The notes beneath the pieces are model-generated. The model ran no database searches and was not told the DNA's origin. It was given only the letters and a program-made list of their open reading frames with translations. Shown in pieces: positions 1 to 64,000 of a DNA stretch of 64,000 nt. Source of the DNA: Paenibacillus graminis (GTDB lineage: Bacteria; Bacillota; Bacilli; Paenibacillales; Paenibacillaceae); assembly GCF_000758705.1 (NCBI RefSeq), contig NZ_CP009287.1:2046001-2110000 (forward strand), given 5' to 3'. Made by a program: the position numbers and the translations under genes. Each line of letters opens with the position of its first letter. Position 1 is the first letter of the stretch.

Positions 1-910
1 TGATGGGCGTGGACCACAGCAGCCCATCCGGAGAACGGGAGAAAAAGACATCTGCATAGCCCAGGCGGAAATCGTTCCAGACCGCATACACAAATCCCCC
101 GAACTGCCCGGCGGAAATGTCGGTTCCTAAGCTGAGGTTCGTCTGCACCCGGAACGCATAATTGGGCACAGGCAAGGGACTCGGCACAGGAACGGTGCTG
201 GCGATGAACGTAGCTCCCCGGGTCACCGGGGGGGTGAAGGAAACCCCTCCATCGAGGGATACTCTGACATAGGCATTCGTCGGGAGGTTGGAGCGGGTCT
301 GAATATAACCGACATACAGCTCTCCTGCGAGTCCAACGGCAAGGGCAGCCCGGTCAAGCTCGCCTCTGGGATCGGAGATGCGCAGCGGCCGTTCCCAACT
401 GAGTCCCTTGTCCAGAGAACGTTGAAAAAAGATAGCCGAGTTCTGGGAAAAGTCATAAATTGGTGTATATCCTACATAAGCATTTCCGATGTACGGGCTG
501 GAGGGAGAACGGTCAACAGCGATAAAAGGCTCATCGTTGTGAACATAGAGGCCGTATCCCTGCTGTACAAGAACTGGAGGATTGAACGTAACCCCGTTAT
601 CAAAAGAGGTGTAGGTAGCGATCGTTCCATCCATAAATTCATTGAAAAAGTGAACCGCGACGATAAATGTGTCGGGAAAGGTATAATCGATCGTCGGGGC
701 TTCTGCGCTCATGTATCCCGGCGCTTGCGGCAATACGGTATTTGACCAGGTTGCGCCTCCGTCGATCGAGCGGTAAAAGCCTGTTAATGCGGTTCCTGAA
801 CTGTCTTCAACGGCCACGACACACATGATATTGGGGTTAAGCGTACTAACCGCTATCGAGGGCTCAATATGATTCCCCGGCAGAGCGGCAGTGATGTTCA
901 CGTTAGCCAA
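1..910 (-). CDS. Asp-box (BNR-repeat) protein, partial, runs off the window start
   Basis: An open frame reads leftward from a TTG codon (908-910) preceded by AGGTG to the edge of the window, about 303 codons with no stop. Sialidase-type Asp boxes (S-x-D-x-G-x-x-W/F) recur: SIDGGATW near residue 51, SLDKGLSW near residue 182, SLDGGVSF near residue 229 and SPDG near the cut end. Such boxes mark beta-propeller folds of sialidases and related surface or carbohydrate-active proteins, but catalytic residues cannot be judged from this part. No signal peptide is visible at the N terminus. It is the last gene of a minus-strand group and starts 14 bp after the preceding gene. The enzymatic role is unknown. 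Confidence 0.72.
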   Translation of the reverse strand, partial: MANVNITAALPGNHIEPSIAVSTLNPNIMCVVAVEDSSGTALTGFYRSIDGGATWSNTVLPQAPGYMSAEAPTIDYTFPDTFIVAVHFFNEFMDGTIATYTSFDNGVTFNPPVLVQQGYGLYVHNDEPFIAVDRSPSSPYIGNAYVGYTPIYDFSQNSAIFFQRSLDKGLSWERPLRISDPRGELDRAALAVGLAGELYVGYIQTRSNLPTNAYVRVSLDGGVSFTPPVTRGATFIASTVPVPSPLPVPNYAFRVQTNLSLGTDISAGQFGGFVYAVWNDFRLGYADVFFSRSPDGLLWSTPI

Positions 911-924
911 TGGATCACCTCATT

Positions 925-1296
925 TTAGGTGGAAATAATTGATAACCGGTCAATGTTTGTAAGCTCAGACTGCAGAATCCGGTCCAGAATGTTTCCGCCA
1001 GCATCCAGCGCAAAGATGTTAATAATGGTGTCTACTGCACTGTAGAAATTGATCTGGACCTCATAATAATCGGCAAGCGCAACCGAATAGGTCTGGACAA
1101 CCAGCTGCTGGGGATTAAGCTGGAAAAGAGTTTCTCCGACAGCGACACGTGTGAAGCTCGCTCCCCGGAAGTGAAAAATCTGCAAGGTGAGGTTAATGGG
1201 GGAAATGATGGAATCGTTCAAGCAGGAGATCTGGATCCTATCCAAATGGGTGGAGCCTGTAGGGGGGTTATATACCGCTCCCGTTGTATAAGGCAT
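925..1296 (-). CDS. Hypothetical protein, 123 aa
   Basis: ATG start with GGAAGGAG nine bases upstream. The protein is rich in beta-branched residues and has no cysteine cluster, signal peptide or membrane segment. I do not recognise a family. It sits between the Asp-box protein and two tandem paralogues in the same orientation with short gaps, so the four may be co-expressed. The composition (N, T, I, Q rich, alternating hydrophobic) suggests a beta-sandwich or fibrous surface protein; this is inference only. Confidence 0.6.
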   Translation of the reverse strand: MPYTTGAVYNPPTGSTHLDRIQISCLNDSIISPINLTLQIFHFRGASFTRVAVGETLFQLNPQQLVVQTYSVALADYYEVQINFYSAVDTIINIFALDAGGNILDRILQSELTNIDRLSIIST

Positions 1297-1423
1297 AGCA
1301 TGAACTCCTTCCGGCCTTGGTTGAGACGTTTAGTAAAACGTATGTGGAGCATTTTTGTCCTATGCCGGGTTACCAGAATATGTATGATTACAGAGGGAGG
1401 ACGAAGCTCCCTCTGCGCAGTTC

Positions 1424-1825
1424 TTACAGAATGGACAAGCCTGTAAATACAATAGGTCCGACGACGTTGGGAAGATTTCCGCCCGATACAGAAGAGGCAG
1501 TTATTGCATAAGCATAGTAGCCGGAAGTAATTCCTGAATCTACATAAGTTAATTTGACCGCATCAAACACATGGGCAGCGGTACCGCTGGACCGGAAGCT
1601 GCTGATCGCCACCGCATTGCGTACGATCGTGAAGATAACATCGGGAGAGCTGCTGCCGGTGCTCTGCAGGCCGATTGTAGCTCCCAGCATGACTGAGCCG
1701 CCAGTGGAAACGTTTAATCCGAATTGCCCGAGGATCAGGCTGCTCGGCAAAGCTATAACGGATAAGGAGGTGGACTGGGAGAAGCTGGACGGGATGCTTT
1801 TACCAATATCAATAATCTGCGACAT
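1424..1825 (-). CDS. Hypothetical beta-rich protein, paralogue 2 of a tandem pair
   Basis: The 133-residue product begins MSQIIDIGKSI and aligns over its whole length with the upstream gene at 1831-2235 (MAQILDFSKSI). Shared features are an S-F-S-Q-S motif near residue 15, a FTI-V/L-R segment mid-protein, a G-Y-x-A-Y motif and a GP-I/V-x-F-x-GLS C terminus. I chose ATG at 1825 because it matches the paralogue's N terminus; a GTG at 1834 overlapping the previous stop is possible. Small size, no signal peptide and beta-rich repeats resemble spore-surface or exosporium-type proteins, which is inference. Confidence 0.6.
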   Translation of the reverse strand: MSQIIDIGKSIPSSFSQSTSLSVIALPSSLILGQFGLNVSTGGSVMLGATIGLQSTGSSSPDVIFTIVRNAVAISSFRSSGTAAHVFDAVKLTYVDSGITSGYYAYAITASSVSGGNLPNVVGPIVFTGLSIL

Positions 1826-1830
1826 GGCGG

Positions 1831-2235
1831 TCACACCAGGGAAAGGCCCGAGAATAACACGGGACCTACCAGATTTGCGCTGTTCAGGACAGCGGAATTA
1901 ACCTGAGATACGGTAAGGGTATAGGCAAAATATCCTGCCGTCAAATTACTGTCCACAAAAGAGAAGCTGATCGGATCAAACTGATTGACGCTTAGCGCAC
2001 TGGCTGTAATTGAAAAAATCGCCGTGCTTCCCCGTAAAATGGTGAACAGCAAATCCGGACTGCCCAGGGTAGTCTGGGTGCCGACTGAAGCGTCAAGCCA
2101 TACATTTCCGCCTGTCCCGGTAGTCAAGCCGAATTGGGCGAGCGTATTGCTCGAGGGCGAAGCAACAATGGGAATCGAGATGGATTGGCTGAAGCTGGCG
2201 GTAATGCTTTTACTGAAATCGAGAATCTGGGCCAC
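1831..2235 (-). CDS. Hypothetical beta-rich protein, paralogue 1 of a tandem pair
   Basis: 134 aa from a GTG start with AAGGAG nine bases upstream. It is the first gene of the minus-strand group and a tandem duplicate of 1424-1825. The protein is Ser/Thr/Leu rich, ends GPVLFSGLSLV, and has no membrane segment or cysteine. The segment with FTILRG-type residues followed by a G-Y-F-A-Y stretch is the best-conserved part between the two copies. Function unknown. Divergent from the GNAT gene at 2451, with a 215-bp AT-rich spacer. Confidence 0.6.
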   Translation of the reverse strand: MAQILDFSKSITASFSQSISIPIVASPSSNTLAQFGLTTGTGGNVWLDASVGTQTTLGSPDLLFTILRGSTAIFSITASALSVNQFDPISFSFVDSNLTAGYFAYTLTVSQVNSAVLNSANLVGPVLFSGLSLV

Positions 2236-2450
2236 GGTACTCAGCTCCTTATCACATATTTGGTCAGTAATAAATTATGTGATTTTACAGCGGAATGATT
2301 GGACGTGATAAGAAACAATAGCAGACCTGGATGTGAAACCTTGGTGTGATCCGGTTAATTCAGGCTCTGTTTGACAAAAGGGATAGCTTCGGGTATTTTG
2401 GTACTATAAAAACTATTAAAGTACCATTATAAATTGAGAGGAGCTTTTAT

Positions 2451-3071
2451 ATGGATCATATTTCAATCACACACGGCAACCCCAAATCGGCGTCAGGAGG
2501 CAGACTCCTGGGGATGGCACTGGATTATATGGCCTATCCGGTGATCGGAACGGCAGATAAAGCATTAATTGAGAACACCCTGCAACAATTATGGGTTCTC
2601 GGAAAAAACCGATTCAGCCATCAATATGCTTTTGAAGCAAGGCTGGATAACAGAACGATTGGAATTATCTCCTGCTACCCGGTATCTGTGATGGATAAGC
2701 TGGCTTGGCCCACCGCCAGGGAACTAATCAAACTGCGTAAATGGAATCTCATCAAGCATTCTCTGCTGCATTTGCAGGAGCTGTGGTCTATGGTAAGCTT
2801 GAAGGAGGGAAGAGCGGATGAATACCATATCGGGGCATTGGCTGCATTGCCGGAAAGCCGGGGGTCCGGAGTAGGGTCCAAATTAATTCAGCAGGCAGAG
2901 GACAAAGCCAGATTAAACAACTACGGCAAATGCTCCCTGACCGTCAGGCAAGAGAACTTCCGGGCCATCAAGCTGTATGAGCGGCTGGGATACCGGATTA
3001 CGGATTCCATAGAGAACAAACCGTATTATCTGTACCGTATGGTCAAACCCCTTCCGCGAATCCTTACCTGA
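2451..3071 (+). CDS. GNAT family N-acetyltransferase
   Basis: 206 aa. The acetyl-CoA-binding motif A is clear at about residues 129-147 (LAALPESRGSGVGSKLI, with the R-G-x-G-V-G pyrophosphate loop), followed by a typical motif B region ending in the KLYERLGYR segment. The N-terminal 120 residues are less conserved and probably define the substrate, which cannot be told. The start has GAGAGGAG eight bases upstream. Single gene, transcribed away from the hypothetical group to its left and toward a repeat element and a TetR gene. Confidence 0.85.
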   Translation: MDHISITHGNPKSASGGRLLGMALDYMAYPVIGTADKALIENTLQQLWVLGKNRFSHQYAFEARLDNRTIGIISCYPVSVMDKLAWPTARELIKLRKWNLIKHSLLHLQELWSMVSLKEGRADEYHIGALAALPESRGSGVGSKLIQQAEDKARLNNYGKCSLTVRQENFRAIKLYERLGYRITDSIENKPYYLYRMVKPLPRILT

Positions 3072-3092
3072 GGATTCAGGTGCAGACGGTAA

Positions 3093-3300
3093 ATAAGTTG
3101 AACTTGGAAAATTCATAAAAAGGGTAAAAGTGCGGAGGGGAAGTTTGGAACTGGCAGAGCGGCAGCGTCCGCCTTTGTCACCGGATTTCAACCGCAAAAG
3201 GCGGTTCAATTCAAGAAATCCGGGGACAACAGCGGCTGGAGGTCCAAACATTCCCCGTAGTCGACCATACCCGACAATGTAAAACTAAAGTTCAACTTAT
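3093..3300. repeat. MITE-like element, copy A, intact 13-bp TIRs
   Basis: 208-bp non-coding element bounded by a perfect 13-bp inverted repeat, ATAAGTTGAACTT at 3093-3105 and its complement at 3288-3300. The body contains GAAGTTTGGAACTGG (about 3140) and, near the other end, GGTCCAAACATTCC, both of which recur in the copies near 26.4 kb and 31.0 kb. No clear target duplication is seen at its edges. It lies between the GNAT and TetR genes. Confidence 0.8.
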
Positions 3301-3327
3301 ATAGATGAAGGGTGGACTGGCAAGGAC

Positions 3328-3894
3328 ATGGACAACCAGGTCTATTTGAAAATTTTAAAATGCTTTGGAGCCAAAGGCACGCGGTTTACCACAGAGGATC
3401 TGGCGAGAGAATTGGGCACGAGTAAACGCACAGTGTATGCCTACTTTTCGAGTAAGGATGAAATGATTGAGAAAACGATTGATTTCGTCTTTTCGCAGAT
3501 TATCCAGTCGGATACGGACATCCTGGAAGATGCAGGGCTCCCCATTCAGGAGAAACTCAGACTTTATTTTCAGAATATTCCCGACGCCTATTCGATTGGC
3601 GCGATTATCCGGCATATGGATGACTTTCAGCGGTATTATCCCCGGCTCTACGAGAAGGTGAATCATCATTTGGATATGATTTGGGACGGTGCTATTGAAC
3701 TGGTGGAGGAAGGGATGAACCGTGGCGAGCTGCACCAGGTAGATACCGTCATTCTCAAGCTTATGCTGAATGAGACTCTGAAAAAGCTGCTGGACTATGA
3801 GTTTATTGCAGGCCATCAAGTCAGCTTCGAGTCCGGCACCAAGGCGATGAGTGATATTGTTTTATACGGCCTTATCAAAGCAGAATCTTCGTAA
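3328..3894 (+). CDS. TetR/AcrR family transcriptional regulator
   Basis: 188 aa. The N-terminal TetR helix-turn-helix is at about residues 8-50, with the diagnostic segment FTTEDLARELGTSKRTVYAYFSSKDE. The rest is an all-helical ligand and dimerisation region of usual length. The ATG follows GCAAGG at short spacing; the leader lies just beyond the right end of the MITE-like element, so that insertion may supply or disturb its promoter. No obvious target gene is adjacent, so the regulated function is unknown. Confidence 0.87.
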   Translation: MDNQVYLKILKCFGAKGTRFTTEDLARELGTSKRTVYAYFSSKDEMIEKTIDFVFSQIIQSDTDILEDAGLPIQEKLRLYFQNIPDAYSIGAIIRHMDDFQRYYPRLYEKVNHHLDMIWDGAIELVEEGMNRGELHQVDTVILKLMLNETLKKLLDYEFIAGHQVSFESGTKAMSDIVLYGLIKAESS

Positions 3895-4152
3895 TGATTA
3901 AATGAAACAACAGTGAATTCGGTCCTTTTGAAATGGCCGTATCTGGTACAGGGATTGGCCGCAAGGCTGCGGATTATCTGCTTGAGGACAGGCGTTTCTC
4001 CTTGATCCGGATTATTCATTGTAACCGCTCAGTGCTCCTGCAAATGGCCTGCCTGCATGGCCCGCATGGCCCGCATGGCTGCTGAAGATCCATGCCGCCA
4101 TGGCCGCATTATTGATGGACTATACGCTGCATATCTGCATAGCCGGACTGTT
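3895..4152. other. Non-coding spacer
   Basis: No convincing gene. The stretch around 4045-4100 has repeated CATGGCC/GCATGGC tracts of low complexity but no start codon with a ribosome binding site. Confidence 0.5.
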
Positions 4153-4196
4153 GGGACATGTTCACCGGAAGAATCCGGTAGGCATGCCCTTTTTTA
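4153..4196 (+). terminator. Rho-independent terminator
   Basis: Stem GGACATG..ACCGG paired with CCGGT..CATGCCC around a GAAGAA-type loop, followed by TTTTTT. It could end transcription from the TetR gene about 260 bp upstream. Confidence 0.7.
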
Positions 4197-4269
4197 TTGT
4201 ATAGGAAATACGGAGAATCATGAAACCAGATGATTTTCTAAATAGCGCTTGCAACGAAGCAGGTGAGCA

Positions 4270-4462
4270 GTGGCTAGTTGGAAAAAGGGAGCTTATTTCC
4301 CCAAAAAATCAGCAATTGTGAGATTGAAGTGGAAAAAGGGAACTTAATTGGGCCATTTTGCCTCATCAGGAGCGAAATGTGCAAGATTAGTTATCCTTTT
4401 TCCACTTCGCCTGCAGAGAATAGGTGCACGGGCAGATTAGGTACCCTTTTTCCACTTAGGAA
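4270..4462. repeat. Dispersed GGAAAAAG/CTTTTTCC box repeat, locus 1
   Basis: Four boxes in about 190 bp: two GGAAAAAGGGA-type boxes on the plus strand (4278, about 4331) followed by two inverted CCTTTTTCCACTT boxes (about 4397 and 4447), separated by about 50 bp each. The same arrangement recurs at four other intergenic loci in this window. Non-coding. Confidence 0.7.
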
Positions 4463-4562
4463 GGCCGAAGGATTCGTATAGGCTTCTTCAGGCAACGCTA
4501 AACTGAAATCCACAGCGGCCGGGAAGAACGGGAGAAATCTGAATGATTCTGAGAAAATGGCG

Positions 4563-4593
4563 TTGACCTTAGGCCAGACCTAAGGTGTATCTT
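4563..4593 (+). promoter_or_regulatory. MerR-type promoter with 19-bp spacer and operator
   Basis: TTGACC (4563-4568) and TATCTT (4588-4593) are separated by 19 bp, the over-long spacing typical of promoters that MerR proteins activate by DNA distortion. A perfect 8-bp inverted repeat, ACCTTAGG-N5-CCTAAGGT (4566-4586), fills the spacer. The downstream gene is a MerR regulator, so autoregulation is likely. Confidence 0.8.
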
Positions 4594-4625
4594 AAAGATG
4601 CATACCGGGGAAGGAGTGATGAGAC

Positions 4626-5390
4626 GTGAGAAATGAGATTACCATCAGTGAACTGGCTAAGCTTATGGATGTGTCGGTGCACCAGATCCGCTATTTCGAA
4701 GAAAAGGGTTTGCTTCAGCCTGCTTATACTGACGACAACCAGTACCGGATGTACAGTATGAATGAGATCTATCAGCTGGCCCATATTCTGCTGCTGCGGA
4801 AGCTGGGGCTGCCGGTTCAGGCGGTCAAAGAAAGTATGACGGGCTTTGGCCCGGACCAGGTCCGGCAAATGCTTCAGACCTCTATGGAGAATACGCATGC
4901 GGAGATTCTCCGGCTCCAGCAGCTTGAGCTGTTCATAGGCAAGGTACTTCAAGAGCACCGGGACTTCGGTCAAGAGATCGAGGCTTACCGGGTCAAGCGG
5001 CGGGAGGCTGTGAATTTGCGGCGCTGGTTCGGGCTCAGCTCACAGAATGTACTGGAGGCCAGACAGCTTGCCGGCCAAGCGGGTCCCGGTCTCAACTTGT
5101 TCGAAGCGGATATTCATTATGTGTTCGAGGGGGAAGGTCCTGCTGTCCTCTGCACGGAAGCCGCTGAGGGAGCCAGTCTGCTGCTGCCGGCAGGAGATTA
5201 TCTGTCCTTCCAGTTTCCCGCCGCCCATGAAGATGAACTGGAGCAGCGGATGGAGCAATTCAGTTCGTATGCAGCAGATAGAACCCTTCATCTAACAGGA
5301 CCTCTTGTGCTCATTGAGAAATCGTACCTTTCCCTGTTCAGCCAGGACAGGCTTCATTACGAACTGCTGCAGCGGATCGGAACCGTATGA
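4626..5390 (+). CDS. MerR family transcriptional regulator
   Basis: 254 aa from a GTG start with AAGGAGTG upstream. The N-terminal MerR winged helix-turn-helix is at residues 5-75 (ISELAKLMDVSVHQIRYFEEKGLL then QYRMYSMNE). A coiled-coil dimer helix follows at about 80-125, then a roughly 120-residue C-terminal domain that may be an effector-binding domain. Its own promoter has the 19-bp spacer and dyad expected for MerR control. The stop overlaps the start of the next gene (ATGA), so it is co-transcribed with a GNAT acetyltransferase and probably a hydrolase. The ligand is unknown. Confidence 0.88.
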   Translation: MRNEITISELAKLMDVSVHQIRYFEEKGLLQPAYTDDNQYRMYSMNEIYQLAHILLLRKLGLPVQAVKESMTGFGPDQVRQMLQTSMENTHAEILRLQQLELFIGKVLQEHRDFGQEIEAYRVKRREAVNLRRWFGLSSQNVLEARQLAGQAGPGLNLFEADIHYVFEGEGPAVLCTEAAEGASLLLPAGDYLSFQFPAAHEDELEQRMEQFSSYAADRTLHLTGPLVLIEKSYLSLFSQDRLHYELLQRIGTV

Positions 5391-6037
5391 AGCAAGCACA
5401 CATCATCATTGCGCCAATGCAGGCTGAGTACAACCGGCAGGTTAGCCATTTGCTTGTGGACGCGTTTTATGGGAAGTTTTATCCGTTGACGAGGCTTGAG
5501 CCGGGCGGGCTGGCGGCTTTGTTTGAACAGCTGCTGGATGCTTTTCCGGAAGAGCCGGCGAGCCAAAGGCTGGTTGCGCTTCAGGAAGGGGAAGTCATCG
5601 GTACATTATGCCTCAAGCGCAAAGCTGAAGCTGATCTCTTGGCAGGGGCGGACAATATACCAGTCCGGCTTCCGCGAATGAAGGACATCACCCGGGATGG
5701 GCAGAGGAAGATGTTCAAGCTGTTGACAGCCTTGCACTTTTTGGACCATAAGCCGCAGGAGGGAGAATGTTATATCGCGGATCTATCCGTGCATCCGAAG
5801 GCCCGCGGGCAGGGAGTAGGCAAGCAGCTGCTGATTTGGGCACAGCATTATGCCTGCAGTGATCCGCACCTGGAAGTGCTGAGCCTGCATGTCTCCGGGC
5901 ATAATCAAGGCGCAAAACGTCTGTATGAACATATTTCCTTCCGCACACAGGCGGCAGAGCACAGTTTGGTGAGGCTTCTTCTTTTTCATGAATGGAGATG
6001 GGAGTATATGGTCCTGCCACTGCGCAAGCAAACATGA
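5387..6037 (+). CDS. GNAT family N-acetyltransferase
   Basis: 216 aa, start overlapping the MerR stop by 4 nt. GNAT motif A lies at about residues 129-147 (IADLSVHPKARGQGVGKQLL, with R-G-Q-G-V-G). It is followed by the LSLHV beta strand and the AKRLYEHISFR segment typical of motif B. The N-terminal part is longer than in minimal GNAT proteins and may carry substrate specificity. Translational coupling to MerR suggests a drug- or stress-inducible modification enzyme; the substrate is not deducible. Confidence 0.85.
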   Translation: MKQAHIIIAPMQAEYNRQVSHLLVDAFYGKFYPLTRLEPGGLAALFEQLLDAFPEEPASQRLVALQEGEVIGTLCLKRKAEADLLAGADNIPVRLPRMKDITRDGQRKMFKLLTALHFLDHKPQEGECYIADLSVHPKARGQGVGKQLLIWAQHYACSDPHLEVLSLHVSGHNQGAKRLYEHISFRTQAAEHSLVRLLLFHEWRWEYMVLPLRKQT

Positions 6038-6059
6038 TTTCTGAACAAGAGGAGTCCTT

Positions 6060-7100
6060 ATGAAAAGAAAAATGGGAATCACACTCATCGTTTTGGTGCT
6101 CATCTGTGCAGGGGCGGTGCTCTATGTATTGAAGCAGAACACTTTTGATATGGAGGAGCGGTCCCTTGAAATTCCTTCTCCGCAGGGCAAATTAACCGGC
6201 ACGCTTGTCCTGCCCAAGGAGGTGTCCGGCAAGCTGGGGCTTGTACTGTTCATTCACGGTGATGGAGCGGTCAATGCTTCCCATGATGACGGCTATAAGC
6301 CGCTATGGGAGAGGCTTGCTAAGCAAGGCTATGCTTCACTGTCGCTGAACAAGAGAGGCATCGGCGGCTCCGAAGGGAATTGGCTTGACCAGAGCATCGA
6401 TGACCGGGTAGACGAAGCCCGCCAGGCGCTGGCCTGGGCCAGAACACAGCCGGTGATTGATCCTTCGCGGATTGGGGTGTGGGGAGCCAGCCAGGCCGGA
6501 TGGGTGATTCCGAAGCTTGCGGGGAAGGAGCCGCTGGCCTTCAGTATTCTGGTATCCCCGGCTATCAACTGGCTGACTCAGGGCGAGTATAATACACGTA
6601 GTCAAATGGCGAAGGACGGATACTCCGGGGATGAAATTTCCGCACAGGTAGCGTATGAACAGCAAGTGAAGGAGCTTTTGAAAGAGGGTGCAACGTATGA
6701 GGAATATGTACAGGCTGCACATAAGGGCGATGTGATGTCCCGGGAACGCTGGACATTTGTGAGCAAGAACTTCCGGGCGGACGCGACCGCCGGTCTGCAG
6801 CACTTCAAAACTCCTGTGCTCCTGCTGCTGGGGGAAGACGATGTGAATGTAGACTGGAAGGAAACAGAACACGTTTACCGCCAAAAAGTAAGTCCATCCT
6901 TGCTCACGGTTAAGCTCTTCCCGGATACAGAGCATTCCATGTTGTCCACCCGAACCGCCGGTTCCAAGCTGCGTGCCGTGCTCATCAGCCTGTTCGCGCC
7001 TCGACAAATCACGGTCAACGGGTATATGGAGCAAATTGAACAGTTCCTGCAGGACACCGAGCTGGCCGGGAAGTTGAACTCCCGGAGCATAGGAATATAG
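6060..7100 (+). CDS. Membrane-anchored alpha/beta hydrolase
   Basis: 346 aa. An N-terminal hydrophobic segment (residues 5-24) after Lys/Arg predicts a signal anchor, placing the enzyme outside the membrane. The hydrolase core has the oxyanion region LFIHGDG (about residue 64), the nucleophile elbow G-A-S-Q-A-G with Ser144, an acid in the LLGEDD segment (about 260) and a late His in TEHSML. Prolyl-peptidase- or esterase-like folds share this layout; the substrate is unknown. It starts 22 bp after the GNAT gene with an AAGAGGAG site and probably completes a MerR-GNAT-hydrolase operon. Confidence 0.82.
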   Translation: MKRKMGITLIVLVLICAGAVLYVLKQNTFDMEERSLEIPSPQGKLTGTLVLPKEVSGKLGLVLFIHGDGAVNASHDDGYKPLWERLAKQGYASLSLNKRGIGGSEGNWLDQSIDDRVDEARQALAWARTQPVIDPSRIGVWGASQAGWVIPKLAGKEPLAFSILVSPAINWLTQGEYNTRSQMAKDGYSGDEISAQVAYEQQVKELLKEGATYEEYVQAAHKGDVMSRERWTFVSKNFRADATAGLQHFKTPVLLLLGEDDVNVDWKETEHVYRQKVSPSLLTVKLFPDTEHSMLSTRTAGSKLRAVLISLFAPRQITVNGYMEQIEQFLQDTELAGKLNSRSIGI

Positions 7101-7214
7101 CTGCTGGCTGTTATTTTCTCCGGCCTAGCTTCTCTTTGTCCAAGATATGTAACTTGGTATTGAATATACATACCATTACATATGATTAATCGATAAGAGA
7201 GAGGCGGGACATCA

Positions 7215-8051
7215 ATGAAAAAGCAGGCTCCACCTGTCAAAAAAAAAACTCTGTCCTCCAGAACTGCTGCACGTAACCGGACAGCCGGCCCATCGGCTAA
7301 AGCCCAGGTCATCCGTTTTGCGGTGATCGGGGACAGTCATGTGGGATATGGGAACAGCTCCGGCATATTCAAGAATCTTTTGCCCAAAGCGGTCGCGGGT
7401 GTGAAACCGAGGTTTGTGATATTCGGAGGCGACAACGCGCAGGCAGGTGCGGATCATGGAAATCATGCGGATGCTTATTACAAAGACTTCAAGGATACCG
7501 TGACCAGCACACTTGGCAATATCCCTTACAAAGCTTCGATAGGCAATTGGGAGGCAAGTACCGCAAACCTGTTCACCAAATATCTGGGGGCCGTTTCGGG
7601 AAAGATGAATTTTCCGGGGACACAGGGCAAGGTCAAGTATGTGTGGCTGGATTGTGCGCTTGGAAGGTTCACCCCGGCCAGTATAAATTTACTTACGAAT
7701 TTGGATGACCAGCATTATTATATTATTGATTTTCATTGGCCCTTGAAGGTGAGCGGAATTACCGTTGACTCCAGTCATGTGTTAAGCGGAGCTGAGACGG
7801 GCAGATTTTTCGCTTCGATTCCTGCCAAGGCGAGAGACAAGGTGCTGGCGATTTTTACCCATCATGGACATTTATTTTACCACAAGCTTAACAATATCTA
7901 CCCGGGCTTTACCCAAACCAAGTTTTTCGTCTGCGGGTGCTCGGGGGATTATAAATGCAAGTCCAACGGGGACCGGGGCTACTATGATGCTGCCTTGACG
8001 ATTAACGGGAATCAAGCCAGTATTGAAGCGTTTCGGGTTAAGGTTGTGTAG
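7215..8051 (+). CDS. Metallophosphoesterase-like protein
   Basis: 278 aa. Calcineurin-like motifs are visible in order: GDSH (Asp40, His42), GGDN (Asp73, Asn74), then GNWE (111-113) where GNHE is usual, a T-H-H-G-H segment near residue 217 and a late C-G-C region. The replaced His in GNxE would remove a residue that normally stabilises the transition state. The first 30 residues are Lys/Arg/Pro rich without a clear signal peptide. Substrate unknown; the unusual motif makes a phosphatase activity uncertain. Own RBS (GAGAGGCGGG), 114 bp after the hydrolase. Confidence 0.78.
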   Translation: MKKQAPPVKKKTLSSRTAARNRTAGPSAKAQVIRFAVIGDSHVGYGNSSGIFKNLLPKAVAGVKPRFVIFGGDNAQAGADHGNHADAYYKDFKDTVTSTLGNIPYKASIGNWEASTANLFTKYLGAVSGKMNFPGTQGKVKYVWLDCALGRFTPASINLLTNLDDQHYYIIDFHWPLKVSGITVDSSHVLSGAETGRFFASIPAKARDKVLAIFTHHGHLFYHKLNNIYPGFTQTKFFVCGCSGDYKCKSNGDRGYYDAALTINGNQASIEAFRVKVV

Positions 8052-8053
8052 GG

Positions 8054-8245
8054 AAGAGAACGGTTGTTGCGTTCGGCTCAGCAGGTGTAATTGCCGTGAA
8101 TCTCAGCATGTACCGGATTGAACGGATGATCGGCTAGATGACGAACAGCCAGGTGTCGTTCATGCGCGGATTACATCCCGATTGGATGGTACATCTCCTG
8201 AACGCCTTTATGGTGCCGGAGCTGGAATCGGCTGCCTTTCAGTAA
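8054..8245 (+). pseudogene. Possible gene remnant
   Basis: A frame reading ...AGVIAVNLSMYRIERMIG then an in-frame TAG, then an ATG-started segment MTNSQVSFMRGLHPDWMV to a TAA at 8243-8245. The protein-like composition on both sides of a single stop suggests a decayed C terminus. No family recognised, and chance is possible. Confidence 0.25.
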
Positions 8246-8251
8246 TTCAAT

Positions 8252-9151
8252 CTATACAGGATGAACCTGTTGCTGTTCCATACAATCAATAAATGCTTTG
8301 GCCGCTGCCGGAAGGTAGCGGTCTTTTCGCCATTTGAGGCCGATTTCCCATTCCCAGCCTTCTTCGGCAATCGGAATCCAGGCGAGCCCCTCCAGCATTA
8401 GCCCCGGCGTTTGCGGAAGGACAGATACGCCGAGTCCTGCTCGGATAAAGCCGGCTACTGTAACCAGATCCTCCGCATCGTAGGTGGAAGCGAGCTGAAA
8501 TCCGGTATTTTCAAAACGGGCGGTGATGGTGGCTTTGAGGCCGCAGTTTTTTTTGAGACCGACAAAAGGTTCGCCGGACAGCTTGGTAAGACTTAGTGAA
8601 GACTGCCGGGCAAAGGGATGACGGGCGGGAACAACGATGTATAGCGGCACCTTCTGAATGGTCAGCCATTCGTGCTTCATCACCGGGGATTCCCTGGAAG
8701 TAATCATCAGGTCCGAGCTGCCCAGCTCGAAATGCTCATCCAGATCCCCAAGGTTGCCCTGAAACAATTCAAAACGGACCTTAGGATGCTCCTGCATGTA
8801 CTCCTGGACGAGGTTTGGCACCAGATCTACTCCAAGAATGTTCAGATAGGAGATGGAGATTAAGCCGGTATCCGGATCGGACCATTCTCTGATCTCCTGT
8901 ATTCCGCCCTCAATGCTGCGCAGAGCCCCTTCTACCCGCTTGGCGAACTGCACCCCGTAACGGTTAAGCCGGATATTTCGTCCGCCCCGGTCAAACAGCG
9001 GCAGCCCCAATTCCTCCTCCAGCTTGGAAATGGCATGGCTTAAGGCAGGCTGGGTCAGGTTAAGGGCCTTGGCGGCCTTGGTCATATGCTGAAGCTTGGC
9101 AACGGTTATGAAATATTCCAATTGTGTGAGTTCCAGAAGAAGCCCCTCCAA
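8252..9151 (-). CDS. LysR family transcriptional regulator
   Basis: 299 aa if read from the TTG at 9151. The N-terminal winged HTH is LTQLEYFITVAKLQHMTKAAKALNLTQ-type with the standard ALSHAISKLEEELG recognition region, then a periplasmic-binding-protein-like effector domain to about residue 290. The purine-rich GGAGGGG sits directly on codons 1-3, so the true start may be the CTG at codon 6 (9134-9136), which gives the usual LysR N terminus ELTQLEYF with normal spacing. Divergent from a DUF1330-SDR pair, its probable target. Confidence 0.9.
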   Translation of the reverse strand: MEGLLLELTQLEYFITVAKLQHMTKAAKALNLTQPALSHAISKLEEELGLPLFDRGGRNIRLNRYGVQFAKRVEGALRSIEGGIQEIREWSDPDTGLISISYLNILGVDLVPNLVQEYMQEHPKVRFELFQGNLGDLDEHFELGSSDLMITSRESPVMKHEWLTIQKVPLYIVVPARHPFARQSSLSLTKLSGEPFVGLKKNCGLKATITARFENTGFQLASTYDAEDLVTVAGFIRAGLGVSVLPQTPGLMLEGLAWIPIAEEGWEWEIGLKWRKDRYLPAAAKAFIDCMEQQQVHPV

Positions 9152-9182
9152 TTTATATGAATAATAGTAATCAATCAGATAA

Positions 9183-9202
9183 ATAAGATAAATTATACTT
9201 AT
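9183..9202. promoter_or_regulatory. Candidate LysR operator
   Basis: An AT-rich 20-bp dyad ATAAG-N10-CTTAT centred in the divergent spacer between the LysR gene and the DUF1330 gene. LysR proteins bind interrupted dyads of about this size. Assignment is by position and symmetry only. Confidence 0.4.
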
Positions 9203-9288
9203 ATAAAAAGGCGATGTAAACTAACGTTGTGCCTGACAAGCAGACACGGCGATACAGCAGCTTACTGTATATGAAATGGAGGAGAGCA

Positions 9289-9594
9289 ATGAGCGCCTAT
9301 GTTATTTTTATCCGTGAGCACAGCCATGACCCGGAAGAGCTCCGCATCTATTCACAAAAAGCGCCAGGCGGTCTGGCAGGCCATCCCGTAACCCCGCTTG
9401 CGGTGTATGGAACCCATGAAGTGATCGAGGGTCCCGCTATTGAAGGAGCGGCCATACTAGAGTTCCCCAGCATTGAAGCGGCTAAGGTCTGGTATTACAG
9501 TCCCGCGTACCAGGATGCGGTACAGCATCGGCTCCGGGGCGGAACTTACCGCGGGATCATTGTTGAAGGCGTGTCCGCAGCAGCATCAGAATAA
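9289..9594 (+). CDS. DUF1330-like protein
   Basis: 101 aa from ATG at 9289 with GGAGGAG seven bases upstream; an upstream GTG frame lacks a site. The sequence begins SAYVIFIRE and contains a VYGTHEVIEGP segment and the IEAAKVWYYSPAYQDA-type motif (A-x-x-W-Y-x-S-x-x-Y) of the small DUF1330 ferredoxin-like-fold family. Biochemical role unknown in the family. It is followed after 15 bp by an SDR oxidoreductase, with LysR divergent, a common arrangement for small catabolic or detoxification operons. Confidence 0.8.
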   Translation: MSAYVIFIREHSHDPEELRIYSQKAPGGLAGHPVTPLAVYGTHEVIEGPAIEGAAILEFPSIEAAKVWYYSPAYQDAVQHRLRGGTYRGIIVEGVSAAASE

Positions 9595-9609
9595 TAGGAG
9601 GAATCAGAA

Positions 9610-10404
9610 ATGGCAATAACCTATAAAGACCCAGCCCATGAATTTGAAGGGAAAAGAGTACTGGTGACCGGAGGTACCCGGGGCATGGGGGAAGCCATCG
9701 CCAAAAGACTGGCAGGCAGCGGAGCAACGGTGCTGACGACTGCCCGCACGATGCCTGCTGATCTTCGGGAGCCAGGGCTGTTCGTGCAGGCGGATATTGC
9801 CACACCTGAAGGAGTGGGGAGGGTCATTCACGGGGTAAAAGAAGTGCTCGGCGGCATTGATATTCTAGTGAACAATGTGGGAGGCTCCAGTACACCTCCG
9901 GGCGGGGCGCTTGTCCTGACCGACGAAGACTGGGTGCAGGCTCTGAACTGGAATCTGCTTGCCGCCGTCCGGCTGGACCGCGGGCTGCTGCCGCTGATGC
10001 TGGAGCAGGGCTCCGGGGCGATCGTCCATATTTCCTCTATCCAGAGACGTCTGCCGCTGTATGAAACTACACTGGCCTATGCTGCCGCCAAAGCGGCTCT
10101 GTCCAACTACAGCAAAGGTTTGTCCAATGAATTTTCGCCGCGCGGCATCCGCATTAATACCGTGGCTCCGGGTTTTATCCAGACCAAGGCGGCGGAGGCG
10201 ATGATTGACCGGATCGCCCAGGCGGCAGGAAGCCGGGAAGCTGCCCTGCAGCAGCTGATGGATTCACTTGGCGGCATCCCCCTTGGCCGTCCCGGCCTGC
10301 CGGAGGAGGTTGGGGAGCTGGTGGCATTCCTGGTGTCTGACCGGGCGGCGTCGATTACAGGCAGTGAATATGTGATTGACGGCGGGACGATTCCGACGGT
10401 GTAA
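9610..10404 (+). CDS. Short-chain dehydrogenase/reductase
   Basis: 264 aa. Rossmann glycine motif TGGTRGMG (about residues 19-26), NNVGG motif mid-protein (about 95), catalytic Ser in HISSIQR, and Y157-x3-K161. The C-terminal [21 protein letters not shown] and IDGG segments are classical SDR. NAD(P)-dependent reduction or oxidation of an alcohol or carbonyl is expected; the substrate is unknown. Strong GGAGG site at 9597. Second gene of the operon under the divergent LysR regulator. Confidence 0.9.
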
Positions 10405-10478
10405 CTGGGGAAATGGATGGATGCTGCATAGGGAACATGTTGTAGCAACCGCAGTAGAATATGGAGTGTGTTGCAGCA

Positions 10479-10505
10479 AACCAGCCGGTGACGGCTGGTT
10501 TTGTT
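10479..10505 (+). terminator. Terminator after the SDR gene
   Basis: AACCAGCC-GGTGAC-GGCTGGTT stem-loop followed by TTG TTC, 75 bp downstream of the SDR stop. Confidence 0.65.
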
Positions 10506-10554
10506 CTGTAGACCAGAGACCAGAATTGATATGTCCGCCCACAAAAGGGAGAGG

Positions 10555-10745
10555 ATACCTAAGTGGAATTAGTGAACCTAAATGTGCTCAAATCGCGTTA
10601 CACAGAGGTGTTAGTTGGAATAAGTAGACTTGTTTTCAGTGAAATCACCTCTTAAGAGTGAAATCGGCCGGATTAAGTGTACTTTTTCCCACAAGCGCTT
10701 GTGGGAGAAGGGGATGGGCAGATTTAAGTTCACTTTTTCCATTAT
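10555..10745. repeat. Dispersed GGAAAAAG/CTTTTTCC box repeat, locus 2
   Basis: Contains AGTGGAATTAGTGAACC, a GTTGGAATAAGTAGACTT box, then inverted AAGTGTACTTTTTCCCAC and AAGTTCACTTTTTCCA boxes, matching locus 1 in number, order and spacing. A GGAAAAA-proximal short hairpin (CACAAGCGCTTGTGG, about 10690) lies between the last two boxes. Non-coding. Confidence 0.7.
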
Positions 10746-10791
10746 AGACAGCTTCGGCAGCTGCAGCCGGGGGCGTTCCCCTTCCAGTCCA

Positions 10792-11196
10792 CTACCGTGC
10801 AGGAACAGCCCCCGGCTGCCCGCCATACAAACATTCCCGCCTCATGCCGCTGGCTGCCCTAAGTACAGCATATTTCAACTCTTCCTTGGCAACAGGTTTG
10901 AGCAGAGTGGCCATACCTCCTTTGCAGAAGGCATCCAGGACAAATTCATAACTGCTGGTGACAATGATTGTGCCATGAGTCTGGCTTGCATTCACCCGTT
11001 CCAGCGCACTTGCTTCGCTGATCAGCAGCTTGGCATCCGTCACAATGATATCCGGGTTATGCCGCTCAATCAGCCGGATGGCCCCCGTATCACAGGCTGC
11101 TTCCAGAACCGCTTCATATGTAAAAGGCAGCGTCTCCAGCAGAAGCTTCAATTCACTGCGCATTTGGGGTTTGTCGTCGACTAGTAAGATTTTCAT
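10792..11196 (-). CDS. Stand-alone response-regulator receiver protein
   Basis: 134 aa. It has all receiver residues: acidic pair Asp7-Asp8, phospho-acceptor Asp54 in IIVTDAKLL, Thr80 and Lys100 (LLKPV). The protein ends soon after the last receiver helix, with no output domain. It resembles the N terminus of YesN-type regulators and could be a truncated one, or a true single-domain receiver. AGGAGGAA precedes the ATG. It starts 15 bp after the MFS gene, so both are in one operon; no kinase is adjacent. Confidence 0.82.
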   Translation of the reverse strand: MKILLVDDKPQMRSELKLLLETLPFTYEAVLEAACDTGAIRLIERHNPDIIVTDAKLLISEASALERVNASQTHGTIIVTSSYEFVLDAFCKGGMATLLKPVAKEELKYAVLRAASGMRRECLYGGQPGAVPAR

Positions 11197-11211
11197 AGCA
11201 AATTCCTCCTG

Positions 11212-12429
11212 TTATGTGATACTGGCTGAGCGGGTTGCCTCTTCTGCCGCAGAACGCCGGGGGAGTGCAAGCAAGGCCAGCGAGACCATTCCCAGCAGCA
11301 GGCATACCCAATAGGCGTTTCTGTACCCGAACCACTGCGCCGCCGCTCCTCCGGCCAGACTGCCAAACAGCCTTCCGATGGTAGTGGAGTTGGTGTACAG
11401 CGTTGAAGCATATCCAGGCAGGTCCGGGAGCAAATCCTGGATATAGCTGATGCCAATGGCAGAAATAACTGCTACGAAAAAGGCGAGCAGCACCTGTCCG
11501 GCGATAATCATCCACAGTGAGGTTGAGGCCAGCACGACAATGTAATAAGCCGCTCCCAGCACAATCCCCCAGACCATGAGCAGGCGGGCGGAGTATTTGG
11601 CGGACAGGAGGCCCAGCACAAGCATCAGCGGGATCTCAAGCAGTGCGCAAATACTCGATACCGATGCGACATTCTGCGTGTTCCCGCCGAGCGTGTCCGT
11701 GATAAACAGGGAAATATTCAAGTTGTTGATCCAATGCCCGGAATAGAGCAGCGTCAATACCAGAAAGGGAACCAGAACCCGACGGTTCTGATGGAGCTTG
11801 ACAGGCTGTTGCTGCTTGCTGCCTGCAGTTTGCGGCGGAGCGGCAGGAGCTTTTACAAAGATAACAACCAGCAGGGCGTTCATAAGAAAAATCAGCACGG
11901 TGCTCATGAAGATTCCCGGGAATCCGAAATAATGGATCAGAACCGAGCCGGCCAGCGGACCGGCAATAAATCCGAGTGAAAACATGGACCGGAGCGTAGA
12001 ATTGGCAAAAGCATGATCTGCGGACTTGCTGGCATTGACAGCTTCCCGCGCACTGGCGAACAGCTGTGGCATGGCCGGAGCGCCAAGCGCTGTGAATACG
12101 GCCATATACAGCAGCAGCCCATAGAACTCATGGATCAAGAGGTAGCCGGCAAAAGCAAGCGCATTAAAAAACATGGCGGTGACCATCAGCTTTTTGCGGT
12201 TCAGTCCGCTGTCGGAACGTTTGGCAATCCACATGCTGAGCCATACGCCGGTTATGATGGTTACAGCCGTAAAAACACCGAAGATGCCTGCGGATACGCC
12301 AAGCTTAGTGGTGAAATAAACAGCCAAAAAAGGTGAGCTGATGGATATAGCCATCCCCTGCAGCATCATGCAGATCAAAAAGACGGGATAACTGGGAATT
12401 CGGAAAAGATTGCGGGTACGGGTCATCAT
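11212..12429 (-). CDS. MFS transporter, sugar-efflux (SET) type
   Basis: 405 aa with about 12 predicted membrane helices in two halves joined by a hydrophilic loop near residue 200 (Gln/Lys rich). The pattern, including the N-terminal FLICMMLQGMAISISSPF helix and the S-x-x-x-x-D/KR loop between helices 2 and 3, fits sugar efflux transporters of the SetA/SetB type. The export substrate could be sugars or sugar analogues; this is family knowledge, not proven. Divergent from an AraC regulator at 12565 that may control it; a receiver protein follows in the same operon. Confidence 0.82.
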   Translation of the reverse strand: MMTRTRNLFRIPSYPVFLICMMLQGMAISISSPFLAVYFTTKLGVSAGIFGVFTAVTIITGVWLSMWIAKRSDSGLNRKKLMVTAMFFNALAFAGYLLIHEFYGLLLYMAVFTALGAPAMPQLFASAREAVNASKSADHAFANSTLRSMFSLGFIAGPLAGSVLIHYFGFPGIFMSTVLIFLMNALLVVIFVKAPAAPPQTAGSKQQQPVKLHQNRRVLVPFLVLTLLYSGHWINNLNISLFITDTLGGNTQNVASVSSICALLEIPLMLVLGLLSAKYSARLLMVWGIVLGAAYYIVVLASTSLWMIIAGQVLLAFFVAVISAIGISYIQDLLPDLPGYASTLYTNSTTIGRLFGSLAGGAAAQWFGYRNAYWVCLLLGMVSLALLALPRRSAAEEATRSASIT

Positions 12430-12564
12430 TTTTACGGGAACGTCTCCTTCAGAAGCAGCTTGCGGCTTTATCTTTCATTTGGTTATAGTATAGTTAATTA
12501 TTGATGATTAAAGAATGTTTTATCTGCTCGAAAACCTCTACTATTTGGCTGGGACGGTGAGATT

Positions 12565-13446
12565 ATGGATCTTAGGCTGCATGCCTGCGCGTACTCTTTT
12601 CATACGCTGCCCTTCAAAACCTCCTTTACGCCGCCGCCGTTTTTTCTGTTCCGGCTGCAGGTGCTGGGCAGCTGCAGGGCGCTGGTGCACGGGAAAATGA
12701 GACTGATTGAGCCTGGAGATCTGCTGATCTATCCCCCTGGCGAGCTGTATCATTTAGAGGTTGAGGCTATAGACGGAAAGATAGAAAGCGGAGATTATTA
12801 CCTGCTCTGCGAAGGCTCGTGGATCGAACAGTGGTGGAAGGCCCGGCCCCGTAAGATCCAGCAGCGGATTCATCTGGATGGCGGAATGCTGTCCCTATGG
12901 CAGCAGCTCAGCATCGAGCAGCACCGGATTGTACAGGTCAATCCCGAGCTGATCCGGCATCTGCTGTGTGCCTTATGTCTGTCGCTGGACCGGCTTGCGG
13001 AGGAGTCAGGTTCCCGGCAGGACCTGCAGGTACGTTCCAACGAATTGGTCCTGCTGATGCAGCGGTATATCAACGAGCATGCCCTGCGCCCGCTGCGGGT
13101 GGAGGAGGTTGCCGCGGCTGCCGGGTTAAGCGTCTCCCGTGCGGTGCATCTTTTTAAAAAACTGACGGGGTATACGATCATTCACTACACCCAGGAGATC
13201 AGACTGTCCAATGCCCTGGAGCGAATCCGCTATACCGACTTGGGACTGGAAAATATCGCCGGAAGCTGCGGATTCGGCACCTACTCCTATTTTCACAAGG
13301 TGTTCAAGGCCAGATATGGCCTCTCCCCCAAGGAAGTGCGGGACCGCCCGCCTCATTCTATTCTGGAAGGCACCTATGTTATCACCAGCGGGGATCAGAA
13401 CGTCACCGGCCTCTCGCCGGATGCGCGGAGGTTTTTAACGACTTGA
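12565..13446 (+). CDS. AraC family transcriptional regulator
   Basis: 293 aa. N-terminal cupin-like sensor domain (about 1-110, including LIEPGDLLIYPPGELYHLE), linker, then two HTH motifs at about 170-275: VEEVAAAAGLSVSRAVHLFKKLTG and LENIAGSCGFGTYSYFHKVFKARYG. This architecture senses a sugar-type ligand. Divergent from the MFS transporter gene, with a 135-bp AT-rich spacer, suggesting that the transporter operon is its target. Weak ribosome site (GGTGAG). Confidence 0.88.
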   Translation: MDLRLHACAYSFHTLPFKTSFTPPPFFLFRLQVLGSCRALVHGKMRLIEPGDLLIYPPGELYHLEVEAIDGKIESGDYYLLCEGSWIEQWWKARPRKIQQRIHLDGGMLSLWQQLSIEQHRIVQVNPELIRHLLCALCLSLDRLAEESGSRQDLQVRSNELVLLMQRYINEHALRPLRVEEVAAAAGLSVSRAVHLFKKLTGYTIIHYTQEIRLSNALERIRYTDLGLENIAGSCGFGTYSYFHKVFKARYGLSPKEVRDRPPHSILEGTYVITSGDQNVTGLSPDARRFLTT

Positions 13447-13580
13447 GGGGGGCAGGTTCGGCAGAGAAGGGAGTAAGCTATAGAGCATATGTCTTGGCGG
13501 TTGGCTGAAACAGGATGAAAGGAAGCGCGGGGAGTGGCAGGTATTGCGCTAAATTGTTCCAAGAAAATGCTGCACATGAA

Positions 13581-13610
13581 TTGACAGTTCAAACAAGTAA
13601 ACCCTATACT
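13581..13610 (+). promoter_or_regulatory. Strong sigma-A-type promoter
   Basis: TTGACA (13581-13586), 18-bp spacer, TATACT (13605-13610). It faces a terminator hairpin starting only about 20 bp further on, then the nuclease-like gene. Confidence 0.75.
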
Positions 13611-13632
13611 AGCTTTAAATAAGGACGAAGCA

Positions 13633-13672
13633 CGTCCCGTACTCATGGATTCATGGGTGCGGGACTTTTTTG
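13633..13672 (+). terminator. Terminator in the leader of the nuclease-like gene
   Basis: GTCCCG..CATG stem paired with CATG..CGGGAC (13634-13665) followed by TTTTTT. It sits between a strong promoter and the coding start at 13699, so it could act as an attenuator or end a short RNA of about 55 nt. Confidence 0.7.
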
Positions 13673-13698
13673 CGTCCATGGGAAGGGGAGTGCACCTT

Positions 13699-14373
13699 AT
13701 GGGATTTCAAGAAGCGTACAGCACATGGATCAAGTATCACATAGGCCGGAGAAAAGGAGAAAGGAGGGACCGGCTGGAACGGGGGCATGGTCATGGAGAG
13801 CGTATGTTTTTGGAGCAGGTATGGTGGCCTTTGATGGGATCGCTACAGAATCTTCACCCCGAATATGAGGTCGCAGATTGGAGAGGTAGACCTTATTATG
13901 TGGATTTGGTCTGGAAGCCGGGACAGGTCAAATTCGCGTTCGAAGTGAAGGGCTACGGCCCGCATGTGCAGAATATGGACCGCACCCGTTACCGGCAGGA
14001 GCTCAACCGGGAAACATTTCTGCAAATTGCCGGCTATCGGGTAGTTTCAATTCCCTATGACGATCTCGAAGGTAGTCCGCAGCTTACAATTTCGCTCATT
14101 AGGTCCCTAGTGGCTCCTTTTATAGGCGGGATCAATGCGGTGGGGCAATTTACCCGTCTGGAGCGGGAGATGATCCGGCTAGCTGTGTCCCGGGATGGAA
14201 TGATCCGCCCGGTTGACCTGGGCAAGGAGCTTGGGATTAACCTGCGGACGGTTCGAAATACGCTGCAGGCTCTTTGTGCGAAGGGGAGACTCAGACCTGT
14301 GCCTACTAAAAGCGGCAGTAGAGTTTATCGCTATGAGGTGATTTATTCATTCTCGGACGACCAGCTATGGTAA
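13699..14373 (+). CDS. PD-(D/E)xK nuclease-like domain fused to winged helix
   Basis: 224 aa from ATG at 13699, with GGAAGGGGAG eight bases upstream; an ATG at 13645 lies inside the terminator hairpin. Residues 35-122 have the layout of a restriction-endonuclease-like (DUF559/Vsr-like) fold: Glu39, Asp69 in YYVDLVW, E82-V-K84 on the next strand, and a helix-strand RETFLQIAGYRVVSI. Residues 140-220 form a winged helix (LGKELGINLRTVRNTLQAL). A DNA-binding and possibly DNA-cleaving protein is inferred. It is followed directly by the first 51-bp hairpin array. Family name not certain. Confidence 0.72.
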   Translation: MGFQEAYSTWIKYHIGRRKGERRDRLERGHGHGERMFLEQVWWPLMGSLQNLHPEYEVADWRGRPYYVDLVWKPGQVKFAFEVKGYGPHVQNMDRTRYRQELNRETFLQIAGYRVVSIPYDDLEGSPQLTISLIRSLVAPFIGGINAVGQFTRLEREMIRLAVSRDGMIRPVDLGKELGINLRTVRNTLQALCAKGRLRPVPTKSGSRVYRYEVIYSFSDDQLW

Positions 14374-14402
14374 TTGAGGCTTCGGGAGCTGGAGGTGGAA
14401 CG

Positions 14403-15053
14403 AACAACGGCAGAAACGCCGTTGTTGGGGCGCCTGAGGCCGGGCAGCCGGGAAACAACGGCAGAAATGCCGTTGTTGAAGCGCCTGCGGCCGGGGAGCC
14501 GGGAAACAACGGCAGAAACGCCGTTGTTGGGGCGCCTGTGGGCGGGTAGCCGGGAAACAACGGCAGAAATGCCGTTGTTGAAGCGCCTGCGGCCGGGGAA
14601 CCCGGAAACAACGGCAGAAACGCCGTTGTTGAAGCGCCCGCGGCCGGGGAACCCGGAAACAACGGCAGAAATGCCGTTGTTGAAGCGCCTGCGGCCGGGG
14701 AACCCGGAAACAACGGCAGAAATGCCGTTGTTGGGGCGCCTGCGGCCGGGTAGCCGGGAAACAACGGCAGAAATGCCGTTGTTGAAGCGCCCGCGGCCGG
14801 GTAGCCGGGAAACAACGGCAGAAATGCCGTTGTTGAAGCGCCCGCGGCCGGGTAGCCGGGAAACAACGGCAGAAATGCCGTTGTTGAAGCGCCCGCGGCC
14901 GGGGAACCCGGAAACAACGGCAGAAATGCCGTTGTTGAAGCGCCCGCGGCCGGGGAACCCGGAAACAACGGCAGAAATGCCGTTGTTGGGGCGCCTGCGG
15001 CCGGGGAACCCGGAAACAACGGCAGAAATGCCGTTGTTGGGGCGCCTGCCCAT
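14403..15053. repeat. 51-bp hairpin tandem array A, 13 units
   Basis: Thirteen units at an exact 51-bp period (AACAACGG at 14403, 14454, 14505 ... 15015) with no indels. Each unit carries a perfect 10-bp stem, AACAACGGCA paired with TGCCGTTGTT, closed mostly by a GAAA tetraloop, then a GC-rich part with CGCGGCCG. Because 51 is divisible by 3, long open frames cross the array in several frames; none has a ribosome site, and I treat them as artefacts. Confidence 0.95.
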
Positions 15054-15056
15054 CTT

Positions 15057-15091
15057 AGATTCGGGCCCGGCGCAGCTCCCCGCCCGAATCT
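15057..15091. other. Stem-loop after array A
   Basis: 10-bp stem AGATTCGGGC / GCCCGAATCT around a 15-nt loop, followed by a weak T-containing tract. It could be a terminator that isolates the GH3 gene from upstream transcription. Confidence 0.5.
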
Positions 15092-15167
15092 CTAATTTTG
15101 AACTGATTTTTCTGTCAATTGTTCAGGTGTTGCTCCCGGCGGAAATCTTTTATGATAGGAAAGATAG

Positions 15168-15182
15168 ATGAAACCGTTATCA
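15168..15182 (+). promoter_or_regulatory. Candidate cre (CcpA) site
   Basis: ATGAAACCGTTATCA fits the catabolite-responsive element consensus WTGNAANCGNWWNCA at every fixed position. It lies 27 bp before the GH3 start, a position that would block transcription when CcpA is bound. Confidence 0.6.
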
Positions 15183-15208
15183 TAAAGATCAAAAGGAGTG
15201 TCTGCCCA

Positions 15209-18034
15209 ATGGAAACCGCAACCTTTCCCTTTGAACAAATTGAATTGCAGCTGAATGAACGTGTGCAGGACCTGCTCTCCAGATTAACGCTGGATGAGAA
15301 GGTAAGCCTGATGCCCCAATATCAAGCAGCCATCGAGCGTTTAGGAGTAGGCGGCTATAAGCATGGTACGGAAGGGGCACACGGCATTTCCTGGCTGGGC
15401 GCAGCCACTTCTTTTCCCCAGCCTGGCGGATTGGCCTGCACTTGGAACCCGGAGCTGGTGCAGAAAATCGGTGAAGCGATTGGGGATGAAGCCAGAGCGT
15501 TTTACCGTAAAAATCCGACGGTGAATGGCCTGACTCTTTGGGCGCCTACAGTAGATATGGAGCGCGACCCGCGCTGGGGCAGAACGGAAGAGGCTTATGG
15601 CGAGGACCCCGTACTGACAGGCCGCCTCAGCACTGCACTGGTGAAGGGTATTCAAGGCGACCACCCCAAGTATTTGAAAGCGGTAGCAACGCTCAAGCAT
15701 TTCCTGGGTAATAACAATGAAATTGACCGTGGAGTAGCTTCGTCCAGCATAGATCCGCGCAATATGCGCGAGTATTATCTCGAAGCCTTCAAGCCTGCCT
15801 TCAAAGAGGGCGGCGCGCAGTCGATGATGACGGCGTACAACTCGGTGAACGGCGTTCCGGTGATTTTGCATCCGGCAGTCATGGAGATTGTGAAGGGCGA
15901 ATGGGAAATGGACGGTTTTATTGTAAGCGATGCCGGAGATTTGTTCGGGATTGTAAAAGATCATAAATATTACGAATCGTTCGCCCGGTCCATGGCAGAA
16001 TCGATCAAAAACGGCATCGACAGTGTGACAGAGGAAACGGAGGAAACGATTAAGGTTATTCATCAGGCGCTTAACGAAGGTCTGCTGACTGAGGGGGATC
16101 TGGACCGCGCGCTTTTCAATACATTCCGGGTCCGTTTCCGCCTGGGCGAGTTCGATCCTGAGGAAGGCAATCCGTACGCAGCCATTGACGATTCCGTCAT
16201 TCTCAGCCCGGAACACAGCAAGCTGTCCCTGGAAGCCGCGAAGCAGTCCATCGTCCTGCTGAAGAATGACAATGCTGCCCTTCCGCTCCGCTCAAAAGAG
16301 TTGTCCAAAGCCGCAGTCATTGGGCCACTGGCGGATGAAGCCTTCAGAGACTGGTACTCCGGCACTCTGGCTTATGGCGTGACTCCGCTGCAGGGTGTGA
16401 CCAAGAAGCTGGCCGGGAAGCAGGTTGTTTTTGAGAGCGGGGACGACCGCATTATTCTGACTTCGGCAGCCAGCGGCAAGGCCGTGGGAATGACTGGGGA
16501 AGAAGGAAGGCTGGCAGTGCTGCATGATGTGCCGGAGCGCGGAGAATTATTCCGCCATACGGCCTGGGGCTGGACGGCCCATACGCTGGAAGCCACCAGC
16601 CGGGGACAGTATGTAACATTGAACGATGCCGGCACCCTGACAGCTTCTGCGGATGAAATCTATGGCTGGTACGTGAAGGAATCGCTGAATCTGGTGCCGG
16701 AAGAAGGGGGGGCGGTCAGCCTGCGCACCTGGAATGACAAACTGATCTCAATTCGCGAAAAGGATGGCACCCTGCATGTTGGTGAACAGGATGCCAGTAC
16801 CGAAGCGCACACCTTCCACAAAAAGATTGTTGTAAACGGTGTAGAAGCTGCAGTCCAGGCGGCCAAAGCCGCAGAGGTCGCTGTCGTATTCGTCGGCAAC
16901 CATCCGCTGCTGAACGGCAAGGAAGAAATCGACCGTCCGGATATTGTGCTCCCGGAAGAGCAGGAACGTCTGGTCAAGGCAGTCTACGAAGCCAATCCCA
17001 ACACTGTAGTAGTTATTGTGGGCAGCTACCCGATTTCCTCCACATGGATTGATGAGAATATTCCGGCGGTGCTGTACACCTCCCACAGCGGTCAGGAGCT
17101 GGGCAACGCGGTAGCGGATGTTCTGTTCGGGGACTACAGCCCGTCGGGCAAACTCAATATGACCTGGTACCGTTCCGTGGATCAGCTTCCTGGCCTGATG
17201 GATTACGATATTATCAAAGGCAAAAGAACCTACATGTACTTTGACGGCGAGCCGCTGTATCCGTTCGGCCATGGGCTGACCTATGCGCAGGTGGCTTACC
17301 GCAATTTGTCGCTGGCGGAGCATGAGCTGCAGCCGGATGGAATAATTAACCTATCGGTGGAAGTTAAAAATACCGGTGCGGTGGAGAGCGACGAAGTGGT
17401 CCAGCTCTACATCCATGCCTTATCCTCCCGGGTGCAGCGTCCGCTCAAGCAGCTCATGGGTTTCGAGAAGATTCATCTTGCCGCCGGACAGATGCACACT
17501 GTTGCCTTCACTTTGCCGGTGGCCGGGCTGGCCTTCTGGGATGTGACGCGGGAGCAGTACTGTGTGGAATCCGGTGATTACGAGGTCATCATTGGCCGTT
17601 CCTCGGGCGATATTCAACTGACCGGACGCGTGTATGTGCAGGGCGATACTGTTCCGCCGCGTAATTTGTATGCTACAGTCAAAGCCGAGAACTACGATGA
17701 CTATGAAAAAGTGTACCTGGATGAGTGCAAAGCGGGCGGCGCATCCATTCACCCGGCAGCGGACGGAGCCTGGATCGCCTTCAAGGATGCGGATTTCGCA
17801 CAGGGTGCAGTCGAGTTCCAAGGGCTTGTATCCTCGGCCACAGGCGGTAGTCTGGAGATCCGGACCGGAGGCCGTACTGGGAAATTGGCAGGTACGCTGG
17901 AGATTCCGGCAGGCAGTGCAACCCAGGAGTGGAAAAGCCTGTCCGTTCTTGTCGGCATTGAAGCCGGAAATACGGATGTTTATTTGATCTTCAGCGGTGA
18001 GGTTCTGCTGAGCCGTTTCCATTTTAGCGCATAG
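15209..18034 (+). CDS. Glycoside hydrolase family 3 with C-terminal CBM6-like domain
   Basis: 941 aa from ATG 15209 (AAAGGAGTG site). The GH3 N-terminal barrel has KHFLGNN and the nucleophile Asp241 in IVSDAGD. A C-terminal alpha/beta sandwich follows, but with an inserted beta-rich region of about 130 residues (about 410-540). A fibronectin-III-like domain (about 700-800, LSVEVKNTGAVESDEVVQLYI) and a CBM6-like module (about 825-941, AENYDDYE start) complete it. No signal peptide, so it probably acts on imported oligosaccharides. Beta-glucosidase or beta-xylosidase is likely; specificity is open. Confidence 0.9.
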   Translation: METATFPFEQIELQLNERVQDLLSRLTLDEKVSLMPQYQAAIERLGVGGYKHGTEGAHGISWLGAATSFPQPGGLACTWNPELVQKIGEAIGDEARAFYRKNPTVNGLTLWAPTVDMERDPRWGRTEEAYGEDPVLTGRLSTALVKGIQGDHPKYLKAVATLKHFLGNNNEIDRGVASSSIDPRNMREYYLEAFKPAFKEGGAQSMMTAYNSVNGVPVILHPAVMEIVKGEWEMDGFIVSDAGDLFGIVKDHKYYESFARSMAESIKNGIDSVTEETEETIKVIHQALNEGLLTEGDLDRALFNTFRVRFRLGEFDPEEGNPYAAIDDSVILSPEHSKLSLEAAKQSIVLLKNDNAALPLRSKELSKAAVIGPLADEAFRDWYSGTLAYGVTPLQGVTKKLAGKQVVFESGDDRIILTSAASGKAVGMTGEEGRLAVLHDVPERGELFRHTAWGWTAHTLEATSRGQYVTLNDAGTLTASADEIYGWYVKESLNLVPEEGGAVSLRTWNDKLISIREKDGTLHVGEQDASTEAHTFHKKIVVNGVEAAVQAAKAAEVAVVFVGNHPLLNGKEEIDRPDIVLPEEQERLVKAVYEANPNTVVVIVGSYPISSTWIDENIPAVLYTSHSGQELGNAVADVLFGDYSPSGKLNMTWYRSVDQLPGLMDYDIIKGKRTYMYFDGEPLYPFGHGLTYAQVAYRNLSLAEHELQPDGIINLSVEVKNTGAVESDEVVQLYIHALSSRVQRPLKQLMGFEKIHLAAGQMHTVAFTLPVAGLAFWDVTREQYCVESGDYEVIIGRSSGDIQLTGRVYVQGDTVPPRNLYATVKAENYDDYEKVYLDECKAGGASIHPAADGAWIAFKDADFAQGAVEFQGLVSSATGGSLEIRTGGRTGKLAGTLEIPAGSATQEWKSLSVLVGIEAGNTDVYLIFSGEVLLSRFHFSA

Positions 18035-18196
18035 AATGAAATACAGCATGGCCCTGGATGTTCTGAGGATTGGGCGTTGATTGTATGGTGGATGGTGATT
18101 TCCAGGGGTTCAGAACGTACGAGGAGATCTGGAACGGGGCAGTTAAAGTCTACGAATGCAGGTTTCGTGGCGGGTTGATTCAATGATCTTGCCTAA

Positions 18197-18233
18197 AAGA
18201 ACCCGCTGGCCGCACTTGGCCAGCGGGTTCTTA
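18197..18233. terminator. Bidirectional terminator
   Basis: AGAACCCGCTGGCC paired with GGCCAGCGGGTTCTT around GCACTT, with A- and T-rich flanks on both sides. It separates the converging GH3 and Gly/His-rich genes. Confidence 0.8.
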
Positions 18234-18244
18234 AGTCCACGGAC

Positions 18245-18634
18245 TCAGTCTCCGCCGCCACCGCCGCCATCTCCGCCGCCGCCGCCGGAATCGCCGCCAC
18301 CAAAACCTCCGCTGTCGTGGCCTCCGCTATGGCCTCCGCTATGGCCGCCGCCATCCCAGCCGCCATGATTGCCATGTCCGCTGCCCCAGCTGCTACCGCC
18401 GTGGCTATGATTGTTGTGGCTGCCATTACCGTTGTTCCCGTCATGATGAGGATGGCCGGAATGATGTTTTTGACTGTCTCCCGGGGTGAGGTCCGCTCCG
18501 TTTCCTGTGAAGAAGAAGCTATCGGCGGAATCATTCCTGCTTCTCCCGCTGGTGCCGCGTTTGTTGTTATCTCTCAGAATGGCCTTAGCGACGATATAAA
18601 CGAACACTACAATAAAAATGATGCCAATACCCAA
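18245..18634 (-). CDS. Small Gly/His-rich membrane-anchored protein
   Basis: 129 aa from TTG 18634 with AGGAGGG six bases upstream. One N-terminal membrane helix (about residues 2-18), a short basic stretch, then a tail rich in Gly, His, Ser and Asp (about 55-129) ending in poly-Gly/Asp runs. The His/Asp-rich disordered tail could bind metal ions, or reflect simple-sequence expansion. Function unknown; similar low-complexity tails occur in many unrelated Firmicute proteins. Confidence 0.65.
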   Translation of the reverse strand: MGIGIIFIVVFVYIVAKAILRDNNKRGTSGRSRNDSADSFFFTGNGADLTPGDSQKHHSGHPHHDGNNGNGSHNNHSHGGSSWGSGHGNHGGWDGGGHSGGHSGGHDSGGFGGGDSGGGGGDGGGGGGD

Positions 18635-18742
18635 TCCTATCCCTCCTAAATTTAAGGTCTCTTACCAGAATTGTACCATAATCTATTGCAGACATGCCTC
18701 TGTCTTCTGCGGAGAGCGTTGCAGAAACGACACAACGGCGTG

Positions 18743-18866
18743 GTGACGAGTGAGAGAGGTTAGGTGACGAGTGAGAGATGTTTGGTGATCAGTAGAAAGG
18801 TTTGGTGATCAGTAGAAAGGTTAGGTTATCAGTGAGAGAGGTTAGGTGACCAGTGAGAGAAAAAGG
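18743..18866. repeat. Imperfect tandem repeat of about 20-21 bp, 6 units
   Basis: Units of the type GTGACGAGTGAGAGAGGTTA with variants (TGATCAGTAGAAAGG), six in a row. The rest of the spacer to 19034 shows no gene. Confidence 0.75.
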
Positions 18867-19033
18867 GCCATCGCAAACCTTCACAGACAGGTGAGGAAAA
18901 AAAACTGCGTAGATTTCACAAGTTTGATTGCATATTGTGCAATAGATGTATCTCCAGCTGAACTTGAAAGTGGATTGAAGTAGAGAAATCGAATAGAAGT
19001 CAGCCCCGGCCCCCGGCCAAGTCTTGTTACCTG

Positions 19034-20308
19034 TCAGGTAATCCCCCGGTCATGCCGGAACTCCCTGGGGGTGATGCCGGTATATTTCTTGAATACTTTG
19101 GTGAAATAGCTCTGGTCGTTAAAATGCAGCCGGGTAGCGATATCCGACAGGCTGATCCCTGGCCACTCCATCAGGCGTTTGGCCTCCTCGATCCGTTCCC
19201 GCTGGATGTATTCGCTGACGGCAAGGCCCGTTTCTTTCTTGAACAGCTGGGAGAGGTAGCTGGCATTCAGCCCGGCAACTCCGGCAAGCTTGCTCAAAGT
19301 AAGCTCTTCATACAGATGGTTGAAAATATAATTCTGGCACAGCGCAGAGGTGCGGGACAGCTTGGACCTGCGGTTATCCTTCACATGATCGGCGAATTCG
19401 CACAGGGCCGCAAGCTGGGCACGGTCCACCGCCGGAATATCCTGCAGTTCCTCAATATGCTGAATATGAAAATCACTCAGCGTGTAAGCGATCTCCCAGA
19501 ACAGTCCTCCGTCAATGGCCGCACGGGTGGCCAGGGTAATGGAGGAGATGGCGAGATTTTTTTTGCTGCGCAGCTGGCTTTTCCTGGAGAGCAGCCCGTA
19601 TTGGTCTTCGTTGAAGCTGGCATGTGTCTGCAGCAGCCCGCTCTTGTCTCCGTTGCGGATATGCCGGAACAGCTCGCGCTCTTGGCTCGGATCATGGTGC
19701 AGCCAGGTGTTCTCCCGCCGGTAGGACAGATTCAGATCAGGTGTGCTGTCCCTCAGCTGCGCAGGTTGAAGCAGTGTCGAATCGAGCAGCAGCTCGCTGA
19801 CGGACAGGGTCCGGCCGGTGGCCAGCGTATACAGCAGGATGGCCGCATGGCACAGCCGCATCCGGTCCAGTGCGGGCAGACGGCGGTAATATTGCAGCCA
19901 GGCCTCCTGTTCTCCAGGAGGAGTGTTGTGGTCACGCAGCAGGGTGCCCGCATTTTCTTCGGTCAGGGGAGCGTACAGCGAAGGGCCGATGACGACGGCC
20001 CCACTCTGCTCCAGCTCTCCGCATAGAGGGAGAATGATGAAATTCTCCAGGTAAGCCGTTGTGCAGATTCGCGGAAAAGCAGCGGTTCTTGAATCATTCC
20101 GGCTGCCTGCTGCAGCTTGAATCCTTTCCAGAACTTCCGCCGGAAGCCCTTGGATGCCTTCGACCGGAGGCCGGGTGTGGCCAAACGGATGCAGTGCCTG
20201 CACTGTTTCGCCTTTCGGATTCAGCCAGGTGACCGGCAGCCGATAAGCCTCGTACAGCAGCCTGCATATATAAGGAATCCGTTCATGATCTTCCAGATGC
20301 TCCAGCAT
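19034..20308 (-). CDS. AraC family transcriptional regulator
   Basis: 424 aa. The C-terminal 100 residues hold two HTH motifs ([21 protein letters not shown] and [22 protein letters not shown]) and the AraC signature end ITPREFRHD. The N-terminal 300 residues are a long, Leu-rich region without a recognised sensor domain, as in a Paenibacillus-type group of AraC regulators. Divergent from the GH3 gene at 20422 with a short 113-bp spacer, so regulation of that enzyme and perhaps of the whole glycan locus is likely. Confidence 0.87.
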
Positions 20309-20394
20309 GTTTCCTCATCCTTTACCCAATGAAAATACCAAGAATACAATTATTCTGCCATAAATCTGCCGGAAAGTATATTAGAATGGGAAAA

Positions 20395-20409
20395 AAGAAA
20401 GCACTTTCA
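20395..20409 (+). promoter_or_regulatory. Weak cre-like site
   Basis: AAGAAAGCACTTTCA matches the cre consensus with two mismatches and is partly palindromic. It lies 13 bp before the GH3 start, overlapping its ribosome-site region. Confidence 0.35.
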
Positions 20410-20421
20410 AGGAGGTTCCCC

Positions 20422-22689
20422 ATGACTATTGACATTCGACATCTCATTTCGCAATTGACGCTTGAAGAGAAGGCCGCTCTCTGCTCGGGTCTTGATTTCT
20501 GGCATACCCAAGGAGTTGAACGGCTGGGCATCCCGTCTGTGATGATGACAGATGGTCCGCATGGCCTGCGCAAACAGGCGGAGAGCGCAGACCATCTGGG
20601 TCTTCATAACAGTGTGCCTGCCACCTGTTTTCCTTCGGCGGCAGGACTTGCTTCTTCCTGGAACCGGCAGCTGATCCGCCGGGTCGGTGAAGCGCTGGGC
20701 AGGGAATGCCAGGCTGAGGATGTGGCCGTTCTGCTGGGGCCAGGCACCAATATCAAACGTTCCCCGCTGAACGGGCGGAATTTTGAATATTTTTCCGAAG
20801 ATCCATATTTGTCTTCGGAGATGGCTGCGAGTCATATTCAGGGAGTACAGAGCCAGGGTGTGGGCACATCGCTGAAGCATTTTGCCGCCAATAACCAGGA
20901 GCACCGCAGAATGTCCACCGATGCCGTGATTGATGAACGGACGCTGCGGGAAATTTATCTGGCGAGCTTCGAAGGGGCAGTGAAACAAGCCCAGCCATGG
21001 AGCGTTATGTGCTCTTACAACCGGGTAAACGGAGAATATGCTTCGGAAAGCGAAACGCTGCTGACACGGATTCTCCGGGATGAGTGGGGGTTTGAAGGTT
21101 TCGTAGTGTCCGACTGGGGGGCTGTGAACGAGCGGGTGAAGGCGCTGCAGGCCGGGCTTGAGCTGGAGATGCCATCAAGCGGAGGGATCGGCGGTGCCAA
21201 AATCATTGCCGCCGTGAACAGCGGCGAGCTGTCCATGGAGACGCTGGACCTTGCGGTGGAGCGGCTGCTTAGCTTTATTTACAAACGGGTGGAGAACCGT
21301 CAAGAGAACCTCTCGTTTGAGCCGGGCGAACACCACCTTCTGGCGCGTGAGGTGGCCAGGGAAAGCATGGTGCTGCTGAAGAATGAAGGCAGCCTTCTGC
21401 CGCTGGCTCCGCAAGGCACGCTTGCCATCATCGGTGAGTTCGCGAAGAAGCCGCGTTATCAGGGGGGCGGCAGCTCGCATGTGAATCCGACGAAGCTGGA
21501 TGATGCCTTTGCGGAGCTGCAGGCGGTGGCGGGGGAGGCAACAAGCTTCCTGTATGCGCAGGGTTATGAGCTGGGCAGCGATGAGGTGAACGAAGACCTT
21601 CTGCGTGAAGCGCGCGATACAGCCGCCAAGTCGGATGCCGCAGTGCTGTTCCTTGGACTGCCGGACAGATACGAGTCGGAGGGGTATGACCGCAGCCATC
21701 TGTCCCTGCCCGCAAGCCATATCGCACTGATCGGGGCGGTGGCTCAGGTGCAGGAAAACATTATCGTGGTGCTGAGCAACGGTTCCCCGGTGGAAATGCC
21801 CTGGATCGGCAAGACGAAGGCGGTTCTGGAAGGCTACCTGGGCGGGCAGGCCTTCGGCGGGGCGGTTGCCGACCTGCTCTTTGGCGTGGTGAGTCCAAGC
21901 GGGAAACTGGCCGAAACGTTCCCGGTGAAGCTAAGCGACAACCCGTCGTTCCTGAATTTCCCCGGTGAAGGCGACAAGGTGGAGTACAAGGAAGGGGTGT
22001 TCGTCGGCTATCGCTACTATGACAAAAAAGAAATGGAGCCGCTGTTCCCGTTCGGCTTCGGCCTGAGCTATACCGAATTCGAATATAGCGGCTTGGTGCT
22101 GGATAAAACCAGCATACGCGATACAGACACCGTTCAGGTCACCGTAACTGTGAAGAATACCGGCAGCCGGACCGGACAGGAGATCGTCCAGCTCTATGTG
22201 GGTGACGTGGAGAGCAGCGTCATCCGTCCGCTCCAGGAGCTGAAAGGCTTCCAGAAGGTAGAACTGCAGCCCGGAGAGGCGCGCGGGGTTTCTTTTACAC
22301 TGGATAAACGCGCCTTTGCCTATTACAATGTGCAGCTTGGCGAATGGCATGTCGAGAGCGGAGCCTTCCGGATTGGGGTCGGCGCTTCTTCCCGCGATAT
22401 CCGTCTGAGCGCTTCCCTTGAAGTGGCTTCCACAACGGAGATTCCAGTGAGCTTCCACCGCAATTCGACAGTCGGGGATCTGCTGGACAATCCGCTTACG
22501 GCAGAGCGCGCGAAGAAATTCAGCAGTATTTTCGGACTTGAAAGTGCGATGGAGGATAATCCGGAAATGTTCGTGGCGATGATGAAATATATGCCGCTGC
22601 GGGCTATGATCGGCTTCGGGCAGGGGAAATACACCGAAGAGGATTTGGCTCAGGATCTGCGCGAGCTGAATGCACTGGCGGCGAAATAA
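20422..22689 (+). CDS. Glycoside hydrolase family 3, beta-glucosidase type
   Basis: 755 aa from ATG 20422 (AAGGAGG six bases upstream). N-terminal barrel with [18 protein letters not shown] (acid/ligand region) and nucleophile Asp231 in VVSDWGA. Then the alpha/beta sandwich ([16 protein letters not shown]), a FN3-like domain ([19 protein letters not shown]) and a helical tail of about 75 residues. This order and length fit the intracellular beta-glucosidases of the BglB/thermostable type that cleave cellobiose, gentiobiose or other beta-glucosides. No signal peptide. Divergent AraC gene suggests inducer control. Confidence 0.91.
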
Positions 22690-22742
22690 CAACCGGCAGC
22701 AGCAGAGCATTAACGGCTAGGGAACTTGATTAGGATTGTATA

Positions 22743-22782
22743 AAAAAAGGCAGCAGCCCTGACCCGGGTTTGCTGCCTTTTG
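22743..22782. terminator. Terminator after GH3
   Basis: AAAAGGCAGCA paired with TGCTGCCTTTT around a CCC-rich loop, A-run before and T-run within; works in both directions in principle. Confidence 0.8.
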
Positions 22783-22844
22783 GATGACCTGCCGGAGAGG
22801 AACTCGAGATTATGAAAGATATTAACAGGAGCAAGGTTAAAATA

Positions 22845-22914
22845 GTCCAATTCCAGATTGCTGAATTGTCCAATACATCAGCGATACACTCAAGGTATAA
22901 TGAAAGCGTAATCA
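22845..22914 (+). promoter_or_regulatory. GH30 promoter: two GTCCAAT boxes, -10 and cre
   Basis: GTCCAAT at 22845-22851 and 22868-22874 (23 bp apart), TATAAT at 22896-22901, and a perfect cre, ATGAAAGCGTAATCA, at 22900-22914. There is no good -35, so an activator bound to the boxes probably recruits polymerase. The same four elements with the same spacing precede the ABC transporter gene at 27789. Confidence 0.75.
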
Positions 22915-22991
22915 TAATTATAGTGGGGCATACCTGAGAAAGAAGTTTCCGGTAAGCCTGCTGAATTCTTAAGCTCACATGGAGGGTACAA

Positions 22992-24350
22992 ATGATGACG
23001 GATATAAATCTCAAATGGTATTCCAGCACAGAGCAGGCGCCTTGGACCGAGCGTCAGGTGCCGGAGGCGAGAGTACCGGGAACGGAGGAAGCGGCACCGG
23101 CCAATCTGACGGTTACGGATGACAGCTACCAGACGCTGGAAGGCTTCGGCGGCTGCTTCAATGAACTGGGCTATGCCGCACTGGGCCAGCTGCCGGATGA
23201 TGAACGGGCCAGAGTGATGTATGACTTGTTCCATCCCGAGGGAGAACAGCGCTTCAGCATCTGCCGGCTGCCGATCGGAGCCAGCGATTATGCGCTGGAC
23301 TGGTACAGCCTGAACGAAACGGATGGCGATTACGCGATGGAGCATTTCTCCATTGAGCGGGACCGGCAGCTGCTGATTCCCTATATCAAGGAAGCTCTGG
23401 CGCTGAACCCGGAGCTCCAATTATTCGCTTCTCCCTGGAGTCCGCCAACGTGGATGAAATTTCCCAAGGCGTATAATTACGGCACGCTCCGCTGGGAGCC
23501 GGAGATTCTGGCTGCTTATGCCCTCTATTTCGTGAAGTTCGTAGAGGCCTACAGGGCAGAGGGCATTACCATACATCAGGTGCATGTGCAAAATGAAGTG
23601 GTCGCCGACCAGAAGTTCCCTTCCTGTGTCTGGACCGGGGAGCAGCTGAAGATTTTCATCCGCGATTATCTCGGACCGGCGTTCGAGCAGCATGGGCTGG
23701 ATACGGAAATCTGGCTCGGCACGATCAACGCCCCGGAGCCGTGGGATGAATGGCTGAAGAAGAAGTCCAGCGATCATGATGCTTTTGCCGGGGTGGTGCT
23801 TGGTGATCCGGAAGCCTATAAATATGTTAAGGGCGTCGGCTACCAGTGGGCAGGCAAACATGCCATTCAGCGTACGGTGCAGAGCTACCCTGAACTGCGC
23901 TATATGCAGACGGAGAATGAATGCGGCGACGGGGAGAATACCTGGTTTTACGCCAAATATATTTTTGGCATGTATCAGCACTATTTTATGAACGGAGTCA
24001 ACGCCTATATCTACTGGAATATGGCGCTTGCCCCCAAAGGGCGCAGCACCTGGGGCTGGGAGCAGAACTCTATGCTGACCATTGATCCTGCCTCCAGGCA
24101 GGCTATCCTCAACCCGGAGTATTTTGTGATGAAGCATTTCACCCGCTACGCCGTGCCGGGTTCGGTAAGGGTGGGGCTGAGGGGGCCGTGGAGCGGACAT
24201 GCTGTCGCTTTCCGCACACCGGAGGGCCGGCTGACGCTGGTTATCGCCAACCCTTATATGGAGGCACGGATGCTGCATTTGCGCAGCGGGTCATCGCTGT
24301 ACTCCTTTGAGCTTGAAGCAGAATCCTTTCATACTTTAGTGCTGGGTTAA
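22992..24350 (+). CDS. Glycoside hydrolase family 30 (glucosylceramidase/beta-1,6-glucanase type)
   Basis: 452 aa. Typical GH30 elements: LEGFGGCFNELG at about 49-60, the SPWSPPTWMK strand, general acid/base Glu202 in HVQNEVVA, nucleophile Glu308 in MQTENECG, and a C-terminal beta domain flanking the barrel. No signal peptide is present, so it acts inside the cell on imported glycosides. Known GH30 activities include beta-glucosylceramidase, beta-1,6-glucanase, beta-xylosidase and beta-fucosidase; which one applies is not decided here. Shares its promoter design with the ABC importer, so it probably acts on that importer's cargo. Confidence 0.9.
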   Translation: MMTDINLKWYSSTEQAPWTERQVPEARVPGTEEAAPANLTVTDDSYQTLEGFGGCFNELGYAALGQLPDDERARVMYDLFHPEGEQRFSICRLPIGASDYALDWYSLNETDGDYAMEHFSIERDRQLLIPYIKEALALNPELQLFASPWSPPTWMKFPKAYNYGTLRWEPEILAAYALYFVKFVEAYRAEGITIHQVHVQNEVVADQKFPSCVWTGEQLKIFIRDYLGPAFEQHGLDTEIWLGTINAPEPWDEWLKKKSSDHDAFAGVVLGDPEAYKYVKGVGYQWAGKHAIQRTVQSYPELRYMQTENECGDGENTWFYAKYIFGMYQHYFMNGVNAYIYWNMALAPKGRSTWGWEQNSMLTIDPASRQAILNPEYFVMKHFTRYAVPGSVRVGLRGPWSGHAVAFRTPEGRLTLVIANPYMEARMLHLRSGSSLYSFELEAESFHTLVLG

Positions 24351-24375
24351 GCTCAGCGTAGCTTTATTCCAAATG

Positions 24376-24411
24376 AACTAACGTCCGGAAATAGCGGGGC
24401 GTTAGTTTTTT
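24376..24411 (+). terminator. Terminator after GH30
   Basis: AACTAACG paired with CGTTAGTT around a GC-rich loop, followed by TTTTTT. Confidence 0.8.
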
Positions 24412-24468
24412 GCTAAAATATAAGAATTTATATGCTTCACGCAATAAATTATCCTTCTATTTCTCGCT

Positions 24469-24508
24469 GAAACGGTATCGTCCTTTAAAAGGACGGCAAA
24501 GCCGTTTC
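24469..24508. other. Nested stem-loop upstream of the YesM-like kinase
   Basis: Outer stem GAAACGG / CCGTTTC and inner stem CGTCCTT / AAGGACG form one extended hairpin. No T-run follows, so it is more a leader structure or a short dispersed palindrome than a terminator. Confidence 0.55.
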
Positions 24509-24578
24509 TGCTTGCTATATATTCCATTCTGCCTTGGGATACACTACGGCAAGAGATGCAAAGGGGCTGGAGTGCACA

Positions 24579-26336
24579 ATGTTAGCTAAATGGATGATGA
24601 AGCTGTCCGGTCCTTTCCGGCGGAGTATCCGCAACAAGCTCATTCTGACCATGATCGGCCTGGCTGTAGTGCCTATTGTGGCGATTACAGCGCTCGCTGC
24701 CGAGAACACCCGCCGCTCTATGGAGGCTGAAGTGATCAGCACGAATCTCTCCAATATGAAATGGACCGGTGTCTATCTCGGCGACCAGTTCGCCCAGCTG
24801 AATAATCTGATCTATACCGTGCTGATCAGTCCGCATTTAAGCGATTATCTGGCGAATGCTGAGGAAGCGAGCCTGTCCAGCCAATTTACGGCGCAGCGGA
24901 ATATTACCGATACTTTGACGAATCTGTTCTATTCTGCCGGGAACCATGTGGTTGGGGTGGAGCTGTATTTGAAGGAATACAACAAGCTGTTCACAATTAA
25001 TGCCTCGCAGAGCAATATTGAATCCCCGGCTGCGATTCCGGCACCCTATAAGCTGCTGTTCGACCAGAATAAGGATTTCATGATCACAACGGACAGCACG
25101 GATGGCACCAAGTTCCAGCTCATCCGCAGCATTAACCGTTTTGAGAATCAGGAGAAGCTGGGCGGTATCTCCCTGCAGATCCGCTGGGGTGTGCTCGACC
25201 AGACACTGGACCTGCTGGGAAGGGGAAACGAGCATACGGTATTTATCGCCGGAGCTGACGGCAGAGTGCTGTACCAGCCATGGGGCAGTGCTCCGGCTGC
25301 TGTTACACTTCACCGGATCGCCGGCACCAGTGAGACGCAAGGGTATTTTCGCAGCGATCATGAATATGTGTTCTACAACACCATTGACCCGGTGGGTCTG
25401 AAATTGGTCACAGTGATCCCGAACAGCTTCATTAATAAAAGCGCGCTGGCGACCATGAACTTTGGTCTGATTATCGGTGCCGTGTCTGTAGTTGTCGCGA
25501 TTCTGCTCGCTGTCATTCTCGCCTGGCGGCTGGCGACTCCGATAGTGAGTCTGGCCCGTTCGATTCAAGGCTTCGGCATGATGAAGGAGCGGGAGGTGCG
25601 GCTCAGCAACCGTGTGGACGAGATCGGCCTGCTGGAGACGAAGCTGGATCAAATGTCGCACCGCATCCGCGAGCATATCCGGACGGAATACCTGATCAGC
25701 CTGGAAAAAAAGAGTGCCGAGCTTAAAGCGCTGCAGGCGCAGATCAACCCGCACTTTCTGCAGAACACCCTGCAGATGATCGGCAGCATGCTGTTCAAGA
25801 ACAGCCCGGCCGAAAGCTACGGCGTGATTCGGTCGCTGAGCGATATGTTCCGCTATATCATCCGCGAGCCGGAGGATCTGGCGCCGCTGCGGGCGGAGCT
25901 GAACCATCTGAACAACTACATGCAGATTCAGCAGCAGCGGTTCGCCGTCCGGCTGAATTACAGCCTTGAGGTGGATGAAGAGACACTGGGCAGTTTCATT
26001 CCGAAGCTGAGCCTGCAGCCGATTGTGGAGAATGCTTTTTTCCATGGCCTGGAGCCGCAGGAAGGCCCTTGGGAGCTGGAGGTTCAAGTGGCCCGCGCCG
26101 GAGAGGATACAGTCATCACCATCCGTGACAACGGGGTGGGGATCGAGCCGGACAGGCTTGCCGAACTGCAGGGCAGGCTGACCCGGCGCAGCGGGGAGCT
26201 GTGGACCCATGGCGAGCGGATCGGACTGAGCAATGTGGCTTCACGGATTCACCTGCATTTTGGCGACAGCTATGGCATTCGGGTAGAGAGTACAGAAAGA
26301 CAGGGAACCACAGTGACCGTAACCATTCCTCTATAA
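24579..26336 (+). CDS. YesM-type sensor histidine kinase
   Basis: 585 aa from ATG 24579 (GGAG upstream). Membrane helix at about 15-37, an extracellular sensor region of about 250 residues, second helix at about 290-315, HAMP (about 315-370), then the His_kinase domain with His392 in QINPHFLQN, and an ATPase domain with N-box (IVENAFFHGL) and G-box (DNGVGI, GLSNVASR). It signals extracellular sugar to the YesN-type regulator encoded after a 287-bp gap that holds a MITE-like element. Regulates the importer and GH genes by inference. Confidence 0.92.
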   Translation: MLAKWMMKLSGPFRRSIRNKLILTMIGLAVVPIVAITALAAENTRRSMEAEVISTNLSNMKWTGVYLGDQFAQLNNLIYTVLISPHLSDYLANAEEASLSSQFTAQRNITDTLTNLFYSAGNHVVGVELYLKEYNKLFTINASQSNIESPAAIPAPYKLLFDQNKDFMITTDSTDGTKFQLIRSINRFENQEKLGGISLQIRWGVLDQTLDLLGRGNEHTVFIAGADGRVLYQPWGSAPAAVTLHRIAGTSETQGYFRSDHEYVFYNTIDPVGLKLVTVIPNSFINKSALATMNFGLIIGAVSVVVAILLAVILAWRLATPIVSLARSIQGFGMMKEREVRLSNRVDEIGLLETKLDQMSHRIREHIRTEYLISLEKKSAELKALQAQINPHFLQNTLQMIGSMLFKNSPAESYGVIRSLSDMFRYIIREPEDLAPLRAELNHLNNYMQIQQQRFAVRLNYSLEVDEETLGSFIPKLSLQPIVENAFFHGLEPQEGPWELEVQVARAGEDTVITIRDNGVGIEPDRLAELQGRLTRRSGELWTHGERIGLSNVASRIHLHFGDSYGIRVESTERQGTTVTVTIPL

Positions 26337-26346
26337 AAATGAACTA

Positions 26347-26601
26347 TATCAATTGAACTTGAAATTTTTATGAATGAGGGAAAAGTGTCGGAGTGGAAGT
26401 TTGGAACTGGAGGAGCGGTAGCGACCGCCTGAGAGCTTTCCGCAGGAAAGCTGGCTTCGTAAGCATATGCTTTATGTTTGGATTTCTACCGCAGACAGCG
26501 GAATAAAATCAGGAAATCCAAACATAACAGCGGCCGGAAGTCCAAACATTCCGCGCAGACAGGGCAGAACCTGAATTATTGGATTTTCATGTTCAATTTA
26601 T
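26347..26601. repeat. MITE-like element, copy B
   Basis: About 255 bp between the kinase and response-regulator genes. The left end AATTGAACTT and right end GTTCAATTTATA are degenerate versions of copy A's termini. The body shares GGAAGTTTGGAACTGG, GAGCGG and GGAAGTCCAAACATTCC. It contains an inner palindrome around GAGCTTTCC/GGAAAGCT. It separates two genes that usually form one transcript. Confidence 0.75.
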
Positions 26602-26623
26602 AACCGAAAGGAATGAACCGACC

Positions 26624-27709
26624 ATGATAAAAGTGCTGCTCGTGGATGATGAGAGCTGGAACCGGGACATTGTGCGGACGTTCGGCGCATGGGCGGAGCT
26701 TGGAATGGAGATTGCCGGCGAAGCCGAGGACGGGCGGGAAGCGCTGCGCCTGATCAGTGAGCTGTCGCCGCATATCGTAATCACCGACATGCGCATGCCC
26801 GGCGCGGACGGCGTGATGCTGATGAATAATCTTCATGAGCGGAACCCGGAGATCAAAGTCATTGTAGTCAGCGGCTATGATGATTTCAAATATGCCCGGA
26901 ATGCCCTCCGGTACGGGGCGGTGGATTATCTGCTGAAGCCGATTGACCCCAAGGAATTGAACGCTGTGCTGGACAAATGCCGGAGGGAACTGGAGGAGGC
27001 CGGCAGAGGGCAGAGCATATATGCGCTGGATATTGATGTGTCGTTGTGGCTGTCCTCTTACAAACAGCGGATGCGTGTGCATTTCAACGAATTGAATGCC
27101 GAGGGGGTAAATTCGGTCCTGCAAGGGATTGGCAGAGAGCTGGAGCATGAGGGCGTAAAGGGGCCCGGCGTCTTCCGGCAGGCGGCAAGTGAAATGCTGC
27201 TGCTGCTGAAGGAGCTCATCCGGGGAAACGGTCTGGAGGAAGACTTATTGAAAGCGGAGATTCCCCATACGGCACTTGCATCGGCAGAGAGCGTATCAGC
27301 ATATCTGACAGAGCTCTATGAAGCAAGTCTTGAGCAGCTCATCGGGCAGCGCAAGTTCAAAAACAAGCTCAATCTGGAGGAAGTGAGGTTGTATATTGAC
27401 GGGCATTTTGCTGAGGCGGTAACGCTGGACGGGCTGGCGAGAGCTTTTTTTGTCAGCAAGGAATATTTAAGCAAAGTGTTCAAGCAGGAGTACGGCTGCA
27501 ACGTCACGGATTATATTCTCGGGCTGCGGATGGACAAAGCCAGGGAGTGGCTGGCCGATGAAAATATTCCAATCAAGACCGTGGCTGAGCTTGCAGGATA
27601 TGAGGATGTCGGCTATTTCTACAGGGTATTCAAAAAGCATTTCGGTGTAGCTCCAGGGGAAATGCGCAAGCAGAAATCCGGTTTAAAAATGTCCAATCCG
27701 GAAGGGTAA
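26624..27709 (+). CDS. YesN-type response regulator, receiver plus AraC HTH
   Basis: 361 aa. Receiver at 1-120 with Asp9/Asp10-type acidic pocket, phospho-acceptor Asp55 (VITDMRMPG) and Lys105 (LLKPID). A linker of about 140 residues follows, then the AraC double HTH at about 260-355 (LDGLARAFFVSKEYLSKVFKQEYG and IKTVAELAGYEDVGYFYRVFKKHFG). Its stop is at 27709 and its last codons contain the first GTCCAAT box of the transporter promoter. It is the best candidate for the protein that binds the paired GTCCAAT boxes here and before GH30. Confidence 0.93.
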   Translation: MIKVLLVDDESWNRDIVRTFGAWAELGMEIAGEAEDGREALRLISELSPHIVITDMRMPGADGVMLMNNLHERNPEIKVIVVSGYDDFKYARNALRYGAVDYLLKPIDPKELNAVLDKCRRELEEAGRGQSIYALDIDVSLWLSSYKQRMRVHFNELNAEGVNSVLQGIGRELEHEGVKGPGVFRQAASEMLLLLKELIRGNGLEEDLLKAEIPHTALASAESVSAYLTELYEASLEQLIGQRKFKNKLNLEEVRLYIDGHFAEAVTLDGLARAFFVSKEYLSKVFKQEYGCNVTDYILGLRMDKAREWLADENIPIKTVAELAGYEDVGYFYRVFKKHFGVAPGEMRKQKSGLKMSNPEG

Positions 27710-27760
27710 TTCCGTCCAATTAAACGCTTTCATATTCAGGATACAATGAAAGCGTAAACA
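27691..27760 (+). promoter_or_regulatory. ABC importer promoter: two GTCCAAT boxes, -10 and cre
   Basis: GTCCAAT at 27691-27697 (inside the end of the regulator gene) and 27714-27720, TACAAT at 27742-27747, and a perfect cre, ATGAAAGCGTAAACA, at 27746-27760. A second, less perfect cre in reverse orientation lies at about 27718-27732. Every element is exactly 4846 bp from its counterpart before GH30. Confidence 0.78.
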
Positions 27761-27788
27761 AAACACAGACATTGGGAGGTCTTACAGC

Positions 27789-29102
27789 ATGAAAAAGATG
27801 AGCCAAGGGTTACTCGTCACATTCCTCGCCGCTGCACTTCTTGCAGGCTGCGGCAGCAATAACGGCGGAAATGCAGGCAATGCAGCCGGAGACGATGCAA
27901 GCACCGGCAGCGGAAGTGCCAGCGCCAAAAGCGTCACACTGAAGATGTTCATCGCGCAGCCGCGCTTCAAGGAGCAGTATGACAACTACATCGCCGAGTT
28001 CGTGAAGAAAGAGAAAGCGGACAAAAACATCGATGTCTCCGTACAGCTGGAAATGCCAACGGCGGACAATGCTTCCCAGATTCTCAAGACGCGGCTTGCT
28101 TCGAATGACGCGCCGGATATTTTCGCCATCCATGCTGTCAACGAAATCCCGTCCTATTATAAAGCCGGATATTTGGAGGATCTGACCAGCCAGCCGTTTG
28201 TCGGCAAGCTGCTGGACAGCGTGAAGCCTTCAGTGACCACTACAGACGGCAAGGTTGTGGCGCTGCCGCTGGAAACCCTCTCCTGGGGTTATCTGTACAA
28301 TAAAAAAATCTTCAGCGAGCAGGGACTGACTCCACCGACGACTCTGACCGAGATGAAGACAGTCATCGGGAAGCTCAAAGCCAACAATGTAACCCCATTT
28401 GTCCTCTCCTATAAGGAGTCCTGGATTCCGCAGCTGGTGCTGCCGCTGGCAGTGGGCGGGATGATGAAAACCGAAGATCCTGAATTCGTGAACAAGATGA
28501 ACAAGGACGAAGGCTCCTTCAGTGAAATGAAATCGGCGATCTTTGATGTATTCGATCTGATCAATGAGAACGGCACAGCCAAAGCCACTGAAGTCGGCGG
28601 TGATGACGGAGCAGCAGCTTTTGCCGCAGGCAAGGGGGCGATGTGGCTGATGGGCCCATGGTATGCCGAAACGATCCTTAAGTCGAACCCCGATTTGGAC
28701 TTTGGCGTAGCTCCGCTGCCGATTAACGACAACCCGGAGGCAACGCTGATCAATCTCAGCGCTTCAACGTCGCTGGCAGTGTCTCCAACCAGCAAAAATA
28801 AAGAAGTCGCACTTGATTTCCTTAACTATGTGCTGGACGACCAGGCGTCCAACGGGCTTTTCCAGGCGATGAAGTTCAATCCGGTATCCACCGTTCATAC
28901 CTATGAAAGCTACCCTTGGATCACTGAAGCTACCACCTATGTCAAAGCAGGCAAGTCCGTACAGGACCCGGCCATTCCGCAATCGGTCAAAGATGAGGTG
29001 GGCAAAGGGCTGCAGGCATACTACGCCGGACAAATGTCGCAGGATGATGTGCTGAAGGCACTCGATAAAGCGTGGAAATCCTACAACAAAGTGAATAAAT
29101 AA
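27789..29102 (+). CDS. Sugar ABC transporter substrate-binding lipoprotein
   Basis: 437 aa. Lipoprotein signal peptide with lipobox ALLAGC (Cys21), a Gly/Asn/Ser-rich linker to about residue 50, then a family-1 (CUT1-type) extracellular solute-binding fold with a conserved SWGYLYNKKIF segment and a C-terminal hinge region. It captures an oligosaccharide at the membrane surface. It is the first gene of the importer operon, driven by the GTCCAAT/cre promoter. No ATPase gene is present; such importers usually share a general MsmX-type ATPase encoded elsewhere. Confidence 0.93.
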   Translation: MKKMSQGLLVTFLAAALLAGCGSNNGGNAGNAAGDDASTGSGSASAKSVTLKMFIAQPRFKEQYDNYIAEFVKKEKADKNIDVSVQLEMPTADNASQILKTRLASNDAPDIFAIHAVNEIPSYYKAGYLEDLTSQPFVGKLLDSVKPSVTTTDGKVVALPLETLSWGYLYNKKIFSEQGLTPPTTLTEMKTVIGKLKANNVTPFVLSYKESWIPQLVLPLAVGGMMKTEDPEFVNKMNKDEGSFSEMKSAIFDVFDLINENGTAKATEVGGDDGAAAFAAGKGAMWLMGPWYAETILKSNPDLDFGVAPLPINDNPEATLINLSASTSLAVSPTSKNKEVALDFLNYVLDDQASNGLFQAMKFNPVSTVHTYESYPWITEATTYVKAGKSVQDPAIPQSVKDEVGKGLQAYYAGQMSQDDVLKALDKAWKSYNKVNK

Positions 29103-29117
29103 GCTGCGGCAGACGAT

Positions 29118-29160
29118 CAGGGATGGAAGAGCGGTTGAACCCCATTTTCCTCCATCCCTG
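29118..29160 (+). other. Stem-loop between binding-protein and permease genes
   Basis: 10-bp stem CAGGGATGGA / TCCATCCCTG with a 23-nt loop in the gap, not followed by a long T-run. Such hairpins often raise binding-protein mRNA over permease mRNA by partial termination or protection of the 3' end. Confidence 0.6.
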
Positions 29161-29201
29161 TTTGCTGCTGCCCACATCATAGAAGGAGAGGGGCGGATAC
29201 T

Positions 29202-30086
29202 GTGCCGGTCAAGAGCTATAAACATATTGTTTCGCTGCTTGCTTTCGTCGCGCCCGCATTTATCATCTACTTATTGTTTCTGCTGATCCCCACAATCGGC
29301 GGCATGTACTACAGCTTCACGGACTGGAACGGCCTGAACCGCAATTATTCTTTTATCGGACTGGGTAATTTTATTGAAGCGCTTCGTGAAGATCCCGATT
29401 TCGTGCATTCGCTTATGTTTACGCTTAAATATGTGCTGTTCATGATTGTCCTGCAAAATGTATTTGCGCTGGTGCTTGCCGTGTTCATTGAGACGAAAAC
29501 CAGAACCAAAGGCTTCTTCCGCACCCTCTTTTTCATGCCGAATATGATCAGCACGATTATCAGCGCCTTTATGTGGACCTTCGTGTTCTCCCAGGTGCTG
29601 CCGCAAATTGCGGAGAAAACGGCCATGTCCTTTCTGGACCAGCTGTGGATCGGCGATCCCAAGGTATCCTTTTATTCGATCATAATCGTATCGCTGTGGA
29701 ATGGCGTCGGCTATATGATGATTATATATCTGGCTGCCCTGCAGGGTGTGCCGCAAAGCCTCAAGGAAGCCGCCGTTATCGATGGTGCCAGCCCGTTTCA
29801 GACGTTCCGTAAGGTAACGCTGCCGATGATTACGCATGCAGTGACCATCTGCTTCTTCTTAACCCTGAACGGAGCATTTAAAGTGTTCGAGGTGGTCTAT
29901 GGCCTCACGGGTGGCGGCCCGGGGCGCAGTACGCAGGTCATCACGATGAATATTTATGAAGAGGCATTCTCCAACAACTTCCGCTACGGGTATGCCAGCG
30001 CCAAATCGGTGATTCTGTTCGTCATTATCCTGATCTTCACCTTCATCCAGATTGGTGTCATGAAACGAAAAGAGGTGGAAGCATGA
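29202..30086 (+). CDS. Sugar ABC transporter permease (MalF/UgpA type)
   Basis: 294 aa from a GTG start with AAGGAGAGG upstream. Six membrane helices, with the ATPase-contact loop EAAVIDGASPFQTFRKVTLP at about 185-205. The C terminus overlaps the next permease start by 4 nt, so the two are translated together and form the membrane channel of the importer. Confidence 0.92.
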   Translation: MPVKSYKHIVSLLAFVAPAFIIYLLFLLIPTIGGMYYSFTDWNGLNRNYSFIGLGNFIEALREDPDFVHSLMFTLKYVLFMIVLQNVFALVLAVFIETKTRTKGFFRTLFFMPNMISTIISAFMWTFVFSQVLPQIAEKTAMSFLDQLWIGDPKVSFYSIIIVSLWNGVGYMMIIYLAALQGVPQSLKEAAVIDGASPFQTFRKVTLPMITHAVTICFFLTLNGAFKVFEVVYGLTGGGPGRSTQVITMNIYEEAFSNNFRYGYASAKSVILFVIILIFTFIQIGVMKRKEVEA

Positions 30087-30910
30087 GACTGAGAAAAGGA
30101 GCTTCGCTGTTCATTACTTTGTTTCTGTCTATCGGTGCCGTCATTTCCTTCTTCCCGATCTATCTGGCGATCATCAATTCCGTGAAAACCCAGGGCGAGA
30201 TGTTCACTTCCTTTATAGCGCTGCCGACCAAGCTGCATTTCGAGAACTACAGCCAGGCTTTTGATAAAATCAACCTGCTGCACAGCACGCTCAACTCGGT
30301 GATTGTGTCTGTGATCGGGATTGGAGGCATTATCTTCTGTGCTGCCCTGGCCGGCTATAAGCTGTCCCGGACCTCCGGAAGGCTTAGCGCAGCGATCTTC
30401 TCCTTGTTCATCGCTTCGATGCTGGTGCCGTTTCATTCGATCATGATTCCGCTGACCCGGATGGCCAAATCCCTGCATGTCAGCGGCAGCACCTACGGCC
30501 TTGCCCTGATCTATATCGGTCTTGGGGTAAATATGGCAATTTTCCTGTATCATGGCTTTGTGAAGTCCATTCCCCGCGAATTGGAGGAAGCGGCGCGCAT
30601 TGACGGCTGCGGTGAGTTCCAGACCTTTTTCCGCATCATCTTTCCGCTGCTGCTGCCGATTACCGTAACCATTGCGATTCTCGACTTCCTGTGGATCTGG
30701 AATGACTTCCTGCTGCCGCTGCTGATGCTTACGGATGCCAACAAATACACGCTGATCCTGTCCACGAATACTTTGTTTGGGGAATACAACAAGGAGTGGT
30801 CGCTCATTCTGGCCGCACTGGTGCTGACCGCACTCCCAGTCATTGTCATCTACGGGTTCTTCCAGAAGTTTATTATGCAGGGGATCGCCGAGGGAGCAAT
30901 TAAGGGCTGA
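30083..30910 (+). CDS. Sugar ABC transporter permease (MalG/UgpE type)
   Basis: 275 aa, start overlapping the previous stop (ATGA). Six membrane helices and the EAA loop EEAARIDGCGEFQTFFRIIFP at about 170-190. Partner permease of the heterodimeric channel. The 219-bp gap to the GH42 gene is mostly filled by an inverted MITE-like element. Confidence 0.92.
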   Translation: MRLRKGASLFITLFLSIGAVISFFPIYLAIINSVKTQGEMFTSFIALPTKLHFENYSQAFDKINLLHSTLNSVIVSVIGIGGIIFCAALAGYKLSRTSGRLSAAIFSLFIASMLVPFHSIMIPLTRMAKSLHVSGSTYGLALIYIGLGVNMAIFLYHGFVKSIPRELEEAARIDGCGEFQTFFRIIFPLLLPITVTIAILDFLWIWNDFLLPLLMLTDANKYTLILSTNTLFGEYNKEWSLILAALVLTALPVIVIYGFFQKFIMQGIAEGAIKG

Positions 30911-30920
30911 GTCTGAGTGA

Positions 30921-31103
30921 TATAAGGTGAACCTCAAATTTTAAAATTGGGTTTGGCCGTACTGCGGGATTGTTTGGACTTCCTGATTGTACCCGCGATT
31001 TGCGGTAGAAATCCAAACCTTGCCTATGCTTCCGAAGCGAGCTTTCCAGCGGAAAGCTTTTAGGCGGACACTGCCGCTCCTACAGTTCCAAACGTCTAAT
31101 GCA
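30921..31103. repeat. MITE-like element, copy C, inverted
   Basis: About 183 bp, reverse orientation to copies A and B. It starts TATAAGGTGAACC (one terminus), contains TGTTTGGACTTCCTGATTG and ends with TACAGTTCCAAACG. The inner GAAAGCTTT palindrome matches copy B. The far terminus is lost or changed. Confidence 0.75.
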
Positions 31104-31128
31104 TCCACGAGGGAGGAAAAGAACAATA

Positions 31129-33129
31129 ATGAATCAACTTCGCTACGGCGTGGCCTATTACGACGAATATATGCCTTGCGAGAGGCTCGATGAAGATATT
31201 GCCATGATGAAGGCGGCGGGCATCAACACAGTCCGCATTGCTGAATCCACCTGGAGTACCCATGAGCCGCAGAACGGCGTGTTCGACTTCACCTCGGTTG
31301 ACCGGGTGCTGGACGCGATGCATGCGGCGGGGATCGCGGTGATCGTCGGAACACCGACCTATGCCGTACCCGCATGGCTGGTGAAGGAGCACCCGGGTGT
31401 CCTGGCCGTAACGCCCAAGGGACCGGGTAAATACGGCGCGCGTCAGATAATGGATATTACCAGTCCCGCCTATCTGTTCCATGCGGAGCGGATCATCCGC
31501 AAGCTGATCAGCCGGGTCTGCAAGCATCCGGCGGTGATCGGCTACCAGACAGACAATGAAACCAAGCATTACGAGACGGCCGGAGACAATGTACAGCTGC
31601 TGTTCGTCAAATATATGCGGGAGAAATTCGGAACACTGGAAGAGGTCAACCGCCGTTTCGGGCTGGACTACTGGAGCAACCGGATCAACAGCTGGGAGGA
31701 CTTCCCTTCGGTGGTGGGCACCATTAACGGCAGTCTCGGGGCGGAGTTCGCCCGTTTCCAGCGCGGGCTGGTGACGGATTTTCTGGCCTGGCAGGCGGCA
31801 CTGGTGAACGAGTATAAGCAGCCGGGGCAGTTCGTCACGCAGAACTTTGATTTTGAATGGCGGGGGTATTCGTACGGAGTGCAGCCATCCGTCGACCACT
31901 TTGCCGCCGCAGAGGCCTTCGATATTGCCGGCGTGGATATTTACCATCCCTCGCAGCACGAGCTGACCGGAACGGAGATCGCCTTCGGCGGCGATATGGC
32001 CCGCTCGCTGAAGCGCAGCAACTACCTGGTGCTGGAGACGCAGGCACAGGCTTTTCCCCACTGGACTCCATATCCGGGGCAGCTCCGTTTGCAAGCCTTC
32101 AGCCATCTGGCCTCCGGCGCGAATATGGTAGCCTACTGGCACTGGCACTCCATTCATAATTCATTCGAGACGTATTGGAAAGGGCTGCTCAGCCATGATT
32201 TCAAGCCGAACCCGGTGTATAACGAGGCAATTACGATTGGCAGGGATTTTGCACGTTTGAGCGGATCGCTGTTCGGCCTGCACAAGAAGAACAAGGTTGC
32301 TGTAATGGTCAGCAACGAAGCCCTGAGCGCAATGGAGTGGTTCAAGCTGCCGGATGGCAAGAACTACAACGACGTCGTGCGCTGGCTGTATGACGGGCTG
32401 TACCGGATGAACATCGAATGCGATTTCATTCAGCCGGGCTATGCCGGGCTGTCCGAGTACAGTCTCATTATTGTCCCGGCGCTGTATGCGGTCTCCGATG
32501 AGGCTTTGGAGCGTCTGAATGAATACGTAAGACAAGGCGGCCATGCCGTGTACTCGTTCAAAAGCGGGTTCGCGGACGAAACCGTCAAGGTGCGTACCAC
32601 TGTCCAGCCGGGGATCATCAGCGAGGCCTGCGGGATCGGCTACAGCCTGTTCGTGACACCGCATGAGGTGTCGCTGAAGAGCGAGAATGCGGCAGTCTGC
32701 GCCGGAGACAACCGCGTGGAAGCGTGGATGGAGCTAATAACGCCGACGACGGCGGAGGTGCTGCTCCGGTACGATCATCCGCATTGGGGCCAATATGCCG
32801 CAGTGACCCGGAACCGTTACGGCCAGGGGAGCGCGACCTATATCGGCTGCATGACAAGCCCGGAGCTGGCAGGCAGCATCCTGAGAGCAGCGGTGCAGGA
32901 GGCCGGATTATGGGGGGCGGACCAGGAGCTGGCTTTTCCGCTGATCGTTAAGACAGGCATCAATCCGCAGAACCAGACGGTCCGCTATTACTTTAATTAC
33001 TCTGACTCGCCGCAGTCACTGGTTTATCCGCACGGCCCTGCGGAAGAGCTGCTGTCGGGACGGGAGTTTGCCCCGGGAGAGGAACTTGAGCTGGCTCCTT
33101 GGGGAGCAGCAATTTTGCTTGAGCATTAG
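31129..33129 (+). CDS. Glycoside hydrolase family 42 beta-galactosidase
   Basis: 666 aa from ATG 31129 (GGGAGGA site). Barrel domain with acid/base Glu144 in YQTDNETKHY and nucleophile Glu303 in NYLVLETQAQ, WRGYSYGVQPSVDHF region between, then a trimerisation domain (about 385-590) and a small beta domain at the end. No signal peptide, so cytoplasmic. Hydrolyses beta-galactosides, or possibly alpha-L-arabinosides in some members. Follows the importer genes and may belong to the same transcript; no strong terminator lies between them. Confidence 0.92.
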   Translation: MNQLRYGVAYYDEYMPCERLDEDIAMMKAAGINTVRIAESTWSTHEPQNGVFDFTSVDRVLDAMHAAGIAVIVGTPTYAVPAWLVKEHPGVLAVTPKGPGKYGARQIMDITSPAYLFHAERIIRKLISRVCKHPAVIGYQTDNETKHYETAGDNVQLLFVKYMREKFGTLEEVNRRFGLDYWSNRINSWEDFPSVVGTINGSLGAEFARFQRGLVTDFLAWQAALVNEYKQPGQFVTQNFDFEWRGYSYGVQPSVDHFAAAEAFDIAGVDIYHPSQHELTGTEIAFGGDMARSLKRSNYLVLETQAQAFPHWTPYPGQLRLQAFSHLASGANMVAYWHWHSIHNSFETYWKGLLSHDFKPNPVYNEAITIGRDFARLSGSLFGLHKKNKVAVMVSNEALSAMEWFKLPDGKNYNDVVRWLYDGLYRMNIECDFIQPGYAGLSEYSLIIVPALYAVSDEALERLNEYVRQGGHAVYSFKSGFADETVKVRTTVQPGIISEACGIGYSLFVTPHEVSLKSENAAVCAGDNRVEAWMELITPTTAEVLLRYDHPHWGQYAAVTRNRYGQGSATYIGCMTSPELAGSILRAAVQEAGLWGADQELAFPLIVKTGINPQNQTVRYYFNYSDSPQSLVYPHGPAEELLSGREFAPGEELELAPWGAAILLEH

Positions 33130-33276
33130 GCATACAGAGTGTTTGCTGAATGAGCCCGGACATAGCAGTCACGGGAGTGAACCTCGATAATGATGCGGAT
33201 GAAAAAGTCTATATGATGCTGATGAGAGTACTATGAACCGAATCAACAAATAATACTGCTGAGTAAGTCTCTAAAT

Positions 33277-33402
33277 AGTGCTGCCGATAGCACCGACAGT
33301 GCTGCTGATAGCTCCGATAGTGCTGCTGATAGCTCCGATAGTGCTGCTGATAGCACCGACAGTGCTGCCGATAGCTCCGATAGTGCTGCTGATAGGCGCA
33401 TT
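33277..33402. repeat. 21-bp tandem repeat, 6 units
   Basis: Units starting AGTGCTG at 33277, 33298, 33319, 33340, 33361 and 33382, typically AGTGCTGCTGATAGCTCCGAT. Two unit variants alternate (GCTCCGAT and GCACCGAC). The rest of the spacer from 33130 to 33505 shows no gene. Confidence 0.85.
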
Positions 33403-33509
33403 CGAAATGCTGTCCGCAGATGGGACTGGAATTGCTGAACAAACTAGGGGTTGCCTTTCGCCCGGGAATTTGCTAACATACGATGTAACTTAATAATTCT
33501 TTTTTAGTT

Positions 33510-33645
33510 TTCTAGGGTTCCGCGGCGCATTTAGGCTGGCAGGTCCGAGGGAAAACGCACGGAGTAATAATTCCGTGTCAACACGGAGGGATAAAAGCCC
33601 GGGAGGTATCGTCATTGGACGATGGCCTTCCGGGCTTATTTGTTT
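33510..33645 (+). ncRNA. ykkC/guanidine-I riboswitch with terminator
   Basis: The ykkC leader hallmarks are in order: TAGGGTTCCG, GGCTGGCAGGTCCGAGGG, ACGGAG, ACACGGAGGGATAAAAGCCCGGGAGG. The last part pairs with GGCCTTCCGGGCTT (about 33624-33638) to form the terminator, which ends in a short TTATTTG tract. Guanidine binding keeps the downstream genes on. The next two genes are SMR exporters, the usual partners of this riboswitch class, which supports the call strongly. Confidence 0.92.
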
Positions 33646-33669
33646 GGAATCAGAGGAGGCGATTCAATC

Positions 33670-34014
33670 ATGAAAAACAATAGCGCATGGTTCAAAATTG
33701 CAGGTGCCGCCTGCTTGGAGGTAGTGTGGGTAATCGGGCTGAAGCATGCTTCGGTTCCCTGGGAATGGCTGATTACGGGACTGGCGCTGCTGGTCAGCTT
33801 CTATACCATAATCGTAGCGAGCAGAAAACTGCCGGTAGGCACGGTGTATTCTGTATTTGTTGGATTAGGCACGGCAGGTACTGTTCTGGCAGATATGCTC
33901 TGGTTCGGTGAACCGTTCCGATGGATCAAATTAGTACTTATATTGGTGCTGCTGGCCGGAGTCATTGGATTGAAGCTTGTTACCGGAAATTCCCATACAA
34001 AGGAGGTGTCATAA
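33670..34014 (+). CDS. SMR family transporter subunit, probable guanidine exporter
   Basis: 114 aa from ATG 33670 (GGAGG). Four membrane helices with conserved Glu17 in [12 protein letters not shown] and the W-x-x-x-L-KHA type pattern of SugE/Gdx proteins. First of two SMR genes downstream of the guanidine-I riboswitch, as in the ykkC-ykkD pair of Bacillus. Paired SMR genes usually form a heterodimer. Guanidinium/proton exchange is inferred from the riboswitch and family. Confidence 0.9.
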
Positions 34015-34015
34015 C

Positions 34016-34330
34016 ATGGACTGGCTGATGCTAATTGCCGCAGGCTGTTGTGAGATGCTCGGAGTGGCTATGCTCGGAAAGCTGCAGTTGAACCGCAATT
34101 GGCAGACCCTCTGCCTGTTTCTGCTGGGTTTTGGCGGCAGTCTGCTGCTGCTGTCACAGGCGATGAACACTCTCCCGATGGGAACGGCCTATGCAGTATG
34201 GACAGGAATTGGCGCTTCCGGGGGAGCGGTGCTCGGTATGCTTCTTTATGGGGAGGAACGCGAATTACGGCGGATTATCTGCATTGTAATGATTCTCGGA
34301 GCAGCCGTCGGCCTCAAGTTATTAGGCTGA
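34016..34330 (+). CDS. SMR family transporter subunit, probable guanidine exporter partner
   Basis: 104 aa, start one base after the previous stop with AAGGAGGTG upstream. Four membrane helices, conserved Glu13 in [12 protein letters not shown], and the [12 protein letters not shown] motif of the SMR family. Translationally coupled partner of the preceding subunit under the same riboswitch. A 31-bp tandem array starts 48 bp after the stop. Confidence 0.9.
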
Positions 34331-34378
34331 TTTGCTTGAAGGCCATGAGGTGGATATGCTGGCGTTTTGCAGGGTGCG

Positions 34379-34688
34379 GAAGCGGACGACAATTGCAGAG
34401 TGTAATAGGGAAGTGAACCACGATTGCAGTGGGCAACAGGGAAGCGGACGACGATTGCAGAGTGTAATAGGGAAGCGGACGACGATTGCAGAGTGTAATA
34501 GGGAAGCGGACGACGATTGCAGAGTGTAATAGGGAAGTGAACCACGATTGCAGGGGGCAACAGGGAAGCGGACGACGATTGCAGAGTGTAATAGGGAAGC
34601 GATTGACGATTGCAGGGGGTAGCAGGGAAGCGAACCACGATTGCAGAGTGTAATAGGGAAGCGAATGACGATTGCAGAGTGTAATAGG
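34379..34688. repeat. 31-bp tandem repeat, 10 units
   Basis: Ten units at a strict 31-bp period (GAAGCGG at 34379, 34410 ... 34658). Each holds ACGATTGCAG and ends GTAATAGG or GCAACAGG. Two unit types are mixed (GCGGACGACG and GTGAACCACG). Non-coding. Confidence 0.9.
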
Positions 34689-34697
34689 GGATCCAAG

Positions 34698-34825
34698 TTG
34701 GATTTTCTCCACTTAAATTTACCCAAAAGCTATCTGCAGGAGGGATTAGTGGGAAAAAGTAAACTTAAATTACACGAATTCCCCCGAAAAGGGGAGGATG
34801 GGTCGATTTAGTTATCCTTTTTCTA
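34698..34825. repeat. Dispersed GGAAAAAG/CTTTTTCC box repeat, locus 3, left part
   Basis: Boxes TTCTCCACTTAAATTTAC, GTGGGAAAAAGTAAACTTAA and TTAGTTATCCTTTTTC. The last is cut by the insertion sequence at 34826 and resumes at 36045 (TATCCTTTTTCC), followed by AAGTTCACTTTTTCC at about 36095. Confidence 0.75.
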
Positions 34826-36044
34826 CGGCTGTTGATTAACCAAAAAAATGTAGAAAAAAGGCCGCCGATTCGGTAAAGTGTTTGTACCCCTACAAACATC
34901 CGAGACGAGGCGACCTCATGAAAAAGTCTACTTCATTATCGAACATTCTGCAATCGGTGATTCCCCCGGAACGAATGAAGCCAATCCTGGAAGAACTGGG
35001 ATATATCGATGTTGCTAGAAAATTTACCGTGTACGATTTGTTCTTATTTCTTAGTGAAGCGGCCTTCCAGCAATGGCGCGGGTACCGCGATGGCGAGCAG
35101 CAAATGGCTCATTACGGTCAACGAGCGGTGGACCACTCTACCCTCTCCAAAAAAGCGAAACAGGTTCCGTTTGCACTCTTCAAGCGTTTGCTGGCAATCA
35201 TGATTGAGCTGTGCAATCGCAAAACGAAGCGTTCCCTTGGCATCCCAAAAGAACTGCTTGTCGTCGACTCCACTCAAGTCACGGTGGGGATGGGCCGACT
35301 TCCTTGGGCTCCCATTCGCGGGCAAAAATCCGGGATTAAACTCCATGTCGCAATCATAGCGGACCGGAGGGAATTGCATCGGGTAACGGAGACCACAGGA
35401 AATGAGCATGATCTCAACAGTTGTGCGGAGCTCATCGATCCGACACGCATTCTGGTCGCGATCGTTCTTACGGAAAACACAAGTTTTTCGACGCTTACGA
35501 CATGCAAATCGAGCGTCAGTATTTTGTGATCCGGCTTCGGGACAACACGACCTTTCATGATCCCGTTCCTAGAATACGTAAGAAACCGTTCACGGGAAGC
35601 ATTGAACAAGATCTGACCTGCCAGCTTGGAAAAAACAAGGCCCTTTCCGAGCGACGTTTCGAGTGGTGATCTTGCGAGATCCGAAAGGCAACCCCGTCAT
35701 CTTAGCAACGAATTTGCACTGGCATTCGCCTGAGAAAATCGCGGAGATTTATCGAAAACGTTGGCAGATCGAAGTATTTTTTCGCTGGATTAAGCAACAA
35801 CTGAATGTTCCAAGATTATTTGGGACCACGCCAAATGCGGTATATGGACAGCTCTATACGGCTTTATTGGTGTACGTTCTGCTCAAATATCTGTTTGACC
35901 AAGGGAATGCTTCGGTCCATAGCACCGCAAAACTAACATTCGCCGAATTCGATCGGTTATTTCGCCTACAATCTTTGCCGCTCGAATGGAGGGTGTTCCT
36001 ATCCTGTAACTTAAATTTCCTAAATATAGGTTAATCAACAGTCG
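34826..36044 (+). mobile_element. IS4-family insertion sequence, 1219 bp
   Basis: 16-bp terminal inverted repeats CGGCTGTTGATTAACC (34826-34841) and its near-complement at 36029-36044 (15 of 16). Target duplication TATCCTTTTTCTA (34813-34825) / TATCCTTTTTCCA (36045-36057), 12 of 13 identical. The long duplication and Y-R-E-K transposase fit the IS4 family. Its transposase has two frameshifts, so this copy cannot move by itself. Confidence 0.92.
34918..36034 (+). pseudogene. IS4-family transposase, two frameshifts
   Basis: Begins MKKSTSLSNIL at 34918 (GAGG site). First DDE Asp is in LLVVDSTQVTV. A missing G near 35459 breaks the frame: reading GCG-GAT-CGT restores ADRSYGKHKFFDAYD. A missing base near 35655 breaks it again: TTC-CGA restores RRFRVVILRDPKGN. 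The last part carries the Y-x2-R-x3-E-x6-K signature (IYRKRWQIEVFFRWIK). Restoring one base at each site gives exactly 373 codons. The N-terminal part alone cannot be catalytic. Confidence 0.92.
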
Positions 36045-36110
36045 TATCCTTTTTCCAACTAACGCTTGCGGGGAGCGGGATAAGCGAGAATTAAGTTCAC
36101 TTTTTCCAAT
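36045..36110. repeat. Dispersed GGAAAAAG/CTTTTTCC box repeat, locus 3, right part
   Basis: Continuation of locus 3 beyond the insertion sequence: TATCCTTTTTCCAACTAACGC then GAATTAAGTTCACTTTTTCC. Joined to 34698-34825 it restores the four-box layout. Confidence 0.7.
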
Positions 36111-36170
36111 AAGGTTTGCTATGGAGGATAGCTGGTTGCCAGCTTCACTTACAGTTTGCTCCAGTTCGCT

Positions 36171-36425
36171 AGAATTACAACAGTTCGCTACGGTTCACTC
36201 TACACCCTAGAATTACAACAGTTCGCTACGGTTCACTCTAGCACCCTAGAATTACAACAGTTCGCTACGGTTCACTCTAGTGCTCTAGAATTACAACAGT
36301 TCGCTACGATTCACTCTAGTGCTCTAGAATTACAACAGTTTGCAACGGTTGGCTCCAGTTCGCTAGAATTACAACAGTTCCCTACAGTTCGCTACAGTGC
36401 TCTAGAGTTTCAACAATTCCCATAA
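36171..36425. repeat. 39-bp tandem repeat, 7 units
   Basis: AGAATTACAACAG at 36171, 36209, 36248, 36287, 36326 and 36365, with a diverged last unit at 36404 (period 39, one 38). Units contain TTCGCTACGGTTCACTC. It begins 60 bp after the box repeat. Non-coding. Confidence 0.85.
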
Positions 36426-36777
36426 ATTACCTGTAATTCCCAGGCGTTCAGAGTATTATTAAGCTAGGTGCTGCTGGAGAGGCTGGCGATAGAGAACGGA
36501 TTTAGTGTGTGGGTGGAGATTACCGTCCTTCGGCCGAACCTTCCCCATCCGCTGCAAAGAGAATGGACGCTATTTTGGATTGTGTAGAGGTTCCACTGTA
36601 TAATAGCTGTCATAACCAGACTGTTGGCGCATACTTTCGGATAACCATAGCAGGCTATGCGGCAGCAGTTTTCACGAAATGGATACCTGTACGATGTTTC
36701 GATTGAGGCAACATGGTAAGTATATATAGTAGGTATAATAAGGTAATCCAATCTAATGGTTAAGGGAGACTTTGTTC
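36426..36777. other. Non-coding spacer
   Basis: No gene supported. TATAAT-like sequences at about 36600 and 36735 could be -10 elements for the aldo/keto reductase but lack well-spaced -35 partners. Confidence 0.4.
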
Positions 36778-37641
36778 ATGAACACCAATATATCCGGTAC
36801 TATCGCACTCAAGGACGGAACTGCTGTGACAAAAATGGGCCAGGGAACCTGGAACATGGGCGACAGCACAGCCACGCGTGATGAGGAAATAGCTGCTCTC
36901 AGGCTGGGGGTGGAGCTGGGCATGAATCTCATTGATACCGCCGAAATGTATGGGGACGGCCGTTCCGAAGAAATGGTGGGTGAAGCCATCCGGGGCATCC
37001 GGGATCAGGTTTTTCTCGTCTCCAAGGTGCACCCGGATAATGCCGGTCTGGACCGGATTACCCGCAGCTGTGAAGAAAGTCTGAAGCGTCTGGGAACGGA
37101 TCATCTGGACTTGTACCTCCTGCACTGGCGGGGGAAAATCCCGCTGGAAGAGACGGTTAAGGGAATGGAACAGCTCGTAGCCTCCGGTAAAATCGCCCGC
37201 TGGGGCGTATCCAACCTCGATACCGGGGATATGAAGGAGCTGCTGCGCATTCCTGGCGGAGACCGCTGTGCTGTAAATCAGGTCCTCTATCATCTCGGCT
37301 CACGGGGCATTGAGCATGAGCTGCTGCCATGGCAGCGTACCCACAAGATCCCTGTAATGGCTTACTCGCCGCTGGCCCAGGCAGGCACGCTCCGCAAAGG
37401 GTTGGCGGAGAATGAGACCGTACAGGAGATAGCACAGAAACATGGGGCAACCCCGTTGCAGATCATGCTGGCCTGGAGCATCCGGGAAGATGATGTAATT
37501 GCCATCCCCAAAGCATCGAGCCGCGAGCATGTCACCGAAAACGCCGCAGCCGCGAAGATCCGGCTGAGCGAAGAGGAATGCTGGAAGCTTGATGATGCTT
37601 TTCCGCAGCCGGCCTGGAAGGTACCGCTGGATATGATTTGA
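36778..37641 (+). CDS. Aldo/keto reductase
   Basis: 287 aa from ATG 36778 (GGGAG nine bases upstream; a TTG two codons earlier is less likely). Full AKR tetrad: Asp53, Tyr58 (DTAEMYGDG), Lys83 (VSKVHP), His116 (LYLLHWRG). NADPH-site segment IPKASSREHVTENAAA near the C terminus. A cytoplasmic NADPH-dependent carbonyl reductase of the DkgA-like or plant-type bacterial group; substrate unknown. Single gene closed by a strong terminator. Confidence 0.92.
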   Translation: MNTNISGTIALKDGTAVTKMGQGTWNMGDSTATRDEEIAALRLGVELGMNLIDTAEMYGDGRSEEMVGEAIRGIRDQVFLVSKVHPDNAGLDRITRSCEESLKRLGTDHLDLYLLHWRGKIPLEETVKGMEQLVASGKIARWGVSNLDTGDMKELLRIPGGDRCAVNQVLYHLGSRGIEHELLPWQRTHKIPVMAYSPLAQAGTLRKGLAENETVQEIAQKHGATPLQIMLAWSIREDDVIAIPKASSREHVTENAAAAKIRLSEEECWKLDDAFPQPAWKVPLDMI

Positions 37642-37654
37642 GTTTGGTTGTGCA

Positions 37655-37690
37655 GAGGCTGTCCCGGGAGTTTCGGGACAGCCTTTTTTG
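37655..37690 (+). terminator. Terminator after aldo/keto reductase
   Basis: AGGCTGTCCCG paired with CGGGACAGCCT, loop GGAGTTT, then TTTTTT. Confidence 0.9.
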
Positions 37691-37707
37691 CTTGGGGCGG
37701 GAGGGGA

Positions 37708-38482
37708 AACAACGGCAAAAGTGCCGTTGTTAAGCGTGCCGCGGCCGGAAAAGCTGGAAACAACGGCAAAAGTGCCGTTGTAAAGCACGCCGCGGCCGGA
37801 AAAGCTGGAAACAACGGCAAAAGCGCCGTTGTTGAGCGCACCGCGGCCGGAAAAGCTGGAAACAACGGCAAAAGCGCCGTTGTTGAGCGCACCGCGGCCG
37901 GAAAAGCTGGAAACAACGGCAAAAGCGCCGTTGTTGAGCGCGCCGCGGCCGGAAAAGCTGAAACAACGGCAAAAGTGCCGTTGTAAAGCACTCCGCGGCC
38001 GGAAAAGCTGGAAACAACAGCAAAAGCGCCGTTGTTGAGCACGCCGCGGCCGGAAAAGCTGGAAACAACGGCAAAAGTGCCGTTGTTAAGCACGCCGCGG
38101 CCGGAAAAGCTGGAAACAACGGCAAAAGCGCCGTTGTTGAGCGCGCCGCGGCCGGAAAAGCTGAAACAACGGCAAAAGTGCCGTTGTTAAGCGCGCCGCG
38201 GCCGGAAAAGCTGGAAACAACGGCAAAAGTGCCGTTGTTAAGCGCACCGCGGCCGGAAAAGCTGGAAACAACGGCAAAAGTTCCGTTGTTGAGCGCACCG
38301 CGGCCGGAAAAGCTGGAAACAACGGCAAAAGTGCCGTTGTTAAGCGCGCCGCGGCCGGAAAAGGAGGAAACAACGGTAAAAGTGCCGTTGTTAAGCGCGC
38401 CGCGGCCGGAAAAGCTGGAAACAACGGCAAAAGTGCCGTTGTTGAGCGCACCGCGGCCGGAAAAGGCGGAAACAACGGCTGG
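37708..38482. repeat. 51-bp hairpin tandem array B, 16 units
   Basis: AACAACGG at 37708, 37759, 37810, 37861, 37912, 37962, 38013, 38064, 38115, 38165, 38216, 38267, 38318, 38369, 38420 and 38471. The period is 51 with two units of 50 where one G is lost (GCTGAAAC). Stem AACAACGGC(A) / (T)GCCGTTGTT with an AAAG or AAAAGC loop, then CCGCGGCCGG. Same period and layout as array A, with a different linker (GGAAAAGCT). The last unit runs into the GH1 remnant. Confidence 0.95.
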
Positions 38483-38736
38483 CCGATCTATCCGCAAGGG
38501 TTTTAAGCCGTTCTTGGAGCCGCATTCATGAATTGTATGGAGATATTCCGGTTTATATTACGGGAAATGGTGCATGCTATAATGACGAGCCGGTGGAGGG
38601 TATAGTGGCGGATCAGAAAAGGGCTGCACGATCCGGTTTGGCCTGATCCATGTGGATCAAGACACTCGCAAGAACAAAGAAGGCCAGCTTCTACTGGTAC
38701 CAGATTACGGTTGCGAATAACGGATTTTACATTTGA
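38477..38736 (+). pseudogene. C-terminal remnant of a GH1 beta-glucosidase
   Basis: Translated pieces match the GH1 C terminus in order: GWPIYPQGF (38478), RIHELYGDIPVYITGNGACYNDEP (written in two frames), then RFGLIHVDQDTRK and ASFYWYQITVANNGFYI ending at TGA 38734. At least two frameshifts and an internal deletion (from about DQKR to RFG) are present. The nucleophile Glu of the usual YITENG motif is Gly here. Everything upstream is missing and replaced by array B. Confidence 0.85.
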
Positions 38737-38751
38737 ATAATGAATCTGACG

Positions 38752-38788
38752 GCGGAGGCCTTGCAGTAAAATGCAGGCTTCCGTTTTT
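38752..38788 (+). terminator. Terminator after the GH1 remnant
   Basis: CGGAGGCCTTGCA paired with TGCAGGCTTCCG, loop GTAAAA, then TTTTT; probably the old terminator of the lost GH1 gene. Confidence 0.75.
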
Positions 38789-38998
38789 GTGGATTAGGTC
38801 GTTCGGAGGATAAAAAAAGCCGGTAAATAGCCCTTTGGCAGGAACTCTTAAATGTTGTCAACAATGTTCATGACGAAACCGTGTTTTCAATTTGCTGACA
38901 AAGAAAGCGCTTTGATTTACGATGACTGCATAAGGGATAACCTTTCAAAGAGCTTCAAGATGGGGCATCCCATTCACTAACATAAGGGGGCATTTAAA
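38789..38998. promoter_or_regulatory. Upstream region of the mannitol operon with cre-like palindrome
   Basis: CAAAGAAAGCGCTTTG at 38899-38914 holds the palindrome AAAGCGCTTT and resembles cre with two mismatches; MtlR or CcpA binding is possible. AAGGGGG lies before the mtlA start. No gene seen. Confidence 0.5.
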
Positions 38999-40459
38999 AT
39001 GGCCACAACAGCAACAACGCAAACTTCATCCGGTGGCGTAAGGGTGAAGGTTCAACAATTCGGCCGCATGCTCAGCGGTATGGTTATGCCGAATATCGGC
39101 GCTTTTATCGCCTGGGGGTTAATTACGGCTTTGTTCATTCCGACCGGCTGGTTACCCAATAAAGATCTGGCAATGCTGGTTGACCCAATGATCAAGTTCC
39201 TTCTGCCGCTGCTTATTGGTTACACAGGCGGACAGATGGTCAATGGCAAGCGCGGCGGTGTCATCGGTGCGATTGCGACCATGGGGGTTATCGTCGGGGC
39301 AGACATCCCAATGTTCCTTGGAGCTATGATTGTCGGGCCATTGGCGGGTTGGGTGCTGAGAGTCTTCGACCGTGCAGTTGAAGGAAAAATCAAAGCAGGA
39401 TTCGAAATGCTGGTCAACAATTTCTCGCTCGGGATTATCGGCGGTATTTTGACGCTGGGAGCCTACAAAGGGATCGGGCCGCTGGTTCAGGGACTGACCA
39501 ATATTTTATCTGACGGTGTTGAATTTCTTGTCAATCACAACCTGCTGCCGCTGGTTAACCTCATTATCGAGCCGGCAAAGGTATTGTTCCTGAACAATGC
39601 GATCAACCACGGAATTCTGAGTCCTATCGCTGCCGAAGAATCGGCGCGGATCGGGAAATCCATCCTGTTCATGCTGGAATCCAACCCTGGACCAGGTCTT
39701 GGTATCCTGCTTGCTTACTGGCTGGTTGGCAAAGGTTCGGCCAAATCATCCGCACCGGGTGCGGTAATCATCCACTTCCTCGGGGGGATTCATGAAATTT
39801 ATTTCCCGTATATCCTGATGAATCCGCGTCTGATTCTGGCAGTCATCGGCGGCGGTGTAAGCGGTACCTTTACCTTCCAGCTTCTGGGTGCGGGACTTAC
39901 CTCTTCACCATCGCCGGGCAGTATCTTCGCTTACCTTGCAATGACGCCTAAGGGCGGTTATGGACCGATGTTTGCCGGTGTTATTGTAGCAACCGTTGTT
40001 TCCTTCCTGATCGCTGCACTTCTGCTTAAGACCAGCAGCAAGAACAACGAGGAAGAAGTGGATCTGGAAGAAGCGTCTGCCAAAATGCGCGATATGAAAG
40101 CTGCTGGCACTTCGGCTAACAACTCAAATGCAACTACAGCGAATGTAATCTCTCCTAATGTAGCAGCCAACGTACGCAACAAAGGAGATGTCAACAAGAT
40201 CGTCTTTGCTTGCGACGCAGGGATGGGCTCCAGTGCAATGGGCGCTTCCGTTCTGCGGAAGAAGCTCCAGAATGCAGGCGTCAACATTACGGTTGTGAAC
40301 TCTGCGGTCAGTGAAATCCCTGCGGATGCTGACATTGTAGTCACCCAGAAAACGCTGACGGAACGGGCGATTGCCAGCAATCCGAACGCTGAGCATATCT
40401 CGATAGACAACTTCCTGAAGAGTCCGAAATATGACGAGCTGGTGGAACGTTTGAAGTAA
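38999..40459 (+). CDS. mtlA: PTS mannitol transporter subunit IICB
   Basis: 486 aa. IIC membrane domain at about 15-345 with multiple helices and the substrate-site motif GGIHEIYFPY. Linker rich in Ala/Asn at about 350-395, then the IIB domain with phospho-Cys405 (VFACDAGMGSS). No IIA domain is fused; it is supplied by mtlF two genes downstream. Imports mannitol as mannitol 1-phosphate. First gene of the complete mtlA-mtlR-mtlF-mtlD operon. Confidence 0.96.
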   Translation: MATTATTQTSSGGVRVKVQQFGRMLSGMVMPNIGAFIAWGLITALFIPTGWLPNKDLAMLVDPMIKFLLPLLIGYTGGQMVNGKRGGVIGAIATMGVIVGADIPMFLGAMIVGPLAGWVLRVFDRAVEGKIKAGFEMLVNNFSLGIIGGILTLGAYKGIGPLVQGLTNILSDGVEFLVNHNLLPLVNLIIEPAKVLFLNNAINHGILSPIAAEESARIGKSILFMLESNPGPGLGILLAYWLVGKGSAKSSAPGAVIIHFLGGIHEIYFPYILMNPRLILAVIGGGVSGTFTFQLLGAGLTSSPSPGSIFAYLAMTPKGGYGPMFAGVIVATVVSFLIAALLLKTSSKNNEEEVDLEEASAKMRDMKAAGTSANNSNATTANVISPNVAANVRNKGDVNKIVFACDAGMGSSAMGASVLRKKLQNAGVNITVVNSAVSEIPADADIVVTQKTLTERAIASNPNAEHISIDNFLKSPKYDELVERLK

Positions 40460-40492
40460 GGAAGCTGGGTCGATCTGTATACAGCTAAATTA

Positions 40493-40534
40493 GGAGACAA
40501 ACGCTGGACCTCAGGCAGGCCAGCGTTTGTCTCC
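40493..40534 (+). other. 15-bp perfect inverted repeat between mtlA and mtlR
   Basis: GGAGACAAACGCTGG / CCAGCGTTTGTCTCC around a 12-nt loop, with no T-run. Likely an RNA hairpin that protects or partly terminates the mtlA message. Confidence 0.75.
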
Positions 40535-40557
40535 AGTTAAGGCGAGGGACACAGGTT

Positions 40558-42645
40558 ATGAAAAAAATTACCGCAAGACAGCGCCAGATGCTATGGATTC
40601 TCTTAGGTGTGAAGGAAGAGATCACTGCTGCTGAAATCGCCGGGTCGACTGGAGTGAGCGTACGGACGGTTCACCGGGAAATGGAAGATATTGAGCAGCT
40701 GCTGGGGGATTTCGGGCTCGATCTGATCAGGAAATCAGGAAAGGGCATCGCTTTGAGCGGATCTGAGGACGCTCTTGCGGAGCTGCGTCTGTTTTTGCGG
40801 GAAGAAAAGCCTGCGGAGTATTCCGGGGAGGACCGCAAAATCTATGAGCTGTGCACGCTGCTGGAAGCTGAAGAGCCGGTGAAGCTGTTCACGCTGGCCC
40901 ATTCGCTCAAAGTAACGGTAGCGACGATCAGCTATGACCTGGATGAACTGGAGCCGTGGGTCCGCAAATTCGGTCTGGAGCTGGTCCGAAGGCGGGGGTA
41001 CGGTGTTGAGATTGCAGGTCTGGAAGCCGACAAGCGCCGGGCCATCTGCCGGCTGGCTGCCGAGCACCTGGACCTGTCTGATCTCGTAGGGCATGCGCCG
41101 CGGAGCGAGAGCAATCCGGTTTTCCGCCTTTTGCTGACTACCGTCGGCAAAGGCCGTCTGATGACGGTGGAGAGCATACTGTGGGACATGGAATGGAAAT
41201 GGACCGCGGAGCTCCCCGAAATCGTTTACATGGAAATGCTGCTGGGGCTGGCTGTAACCACCCGGCGGATCGAGATCGGCCGGGGGATCGAGATCGGCCG
41301 GGGGATCAAGAGTGGAGAAGATGCTGGATTCTCCCGGGTATCCGATCACCTCAGCATAGCCGGAGCAGAGCAGTTCGTGAAACGGCTGGAAGCGGCACTC
41401 GGACAGGAGTTTGCCCGCGCAGAGATTCTCTACATGGCCGGATTGTTCGACCGGGTACAGGAGTCGTTCTCCTCAAGCGGAATCGCTTACGGCGATATTG
41501 AGCTGATGGAGATTGTATACAGGCTGACAGAGAGTGTGGCGAAACGCACGGGGCTGCCTTTTCAGCGGGACCGTTCGCTGCGCGAAGGATTGCTGGAGCA
41601 TATGGACCCGGCGCTGAAGCGTATCCGGGAAGGCACGCGTATCCGAAATCCGCTGCTTGGGCCCATCCGCAAGGATTATGATTATTTATTCACGATTGTC
41701 CGCGCGGCTGCCCAGGATATCGGGCTTGAGCTGACGATTCCGGACGAAGAGATCGGTTTTTTGGTCATGCATTTTGGCGCATCCACGGAGAGGCTGAACC
41801 AGCTGAAGCGCAGTGTCCGGGCGATTCTGGTCTGTGCCAGCGGCCTTAGCTCCTCCAGGCTGCTCGCCACAAGGCTGGCCAAGGAGATGCCGCAGATTGA
41901 AGTGCTCGGCAACATCTCCTGGTATGAGGCCGCGCGTCTGCCCGGTACGGATTATGATCTGATCATTTCAACCATCGACCTGCCGATCGGCAAGGAACGC
42001 TATATCAAAATCAGCCCCCTGCTCACAGGGGAAGAGATAGAAAAGCTGCTGAGTTATATCCAAAATATCACGCTGAAGAACCGGGAGCCGGCTTCACCCG
42101 GCGAGTCTGATCAGCCTGTCCGTGAGGAAGCCGCGGCGCTGGACCGGCTGAAGAGCTACAAGGGAATTCTGGATGAGGCGGTCAGCCTGCTGGAGCGGTT
42201 CCGCTTCCATCCGCTCGACAACACCGGCCTGTCCTTATCCCGTACGCTGGCCGGTATGCTGGAGCTTTTGAATGGCAGCGGCGTGGTTGGTGACGCGGAT
42301 ATCCTGCTGGAGCGCCTGCTGGAGCGGGAGCGGATGGCCAGCCAGGTGATCCCGGATACAGGGCTTGCGCTGTTCCATACCCGGAGCAGCCATGTCCATA
42401 TGTCCTCCTTGACCCTATACAGGCTGAGTCAGCCGGTGCTGCTCGAGGGCGGGACCGAGGTCCGCGTCATTTTGCTCATGCTGGCCCCGCGCAGGCTGTC
42501 TAAGGAGAGTCTGGAGGTGCTCAGCGAGATCAGCGCCCTGCTGCTGAATTCGGAGCTGGTCAAACTGCTGGAGGAACGGACCGAGCCCGAGATCAGGCGA
42601 TATTTATCGTCGGAGCTGCTTCATTTTTTCGAAAATAAAATGTGA
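40558..42645 (+). CDS. mtlR: Mannitol operon activator, PRD family
   Basis: 695 aa. DeoR/BglG-type HTH at about 1-60 (ITAAEIAGSTGVSVRTVHREME) and a second HTH (about 105-125), two PRD domains at about 180-400, an EIIB-Gat-like domain with a Cys (about 420, ILVCASGLSSSRLL) and an EIIA-like domain at about 550-695 with HTRSSHVHMSS. This is the MtlR layout, controlled by PTS phosphorylation. An in-frame 18-bp duplication gives EIGRGIEIGRGI in PRD1. Located inside the operon it controls. Confidence 0.94.
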   Translation: MKKITARQRQMLWILLGVKEEITAAEIAGSTGVSVRTVHREMEDIEQLLGDFGLDLIRKSGKGIALSGSEDALAELRLFLREEKPAEYSGEDRKIYELCTLLEAEEPVKLFTLAHSLKVTVATISYDLDELEPWVRKFGLELVRRRGYGVEIAGLEADKRRAICRLAAEHLDLSDLVGHAPRSESNPVFRLLLTTVGKGRLMTVESILWDMEWKWTAELPEIVYMEMLLGLAVTTRRIEIGRGIEIGRGIKSGEDAGFSRVSDHLSIAGAEQFVKRLEAALGQEFARAEILYMAGLFDRVQESFSSSGIAYGDIELMEIVYRLTESVAKRTGLPFQRDRSLREGLLEHMDPALKRIREGTRIRNPLLGPIRKDYDYLFTIVRAAAQDIGLELTIPDEEIGFLVMHFGASTERLNQLKRSVRAILVCASGLSSSRLLATRLAKEMPQIEVLGNISWYEAARLPGTDYDLIISTIDLPIGKERYIKISPLLTGEEIEKLLSYIQNITLKNREPASPGESDQPVREEAAALDRLKSYKGILDEAVSLLERFRFHPLDNTGLSLSRTLAGMLELLNGSGVVGDADILLERLLERERMASQVIPDTGLALFHTRSSHVHMSSLTLYRLSQPVLLEGGTEVRVILLMLAPRRLSKESLEVLSEISALLLNSELVKLLEERTEPEIRRYLSSELLHFFENKM

Positions 42646-42661
42646 AAGTGAGAGGAAACAT

Positions 42662-43096
42662 ATGAGCATACTGTCTGAAAACAAAGTGATTATGAACGGT
42701 GCCGCCAAAGATAAATACGAAGCGATCACCATGGCCGGAAAGCTGCTGGTCGATGCCGGACATGTAACAGAGGAATATGTGCCAAAGATGCTGGAGCGCG
42801 AAGAGGTGGTATCCACCTATATGGGCGGAGGGCTGGCGATACCCCATGGCACCAAGGAAGCCAGACCTTTTATCAAATCCACCGGGCTGTCGGTCATCCG
42901 TTTTCCGGACGGTGTGGATTTTGGCGGGGATGAGCCTGCTTTTGTGGTCATTGGCATTGCAGCCGCCGGAGACGGGCATATGGAAGTGCTGACGAATGTG
43001 GCAATGATTTTTACGGAAGACGATGCAATTGAACGGGTGATGAATGCCCCTACTCCGGCTGATGTCATTGCGATCTTTGAAGGAGGACTGGAGTAA
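42662..43096 (+). CDS. mtlF: PTS mannitol transporter subunit IIA
   Basis: 144 aa. Phospho-His62 in GGGLAIPHGTKEA, typical of the fructose/mannitol EIIA fold. Passes phosphate from HPr to the IIB domain of MtlA. GAGAGGAAA precedes the start; the stop overlaps the mtlD start by one base (TAATG). Confidence 0.95.
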   Translation: MSILSENKVIMNGAAKDKYEAITMAGKLLVDAGHVTEEYVPKMLEREEVVSTYMGGGLAIPHGTKEARPFIKSTGLSVIRFPDGVDFGGDEPAFVVIGIAAAGDGHMEVLTNVAMIFTEDDAIERVMNAPTPADVIAIFEGGLE

Positions 43097-44241
43097 TGAA
43101 AGCGGTCCATTTCGGTGCAGGCAATATCGGCAGAGGTTTTATCGGCTTACTGCTGTCGCAGGCGGGGTATAAAGTATGCTTCGTCGATGTTAATGAGGCT
43201 TTTGTCTCCCAGCTTCAGGAGCGTAAGGAATATCCGGTGACATTGGCCAGTGAAGGACAGGAAACCGTGGTCGTCAAAAATGTGACTGCGCTGAGCAGCG
43301 TGACCCATGCAGAGGAAGTGGCGGCGGCCATTGCTGAAGCCGATCTCGTCACGACGGCTGTCGGAGTAACCATTCTTAAGCATATCGCCGGTGTGGTCGC
43401 GGAAGGCATCCGCAGACGGGTGGCCGTCTCCTCCGCTCCGCTGCATGTCATTGCCTGCGAAAATGCCATCGGCGGCAGCGCCCAGCTCAAAGAGCTGGTA
43501 TACGCCAAGCTGGACGGGGAATCCTGTGCCAAAGCGGAAGCCTCCGTAGCCTTCCCGAACGCGGCTGTAGACCGGATTGTACCGCTGCAGCAGCATGAGG
43601 ATATCCTGAAGGTCGTGGTGGAGCCATTCTATGAATGGGTGATTGACTCTTCGCAGATGATTCCCGGATATGTGCCTGTAGAGGGAGTTCATTATGTGGA
43701 TAATCTTGAGCCGTACATTGAGCGCAAACTGTTCACAGTGAACACGGGGCATTGCTCGGCTGCTTATTTGGGGTATCTGCGCGGCTATGAGACGATCCAG
43801 CAGGCCATGGCCGATGAAGCCCTGACTGCACAGGTCCGCGAAGTGCTGGAGGAAACCGGCGCGGTGCTGATTCAGAAGCATGGATTCGATGAGGCGCAGC
43901 ACAGCAGGTATATCGACAAAATCCTAGAGCGCTTCCGCAATCCTGCGCTGACGGATGAAGTGTCCCGTGTCGGCCGTTCGCCGCTGCGCAAGCTGTCCCC
44001 GAATGACCGCCTGGTCTCCCCGGCAATGCAGGCGTATAACAGAGGACTGGGCTATACGGCGCTGACCCGTTCCATGGCGGGAGCTTTACTGTTTGATGTG
44101 AAGGATGATCCTGAAGCTCTTGAGCTTCAGGCTGCCGTTGCAGAGCTTGGCACCGAAGCCGCTGTAACGAAATACACGGGTATTGCTGCAGATCATGCGG
44201 TACACCAGTCCGTAATGAAAGAATATGCGAAATTAAAATAA
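43096..44241 (+). CDS. mtlD: Mannitol-1-phosphate 5-dehydrogenase
   Basis: 381 aa, normal length. N-terminal NAD site KAVHFGAGNIGRGFIG, and the polyol dehydrogenase pattern in the second half with K-x-x-x-x-N-x-x-H-type residues (KLFTVNTGHC). Oxidises mannitol 1-phosphate to fructose 6-phosphate in the cytoplasm. Last gene of the operon, followed by a strong terminator. Confidence 0.96.
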   Translation: MKAVHFGAGNIGRGFIGLLLSQAGYKVCFVDVNEAFVSQLQERKEYPVTLASEGQETVVVKNVTALSSVTHAEEVAAAIAEADLVTTAVGVTILKHIAGVVAEGIRRRVAVSSAPLHVIACENAIGGSAQLKELVYAKLDGESCAKAEASVAFPNAAVDRIVPLQQHEDILKVVVEPFYEWVIDSSQMIPGYVPVEGVHYVDNLEPYIERKLFTVNTGHCSAAYLGYLRGYETIQQAMADEALTAQVREVLEETGAVLIQKHGFDEAQHSRYIDKILERFRNPALTDEVSRVGRSPLRKLSPNDRLVSPAMQAYNRGLGYTALTRSMAGALLFDVKDDPEALELQAAVAELGTEAAVTKYTGIAADHAVHQSVMKEYAKLK

Positions 44242-44251
44242 AATTTATCAA

Positions 44252-44306
44252 TAGGGGGTTTGCACTTCAGCCGGCTCATGCACCGGCTGAGGCGCAAACC
44301 CCCTTT
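44252..44306 (+). terminator. Terminator after mtlD
   Basis: AGGGGGTTTGC paired with GCAAACCCCCT, with an inner CAGCCGG / CCGGCTG stem; weak T-run. No gene is visible between here and 44547. Confidence 0.8.
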
Positions 44307-44547
44307 GCTGTGAACAGAGTCCTGGTGTAGGGAGTCCCGCCCGCGGCTCTCGCTGAACTAAATGGCAAGCCTCCAGCGCCTCCATCAAGGAAATTCATTG
44401 CGTGTAATGCAGCAGAATGCATTTTTACGTGCTGAAATATCAGCATTCGATCCTGCAAATTCATCCTCATGCTTATATTTGCATCCTCTAGGGGGCCACG
44501 CGGCGGGATGAATGTCTACTGTATGGAATGCAATCAAGCTAAACCTT

Positions 44548-45411
44548 TTACCGCTTAAGCAGATGCACCCAAGCAGCATCCGGAGAAGTTGGGCTGAGGC
44601 TGCCGCCTGTCGGCTCCACCGTCAGCGCGATGTTGTCTGCTTCCCGCAGCTGGCTGCCTTTTACATACAGATGGCCCTTGGCATCTTCAATCTGAACCAG
44701 TCCCAGCGTATTCCGGCTGCCGTTCTTAACGGCCCAGGCCTGGATGGACTGGCCGTCGCCGAGCGCGACATCTTCGATCAGCACGAACAGTTCCTGGGAG
44801 CTGCCGTTGTACCAGACATTCCCGGAGAACTGGTCCCTCCGGCTCCAGTCCAGCGGGTAGGCAACCGTCTCCGGCCTGCTCAGCACCGCCATAGCCTGGG
44901 GCTCATAGCTGCTCACATAGCGGTTGCGCTCCGAGCGGCCGCTCTGCTCCGTCCCGAACAGCCCGAGCAGCATGATACCCACTGCGCCGCACAAGGCGAG
45001 GGCCGCAGCCCCGCGCCGGTAGGCCGGACGAAGGCCTTCGACTCTGTGCCGCCATCCCGTCCAGCGGACGCGGCGTCGTAACCTCCGCCGCACTGCACTT
45101 GACGGGTAGAGGGGGGCCTGCTGCTCTGAAGAGCCGCCGATGTGCCCGTCGCCGGCAGAGCTGTATCCGTCCGCGGGTCTTGCCGGCTGCGGGGCCGGAG
45201 ACGGTTCTGCCAGCAGCGGCAACCAGGTGTCATAAAGCTCACGGCAGGCGGGGCAGTGTTCCAGATGGAAGCCCATCTCTGCGCGTTTGCTGCCTTGTAT
45301 GTCATTGCCGATCCAATCGATCCATTCCTCGCCGCTGTAATGGCGGAAGGGGACACGCGAGCCGCTGCCGCTGTACGAAGGCTCAGGATTTTCGTTTTTG
45401 TAACGGTTCAT
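44548..45411 (-). CDS. Anti-sigma factor, zinc-finger and RskA-like domains
   Basis: 287 aa from ATG 45411 (AAGGAGAC). N-terminal zinc-binding anti-sigma motif H-x3-C-x2-C (HLEHCPAC, about residues 49-56), membrane helix at about 150-170 (ALALCGAVGIMLLGLFG), then an outer RskA-type beta domain (about 190-287, GSSQELFVLIEDV...SIQAWAV). It should hold the ECF sigma factor encoded upstream until a surface signal releases it. Overlaps the sigma gene by 29 bp, so they are translated together. Confidence 0.88.
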   Translation of the reverse strand: MNRYKNENPEPSYSGSGSRVPFRHYSGEEWIDWIGNDIQGSKRAEMGFHLEHCPACRELYDTWLPLLAEPSPAPQPARPADGYSSAGDGHIGGSSEQQAPLYPSSAVRRRLRRRVRWTGWRHRVEGLRPAYRRGAAALALCGAVGIMLLGLFGTEQSGRSERNRYVSSYEPQAMAVLSRPETVAYPLDWSRRDQFSGNVWYNGSSQELFVLIEDVALGDGQSIQAWAVKNGSRNTLGLVQIEDAKGHLYVKGSQLREADNIALTVEPTGGSLSPTSPDAAWVHLLKR

Positions 45412-45991
45412 GGGGGATGTCTCCTTCCGGCTGCTCGATCCAGCCTTGCTTAATGAATTGCCTGCGCATATTGGCAACACCGTATTTTATCCATGATTTC
45501 ACCGTGCCCAGCGGGACGCTCCAGGAATCTGCAAGCTCCTGATGCGTGTGGGCGGCATAATAGGAGCCGAGAATCGCTTTTTTCTGGTTGGCCGGAAGAG
45601 ACTGCAGGGCATGACCCAGCGCTTCGCATTGCAGCTTGCGCACCGCGGCATCTTCCTGCGGCCCGTCCTGATCCCGGAGCTGAGTCTCGGGATTGGCGAG
45701 CGGTTCGGTGCGGGCCTTGCGCCGCTGCCTGTCGATGCAGCGGCTGCGGGTCATTACCGCCAGCCAGGCTTTGACCGTGCCGCGTGAAGCGTCGTAGGCT
45801 CTGCCTTTTCGCAGTACCTCCAAAAAAATATCATGGCAGATATCCTCCGCCTCCATCCAATCCTGTGTCTGCCGGTAGGCGATCTGCATGACGAAAGGCG
45901 CATAGCAGCCATAAAATTCGTCAAACGCGGCTGTGGAGCCTTCGCACATTTGCGCCAGTGCTGCGGCCATCGCCTCGTTGTGGGGGTCCAT
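45383..45991 (-). CDS. ECF RNA polymerase sigma factor
   Basis: 202 aa. Sigma region 2 at about 20-90 (FYGCYAPFVMQIAYRQTQDWMEAEDICHDIFLEV) and region 4 at about 125-180 (ALQSLPANQKKAILGSYYAAHTHQELADSWSVPLGTVKSWIKYG). It is of the SigK/ECF19-like type often paired with RskA anti-sigma factors. The signal and regulon are unknown. First gene of the pair; 715 bp of non-coding DNA separates it from the divergent NEW3 gene. Confidence 0.93.
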   Translation of the reverse strand: MDPHNEAMAAALAQMCEGSTAAFDEFYGCYAPFVMQIAYRQTQDWMEAEDICHDIFLEVLRKGRAYDASRGTVKAWLAVMTRSRCIDRQRRKARTEPLANPETQLRDQDGPQEDAAVRKLQCEALGHALQSLPANQKKAILGSYYAAHTHQELADSWSVPLGTVKSWIKYGVANMRRQFIKQGWIEQPEGDIPHEPLQKRKS

Positions 45992-46227
45992 CGCTGTTTC
46001 TCCTCCCTTTGCAACATCCTCGGACTATATGCCGTTCAATTTCTCTCAAAATCTATTGTCCGAACATATTAACCAACCGATTCGAACTCAATTCCAGCTC
46101 CATCAAGGTCCATTTCAACCTGGCTCCAACTCCATCCGCCCCCAAAACACACCTTGAATTCCAGCTCTGTTCCGTCTATACCGGGTGCTGTTCCAGCGTC
46201 AAATAACCACTCTTTGGGATTGTCCCT
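45992..46227. other. Non-coding spacer
   Basis: Pyrimidine-rich tract with repeated TCCAACTCCA/TTCCAGCTC phrases at about 46100-46195; no gene or clear promoter. Confidence 0.4.
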
Positions 46228-46432
46228 GCCAACTGAAGGCCAAGTGGAATTAGTACAACTATTTCGCTTGGAATCCGTTCCTCAGCAGCGTTAGTGGGAT
46301 TTTGTACACTTGGTGTTAGAAAAATCAATACCTAAGCAGCGATTCACTCCATTTAGGTGTGCTTTTTCCAACATAAAGTCATCTGGAAGCCAGAAGGCCC
46401 GAATTAGGTTTACTTTTTCCACTTAGGCTGGC
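46228..46432. repeat. Dispersed GGAAAAAG/CTTTTTCC box repeat, locus 4
   Basis: AAGTGGAATTAGTACAACT, a central TTAGTGGGATTTTGTACACTT, then TTTAGGTGTGCTTTTTCCAAC and TTAGGTTTACTTTTTCCACTT. Same box order and spacing as the other loci. Between here and 46706 nothing else is recognised. Confidence 0.7.
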
Positions 46433-46705
46433 CCGGCTCGGCATTTATGCGACTGAGCTATTGGCAGCCCGACGGTCTGGATAATATAGCTTGAGCTTGT
46501 GGTTTTTGCTATTTCGGGACTGGCCGCTTCCGCCACTTTTTCCTGTTCGCCTGCCATAGTCCCGCTGTAGTCTTTGCCCTTTTCTTCTTTTTACCACTAA
46601 AATTATTCTTTTTAAAGACCTCAAAAAATTTATTTTCCGGAGTAAATCCAAAGGCGGCTGCCGTTCGTATCTTTATCGGATGAACTACCGAAGGAGGAGT
46701 TATTG

Positions 46706-47875
46706 ATGTTAAAACGATGCGGTAAACCGCTGGCGGCACTGCTGATCCTGCTGCTGTCCGGCCTGGTGTGGAGTTCAAATGCAGGACTGCCTGAGGCGGC
46801 GGCTGCGGGAACGGTGGAGCTGTACACACCTTATGTCGAGCTGTCTGCGGCACCGGGTGAATCTGTGACCTATCCGGTGGATGTAATTAACCACGGCACG
46901 TCTACAGCCAAGGTGGGGCTGTCCTTTGACGCAGGGGGAAACTTCTGGAAGTATGAGCTGACGGCCGGAGGGCGGCAGGTTCAGCAGCTCGCTGTCAAGG
47001 GCGGAGAAACACAGAGCGTGAACCTGCAGCTTGAGGTACCGCTGAAGATTAACAAGGGAAGCTACACCTTTGCTGTAAATGCTCCGGGGCAGGATTCGCT
47101 GAAGCTTAAAGTCAACGTATCGGAGCAGGGGACCTTCAAAACCGAGCTGGCCGTCGACCAGTCCAATATGGAAGGCCATTCCGACACCACCTTCACATAC
47201 AGTGCGGTGCTGAAGAACCATACCGCACAGAAGCAGTCCTACGCGCTTGCCGCACAAGCGGCGGACGGATGGGATGTGCGGATCAAGGCAGACGGCAACA
47301 GTGTGACTTCTGTTGCGCTGGAGGCCGGAGCAGAGAAGAATATCAGTATCGAAGCCAAACCGCCGGAACAGGTAAAGGCGGGCACCTATAAAATCCCGGT
47401 AACGGCGACTAGCGGAGCGACCAATACCCAGGCTGAACTGGAAGCGGTTGTCACCGGGACCTATGGGATTCAGCTCAGCACGTCCGACAATCTGCTGAGC
47501 ACAGATGTAAAGGCTGGCGGGGAACGGCGGATCAATCTGGTGATTACGAACACAGGCAGCGCTCCGCTTGAGGATGTATCCCTGACTTCGCAGGGTACGC
47601 CTACGGGCTGGGAGGTTTCCTTCGATCCTTCTACCGTCCGTACGATTGCGCCGGGAGCAACCGCGACCACCCAGGCCGTCATCAAATCCAGCAGCAATTC
47701 GCTGCCGGGGGATTACGTGGTCACGCTCAGCGCCGCTTCCGCAGCCAAATCAGCTACGGCCGATATGCGGGTTACAGTAAAGACCTCTGTATTCTGGGGC
47801 TGGATTGGCGTGTTGATTATTGCCGCTGTCATCGGCGGAATCTATTACCTGTTCCGCAAATTCGGAAGACGGTGA
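46706..47875 (+). CDS. Secreted/membrane NEW3-domain protein
   Basis: 389 aa from ATG 46706 (AAGGAGG; a TTG one codon earlier is possible). Signal peptide to about residue 34, three beta-sandwich repeats of the NEW3/CARDB kind (for example LVITNTGSAPLEDVSLTSQGTPTGWEVSFDPSTV), and a C-terminal membrane helix (about 362-382, WIGVLIIAAVIGGIYYLF) with a basic tail. So most of it lies outside the cell. It is the first gene of an operon with an ABC-2 exporter, perhaps as an extracellular partner. Confidence 0.85.
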   Translation: MLKRCGKPLAALLILLLSGLVWSSNAGLPEAAAAGTVELYTPYVELSAAPGESVTYPVDVINHGTSTAKVGLSFDAGGNFWKYELTAGGRQVQQLAVKGGETQSVNLQLEVPLKINKGSYTFAVNAPGQDSLKLKVNVSEQGTFKTELAVDQSNMEGHSDTTFTYSAVLKNHTAQKQSYALAAQAADGWDVRIKADGNSVTSVALEAGAEKNISIEAKPPEQVKAGTYKIPVTATSGATNTQAELEAVVTGTYGIQLSTSDNLLSTDVKAGGERRINLVITNTGSAPLEDVSLTSQGTPTGWEVSFDPSTVRTIAPGATATTQAVIKSSSNSLPGDYVVTLSAASAAKSATADMRVTVKTSVFWGWIGVLIIAAVIGGIYYLFRKFGRR

Positions 47876-47879
47876 TGTT

Positions 47880-48926
47880 ATGGATACAAATATCGAACAG
47901 CGCTTAACATCAGGAGCGGCAAATAGAGTATATGATTCTGGTAACAACGAATTTAGTCCATCTGTTATTGAATTAACTGGCCTGACCAAGCAGTATGGCA
48001 CCTTTACTGCTGTAGATAACTTAAGCCTTGCGATCCGCAAAGGGGAGGTTTTTGGGCTGCTGGGTCCGAACGGCGCCGGCAAAACAACAACGATTCTAAT
48101 GATGCTCGGGCTGACGGAGCGCACCTCCGGCAGTGCGCTGATCTGCGGGTATGATCCGGCGCGCTATGCACTGCAGGTCAAGCGCCGGGTGGGTTACATG
48201 CCTGATGATATCGGGTTCTACGAAGACCGTACCGGGCTGGATAATTTGATCTATACGGCCCGGCTTAACGGGATTGAAGCGGAGGAAGCGGCGCAGAGCG
48301 CGAAGCGGCTGCTGGAAAAGGTCGGCCTGTCCGGCAGCGCGCGGGCCAAGGTAGGCACCTATTCCCGCGGGATGCGGCAGCGGCTGGGACTGGCCGATGT
48401 GCTGATCAAGAATCCCGAGGTCATTATTCTGGATGAGCCGACGCTCGGCATCGACCCGGAAGGGGTCAGGGAACTGCTGGTGCTGATTTCGGAACTGAGC
48501 CGGAATGAAGGCATCACTGTACTGCTATCCTCTCATCAGCTGCAGCAGGTGCAGCAAATCTGTGACCGGGTGGGACTGTTCGTTAAAGGCCGGCTCATCG
48601 CCTGCGGAGATATTGCCGCGCTGTCCAGGGAGCTTAACCAGGAGCTGCGCTTTGAGGTGGAGCTGGCTGTCCAGCCCTGGAGTGAGGAGCTGGCCGGACG
48701 TCTGCAGGCGGTCGAAGGCGTGCAGGGAATGAAAACAGAGGAGTGGAGAGGTGACAATGCACCGCCGGGCAGTGTGCTGGCCACCTTGACCTGCGACCGG
48801 AATCTGACCTCTGCAATCGCTGCTCAGGTCATACAGAGCGGTGCGGAGCTGCATTTCATCACCCGCAAGGAATTTGGGCTGGATGAGATTTATCATCGTT
48901 ACTTTGAAAGGAAGGAGGAAGGATGA
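47880..48926 (+). CDS. ABC transporter ATP-binding protein
   Basis: 348 aa from ATG 47880, four bases after the previous stop. Walker A GPNGAGKTT (about 60-68), signature YSRGMRQRLGLA (about 160), Walker B VIILDEPTLGID (about 182), and the switch His in SSHQL. The first 30 residues form an unusual hydrophilic extension. About 100 C-terminal residues follow the ATPase, as in ABC-2/Nod-type exporters. Its partner permease starts at 48923 with a 4-nt overlap. Confidence 0.92.
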   Translation: MDTNIEQRLTSGAANRVYDSGNNEFSPSVIELTGLTKQYGTFTAVDNLSLAIRKGEVFGLLGPNGAGKTTTILMMLGLTERTSGSALICGYDPARYALQVKRRVGYMPDDIGFYEDRTGLDNLIYTARLNGIEAEEAAQSAKRLLEKVGLSGSARAKVGTYSRGMRQRLGLADVLIKNPEVIILDEPTLGIDPEGVRELLVLISELSRNEGITVLLSSHQLQQVQQICDRVGLFVKGRLIACGDIAALSRELNQELRFEVELAVQPWSEELAGRLQAVEGVQGMKTEEWRGDNAPPGSVLATLTCDRNLTSAIAAQVIQSGAELHFITRKEFGLDEIYHRYFERKEEG

Positions 48927-50011
48927 TGACCGTAAAAGCGCAAAATGCTGCGGCGCCGCTGCGTGTGGGCTGGTCCAGGCTGCGCTCCCTGCTGCAGGGC
49001 GGCGGTAAAACCCCCGAGAGGGCAGACAGCAGGCAGGACGGACGGGAAGGAGGCAGCGGCTCAGCCTTCTGGGTCATGGTGCAAAAGGAAATGGGGGATC
49101 ATGTCCGCAGCTGGCGGTTCACCATCCTGATCGGCATTATCGTATTAGCCTGTATCGGCTCGATCTATTCCTCCATCAGCTCCATTAAGAGCGGAGGACA
49201 GGCGGATCAGGGGACGGCGGCTTTTTTATTTCTAAAAATGTTCACGCTGTCCAGCAGCACCCTGTCTATACCGACCTTTACCACCTTTTTGTCCTGGCTG
49301 GGTCCGCTGATCGGCATTTCGCTGGGCTTCGACGCAGTGAATTCGGAGCGGAACAAAGGGACTCTGGGACGTCTGCTCTCGCAGCCTGTTTACCGGGATG
49401 ATTTTTTAAAAGCAAAATTCACCGCTTCACTGCTGCTGATTGCGGTCGTGGTGTTTTCTTTGGGGCTGCTGGTTACAGGGCTTGGCCTGCTTACTATTGG
49501 CTATCCGCCGACTCCTGAGGAGTTCTGGCGCATATTGTTTTTTCTGATCATCGCCACAGTCTACATCGGGTTCTGGCTGAATTTGTCCATCCTGTTCTCG
49601 ATCCGGTTCCGCCAGGCGGCCACCTCCGCCTTGTCCGGTATCGCTGCCTGGCTGTTCCTGACTCTGTTCTACAGCATGATCATCAGCCTGATCGACAGTG
49701 CCACCGTCGTCTCCCAGACAGCCCCGGTGAGCGAGCAGCTCCGCCATGTCCATTTCATTCTTGCCCTGAACCGGCTTTCGCCGACTGAGCTGTTCTCCGA
49801 GACCATCACCACGCTGCTTTCGCCTGGCATCCGTTCCTTGGGGCCGCTGACGATGGATCAGCTGGTGGGCGCGATCTCCAGCCCGTTATCGCTGGGTCAG
49901 AGCCTGCTGCTGGTCTGGCCGCAGCTGACCGGACTGCTTGCAGCAACTGCACTCTGCTTCGGGTTGTCCTATTACTTGTTCATGCGCCAGGAGGTGCGTT
50001 CACGGAACTGA
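48923..50011 (+). CDS. ABC-2 type permease
   Basis: 362 aa, start overlapping the ATPase stop (GGAGGAAGG site). A Gly/Arg-rich cytosolic N terminus of about 45 residues precedes six or so membrane helices, with an extracellular loop after the first helix. Exports an unknown substrate together with the preceding ATPase. The NEW3 protein, ATPase and permease form one transcript closed by a terminator. Confidence 0.88.
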   Translation: MMTVKAQNAAAPLRVGWSRLRSLLQGGGKTPERADSRQDGREGGSGSAFWVMVQKEMGDHVRSWRFTILIGIIVLACIGSIYSSISSIKSGGQADQGTAAFLFLKMFTLSSSTLSIPTFTTFLSWLGPLIGISLGFDAVNSERNKGTLGRLLSQPVYRDDFLKAKFTASLLLIAVVVFSLGLLVTGLGLLTIGYPPTPEEFWRILFFLIIATVYIGFWLNLSILFSIRFRQAATSALSGIAAWLFLTLFYSMIISLIDSATVVSQTAPVSEQLRHVHFILALNRLSPTELFSETITTLLSPGIRSLGPLTMDQLVGAISSPLSLGQSLLLVWPQLTGLLAATALCFGLSYYLFMRQEVRSRN

Positions 50012-50033
50012 TTGATCCGTACCCTTATCCATA

Positions 50034-50078
50034 AAAAACGGGCTGCCCGGGAAAGCTATTCCTGGTCAGCCCGTTTTG
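50034..50078. terminator. Bidirectional terminator
   Basis: AAAAACGGGCTG paired with CAGCCCGTTTT around a long inner loop; A-run and T-run flank it. Serves the exporter operon and perhaps the converging M42 gene. Confidence 0.8.
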
Positions 50079-50157
50079 CAATTGGAGAACTGCCTTTATA
50101 AGCGAGCGGGAAAATATGCTTCAGCCCGGTTCTCAGTCAAGCTGAAGATTCTCCGGT

Positions 50158-51231
50158 CTAGCTGTTCTCAAGTATGGTCTGAAGGGTTGTGCGGTCCAGT
50201 CCCTCCACCAGCTTGATCAGCAGCTCTTTGGCCGCTGCATAATCATCGCTGTGAATGATGGAGGAGGCGGTATGGATGTAGCGGGAACAGATGCCGATGA
50301 CAGCAGACGGCACGCCGATTCCGCTGACATGCACCTGGCCGGCGTCAGTGCCTCCCTGCGAGACAAAATACTGGTACTTGATCTTATGGGTGTCAGCCAT
50401 ATCCTGCACATATTCGATCAGTCCGCGGTGAGTAATCATCGACGGATCGTAAATGCGCAGCAGCGCACCCTGCCCCAGGTGGCCGAAAGCCTGGCGGTCG
50501 CCGGTCATATCGGCGGCGGCGCTGGCATCCAGGGCGAAGTAAATATCCGGCTGCAGCAGATTGGCTGCGGTGCGCGCACCGCGCAGTCCTGCTTCTTCCT
50601 GTACGGTTGCCCCGGCGAAGACAGTGTTCGGCAATTTCTTGCCGTGCAGCGCCTGGACCAGCTCAATCGCAAGGCCAACACCATAGCGGTTGTCCCAGGC
50701 TTTAGCCATAATTTTCTTGGGATTCGCCAGCGGAGTGAACGGGCAGACCGGGACGATCTGCTGCCCTGGAGCTACGCCGAAGCTCTGCGCCTCTTCACGG
50801 CTGTCTGCACCGATATCGATATACATTTTACGGATGTCGCCTGGCTGCTTCCGTTCTTCCTCGCTCTGCAAGTGGATCGGAGTGCTGCCGACAACCCCGG
50901 TGAGTGTGCCTTTGGGGGTGATAATCTGCAGCCGCTGTGAGGCGACCGCCGAGGCCAGCCAGCCGCCTAGGGGCTGGAAACGGATCATCCCCTTATCGGT
51001 AATGCCTGTAACCATAAAGCCAACTTCGTCGAAATGCCCGGCGACCATGATTTTGGGCCCGTTCTCTTCACCGCGCAGCACGCCGAACAGGCTGCCAAGC
51101 CGGTCCTGTACGAACTCATCGGTATAGGGTGACAGTGCATCCTTGACGTAGGCGCGCAATTCACGTTCGAAACCCGGGGCTGCGGGGAATTCAGTCAGTG
51201 TTTTGAACAGTTCAAGTGTTTCTGGATTCAT
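50158..51231 (-). CDS. M42 family glutamyl/deblocking aminopeptidase
   Basis: 357 aa from ATG 51231 (TAAAGGAG site). Two-metal ligands of the family are all visible: His66 (AGHFDEVG), Asp in AWDNRYG (about 180), the catalytic pair QEEAGLRG (about 210), Asp in FALDAS (about 234), and the late His in [10 protein letters not shown] (about 320). A cytoplasmic dodecameric aminopeptidase of the YsdC/FrvX/PepA type is expected. Single gene, convergent with the exporter operon. Confidence 0.93.
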
Positions 51232-51382
51232 TGTGCATATCGCTCCTTTACTGTCATCTAGTATGAACATTGTGTCTCTAATTGTCCATGACTGGAGGGC
51301 AAAATGAACACCCGGCACTACTGCTGCGAATAGTATGCAATAGTGGCTCTGCAGGCAGGGGCCGGGAAAGGAAGCGAAGCGG

Positions 51383-51553
51383 ATGAGGGTGGCAGGGAGC
51401 GTGCCCCGGGCATGGGCCCAAGATGTATCCGGCAGGCAAAGCACCCGCAGAATGCGCCGGAGATACAGCCCGCGCTCTATTGCTGAGCGCCAAGCTGTGC
51501 TTGTATTGATTCTGTTCATCGTGCTGATCATTGTGCTGCTGTATTTTACCTGA
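51383..51553 (+). CDS. Small basic membrane protein
   Basis: 56 aa, ATG 51383 with AAAGGAAG eight bases upstream. An Arg-rich N-terminal half ([12 protein letters not shown], residues 21-32) precedes one membrane helix ([17 protein letters not shown]). A terminator hairpin follows at 51616, before the spoVA genes, so this is its own unit. Function unknown; small single-pass proteins of this form are often sporulation-related, which is only suggested by position. Confidence 0.55.
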
Positions 51554-51615
51554 GCTGGCGGGACATAACGGAACGGGAAATGGCGAACAATAAGGAAAAA
51601 CTTCTAAACGAAGGG

Positions 51616-51655
51616 AGAGGCCTGAGTCTTATGGGCGCAGGCCTCTCTTTCGCAT
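51616..51655 (+). terminator. Hairpin/terminator before spoVAC
   Basis: AGAGGCCTG paired with CAGGCCTCT around a 13-nt loop, followed by a pyrimidine tract (TTTCGCATCCCTTTT). It lies inside a longer open frame at 51580, which argues that spoVAC starts after it. Confidence 0.65.
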
Positions 51656-51678
51656 CCCTTTTACGGAGGTGTCCCGAT

Positions 51679-52179
51679 TTGCCGGCAAAAACCAGAAAAT
51701 CAGGTGTTAAGCTGAAGCTTGATACTCTGACCCCGGACGATTATGAAAAATTGTCCAAGCCTTACGTCCCGTCCCGTCCGGTGTTTAAGAACTGCATCCG
51801 TGCCTTCCTCTCTGGCGGTTTGATCTGTTTGATCGGACAAGGCATCCAGGAGGCGTTTATGTCGATTTTTGATATGACCTCAAAGGAAGCTGCCAGCCCC
51901 ACTGTTGCTGTACTGATCCTGATCTCCGTGATTCTGACCAGCTTTGGCGTATACGACAAGCTTGCGCAATGGTGCGGTGCAGGCACGGCAGTTCCTGTCA
52001 CGGGGTTCGCCAACAGCATGTGCTCCGCAGCGCTTGAGCACCGGGCGGAGGGGCTGGTGCTTGGGGTAGGCGCGAACATGTTCAAGCTGGCTGGATCTGT
52101 TATTGTGTTCGGGGTAGTCGCCGCATTTGTCGTAGGCATAATCTATGCCATTATGGGCTTTGGAGGTGGACATTTATGA
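51679..52179 (+). CDS. spoVAC: Stage V sporulation protein AC
   Basis: 166 aa from TTG 51679, with GGAGGTG seven bases upstream; the upstream frame crosses a terminator and has no site. Family pattern LTPDDYEKLSKPYVPSRPVFKNCIRAF then three to four membrane helices. Part of the SpoVA channel that moves dipicolinic acid into the forespore and out at germination. First gene of spoVAC-spoVAD-spoVAE with overlapping ends. Confidence 0.93.
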   Translation: MPAKTRKSGVKLKLDTLTPDDYEKLSKPYVPSRPVFKNCIRAFLSGGLICLIGQGIQEAFMSIFDMTSKEAASPTVAVLILISVILTSFGVYDKLAQWCGAGTAVPVTGFANSMCSAALEHRAEGLVLGVGANMFKLAGSVIVFGVVAAFVVGIIYAIMGFGGGHL

Positions 52180-53210
52180 AGCAGCTTGGCAGCCAGACGT
52201 GGCAGTATACTACCCGTCCGGTTATTCTCGGCTCCTCTGCAGTTGTTGGCCCAGAGGAAGGGGAGGGGCCTCTGACTTCAGATTTTGATTTTATTTATGA
52301 CTCGCTGAAAATGGGTGAGAAAACATGGGAGAAGGCCGAGCGCGCCCTTTTCGAAAAAGCCTCCAAGCTGGCGCTCATCAATGCTTCGCTGGAGCAGGAA
52401 CAACTGGAGTTTTTTGTGGGCGGCGACCTGATGAATCAGATCATCAGCAGCTCCTTTGCCGCAAGAAAGCTTGGTGTGCCATACCTGGGGGTATTTGGAG
52501 CCTGCTCCACTTCCATGGAGAGTTTGGCTATTGCCGCAATGATCGTAGATTCCGGCGGCGGCAAATATGCACTGGCGGGAACATCCAGCCATAACTGTAC
52601 TGTTGAGAAGCAGTTTCGCTATCCCACCGAATACGGCTCGCAAAAACCTCCAACGGCCCAATATACCGTTACAGGCTCAGGCTGTGCGGTCATCGGCCGG
52701 GATGACGGCACTTCAGCGGGGCCGCATGTCGTTATGGCAACGATGGGCCGCATTATGGACCTTGGCCTCAAGGACCCTTTTAATATGGGGGCTGCCATGG
52801 CTCCGGCCGCTGCGGATACGATTACCGCACATTTCCGCGACACCGCCCTTTCGCCCGGGCATTACGATCTGATTGTTACCGGAGACCTTGCCAGCGTAGG
52901 CCTGCCGATTGCCAAGGATTTATTGGCTAAGGAAGGCATTCCCATGGAACAGACGGAATTTAATGACTGCGGCCTGCTGATCTATAATCTGGACAAACAG
53001 AAATATGTAATTGCCGGGGGCAGCGGCTGTGGCTGCTCTGCAACGGTAACCTACGGTCATATCCTCAAGCGGATGAAAAAAGGCGAGCTGAAGCGGGTGC
53101 TGATTGTGGCCACCGGAGCACTGCTCTCGCCGCTGTCTTACCAGCAGGGGGAGACGATTCCATGTGTGGCCCATGCTGTAGCTCTGGAGATGGGGGGTGA
53201 TGGAGCATGA
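52176..53210 (+). CDS. spoVAD: Stage V sporulation protein AD
   Basis: 344 aa, overlapping spoVAC by 4 nt. Thiolase/ketosynthase-like fold of SpoVAD, with the segments GACSTSMESLAIAAM (about 112-126) and a Gly-rich GSGCGCSATVTYGH near residue 290. SpoVAD binds dipicolinic acid. Length and order in the operon are normal. Confidence 0.96.
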   Translation: MKQLGSQTWQYTTRPVILGSSAVVGPEEGEGPLTSDFDFIYDSLKMGEKTWEKAERALFEKASKLALINASLEQEQLEFFVGGDLMNQIISSSFAARKLGVPYLGVFGACSTSMESLAIAAMIVDSGGGKYALAGTSSHNCTVEKQFRYPTEYGSQKPPTAQYTVTGSGCAVIGRDDGTSAGPHVVMATMGRIMDLGLKDPFNMGAAMAPAAADTITAHFRDTALSPGHYDLIVTGDLASVGLPIAKDLLAKEGIPMEQTEFNDCGLLIYNLDKQKYVIAGGSGCGCSATVTYGHILKRMKKGELKRVLIVATGALLSPLSYQQGETIPCVAHAVALEMGGDGA

Positions 53211-53557
53211 TCTATTTATGGGCTTTTCTGGTTGGGGGTGCCATCTGTGTCATCGGCCAGTTGTTGATGGATGTGCTGGCGCTGACACCTGCCCATACCA
53301 TGAGTACGCTGGTGGTGGCCGGAGCTGCCGCTGACGCCTTTGGCATATACGATCCGCTCGTGAAATTTGCCGGTGCCGGGGCGAGTGTGCCGATTACCAG
53401 CTTCGGGAATTCCCTGGTGCACGGGGCGCTGACCGAGCTGGAACGGGATGGCTGGATTGGAGTCGTTACCGGCATATTTGATGTAACCAGTGCAGGGATC
53501 TCAGCCGCCATAGTGTTCTCGTTCCTGGCCGCGCTTGTTGTGCGCCCGAAGGGCTAA
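53207..53557 (+). CDS. spoVAE: Stage V sporulation protein AE (AEb type)
   Basis: 116 aa, overlapping spoVAD by 4 nt. Three to four membrane helices with the family motif AGAGASVPITSFGNSLVHGA, also found in related form in SpoVAC. The small channel subunit of the SpoVA complex. Followed by a terminator at 53590. Confidence 0.94.
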   Translation: MIYLWAFLVGGAICVIGQLLMDVLALTPAHTMSTLVVAGAAADAFGIYDPLVKFAGAGASVPITSFGNSLVHGALTELERDGWIGVVTGIFDVTSAGISAAIVFSFLAALVVRPKG

Positions 53558-53589
53558 ACATTGTGGACCAACTGCATAATTTTGCTCAA

Positions 53590-53616
53590 GGGGCCGCCGA
53601 TATGGCGGCTTTTTTG
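53590..53616 (+). terminator. Terminator of the spoVA operon
   Basis: GCCGCC-GATAT-GGCGGC followed by TTTTTT. Confidence 0.85.
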
Positions 53617-53826
53617 CTGTGGAATATTAGAAAATTGAACGGAAGTTGGAATAATACGTATGTGTACAAACCAACAGGATATTCTTTATTGGATTCAAGC
53701 ACTGTGGTCCACGCTTCAAAAAAAGGAACTGTCCATATCCGATCCATTTCACAGTTAAAAACATGTCGAATAATGACGATAAACAAAGTAAGAATGGGAA
53801 CATAAATAAGATGGGGGAAGTGCGAG

Positions 53827-55314
53827 TTGCAGAATCAAAGATTAACAAACATTATTTGGTTGAGAACCAAAATTATTATCTGTGCCTTTTGGGTTGTGGC
53901 CCTGCTTGGCGTCGTTGTGGCATTTCAAGTGCCGGACTTGTGGATTAGCAATGCAGTTGTGGTTCCTTTGAGTGCCGTTTTGACCGTGCTTCATCTCAAG
54001 AAAAAAGGAACCCTCGTCATCCCTTGGGTGTTTACCGTTATTATTGGAGCGTTATCCGTGTACCTGAACCAGGGTGAGGTTAACATTCCGCTGGCGCTGC
54101 TGTTTTGCTCGATGCTGCTGTTTTACCCGAATTATCATTATTTTGCGATTGCGGCGGGCGTGAATGCTGTTAATATCTTTATTCAGGTCGTTACAGGACA
54201 CTCAGAGGCTGGTGCCAATCCGGATTTCCTGGCCTATGTGGGCGGATTTGGCATGTTTGTGCTAATCAGCGCCGTTATGCTTGGCGTATCCATTGTAAAC
54301 CGCAAGCTCTTCCTTCGAAGCGAGCAGCAGCGGCAGGAGGTCGAGGCTTCAGGCACACAGGTGGAATATTTGCTGGAACGTGTGAAAACGGCAGTAGACG
54401 GGCTGTATGCTTTTACCGGGAATTTCAAAGATGAAGTGGAGATGGTCGACGCCATTACCAATGAAGTCGTTATCGGATTTCAGGAAGTCTCCAAAGGCAT
54501 TGAATATCAGGCAAGCAGTATTGCGGATATCACCGAGTCCATTTCCGTATCAGATCAGCACATCCGCGATGTGGCCGGCTATTCCCGGGAAATGAAGCAG
54601 CTGTCCTCGGACACGGCAGAGGTCAGCGAAGAGGGCAGCAGCAATATCTCCCTGCTTACAGGCCAATTCGCTGAACTGCGGGAAGTCATGAACAACACCT
54701 CCGGGCAGATGCAGGAATTCTCACAGCGGAGTCTGGACATGCACACGATGCTTGACGGAATTATGCAAATTTCACGGCAGACTAATCTGCTGGCATTGAA
54801 TGCTTCTATAGAAGCGGCACGAGCCGGGGAGCATGGCCGGGGGTTTGCCGTAGTGGCCGGGGAGGTTCGCAAGCTTGCCGAAAGCTCCGGGCAAACAGCG
54901 GATTCCATCAGTGAGGTGCTTGCAAGCCTCCGGCAGCAGACCGATGGGCTGATCGCACAGTTTGGACAGAGCCTTGAGATTCTGCATACGGGCAGCGAGT
55001 CCGCACAGAACACAGAGAAGGTGTTCCAGTCCATCCAGACCAACGCCCACAAGGTACTGGCACAGGCCGGGGATGTGGAGCAAAGCTCAGCGGGTATGAA
55101 GCATTTTTCCGAAAAGGTGGTCGGAGAAATTACGGAGTTTTCCAGTGTAACCGAGCAGTCCAGCGCCGCAACGGAAGAAATTCTGGCAGGCGTGGAGGAG
55201 CAGCGCAACATCACCCGTCACATGGTGGAAAGCTTCAAACAGCTGGAGAGCCTGATTGTCGGACTGAACGAACTGGTTTCGGGCGAAGGCGCAGGTACTA
55301 AGAGAGAAGAATAG
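53827..55314 (+). CDS. Methyl-accepting chemotaxis-type protein with multispan membrane domain
   Basis: 495 aa from TTG 53827 with GGGGGAAG upstream. About six membrane helices in residues 15-165 with short loops, so there is no large outer sensor. A coiled coil follows, then the MCP signalling domain with the conserved hairpin tip [32 protein letters not shown] (about 318-350, written here only in part as the tip). It probably senses membrane state or an internal signal and talks to CheA/CheW. Single gene. Confidence 0.88.
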
Positions 55315-55324
55315 AGGATATACG

Positions 55325-55358
55325 AAGCTGGCTGGGATAACCCCTTCCGGCTTTTTTG
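55325..55358 (+). terminator. Terminator after the chemoreceptor gene
   Basis: AAGCTGG..GGG paired with CCC..CCGGCTT, then TTTTTT (with one G-T pair). Confidence 0.6.
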
Positions 55359-55562
55359 TTGGCTGGTCTAATAACGGATTCTTTACCTCTTCCCCGGGCG
55401 AAAAGCCTGTTCCGCCTAATCGACAGTTTCCTTCTGCCTAAATAACGGATTTCCTGTCCGCATCAATTGCGAATGGACATGAATCCATAACCCTTGCCTC
55501 TGTTCACATCTGTTAGATGAGTTGAACTATGACATCAAGTTAGATTCTTAAGTTCACACGAT

Positions 55563-55747
55563 GTAAGTGGAAAAAGTAAAACTAATTCGCTCAAATCCTT
55601 GCTACAAAAGGTTTTAGTTGGAATTTGTATACTTAATTCATGCATATTCATCCCATACGGCCGTTTTTAGGTGAAATAGTGGTACTTTTTCCCACATAGG
55701 GTACTCCATAAGCTGAATGAGCTCGATTAAGGATACTTTTTCCACTA
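55563..55747. repeat. Dispersed GGAAAAAG/CTTTTTCC box repeat, locus 5
   Basis: AAGTGGAAAAAGTAAAACT, GTTGGAATTTGTATACTTAA, then GTGGTACTTTTTCCCAC and AAGGATACTTTTTCCACT. Four boxes as at the other loci. The spacer from 55359 to 55562 has no recognised feature. Confidence 0.75.
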
Positions 55748-55874
55748 ACGGTGTCTGTCCTTTCAGTTTTTAACTTCAATCTGTAAAAGATGATTTTGTT
55801 CTTATTTAGGATAGTATGATTTTTCTTATATTGTGGATATTGCCCCGCGGCTGGCCAGCCATCCGCTTTTCCGG

Positions 55875-56295
55875 TTATGTAGAGGCAGGTGTTCGCTCAA
55901 AAAGCTTCAATGACGAAGCGCTGATATCCTTATAATCTATACCGAGCCAGAGTCGGGTTTCAGGTTCATAGTCTTTGTTAAAGAGCAGGGCCGACAGTTT
56001 CTGATCATTAGAAAGACGCGTAAGGATGAGGGAAATCCGGATCATTCTTGGCCTGCAGCAAAAAAAATTTCAGAATCGCATGATCCTTAGAATAGAATAG
56101 CTCGACTAATTTGGCCCGATATTCCAGTTCTGTGGATTTCATGCCAGGAAACAGGCTGTAGTCATACAGATGCTGCCCTATCCGGGGATGCAATCTGCTC
56201 TCCATTATCTTTTGAATAAAACCGTTCTGTAAATCGCCGCTCGATTGCTGTGACTTCTTTGGTCTTGGGCTGAAGGGATTTCGGACTAATACTTT
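55875..56295 (-). pseudogene. Frameshifted gene remnant of unknown family
   Basis: A protein-like frame without a good start reads VRNPFSPRPKK... MESRLHPRIGQHLYDYSLF ... NDPDFPHP and stops near 56008. A shift of frame there continues TRLSNDQKLSALLFNKDYEPE ... SSLKLFERTPAST to TAA at 55875. Both parts have a natural amino-acid mix, suggesting one gene broken by a frameshift and lacking its start. I do not recognise the family. Confidence 0.45.
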
Positions 56296-56456
56296 CTATT
56301 AAAAATATAAATTTCATTCAGGCGGGTTATTAATTTTTGGAGGCTAACCTGCTTGCGTATCTTCAAGATCGTTATTTCCAATAATGTACTTTGGGGTCCC
56401 TAATCATGTAAAATATAATTATTACTGCTTATTCTGACTTAGGAGGATTACCCCAT

Positions 56457-57413
56457 ATGCCCGTACGTCAAGAATCCATGCAAATTATGAACGCTGTACG
56501 CAATAATCTGGAATCCTGTATTCTTGGTAAATCATTTGAAATAGAGCTGCTGCTGACTGCTCTGCTTGCCGGCGGACATGTTCTGATCGAAGATGTGCCG
56601 GGAACGGGCAAAACCCAGCTTATACGGGCGCTGTCAAGATCCATGTCCGGTGAATACCGCCGGATTCAGTGCAATCCGGACATTCTGCCAAGCGATATCA
56701 CCGGGGTGTCCGTCTATCATCCGCGCGATGAAATGTTCCATTTCCGTCCGGGCCCGGTCATGACCAATATTCTTCTCGCCGATGAGATCAACCGCGCCAC
56801 CACCAAAACGCAGTCTGCACTGCTTGAAGTGATGGAGGAGCGGAATGTTACTGTGGATGGAGAGACGTATCCGCTTCCTCATCCGTTTATGCTCTGTGCA
56901 ACGCAGAATCCCATTGACTTTGAAGGCACCTATACGCTGCCGGAAGCCCAGCTTGACCGCTTTATGCTGCGGATCAGCCTGGGTTATCCGGATGCGGATA
57001 CCGAGAAGAATCTGCTGATGAGCCATCAGGAGGGCCAGCCGGTGGACAGGCTGTCCCCCGTTACCGGCATGGACCAGATTGCAGCCATTCAGGAGGAAAT
57101 CCGCTCTGTCTACATCAGTGATCCCGTTCTGAATTATCTGCTGGATGTGGTCCGGCAGACCCGGGAACACCCGCTGGTGCTGCTCGGGGCAAGCCCCCGG
57201 GCTTCGCTCTCGTTCATGATGGCCTGCAAGGCTTATGCGTTCCTGCAGGAACGCGATTATGTGCTGCCTGATGATGTGAAGATTCTGACCCCTTATGCCC
57301 TGGGACACCGTATTCTGCTGCGTCCGGAGTCGCGTCTGGACAACGTTAATGTGGACACGCTGCTGCAGAAGCTGCTGCAGAGCATTCACGTGCCTGTCAC
57401 GATGAGGCAGTAA
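56457..57413 (+). CDS. MoxR family AAA ATPase
   Basis: 318 aa. Walker A GTGKT (49-53), Walker B ILLADEIN (105-112), sensor I region FMLCATQNP, and the C-terminal lid (residues 220-318). MoxR ATPases act as chaperones for maturation of membrane or secreted complexes and nearly always sit next to DUF58 and transglutaminase genes, as here. The next gene starts one base after the stop. Confidence 0.95.
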   Translation: MPVRQESMQIMNAVRNNLESCILGKSFEIELLLTALLAGGHVLIEDVPGTGKTQLIRALSRSMSGEYRRIQCNPDILPSDITGVSVYHPRDEMFHFRPGPVMTNILLADEINRATTKTQSALLEVMEERNVTVDGETYPLPHPFMLCATQNPIDFEGTYTLPEAQLDRFMLRISLGYPDADTEKNLLMSHQEGQPVDRLSPVTGMDQIAAIQEEIRSVYISDPVLNYLLDVVRQTREHPLVLLGASPRASLSFMMACKAYAFLQERDYVLPDDVKILTPYALGHRILLRPESRLDNVNVDTLLQKLLQSIHVPVTMRQ

Positions 57414-57414
57414 G

Positions 57415-58665
57415 ATGAAGAGCTATCTATCCGGGGCTGCGGCGGTCATCCAGCCCGGCAAACTCGCCGGAGTTCTCGCCATTTGGGGCATCACGCTGCT
57501 CTATGTACTCTTTCAGGGCGGCAAAACTTCCTTCATGCTGTTTATCATGGTCACAGTGCTGCTGCTGTATTTAATCATCGGGGGCCTGGGCGGCGTCCGC
57601 CGGGCCAGAGGCACACGCAGCCTGTATTCCGAGCAGGACAAGCCTGATTTATTATATGCCGGCGGGTTCCTGCGGGTGAAGCTGAGCATTGCCATTCCGG
57701 GTTTTTTGCCCTTGCCGTATGTAGTGGTAAGAGAAATACTGAAGCGCCACAACGGGGAATCCTGGGTTTTCGAGGAGAGTCTCATCCCGAACCTGAAGGG
57801 CAGGGGGGAACTGCATTTTCAGACTCCGGCGCTTGAACGGGGCCATTATACCTTTGAAGGTACGGATATCCTCGCGGAGGATATCTTCGGTCTTGTGGAG
57901 CACAAAGGAACGTTTCACGCCGAGGGCCAATTCCGCGTTCTGCCGCGCTCGGTATTCGTTCCGCGCTGGCAGCTGTATGAGCGGAGAGCCCGGCTGGCCG
58001 GGCCACAGGCTTCCCTGGTTCCCTCGCGGCGCGAGACTACGCAAATCAACGGCGTCCGCGATTACGTCTACGGTGACCGGCTGACCCGCATTCACTGGAA
58101 CGCCACAGCCAAGACAGGCGACTGGAAGTCGAAGGAATTCGAGCACGAATCTATTCCCAAAACCGTGCTGGTGCTGGACGGCAGCGCTTCAGCCTATGGC
58201 AGCAGCAATCAGTTCGAGCTTGCCGTTTCGGTCACTTCCTCGCTGCTGGGTTACGGCATCCGGGAGCGGATCGGGATCGGCATGTGCTGCCTGGATAAGA
58301 ACACGAAGGTGTTCAGTCCTGCGGAGGGCAGCGCGGAACGCCAGAAAATGATCCAATATTTAATCGATATCAATGCTGAAGGCCGGGGACCGCTGATTAC
58401 AAGGCTGGAGAAGGCGTACCGCATGTTCCCCAAAGGTTCCTATTTTGTGCTGATCAGCCCGCAGTCGGGCCAGCCGGTATTGGATGTGCTGCGCTGGGCA
58501 GAGAGCCGGGGGATGACGCCTTCGCAGATTCATGTGCATAACCCGGCTGCCAAGAACCGCAACCAGGAGTGGATGGATGTGCTGGCATCACGCGGCATAA
58601 CAGGCTGCAGTGTGAGTTCGCTGCAGGAGCTCCCCGCGGTGCTCGGAGGTGACAGAGTCATATGA
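57415..58665 (+). CDS. DUF58 domain protein
   Basis: 416 aa. Two membrane helices near the N terminus (about 17-32 and 38-55), then a beta-rich region and the DUF58 core at about 200-245 (RETTQINGVRDYVYGDRLTRIHWNATAKTG, given here only as family marker) leading into a vWA-like fold with VLVLDGSASAYG. It is the partner of MoxR in the standard three-gene module. Start almost touches the MoxR stop; stop overlaps the transglutaminase start by 4 nt. Confidence 0.93.
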   Translation: MKSYLSGAAAVIQPGKLAGVLAIWGITLLYVLFQGGKTSFMLFIMVTVLLLYLIIGGLGGVRRARGTRSLYSEQDKPDLLYAGGFLRVKLSIAIPGFLPLPYVVVREILKRHNGESWVFEESLIPNLKGRGELHFQTPALERGHYTFEGTDILAEDIFGLVEHKGTFHAEGQFRVLPRSVFVPRWQLYERRARLAGPQASLVPSRRETTQINGVRDYVYGDRLTRIHWNATAKTGDWKSKEFEHESIPKTVLVLDGSASAYGSSNQFELAVSVTSSLLGYGIRERIGIGMCCLDKNTKVFSPAEGSAERQKMIQYLIDINAEGRGPLITRLEKAYRMFPKGSYFVLISPQSGQPVLDVLRWAESRGMTPSQIHVHNPAAKNRNQEWMDVLASRGITGCSVSSLQELPAVLGGDRVI

Positions 58666-60905
58666 TACGCTGGTGGAATGGAATCAAATCGTCATGGCAC
58701 CACTCTTTCAGCCTATTGTGGCTGATGGTCATTGCCTTGCAGTGGGTTTCCTACACGGAGCCCTTCTGGCTGGAAGTAACAACCGCCGCAGTACTGCTTA
58801 CCCTGGCTTTTGCCGCAGCTATTGAAATTCTTCTACCCGTCAAAGTGATCTACCGGCTGCTGCTTGAAGTGGTTGCAGGGGTATTCCTTACCTACCGCAT
58901 GATTCTGCATTATGGAGTCTATGTTCGCGATCCCTGGCTGCCGGGGCTGCGTGAGAGGCTGCCAGATATCTTGTCGCATATGGCACCGTACATCTGGTTT
59001 GCGTTTGGAGCGCTTGTTCTGCTTCTGCTGTCCTCCTGGTGGGTATCCTCCAAGCCGCGGATACTGATGTTTACCGGAATGAACATCGCGGCGTTTGCTG
59101 CGCTGGACTCTTTTACTTCTTCTATTCTATGGCAAGAGGTGGCTTGGACCGTATTTGCCGGCATGGGCTGGCTGGTCACCCAGCATTTAAGAAGCTTTCA
59201 GCTGCATTATCCGCGCGGCTGGACCCATTTGCTGAAATATCCTTTTAAAATCGCGATTAATGTAGCCATTATCTTCTCTCTAGTGATTCTTACCGGCGTA
59301 AATATGCCTGAAGTGCGGCCGACGCTGACGGACCCCTATACCGCATGGCAGGAATGGAACGGCAAGGGAAGCGGTTCGGGTTCCGGAGCCACCGGAACAT
59401 CCGATAACGGAACCGGTACAGCCTCTGCAGGCAGCACCACCTCCGGGTATAGTACCGATGACAATAATCTGGGTGGGGGCTTCAACTTCGATTATTCGCC
59501 GGTAATGACTGTAACCACGGATCTGCGCACGTATATGCGCGGAGAGACCCGCAGCGTATATTCAGGCTCCGGTTGGAGTGACGACGACCCGTTCGCCAGA
59601 GGAGAGCTGAAAGGGGGCGAGGTCGGCCAGCCGCTGGAGCAGAATAGGGCCTCCAAGGTCCAGACAAGAGAGCTGAAACAGACCGTAAAGATACTGGGGG
59701 GGAATGCCTATCCGGTGCTGTTCGGGGGCCTGTCCATTTCGAAGGTCAACTCGGTGAATGGTACAGATTCCAGCGGCGGTTTGCTCTGGAGAAGCGAGGG
59801 CAGCGAACTGCTGTGGAAATCCGTGGAGAACAGCAGAGCGTATCCGAGAGAATATGTGCTGACTTCGCAGGTGCCTGTGGTTCCCATTCAGGAACTGAAC
59901 AAGCAGACCTATGAGCAGCTCTATGGCGGGCTTGATATTGATCAGCAGTACCTGCAGCTTCCCGGAAACTTCCCGAAGCGGGTCAGAGAGCTGGCGGAAA
60001 AGGTTACCGCGCAGGGGAAGACCCCTTATGAAAAAACAGCGCTTCTGCAGCAATATTTGCAGCAATCGTTTCCCTACACCAATCAGCCGGATCTGTCACG
60101 GCGCAAAAGCAAAGACCTTGTCGAAAGCTTCCTGTTCGAAATTATGGAAGGCTATTGTGACTATTATTCCACTGCGCTTGTGACCATGGCCCGTTCACTG
60201 GATATTCCGGCCCGCTGGGTGAAGGGCTATGCGCCAGGCGAGCAGGCCCAGCTTCCGGACAACCTTGCCGTTCAGCAGGGAGGCACACTGGTTAACAATA
60301 ACTATACGATTACCAATGCGGATGCCCATTCCTGGGCGGAGGTCTATTTTGGGGATTACGGCTGGATTCCGGTCGAGGCGACCCCGGGGTTCACGGCACC
60401 ATTGCTGGCACAAAGCGAAGATACTGCGCCACAACCGACCGCCGCACCTGAAGAAGAGCAAAACCAGCCCGAACCGGTGGAAGTGAATAAGGGAACACAG
60501 GAGCAGAGCTTTCATCCGAAAATATGGATCGTGGCAGCGGCAGCGGTTGTGATCCTGGCGTGGGCAGGGTTCCTGCTCTGGCAGCGGCGGTTCACCCTGC
60601 GCTTCTTCCTGCAGCGGCTCAGCAACGGCCAGCCGCTGTCTCCGGTTCAAAAAGTTGAAGCAGAAACCGCGCGTTGGGTAAGGTATGTCCGCAGGAAGGG
60701 CATGCTGAAGGAAGAGCATGAAACGCTCCGTGAATCCGTGGACCGCTGGAGTCATGAGCGCCCTGCGGCTTCCGGCAATCTCACGGCGCTGCTGCGCATG
60801 TTCGAACGGGCCAAATACAGCCCCGAGGTTATTGAAGACAAAGACTGGCGCAGCGTGTATACTGAAGCTTTGCGGCTGCGCAAAAGCATCAAGTCAAGCA
60901 AGTGA
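58662..60905 (+). CDS. Membrane transglutaminase-like protein (TgpA type)
   Basis: 747 aa. Six membrane helices in the first 215 residues, an outer region with a Gly/Ser/Thr-rich linker (about 235-280), the transglutaminase-like domain with Cys499 (EGYCDYYST) and His556 (ADAHSWAE) followed by WIPVEATPGF, another helix at about 622-645, and a helical cytosolic tail with DUF4129-like residues. The catalytic domain lies outside the cell. Third gene of the MoxR-DUF58-TgpA operon; the substrate is not known. Confidence 0.92.
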   Translation: MIRWWNGIKSSWHHSFSLLWLMVIALQWVSYTEPFWLEVTTAAVLLTLAFAAAIEILLPVKVIYRLLLEVVAGVFLTYRMILHYGVYVRDPWLPGLRERLPDILSHMAPYIWFAFGALVLLLLSSWWVSSKPRILMFTGMNIAAFAALDSFTSSILWQEVAWTVFAGMGWLVTQHLRSFQLHYPRGWTHLLKYPFKIAINVAIIFSLVILTGVNMPEVRPTLTDPYTAWQEWNGKGSGSGSGATGTSDNGTGTASAGSTTSGYSTDDNNLGGGFNFDYSPVMTVTTDLRTYMRGETRSVYSGSGWSDDDPFARGELKGGEVGQPLEQNRASKVQTRELKQTVKILGGNAYPVLFGGLSISKVNSVNGTDSSGGLLWRSEGSELLWKSVENSRAYPREYVLTSQVPVVPIQELNKQTYEQLYGGLDIDQQYLQLPGNFPKRVRELAEKVTAQGKTPYEKTALLQQYLQQSFPYTNQPDLSRRKSKDLVESFLFEIMEGYCDYYSTALVTMARSLDIPARWVKGYAPGEQAQLPDNLAVQQGGTLVNNNYTITNADAHSWAEVYFGDYGWIPVEATPGFTAPLLAQSEDTAPQPTAAPEEEQNQPEPVEVNKGTQEQSFHPKIWIVAAAAVVILAWAGFLLWQRRFTLRFFLQRLSNGQPLSPVQKVEAETARWVRYVRRKGMLKEEHETLRESVDRWSHERPAASGNLTALLRMFERAKYSPEVIEDKDWRSVYTEALRLRKSIKSSK

Positions 60906-60994
60906 TGCAGTGAGCGTACAATGGCCGCTGCTGATTCATTTGCGAAGCGCAAAGAGTATGATATAGTTTTTCGTAAGAAACCGAGGTGAACGTA

Positions 60995-61522
60995 TTGTTT
61001 GAAAGGTTAGTACCCAAACTCCGGGTGAATACGGTATTCGATATTGCTCTTGAGGAGCTGTACGCTCTGGGCTACCGTGGCATCATTACGGATCTGGATA
61101 ATACGCTGGTCGGCGCCAAAGCGCCTCTGGCGACTCCCGAGCTGCTGTTATGGTTCGCGAAGGTGAAGGAGCTTGGCTTCAAGCTCATTATCGTATCGAA
61201 CAATAACATGGACCGGGTGTCACGCTTTGCCACGCCGCTTAATATTGAGTTCGTGCATCAGGCCCGCAAGCCCAGCAATACTCCATTCCTGAAAGCAATG
61301 AAACAGATGGGGCTAACGCCGGAACAGACGATTGTGGTCGGCGATCAGATGCTCACCGATGTCTACGGCGGCAACCGGCTGGGGTTGTATACGGTATTGG
61401 TATTGCCTATCTCCGTTAAGGATGAAGGGATCGGCACGAGATTCAACCGCAGGGTGGAGAGAATTGCAACGACACGGCTGCGCAAGCAAGGATTGTGGCA
61501 CGAGGAGGATAAACCTGAATGA
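60995..61522 (+). CDS. yqeG: YqeG family HAD phosphatase
   Basis: 175 aa from TTG 60995 with GAGGTG five bases upstream; a GTG at 60986 lies in that site. HAD motif I DLDNT (about 33-37), motif II VSNN, motif III Lys in ARKPSNTPF, and motif IV VGDQMLTD. Phosphatase of the YqeG type, near-universally next to yqeH in Firmicutes. The stop overlaps the yqeH start by 4 nt. Confidence 0.94.
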   Translation: MFERLVPKLRVNTVFDIALEELYALGYRGIITDLDNTLVGAKAPLATPELLLWFAKVKELGFKLIIVSNNNMDRVSRFATPLNIEFVHQARKPSNTPFLKAMKQMGLTPEQTIVVGDQMLTDVYGGNRLGLYTVLVLPISVKDEGIGTRFNRRVERIATTRLRKQGLWHEEDKPE

Positions 61523-62646
61523 ATTCAATGAATGAAACGAAGCGCCCTGAGAAATGCAGCGGCTGCGGCATTAAGCTGCAGACCACGGATAAGGACCTTC
61601 CAGGCTATATTCCGGGGGTGGCATTTGAGCGGGAGCCCGTGATTTGCCAGCGCTGTTTCCGTATTAAGAACTATAATGAAGCTTCTTCCGTATCCGTGGA
61701 TCAGGACGAGTTCCTGCATCTGCTGAGCGGTGTTGGCGAGAAAAATGCGCTTGTCATTCATATTGTCGATCTTTTTGACTTTGAAGGCAGCCTGATCTCC
61801 GGCCTGCAGCGGTTTGTAGGCAACAATCCGATCATTCTGGCAGTCAATAAAAGCGATTTGCTGCCCAAGGTGACGAACTGGAACAAGCTGCGCAACTGGA
61901 TGCAGCAGCGCTGCAAGGAGCATGGCCTGCGGACGGCGGAGATTGTGCTCTGCAGCGCCAAGCGCAACCAGGGCTTTGACCGTCTGCTGGAGGCCGTGTC
62001 TGAGCTGCGCGGACAGCGCGATGTGTATGTGGTCGGCGCAACCAATGTCGGCAAATCCACGCTGATTAACCGGCTGATCTCCGATTACAGTGATCTGGAG
62101 CAGGAGCTGACTACCTCCCGTTATCCGGGAACCACGCTCGATACCGTCAAGATTCCTCTGGATGACGGACACTATATCATCGACACTCCCGGGATAGTAT
62201 ACCCTTGGCGTTACAGTGAACTGGTGGAACGCAAGGATCTGGGAGCAGTCATGCCCGAGAATCCGCTGAAGCCGGCGGTGTATCAGCTGAACGAGGGACA
62301 GTCCCTGTTCTTCGGCGGCCTGGGCCGCTTTGATTTCGTGAAGGGGGAACGCCAATCCTTCACCTGCTACATCAGCGGAACGCTGAAGATTCACCGCACG
62401 AAGCTGGAACGCGCGGATTCCCTCTATCAGGAGCACCGGGGAGAACTGTTGTCTCCGCCGGGAACCGCAGACATGGACAAGCTGCCGCAGTGGCAGCGCC
62501 ACGAGTTCCGCATCGGCCGGAACAGCCAGACGGATCTGTTCATCTCCGGCCTGGGCTGGATCAAGGTGAACGGAACAGGCGGAGCAGTTGTGGCTGTTCA
62601 CGTCCCGAGGGGCATTAAGGTTCTGACCCGCCCATCGCTGATCTGA
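61519..62646 (+). CDS. yqeH: Circularly permuted GTPase YqeH, ribosome biogenesis
   Basis: 375 aa. N-terminal zinc finger (C-x2-C ... C-x2-C, residues 12-51), then GTPase motifs in permuted order: G4 NKSD (about 113), G5 CSAK (about 152), G1 GATNVGKST (about 173), G3 DTPG (about 221). A C-terminal RNA-binding region completes it. YqeH takes part in small-subunit (30S) assembly. Start overlaps yqeG. Confidence 0.96.
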   Translation: MNSMNETKRPEKCSGCGIKLQTTDKDLPGYIPGVAFEREPVICQRCFRIKNYNEASSVSVDQDEFLHLLSGVGEKNALVIHIVDLFDFEGSLISGLQRFVGNNPIILAVNKSDLLPKVTNWNKLRNWMQQRCKEHGLRTAEIVLCSAKRNQGFDRLLEAVSELRGQRDVYVVGATNVGKSTLINRLISDYSDLEQELTTSRYPGTTLDTVKIPLDDGHYIIDTPGIVYPWRYSELVERKDLGAVMPENPLKPAVYQLNEGQSLFFGGLGRFDFVKGERQSFTCYISGTLKIHRTKLERADSLYQEHRGELLSPPGTADMDKLPQWQRHEFRIGRNSQTDLFISGLGWIKVNGTGGAVVAVHVPRGIKVLTRPSLI

Positions 62647-62668
62647 TCTATAGGAGGGCGAGTACGCT

Positions 62669-63538
62669 GTGACAAGTGCTAACGGCCAGTACTGGAACAA
62701 GGATATACTGCTGGGGGTAATGGGCGACCCGATCGCCCATTCCAAATCCCCGCTTATGCATACAGCGGCCTTGAAGGCGCTCGGCATTCCGGGAGCCTAT
62801 GTGCCGCTGCATATTGCCCCCGGCCACTTGGGCGAAGCCATTCAGGCGATCCGTACATTGGGATTCCGCGGGGTGAATGTGACGATTCCGCATAAGGTAG
62901 CGGTGATGGAATATATGGACCGGCTGGATGACAGCGCGGTGGCTGTCGGAGCGGTCAATACGGTGGTCAACGACAATGGGGTTCTGACCGGATACAATAC
63001 GGACGGAATCGGATATGTCCGCTCGCTCAAAGCGGAAGCTGCGCCGGATTTGGCAGGCTCCCGGATTCTAGTCATTGGGGCCGGCGGGGCGGCTCGGGGG
63101 ATTATTGCCGCGCTGCTGCTGGAACATCCGGCGGCAGTGGTGATAGCCAACCGGACCGAGGATAAGTCGAAGCAGCTGGCGGAGGCTTTTCAGGCCAAAG
63201 GTACGGTTAACGGCATCGGAAACCATAAGATCGCGGCCTATATTGCCGATATGGATATCGTCATCAATACTACCTCCGTAGGCATGTACCCCCATATAGA
63301 CGTTATGCCAATCGACCCCGGCTTGCTGCGTCAAGGCATGATCGTCAGTGATTTGATCTACAATCCGCTGCAGACCAGGCTGCTCAAGGAGAGCCTGGAG
63401 CGGGGCTGCCGGATTCACGGCGGCCTTGGCATGTTCGTCTACCAGGGAGCTTATTCGCTTGAGTACTGGACCGGCCGGAGCGCTCCGGTGGATATCATGC
63501 GGCAGACGATTATGGATTGTCTCGGCGGCGGCGACTGA
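62669..63538 (+). CDS. aroE: Shikimate dehydrogenase
   Basis: 289 aa from GTG 62669 (AGGAGGG). Shikimate site GDPIAHSKSP (about 19-28), catalytic Lys in NVTIPHK, AVNTVV, and the NADP site VIGAGGAARG (about 133). Final GxxMFVYQGAYS motif present (GLGMFVYQGA). NADPH reduction of dehydroshikimate in aromatic amino-acid synthesis. Its place after yqeH is the Bacillales order. Confidence 0.96.
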   Translation: MTSANGQYWNKDILLGVMGDPIAHSKSPLMHTAALKALGIPGAYVPLHIAPGHLGEAIQAIRTLGFRGVNVTIPHKVAVMEYMDRLDDSAVAVGAVNTVVNDNGVLTGYNTDGIGYVRSLKAEAAPDLAGSRILVIGAGGAARGIIAALLLEHPAAVVIANRTEDKSKQLAEAFQAKGTVNGIGNHKIAAYIADMDIVINTTSVGMYPHIDVMPIDPGLLRQGMIVSDLIYNPLQTRLLKESLERGCRIHGGLGMFVYQGAYSLEYWTGRSAPVDIMRQTIMDCLGGGD

Positions 63539-63556
63539 AGCAGAAACAGCTTATAT

Positions 63557-63636
63557 ATAAGATGGACCAAAAAAATCATAAAAGGGTAGAAGTCCGGAAC
63601 GGTCATACCCCACCATGTAAAACTAGGTTCAACTTA
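63557..63636. repeat. MITE-like element, copy D, internally deleted
   Basis: About 80 bp between aroE and yhbY. The left end ATAAGATGGACC is diverged; the right 35 bp (CCATGTAAAACTAGGTTCAACTTAT) is almost identical to copy A. The middle part with GTTTGGAACTGG is missing. Confidence 0.7.
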
Positions 63637-63692
63637 TATAGATCGTTGAAGTAAGGGTAATAATATTTGTTAATTAAGGAGTTTGTTCATTT

Positions 63693-63986
63693 ATGTTAAC
63701 TGGAAAACAAAAACGCTATCTCCGTTCGCTGGCGCATCATCTGGATGCCGTATTTCAAGTCGGCAAAGGCGGCGTCAACGATCATCTGATCCGCCATATT
63801 GAAGAGGCGATTGAAAAACGGGAGCTGATGAAGATCAGCGTGCTGAACAACAATGCGGATGATCCGAAGGAAATCGGTGCCGCTCTTGCGGAGCAGTCAG
63901 GCTCCGAGCTGGTGCAGGTCATCGGCAAGACGATCATTCTGTACAAGGAATCACGCGACAACAAAACCATCGAGCTGCCCCGCTAA
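63693..63986 (+). CDS. yhbY: YhbY (CRM domain) RNA-binding protein
   Basis: 97 aa, whole-length CRM/YhbY domain: LTGKQKRYLRSLAHHLDAVFQVGKGG at the start with the GxxG-like loop, VSVLNNN strand and the final IGKTIILYKESR. Binds ribosomal RNA precursors during large-subunit assembly. AAGGAG lies upstream. In Bacillus nadD follows; here the window ends. Confidence 0.95.
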   Translation: MLTGKQKRYLRSLAHHLDAVFQVGKGGVNDHLIRHIEEAIEKRELMKISVLNNNADDPKEIGAALAEQSGSELVQVIGKTIILYKESRDNKTIELPR

Positions 63987-64000
63987 AAGCGGCCCCCAGC

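Follow-up and report, generated by a model that had tools for sequence, protein, structure and literature searches.

The window, by which is meant the whole stretch of 64,000 nucleotides analysed here (positions 2046001-2110000 of the 7.17-Mb chromosome of Paenibacillus graminis), contains two tandem arrays of hairpin units, A and B, together with a predicted nuclease gene directly in front of array A and an aldo/keto reductase gene in front of array B (Table 1). An earlier note on this DNA had described array B as a second array of the 51-bp family found in array A, and TRF (12.7 copies in A and 15.2 in B), a pattern scan and shuffled sequences all bear this description out. With up to three mismatches, the pattern of this hairpin family, H1, has 55 matches in the window (both strands of the near-palindrome being counted), all of them within arrays A and B, and no match in 100 dinucleotide shuffles.

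Table 1. Features of the window, with positions counted from its first nucleotide
Feature	Position	Strand	Description	Basis
Terminator-like hairpin and T-run	13620-13680		Immediately upstream of the probable start of the nuclease gene
Predicted PD-(D/E)XK (DUF559-like) nuclease gene	13699-14373	+	C-terminal winged helix	Family alignment, Pfam scans of members, homologs
Array A	14403-15049	+	13 units of H1 at period 51, beginning 29 bp past the stop codon of the predicted nuclease gene	TRF, pattern scan, sequence
Tandem array	18742-18860		Period 21 bp	TRF
Tandem array	33275-33395		Period 21 (63)	TRF
Guanidine-I riboswitch	33501-33607		Upstream of two short open frames (130 and about 105 aa)	Rfam
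Tandem array	34378-34689		Period 31	TRF
TTAGTTACCCTTTTTCCACTT-like modules	34700-34830		About 50 bp apart
DDE transposase (PF01609)	34882-36034		Two separate frames; probably broken
TTAGTTACCCTTTTTCCACTT-like modules	36037-36160		About 50 bp apart
Tandem array	36169-36419		Period 39; intergenic stretch adjoining the transposase	TRF
Aldo/keto reductase gene	36778-37641	+	Upstream of array B; served to locate the orthologous site in 10 other genomes	PF00248
Intrinsic terminator-like hairpin and T-run	37657-37689	+	Between the aldo/keto reductase gene and array B	Read by eye; conserved in relatives
Array B	37705-38479	+	15 complete H1 hairpin units, period 51, then the left arm of a 16th hairpin	TRF, pattern scan, sequence, end position

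Each unit of array B consists of a 24-bp hairpin, AACAACGGC-AAAAG(T/C)-GCCGTTGTT, and a 27-bp linker, and the 15 hairpins are spaced at 51 bp apart from two spacings of 50. Loops and linkers are array-specific, as had been claimed: the loop reads GAAA then T or C in array A and AAAG then T or C in array B, and the linkers of the two arrays are unalike. The claim that A and B carry an identical segment holds only in so far as the segment is shared, because it mostly reads TGCGGCCGG in A but CGCGGCCGG in B. Units are more alike within an array than between arrays, with mean identities of 0.927 (A-A), 0.938 (B-B) and 0.727 (A-B), and among the 279 units of 31 H1 arrays 267 have their nearest neighbour in their own array; over the same 31 arrays identity within versus between arrays is 0.87 versus 0.47 for linkers and 0.96 versus 0.91 for hairpins. 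Array B stops inside half a hairpin, and array ends in general seem to fall mostly near whole hairpins, but no firm conclusion is drawn from this because the breakpoint scan was itself anchored on hairpins.

Coding arrays were considered, the period being a multiple of three and the open frames long, and were ruled out by spacings of 50, 52 and 39 bp which break the frame or the pattern. The linkers are repeated within an array rather than unique, as the spacers of a CRISPR array would be, and an Rfam scan of the window matched the guanidine-I riboswitch and nothing on the arrays. A phage or plasmid origin of the system was likewise rejected: array B has no DNA match in phages or plasmids, the nuclease protein has none in phages or IMG/VR, and the one plasmid match of the protein is to a Paenibacillus megaplasmid at 53.6%.

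The earlier note had proposed looking for a linked nuclease gene, and the gene directly in front of array A is predicted to be one. Its frame is open from 13645, and the adopted start, at a conserved MGF, was chosen from the family alignment. Residues invariant in 32 aligned members include E39, H71, P72, E73, D78, W79, D87, E100, H107, D112, R113, N121 and R122, with K102 nearly invariant. This pattern predicts a D-(X)12-E-x-K core of the PD-(D/E)XK nuclease type, and a winged helix is predicted behind it; in a subgroup of 43-44% identity the catalytic lysine of E-x-K is methionine. At E values up to 0.1, 17 of the 32 members match the DUF559 profile, 15 match MTES_1575 and 18 match RAP, Pfam entries which we take to belong to the PD-(D/E)XK clan. 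The window protein itself matches no nuclease profile in the Pfam scans, with no DUF559 or MTES_1575 match at E 0.1 and RAP only at E 0.06, and the curated cut-off of DUF559 (PF04480) is passed by two of six members scanned singly (L308, L315). A profile search of the PDB found relatives for the C-terminal winged helix only, and an AlphaFold model built from three close sequences has a mean pLDDT of 49.7, low in the nuclease region. In NCBIfam and PHROGs the window protein is without a match and other members have weak ones, while PADLOC gave only weak matches to CARF models (E 0.044). The gene has four matches in the source genome and matches in 79 of 100 genus members and in 217 of 296 sampled genomes of the order (40 of 48 genera), compared with six of 398 in a phylum-wide sample, where five of the six are in the same family. 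The terminator-like leader of the gene has a similar counterpart before the homolog of Paenibacillus sp. S150 (L278) and a less similar one before L283, and these leader hairpins suggest control by attenuation.

The gene and a tandem array are linked. At 32 of 44 homolog loci, which include the window gene and over-represent close relatives because they were drawn from the best-scoring matches, an array with a period of 51 bp (31 loci) or 52 bp (one locus) starts within a range of -10 to +120 bp around the stop codon, compared with 8 of 1620 called genes in 100 control pieces of the chromosome. Of the other 12 loci, two have an assembly gap and remnants of units (L274, L298), and six have no more than one or two units or reach the end of a contig (L275, L293, L297, L301, L304, L333). 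One has decayed traces only (L300), two are genes of a 45-46% subgroup (L282, L283), and the last is L334, where an array is present and the scan had mis-set the stop codon. Outside the 44, arrays were found at all six loci of at least 57% identity (L309, L314, L323, L325, L326, L327), and in the 43-44% subgroup (L311, L322) the gene lies between two direct arrays of one other 51-bp unit. No 51-bp array was seen at 11 of 11 further genes of 45-49% identity or at one of 40%, so that the 45-49% subgroup as a whole has an array at 0 of 13 genes. The same gene-array arrangement recurs in two genomes of another family of the order (L336, L337).

The hairpins are species-specific and share one period. 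H1 arrays accompany genes of the H1 type and H2 arrays those of the H2 type, H2 being a second family (ATGAGAGGTANAANTACCTCTGAT) with a stem unlike that of H1 and the same period and kind of loop, and genes of other species carry other hairpins; an H2-type paralog in the source genome (chromosome positions 2027694-2028407, 64% identity, about 18 kb left of the window) has an H2 array behind it. Stems found behind the gene include GGC/GCC, GGT/ACC, GGG/CCC, TGC/GCA and TGT/ACA; judged from the sequences, they differ between species while pairing and the period of 51 are kept. The apex A-NAAN-T was recovered by script from 22 of the 33 consensus units, and 19 of the 33 fold better than their shuffles by more than 1 SD (mean z -1.63), with z at 0 or above in eight. 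A protein of at least 82% identity and H1 in bulk (93-304 forward matches, the next genome having 13) occur in the same six of 100 genus members (G000, G029, G047, G052, G054 and G073), a coincidence which may reflect a single clade only. The GH3 gene behind array A remains a neighbour of the nuclease gene in at least G047 and G052.

The arrays are dispersed over the chromosome. The search of the whole genome with one unit, proposed in the earlier note with the remark that its reading would suffer if the two arrays were the only copies, gave 396 forward and 400 reverse matches at up to three mismatches, or roughly 400 near-palindromic H1 units, a count that exceeds the hundred intergenic copies taken as a mark of REP palindromes. 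A sample consisting of 100 evenly spread 20-kb pieces, 20 targeted pieces and the window holds 380 units of H1 (up to three mismatches) or H2 (up to four), grouped in 46 clusters that all lie between called genes. The clusters were not sampled at random, because the targeted pieces were picked where searches had listed matches, and their number is a minimum for the chromosome, further H2 places being known outside the sampled pieces. H1 and H2 share clusters at L230, L217, L236, L245 and L253, and three H2 units on the opposite strand at each of L245 and L253 were put down to near-palindromic loops that the scan scores wrongly. From one genome to another, H1 and H2 vary independently, as in G054 (174 forward H1 matches, no H2) and G076 (H2 with 32 and 11 matches, no H1), and H1 and H2 are without a match in 78 and 81 of 100 genus members. 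At L237 an H1 array passes straight into a short tandem run of CACGGCCCTCCT (after about 7050). The claim that a common unit had reached separate sites and was then homogenised locally is supported, and the sites number many more than two. The earlier reading as a whole was right about the shared unit and the local homogenisation, but it contained neither the strand rule described next, nor the unrelated hairpins of period 51, nor the enzyme family.

The orientation of the arrays is set by replication. The GC skew of the sampled pieces changes sign between 3.60 and 3.65 Mb, being positive before, with an exception at 286 kb, and negative after, and in 46 of 46 clusters, the strand of a cluster being that of the majority of its units, the A-rich loop lies on the strand that reads with the movement of the fork; clusters of one or two units obey the same rule. 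Genes were taken from a simple codon-score caller, which sometimes calls ORFs inside arrays. The 43 clusters with both neighbours known lie in co-directional gaps (19), convergent gaps (18), one divergent gap (2) and between two genes that both face against the cluster (4). They represent 42 distinct gaps, 38 of them with two well-scoring neighbours of at least 100 aa (18, 15, 1 and 4 in the same order), and the 482 background gaps of at least 250 bp, in which the array gaps are included, number 233, 81, 114 and 54. An orientation set by transcription is ruled out, because all four clusters between two genes that both face against them and the 18 in convergent gaps also follow the fork.

The same counts bear on the possibility that an array is a regulatory or decoy partner of the nuclease, for example a transcript or set of binding sites that restrains the protein as in a defence or toxin-antitoxin module, with the dispersed arrays as extra binding sites. 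Such a partnership would suit an array directly behind the gene, a protein with a winged helix, an upstream gene that points along with the cluster in 38 of 44 cases and units more than half of which (19 of 33) fold better than shuffles, but it would not lead one to expect that clusters between two genes that face against them and in convergent gaps follow replication, the PADLOC matches are confined to the weak CARF ones, and about 400 copies exceed what local control needs. We consider it very unlikely.

Other genomes and a third hairpin family agree with the fork-direction rule, with rare exceptions. When orientation was scored against GC skew over 8-kb loci, 73 in all, P. jilunlii agreed at 31 of 33 loci, P. 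helianthi at 5 of 5, HW567 at 22 of 26, Paenibacillus sp. S150 at 5 of 8 and P. macquariensis at 1 of 1; five further stretches, of 78, are single hairpins outside Paenibacillus, of which two agree, and were left out. Five of the nine disagreements lie below an absolute skew of 0.02 and two more below 0.03; the remaining two are an S150 locus with a skew of 0.031 and, at 5920 kb in HW567, one of 0.12. Two HW567 arrays stand against the local skew, and the HW567 locus at 616 kb, scored as agreeing, has a second cluster of three units on the opposite strand. By strand blocks only, G047 has 43 '+' matches at 0.45-3.26 Mb and 16 '-' matches at 4.34-7.56 Mb, and the third family (GAGAGGGATAAATCCCTCTGAT), present in six of eight genomes searched, forms two strand blocks in all six; in G085 its '+' match at 1.70 Mb adjoins '-' matches at 1.715 Mb. 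Among the matches listed for G052, which reach 3.04 Mb, those as far as 1.62 Mb are '-' and those beyond, beginning at 2.19 Mb, are '+'. The single exception is a unit within a '-' array whose loop, but not whose linker, is inverted in place, and this inversion suggests that the hairpin forms in vivo.

Families turn over at orthologous sites. At the site behind the aldo/keto reductase gene, where the source genome (G000) has array B, G047 has one decayed H1 unit and six H2 units, G029 an H2 array with an assembly gap, G059 a different 51-bp family (18.6 copies), G073 a different, TTTTTCC-type repeat, and G052 a group II intron (Rfam RF02003) behind the same terminator, and no array was seen there in G026, G054, G006, G076 or G009. 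At seven further orthologous sites the family or the copy number in G047 or G052 is not that of G000; at one of them the place taken in G000 by eight H2 units, set between two H1 units, is occupied in G052 by eight H1 units. It is from such differences between species that we infer the unit to be mobile. Because the intron of G052 sits behind the same terminator, the array B site appears to be a general landing place; group II introns otherwise differ in that the arrays appear to encode no reverse transcriptase. Insertion targeted to terminators was rejected, since a terminator precedes 14 of 35 arrays (first 300 nt scanned) and 141 of 407 control gaps (first 150 nt), which is no enrichment.

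The oriented arrangement has a parallel in KOPS and SRS, and the arrays might be polar chromosome signals of this kind, or sites for a replication-related protein, whose orientation is under selection. The agreement with the replichores in all 46 clusters and in several relatives would follow directly, but close relatives carry different families, H1 and H2 are each without a match in most genus members, and families are gained, lost and swapped at orthologous sites with turnover of the sequence itself. We regard this explanation as highly improbable.

A further account dispenses with an enzyme altogether: the arrays would be satellite DNA whose 51-bp hairpin repeats grow by replication slippage, the survivors being those with the A-rich-loop strand as lagging-strand template, and the nuclease gene would merely be a frequent neighbour. 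Hairpin slippage is expected to give strand asymmetry, and the strong local homogenisation, the recurrence of arrays at the same sites in related species and the presence of H1 and H2 units (13 and 28 matches) in G026, which has only a 45% homolog, all fit. Slippage should, however, hardly select in clusters of one or two units, which nevertheless follow the strand rule; unrelated hairpins share the period of 51; and the arrays behind 32 of 44 homologs, as opposed to 8 of 1620 control genes, consist of different hairpins. Satellite growth alone is in our view unlikely.

To our knowledge, the enzymes so far found as cognate partners of dispersed hairpin repeats are HUH transposases, as in the REP-RAYT systems. 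PMC2817692 describes REPs as short high-copy intergenic palindromes, with a cognate gene beside copies of its own repeat and gene and repeat changing together. The likeness of the present arrays to REP, BIME and REPIN elements with their RAYT (TnpA-REP) gene lies in the high-copy intergenic palindromes and in the gene next to its own repeat. Membership of this class fails on the enzyme, which is not a Y1 HUH transposase (the window gene has no PF01797 match), on the arrangement, which is a direct 51-bp tandem downstream of the gene (on both sides in the 43-44% subgroup) rather than an inverted pair of repeats flanking it, and on the head motif, because no constant GTAG/GGAG-type head is present and, by eye, the sequence before the hairpin varies between arrays; the orientation that follows replication is a further difference. 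According to PMC6006769, IS608 and ISDra2 of the IS200/IS605 family target the lagging-strand template, and by analogy hairpin recognition combined with use of that template would give a replication-set orientation like that seen here, but no Y1 transposase is linked to the arrays. A Y1 or IS200-type driver was rejected: G000 has a single PF01797 gene, at 3.21 Mb, the 56 of 100 genus members that have one have it elsewhere and unrelated to arrays, the match in the array-rich G029 is degenerate with five in-frame stops, and the H2-bearing G076 and G006 have none. DUF559 and REase_MTES_1575 proteins resemble the family in the conserved core and in the profile matches described above, and differ in that the present family adds a winged helix and the linkage to 51-bp arrays, with the window protein below detection for both profiles.

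The reading that we favour, with a probability of roughly 0.55, is that these elements form a replication-coupled hairpin-repeat system of Paenibacillales, in which a nuclease gene is accompanied by 51-bp hairpin arrays whose units are spread by a non-HUH nuclease by way of the lagging-strand template. Its locus would consist of the predicted PD-(D/E)XK nuclease-winged-helix gene followed by 51-bp tandem units, mostly with a purine-rich apex (stem-A-NAAN-T-stem). The nuclease would recognise its cognate hairpin folded out of single-stranded DNA, mainly on the lagging-strand template, and cut there; units would be copied or inserted in the sole orientation which that strand allows, and the arrays would then grow and homogenise in 51-bp steps through slippage or recombination. 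In related species the gene would keep a single locus while its units disperse; RAYT genes behave in this way towards REPs, but the enzyme here is unrelated to theirs. Against this reading stand the low confidence of the structure model in the nuclease region, the absence of a nuclease-profile match for the window protein and the DUF559 cut-off passed by only two of six members. The 45-49% subgroup without 51-bp arrays, the subgroup that has lost the E-x-K lysine, the two HW567 arrays against local skew and the eight of 33 units with z of 0 or above also weigh against it. The hairpin arrays and their predicted partner look like an undescribed mobile-repeat system. That they represent a new class of bacterial mobile repeat, in which 51-nt hairpins are spread at the single-stranded DNA of the fork by a PD-(D/E)XK-winged-helix enzyme, each lineage having its own hairpin, and which would be an analogue of RAYT-REP of independent origin in Paenibacillales, is a more tentative proposal to which we give slightly less than even odds.

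If the favoured reading is true, a partner of nuclease fold together with hairpins that change in sequence at a fixed period of 51 bp would provide a natural series for the study of how DNA hairpins are read and how tandem arrays are born, and an explanation would be at hand for the unannotated intergenic repeats that form a large class in Paenibacillales, given how widely the gene family occurs in the order. The strand rule provides a sharp and testable link between the spread of a repeat and the replication fork. A search of the open PMC library found no paper on these arrays or on the pairing of gene and array, and the word Paenibacillus is absent from the main text of PMC3733652, PMC2817692 and PMC6006769; subscription papers and preprints lay outside the search, and the system is not claimed to be unpublished.

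The window also holds a third type of intergenic repeat, the TTAGTTACCCTTTTTCCACTT-like modules of Table 1, which recur at L202, L216, L200, L242 and L150. A word of this repeat, CCTTTTTCCACTT, has 32 forward and 13 reverse copies, a weaker strand bias, and because similar words lie behind some nuclease homologs of 45-49% identity (L320, L321), the repeat may be that of the 45-49% subgroup. The DDE transposase between the two groups of modules is considered probably broken because its sequence falls in two separate frames, and the two small frames behind the guanidine-I riboswitch look, by eye, like a small exporter pair.
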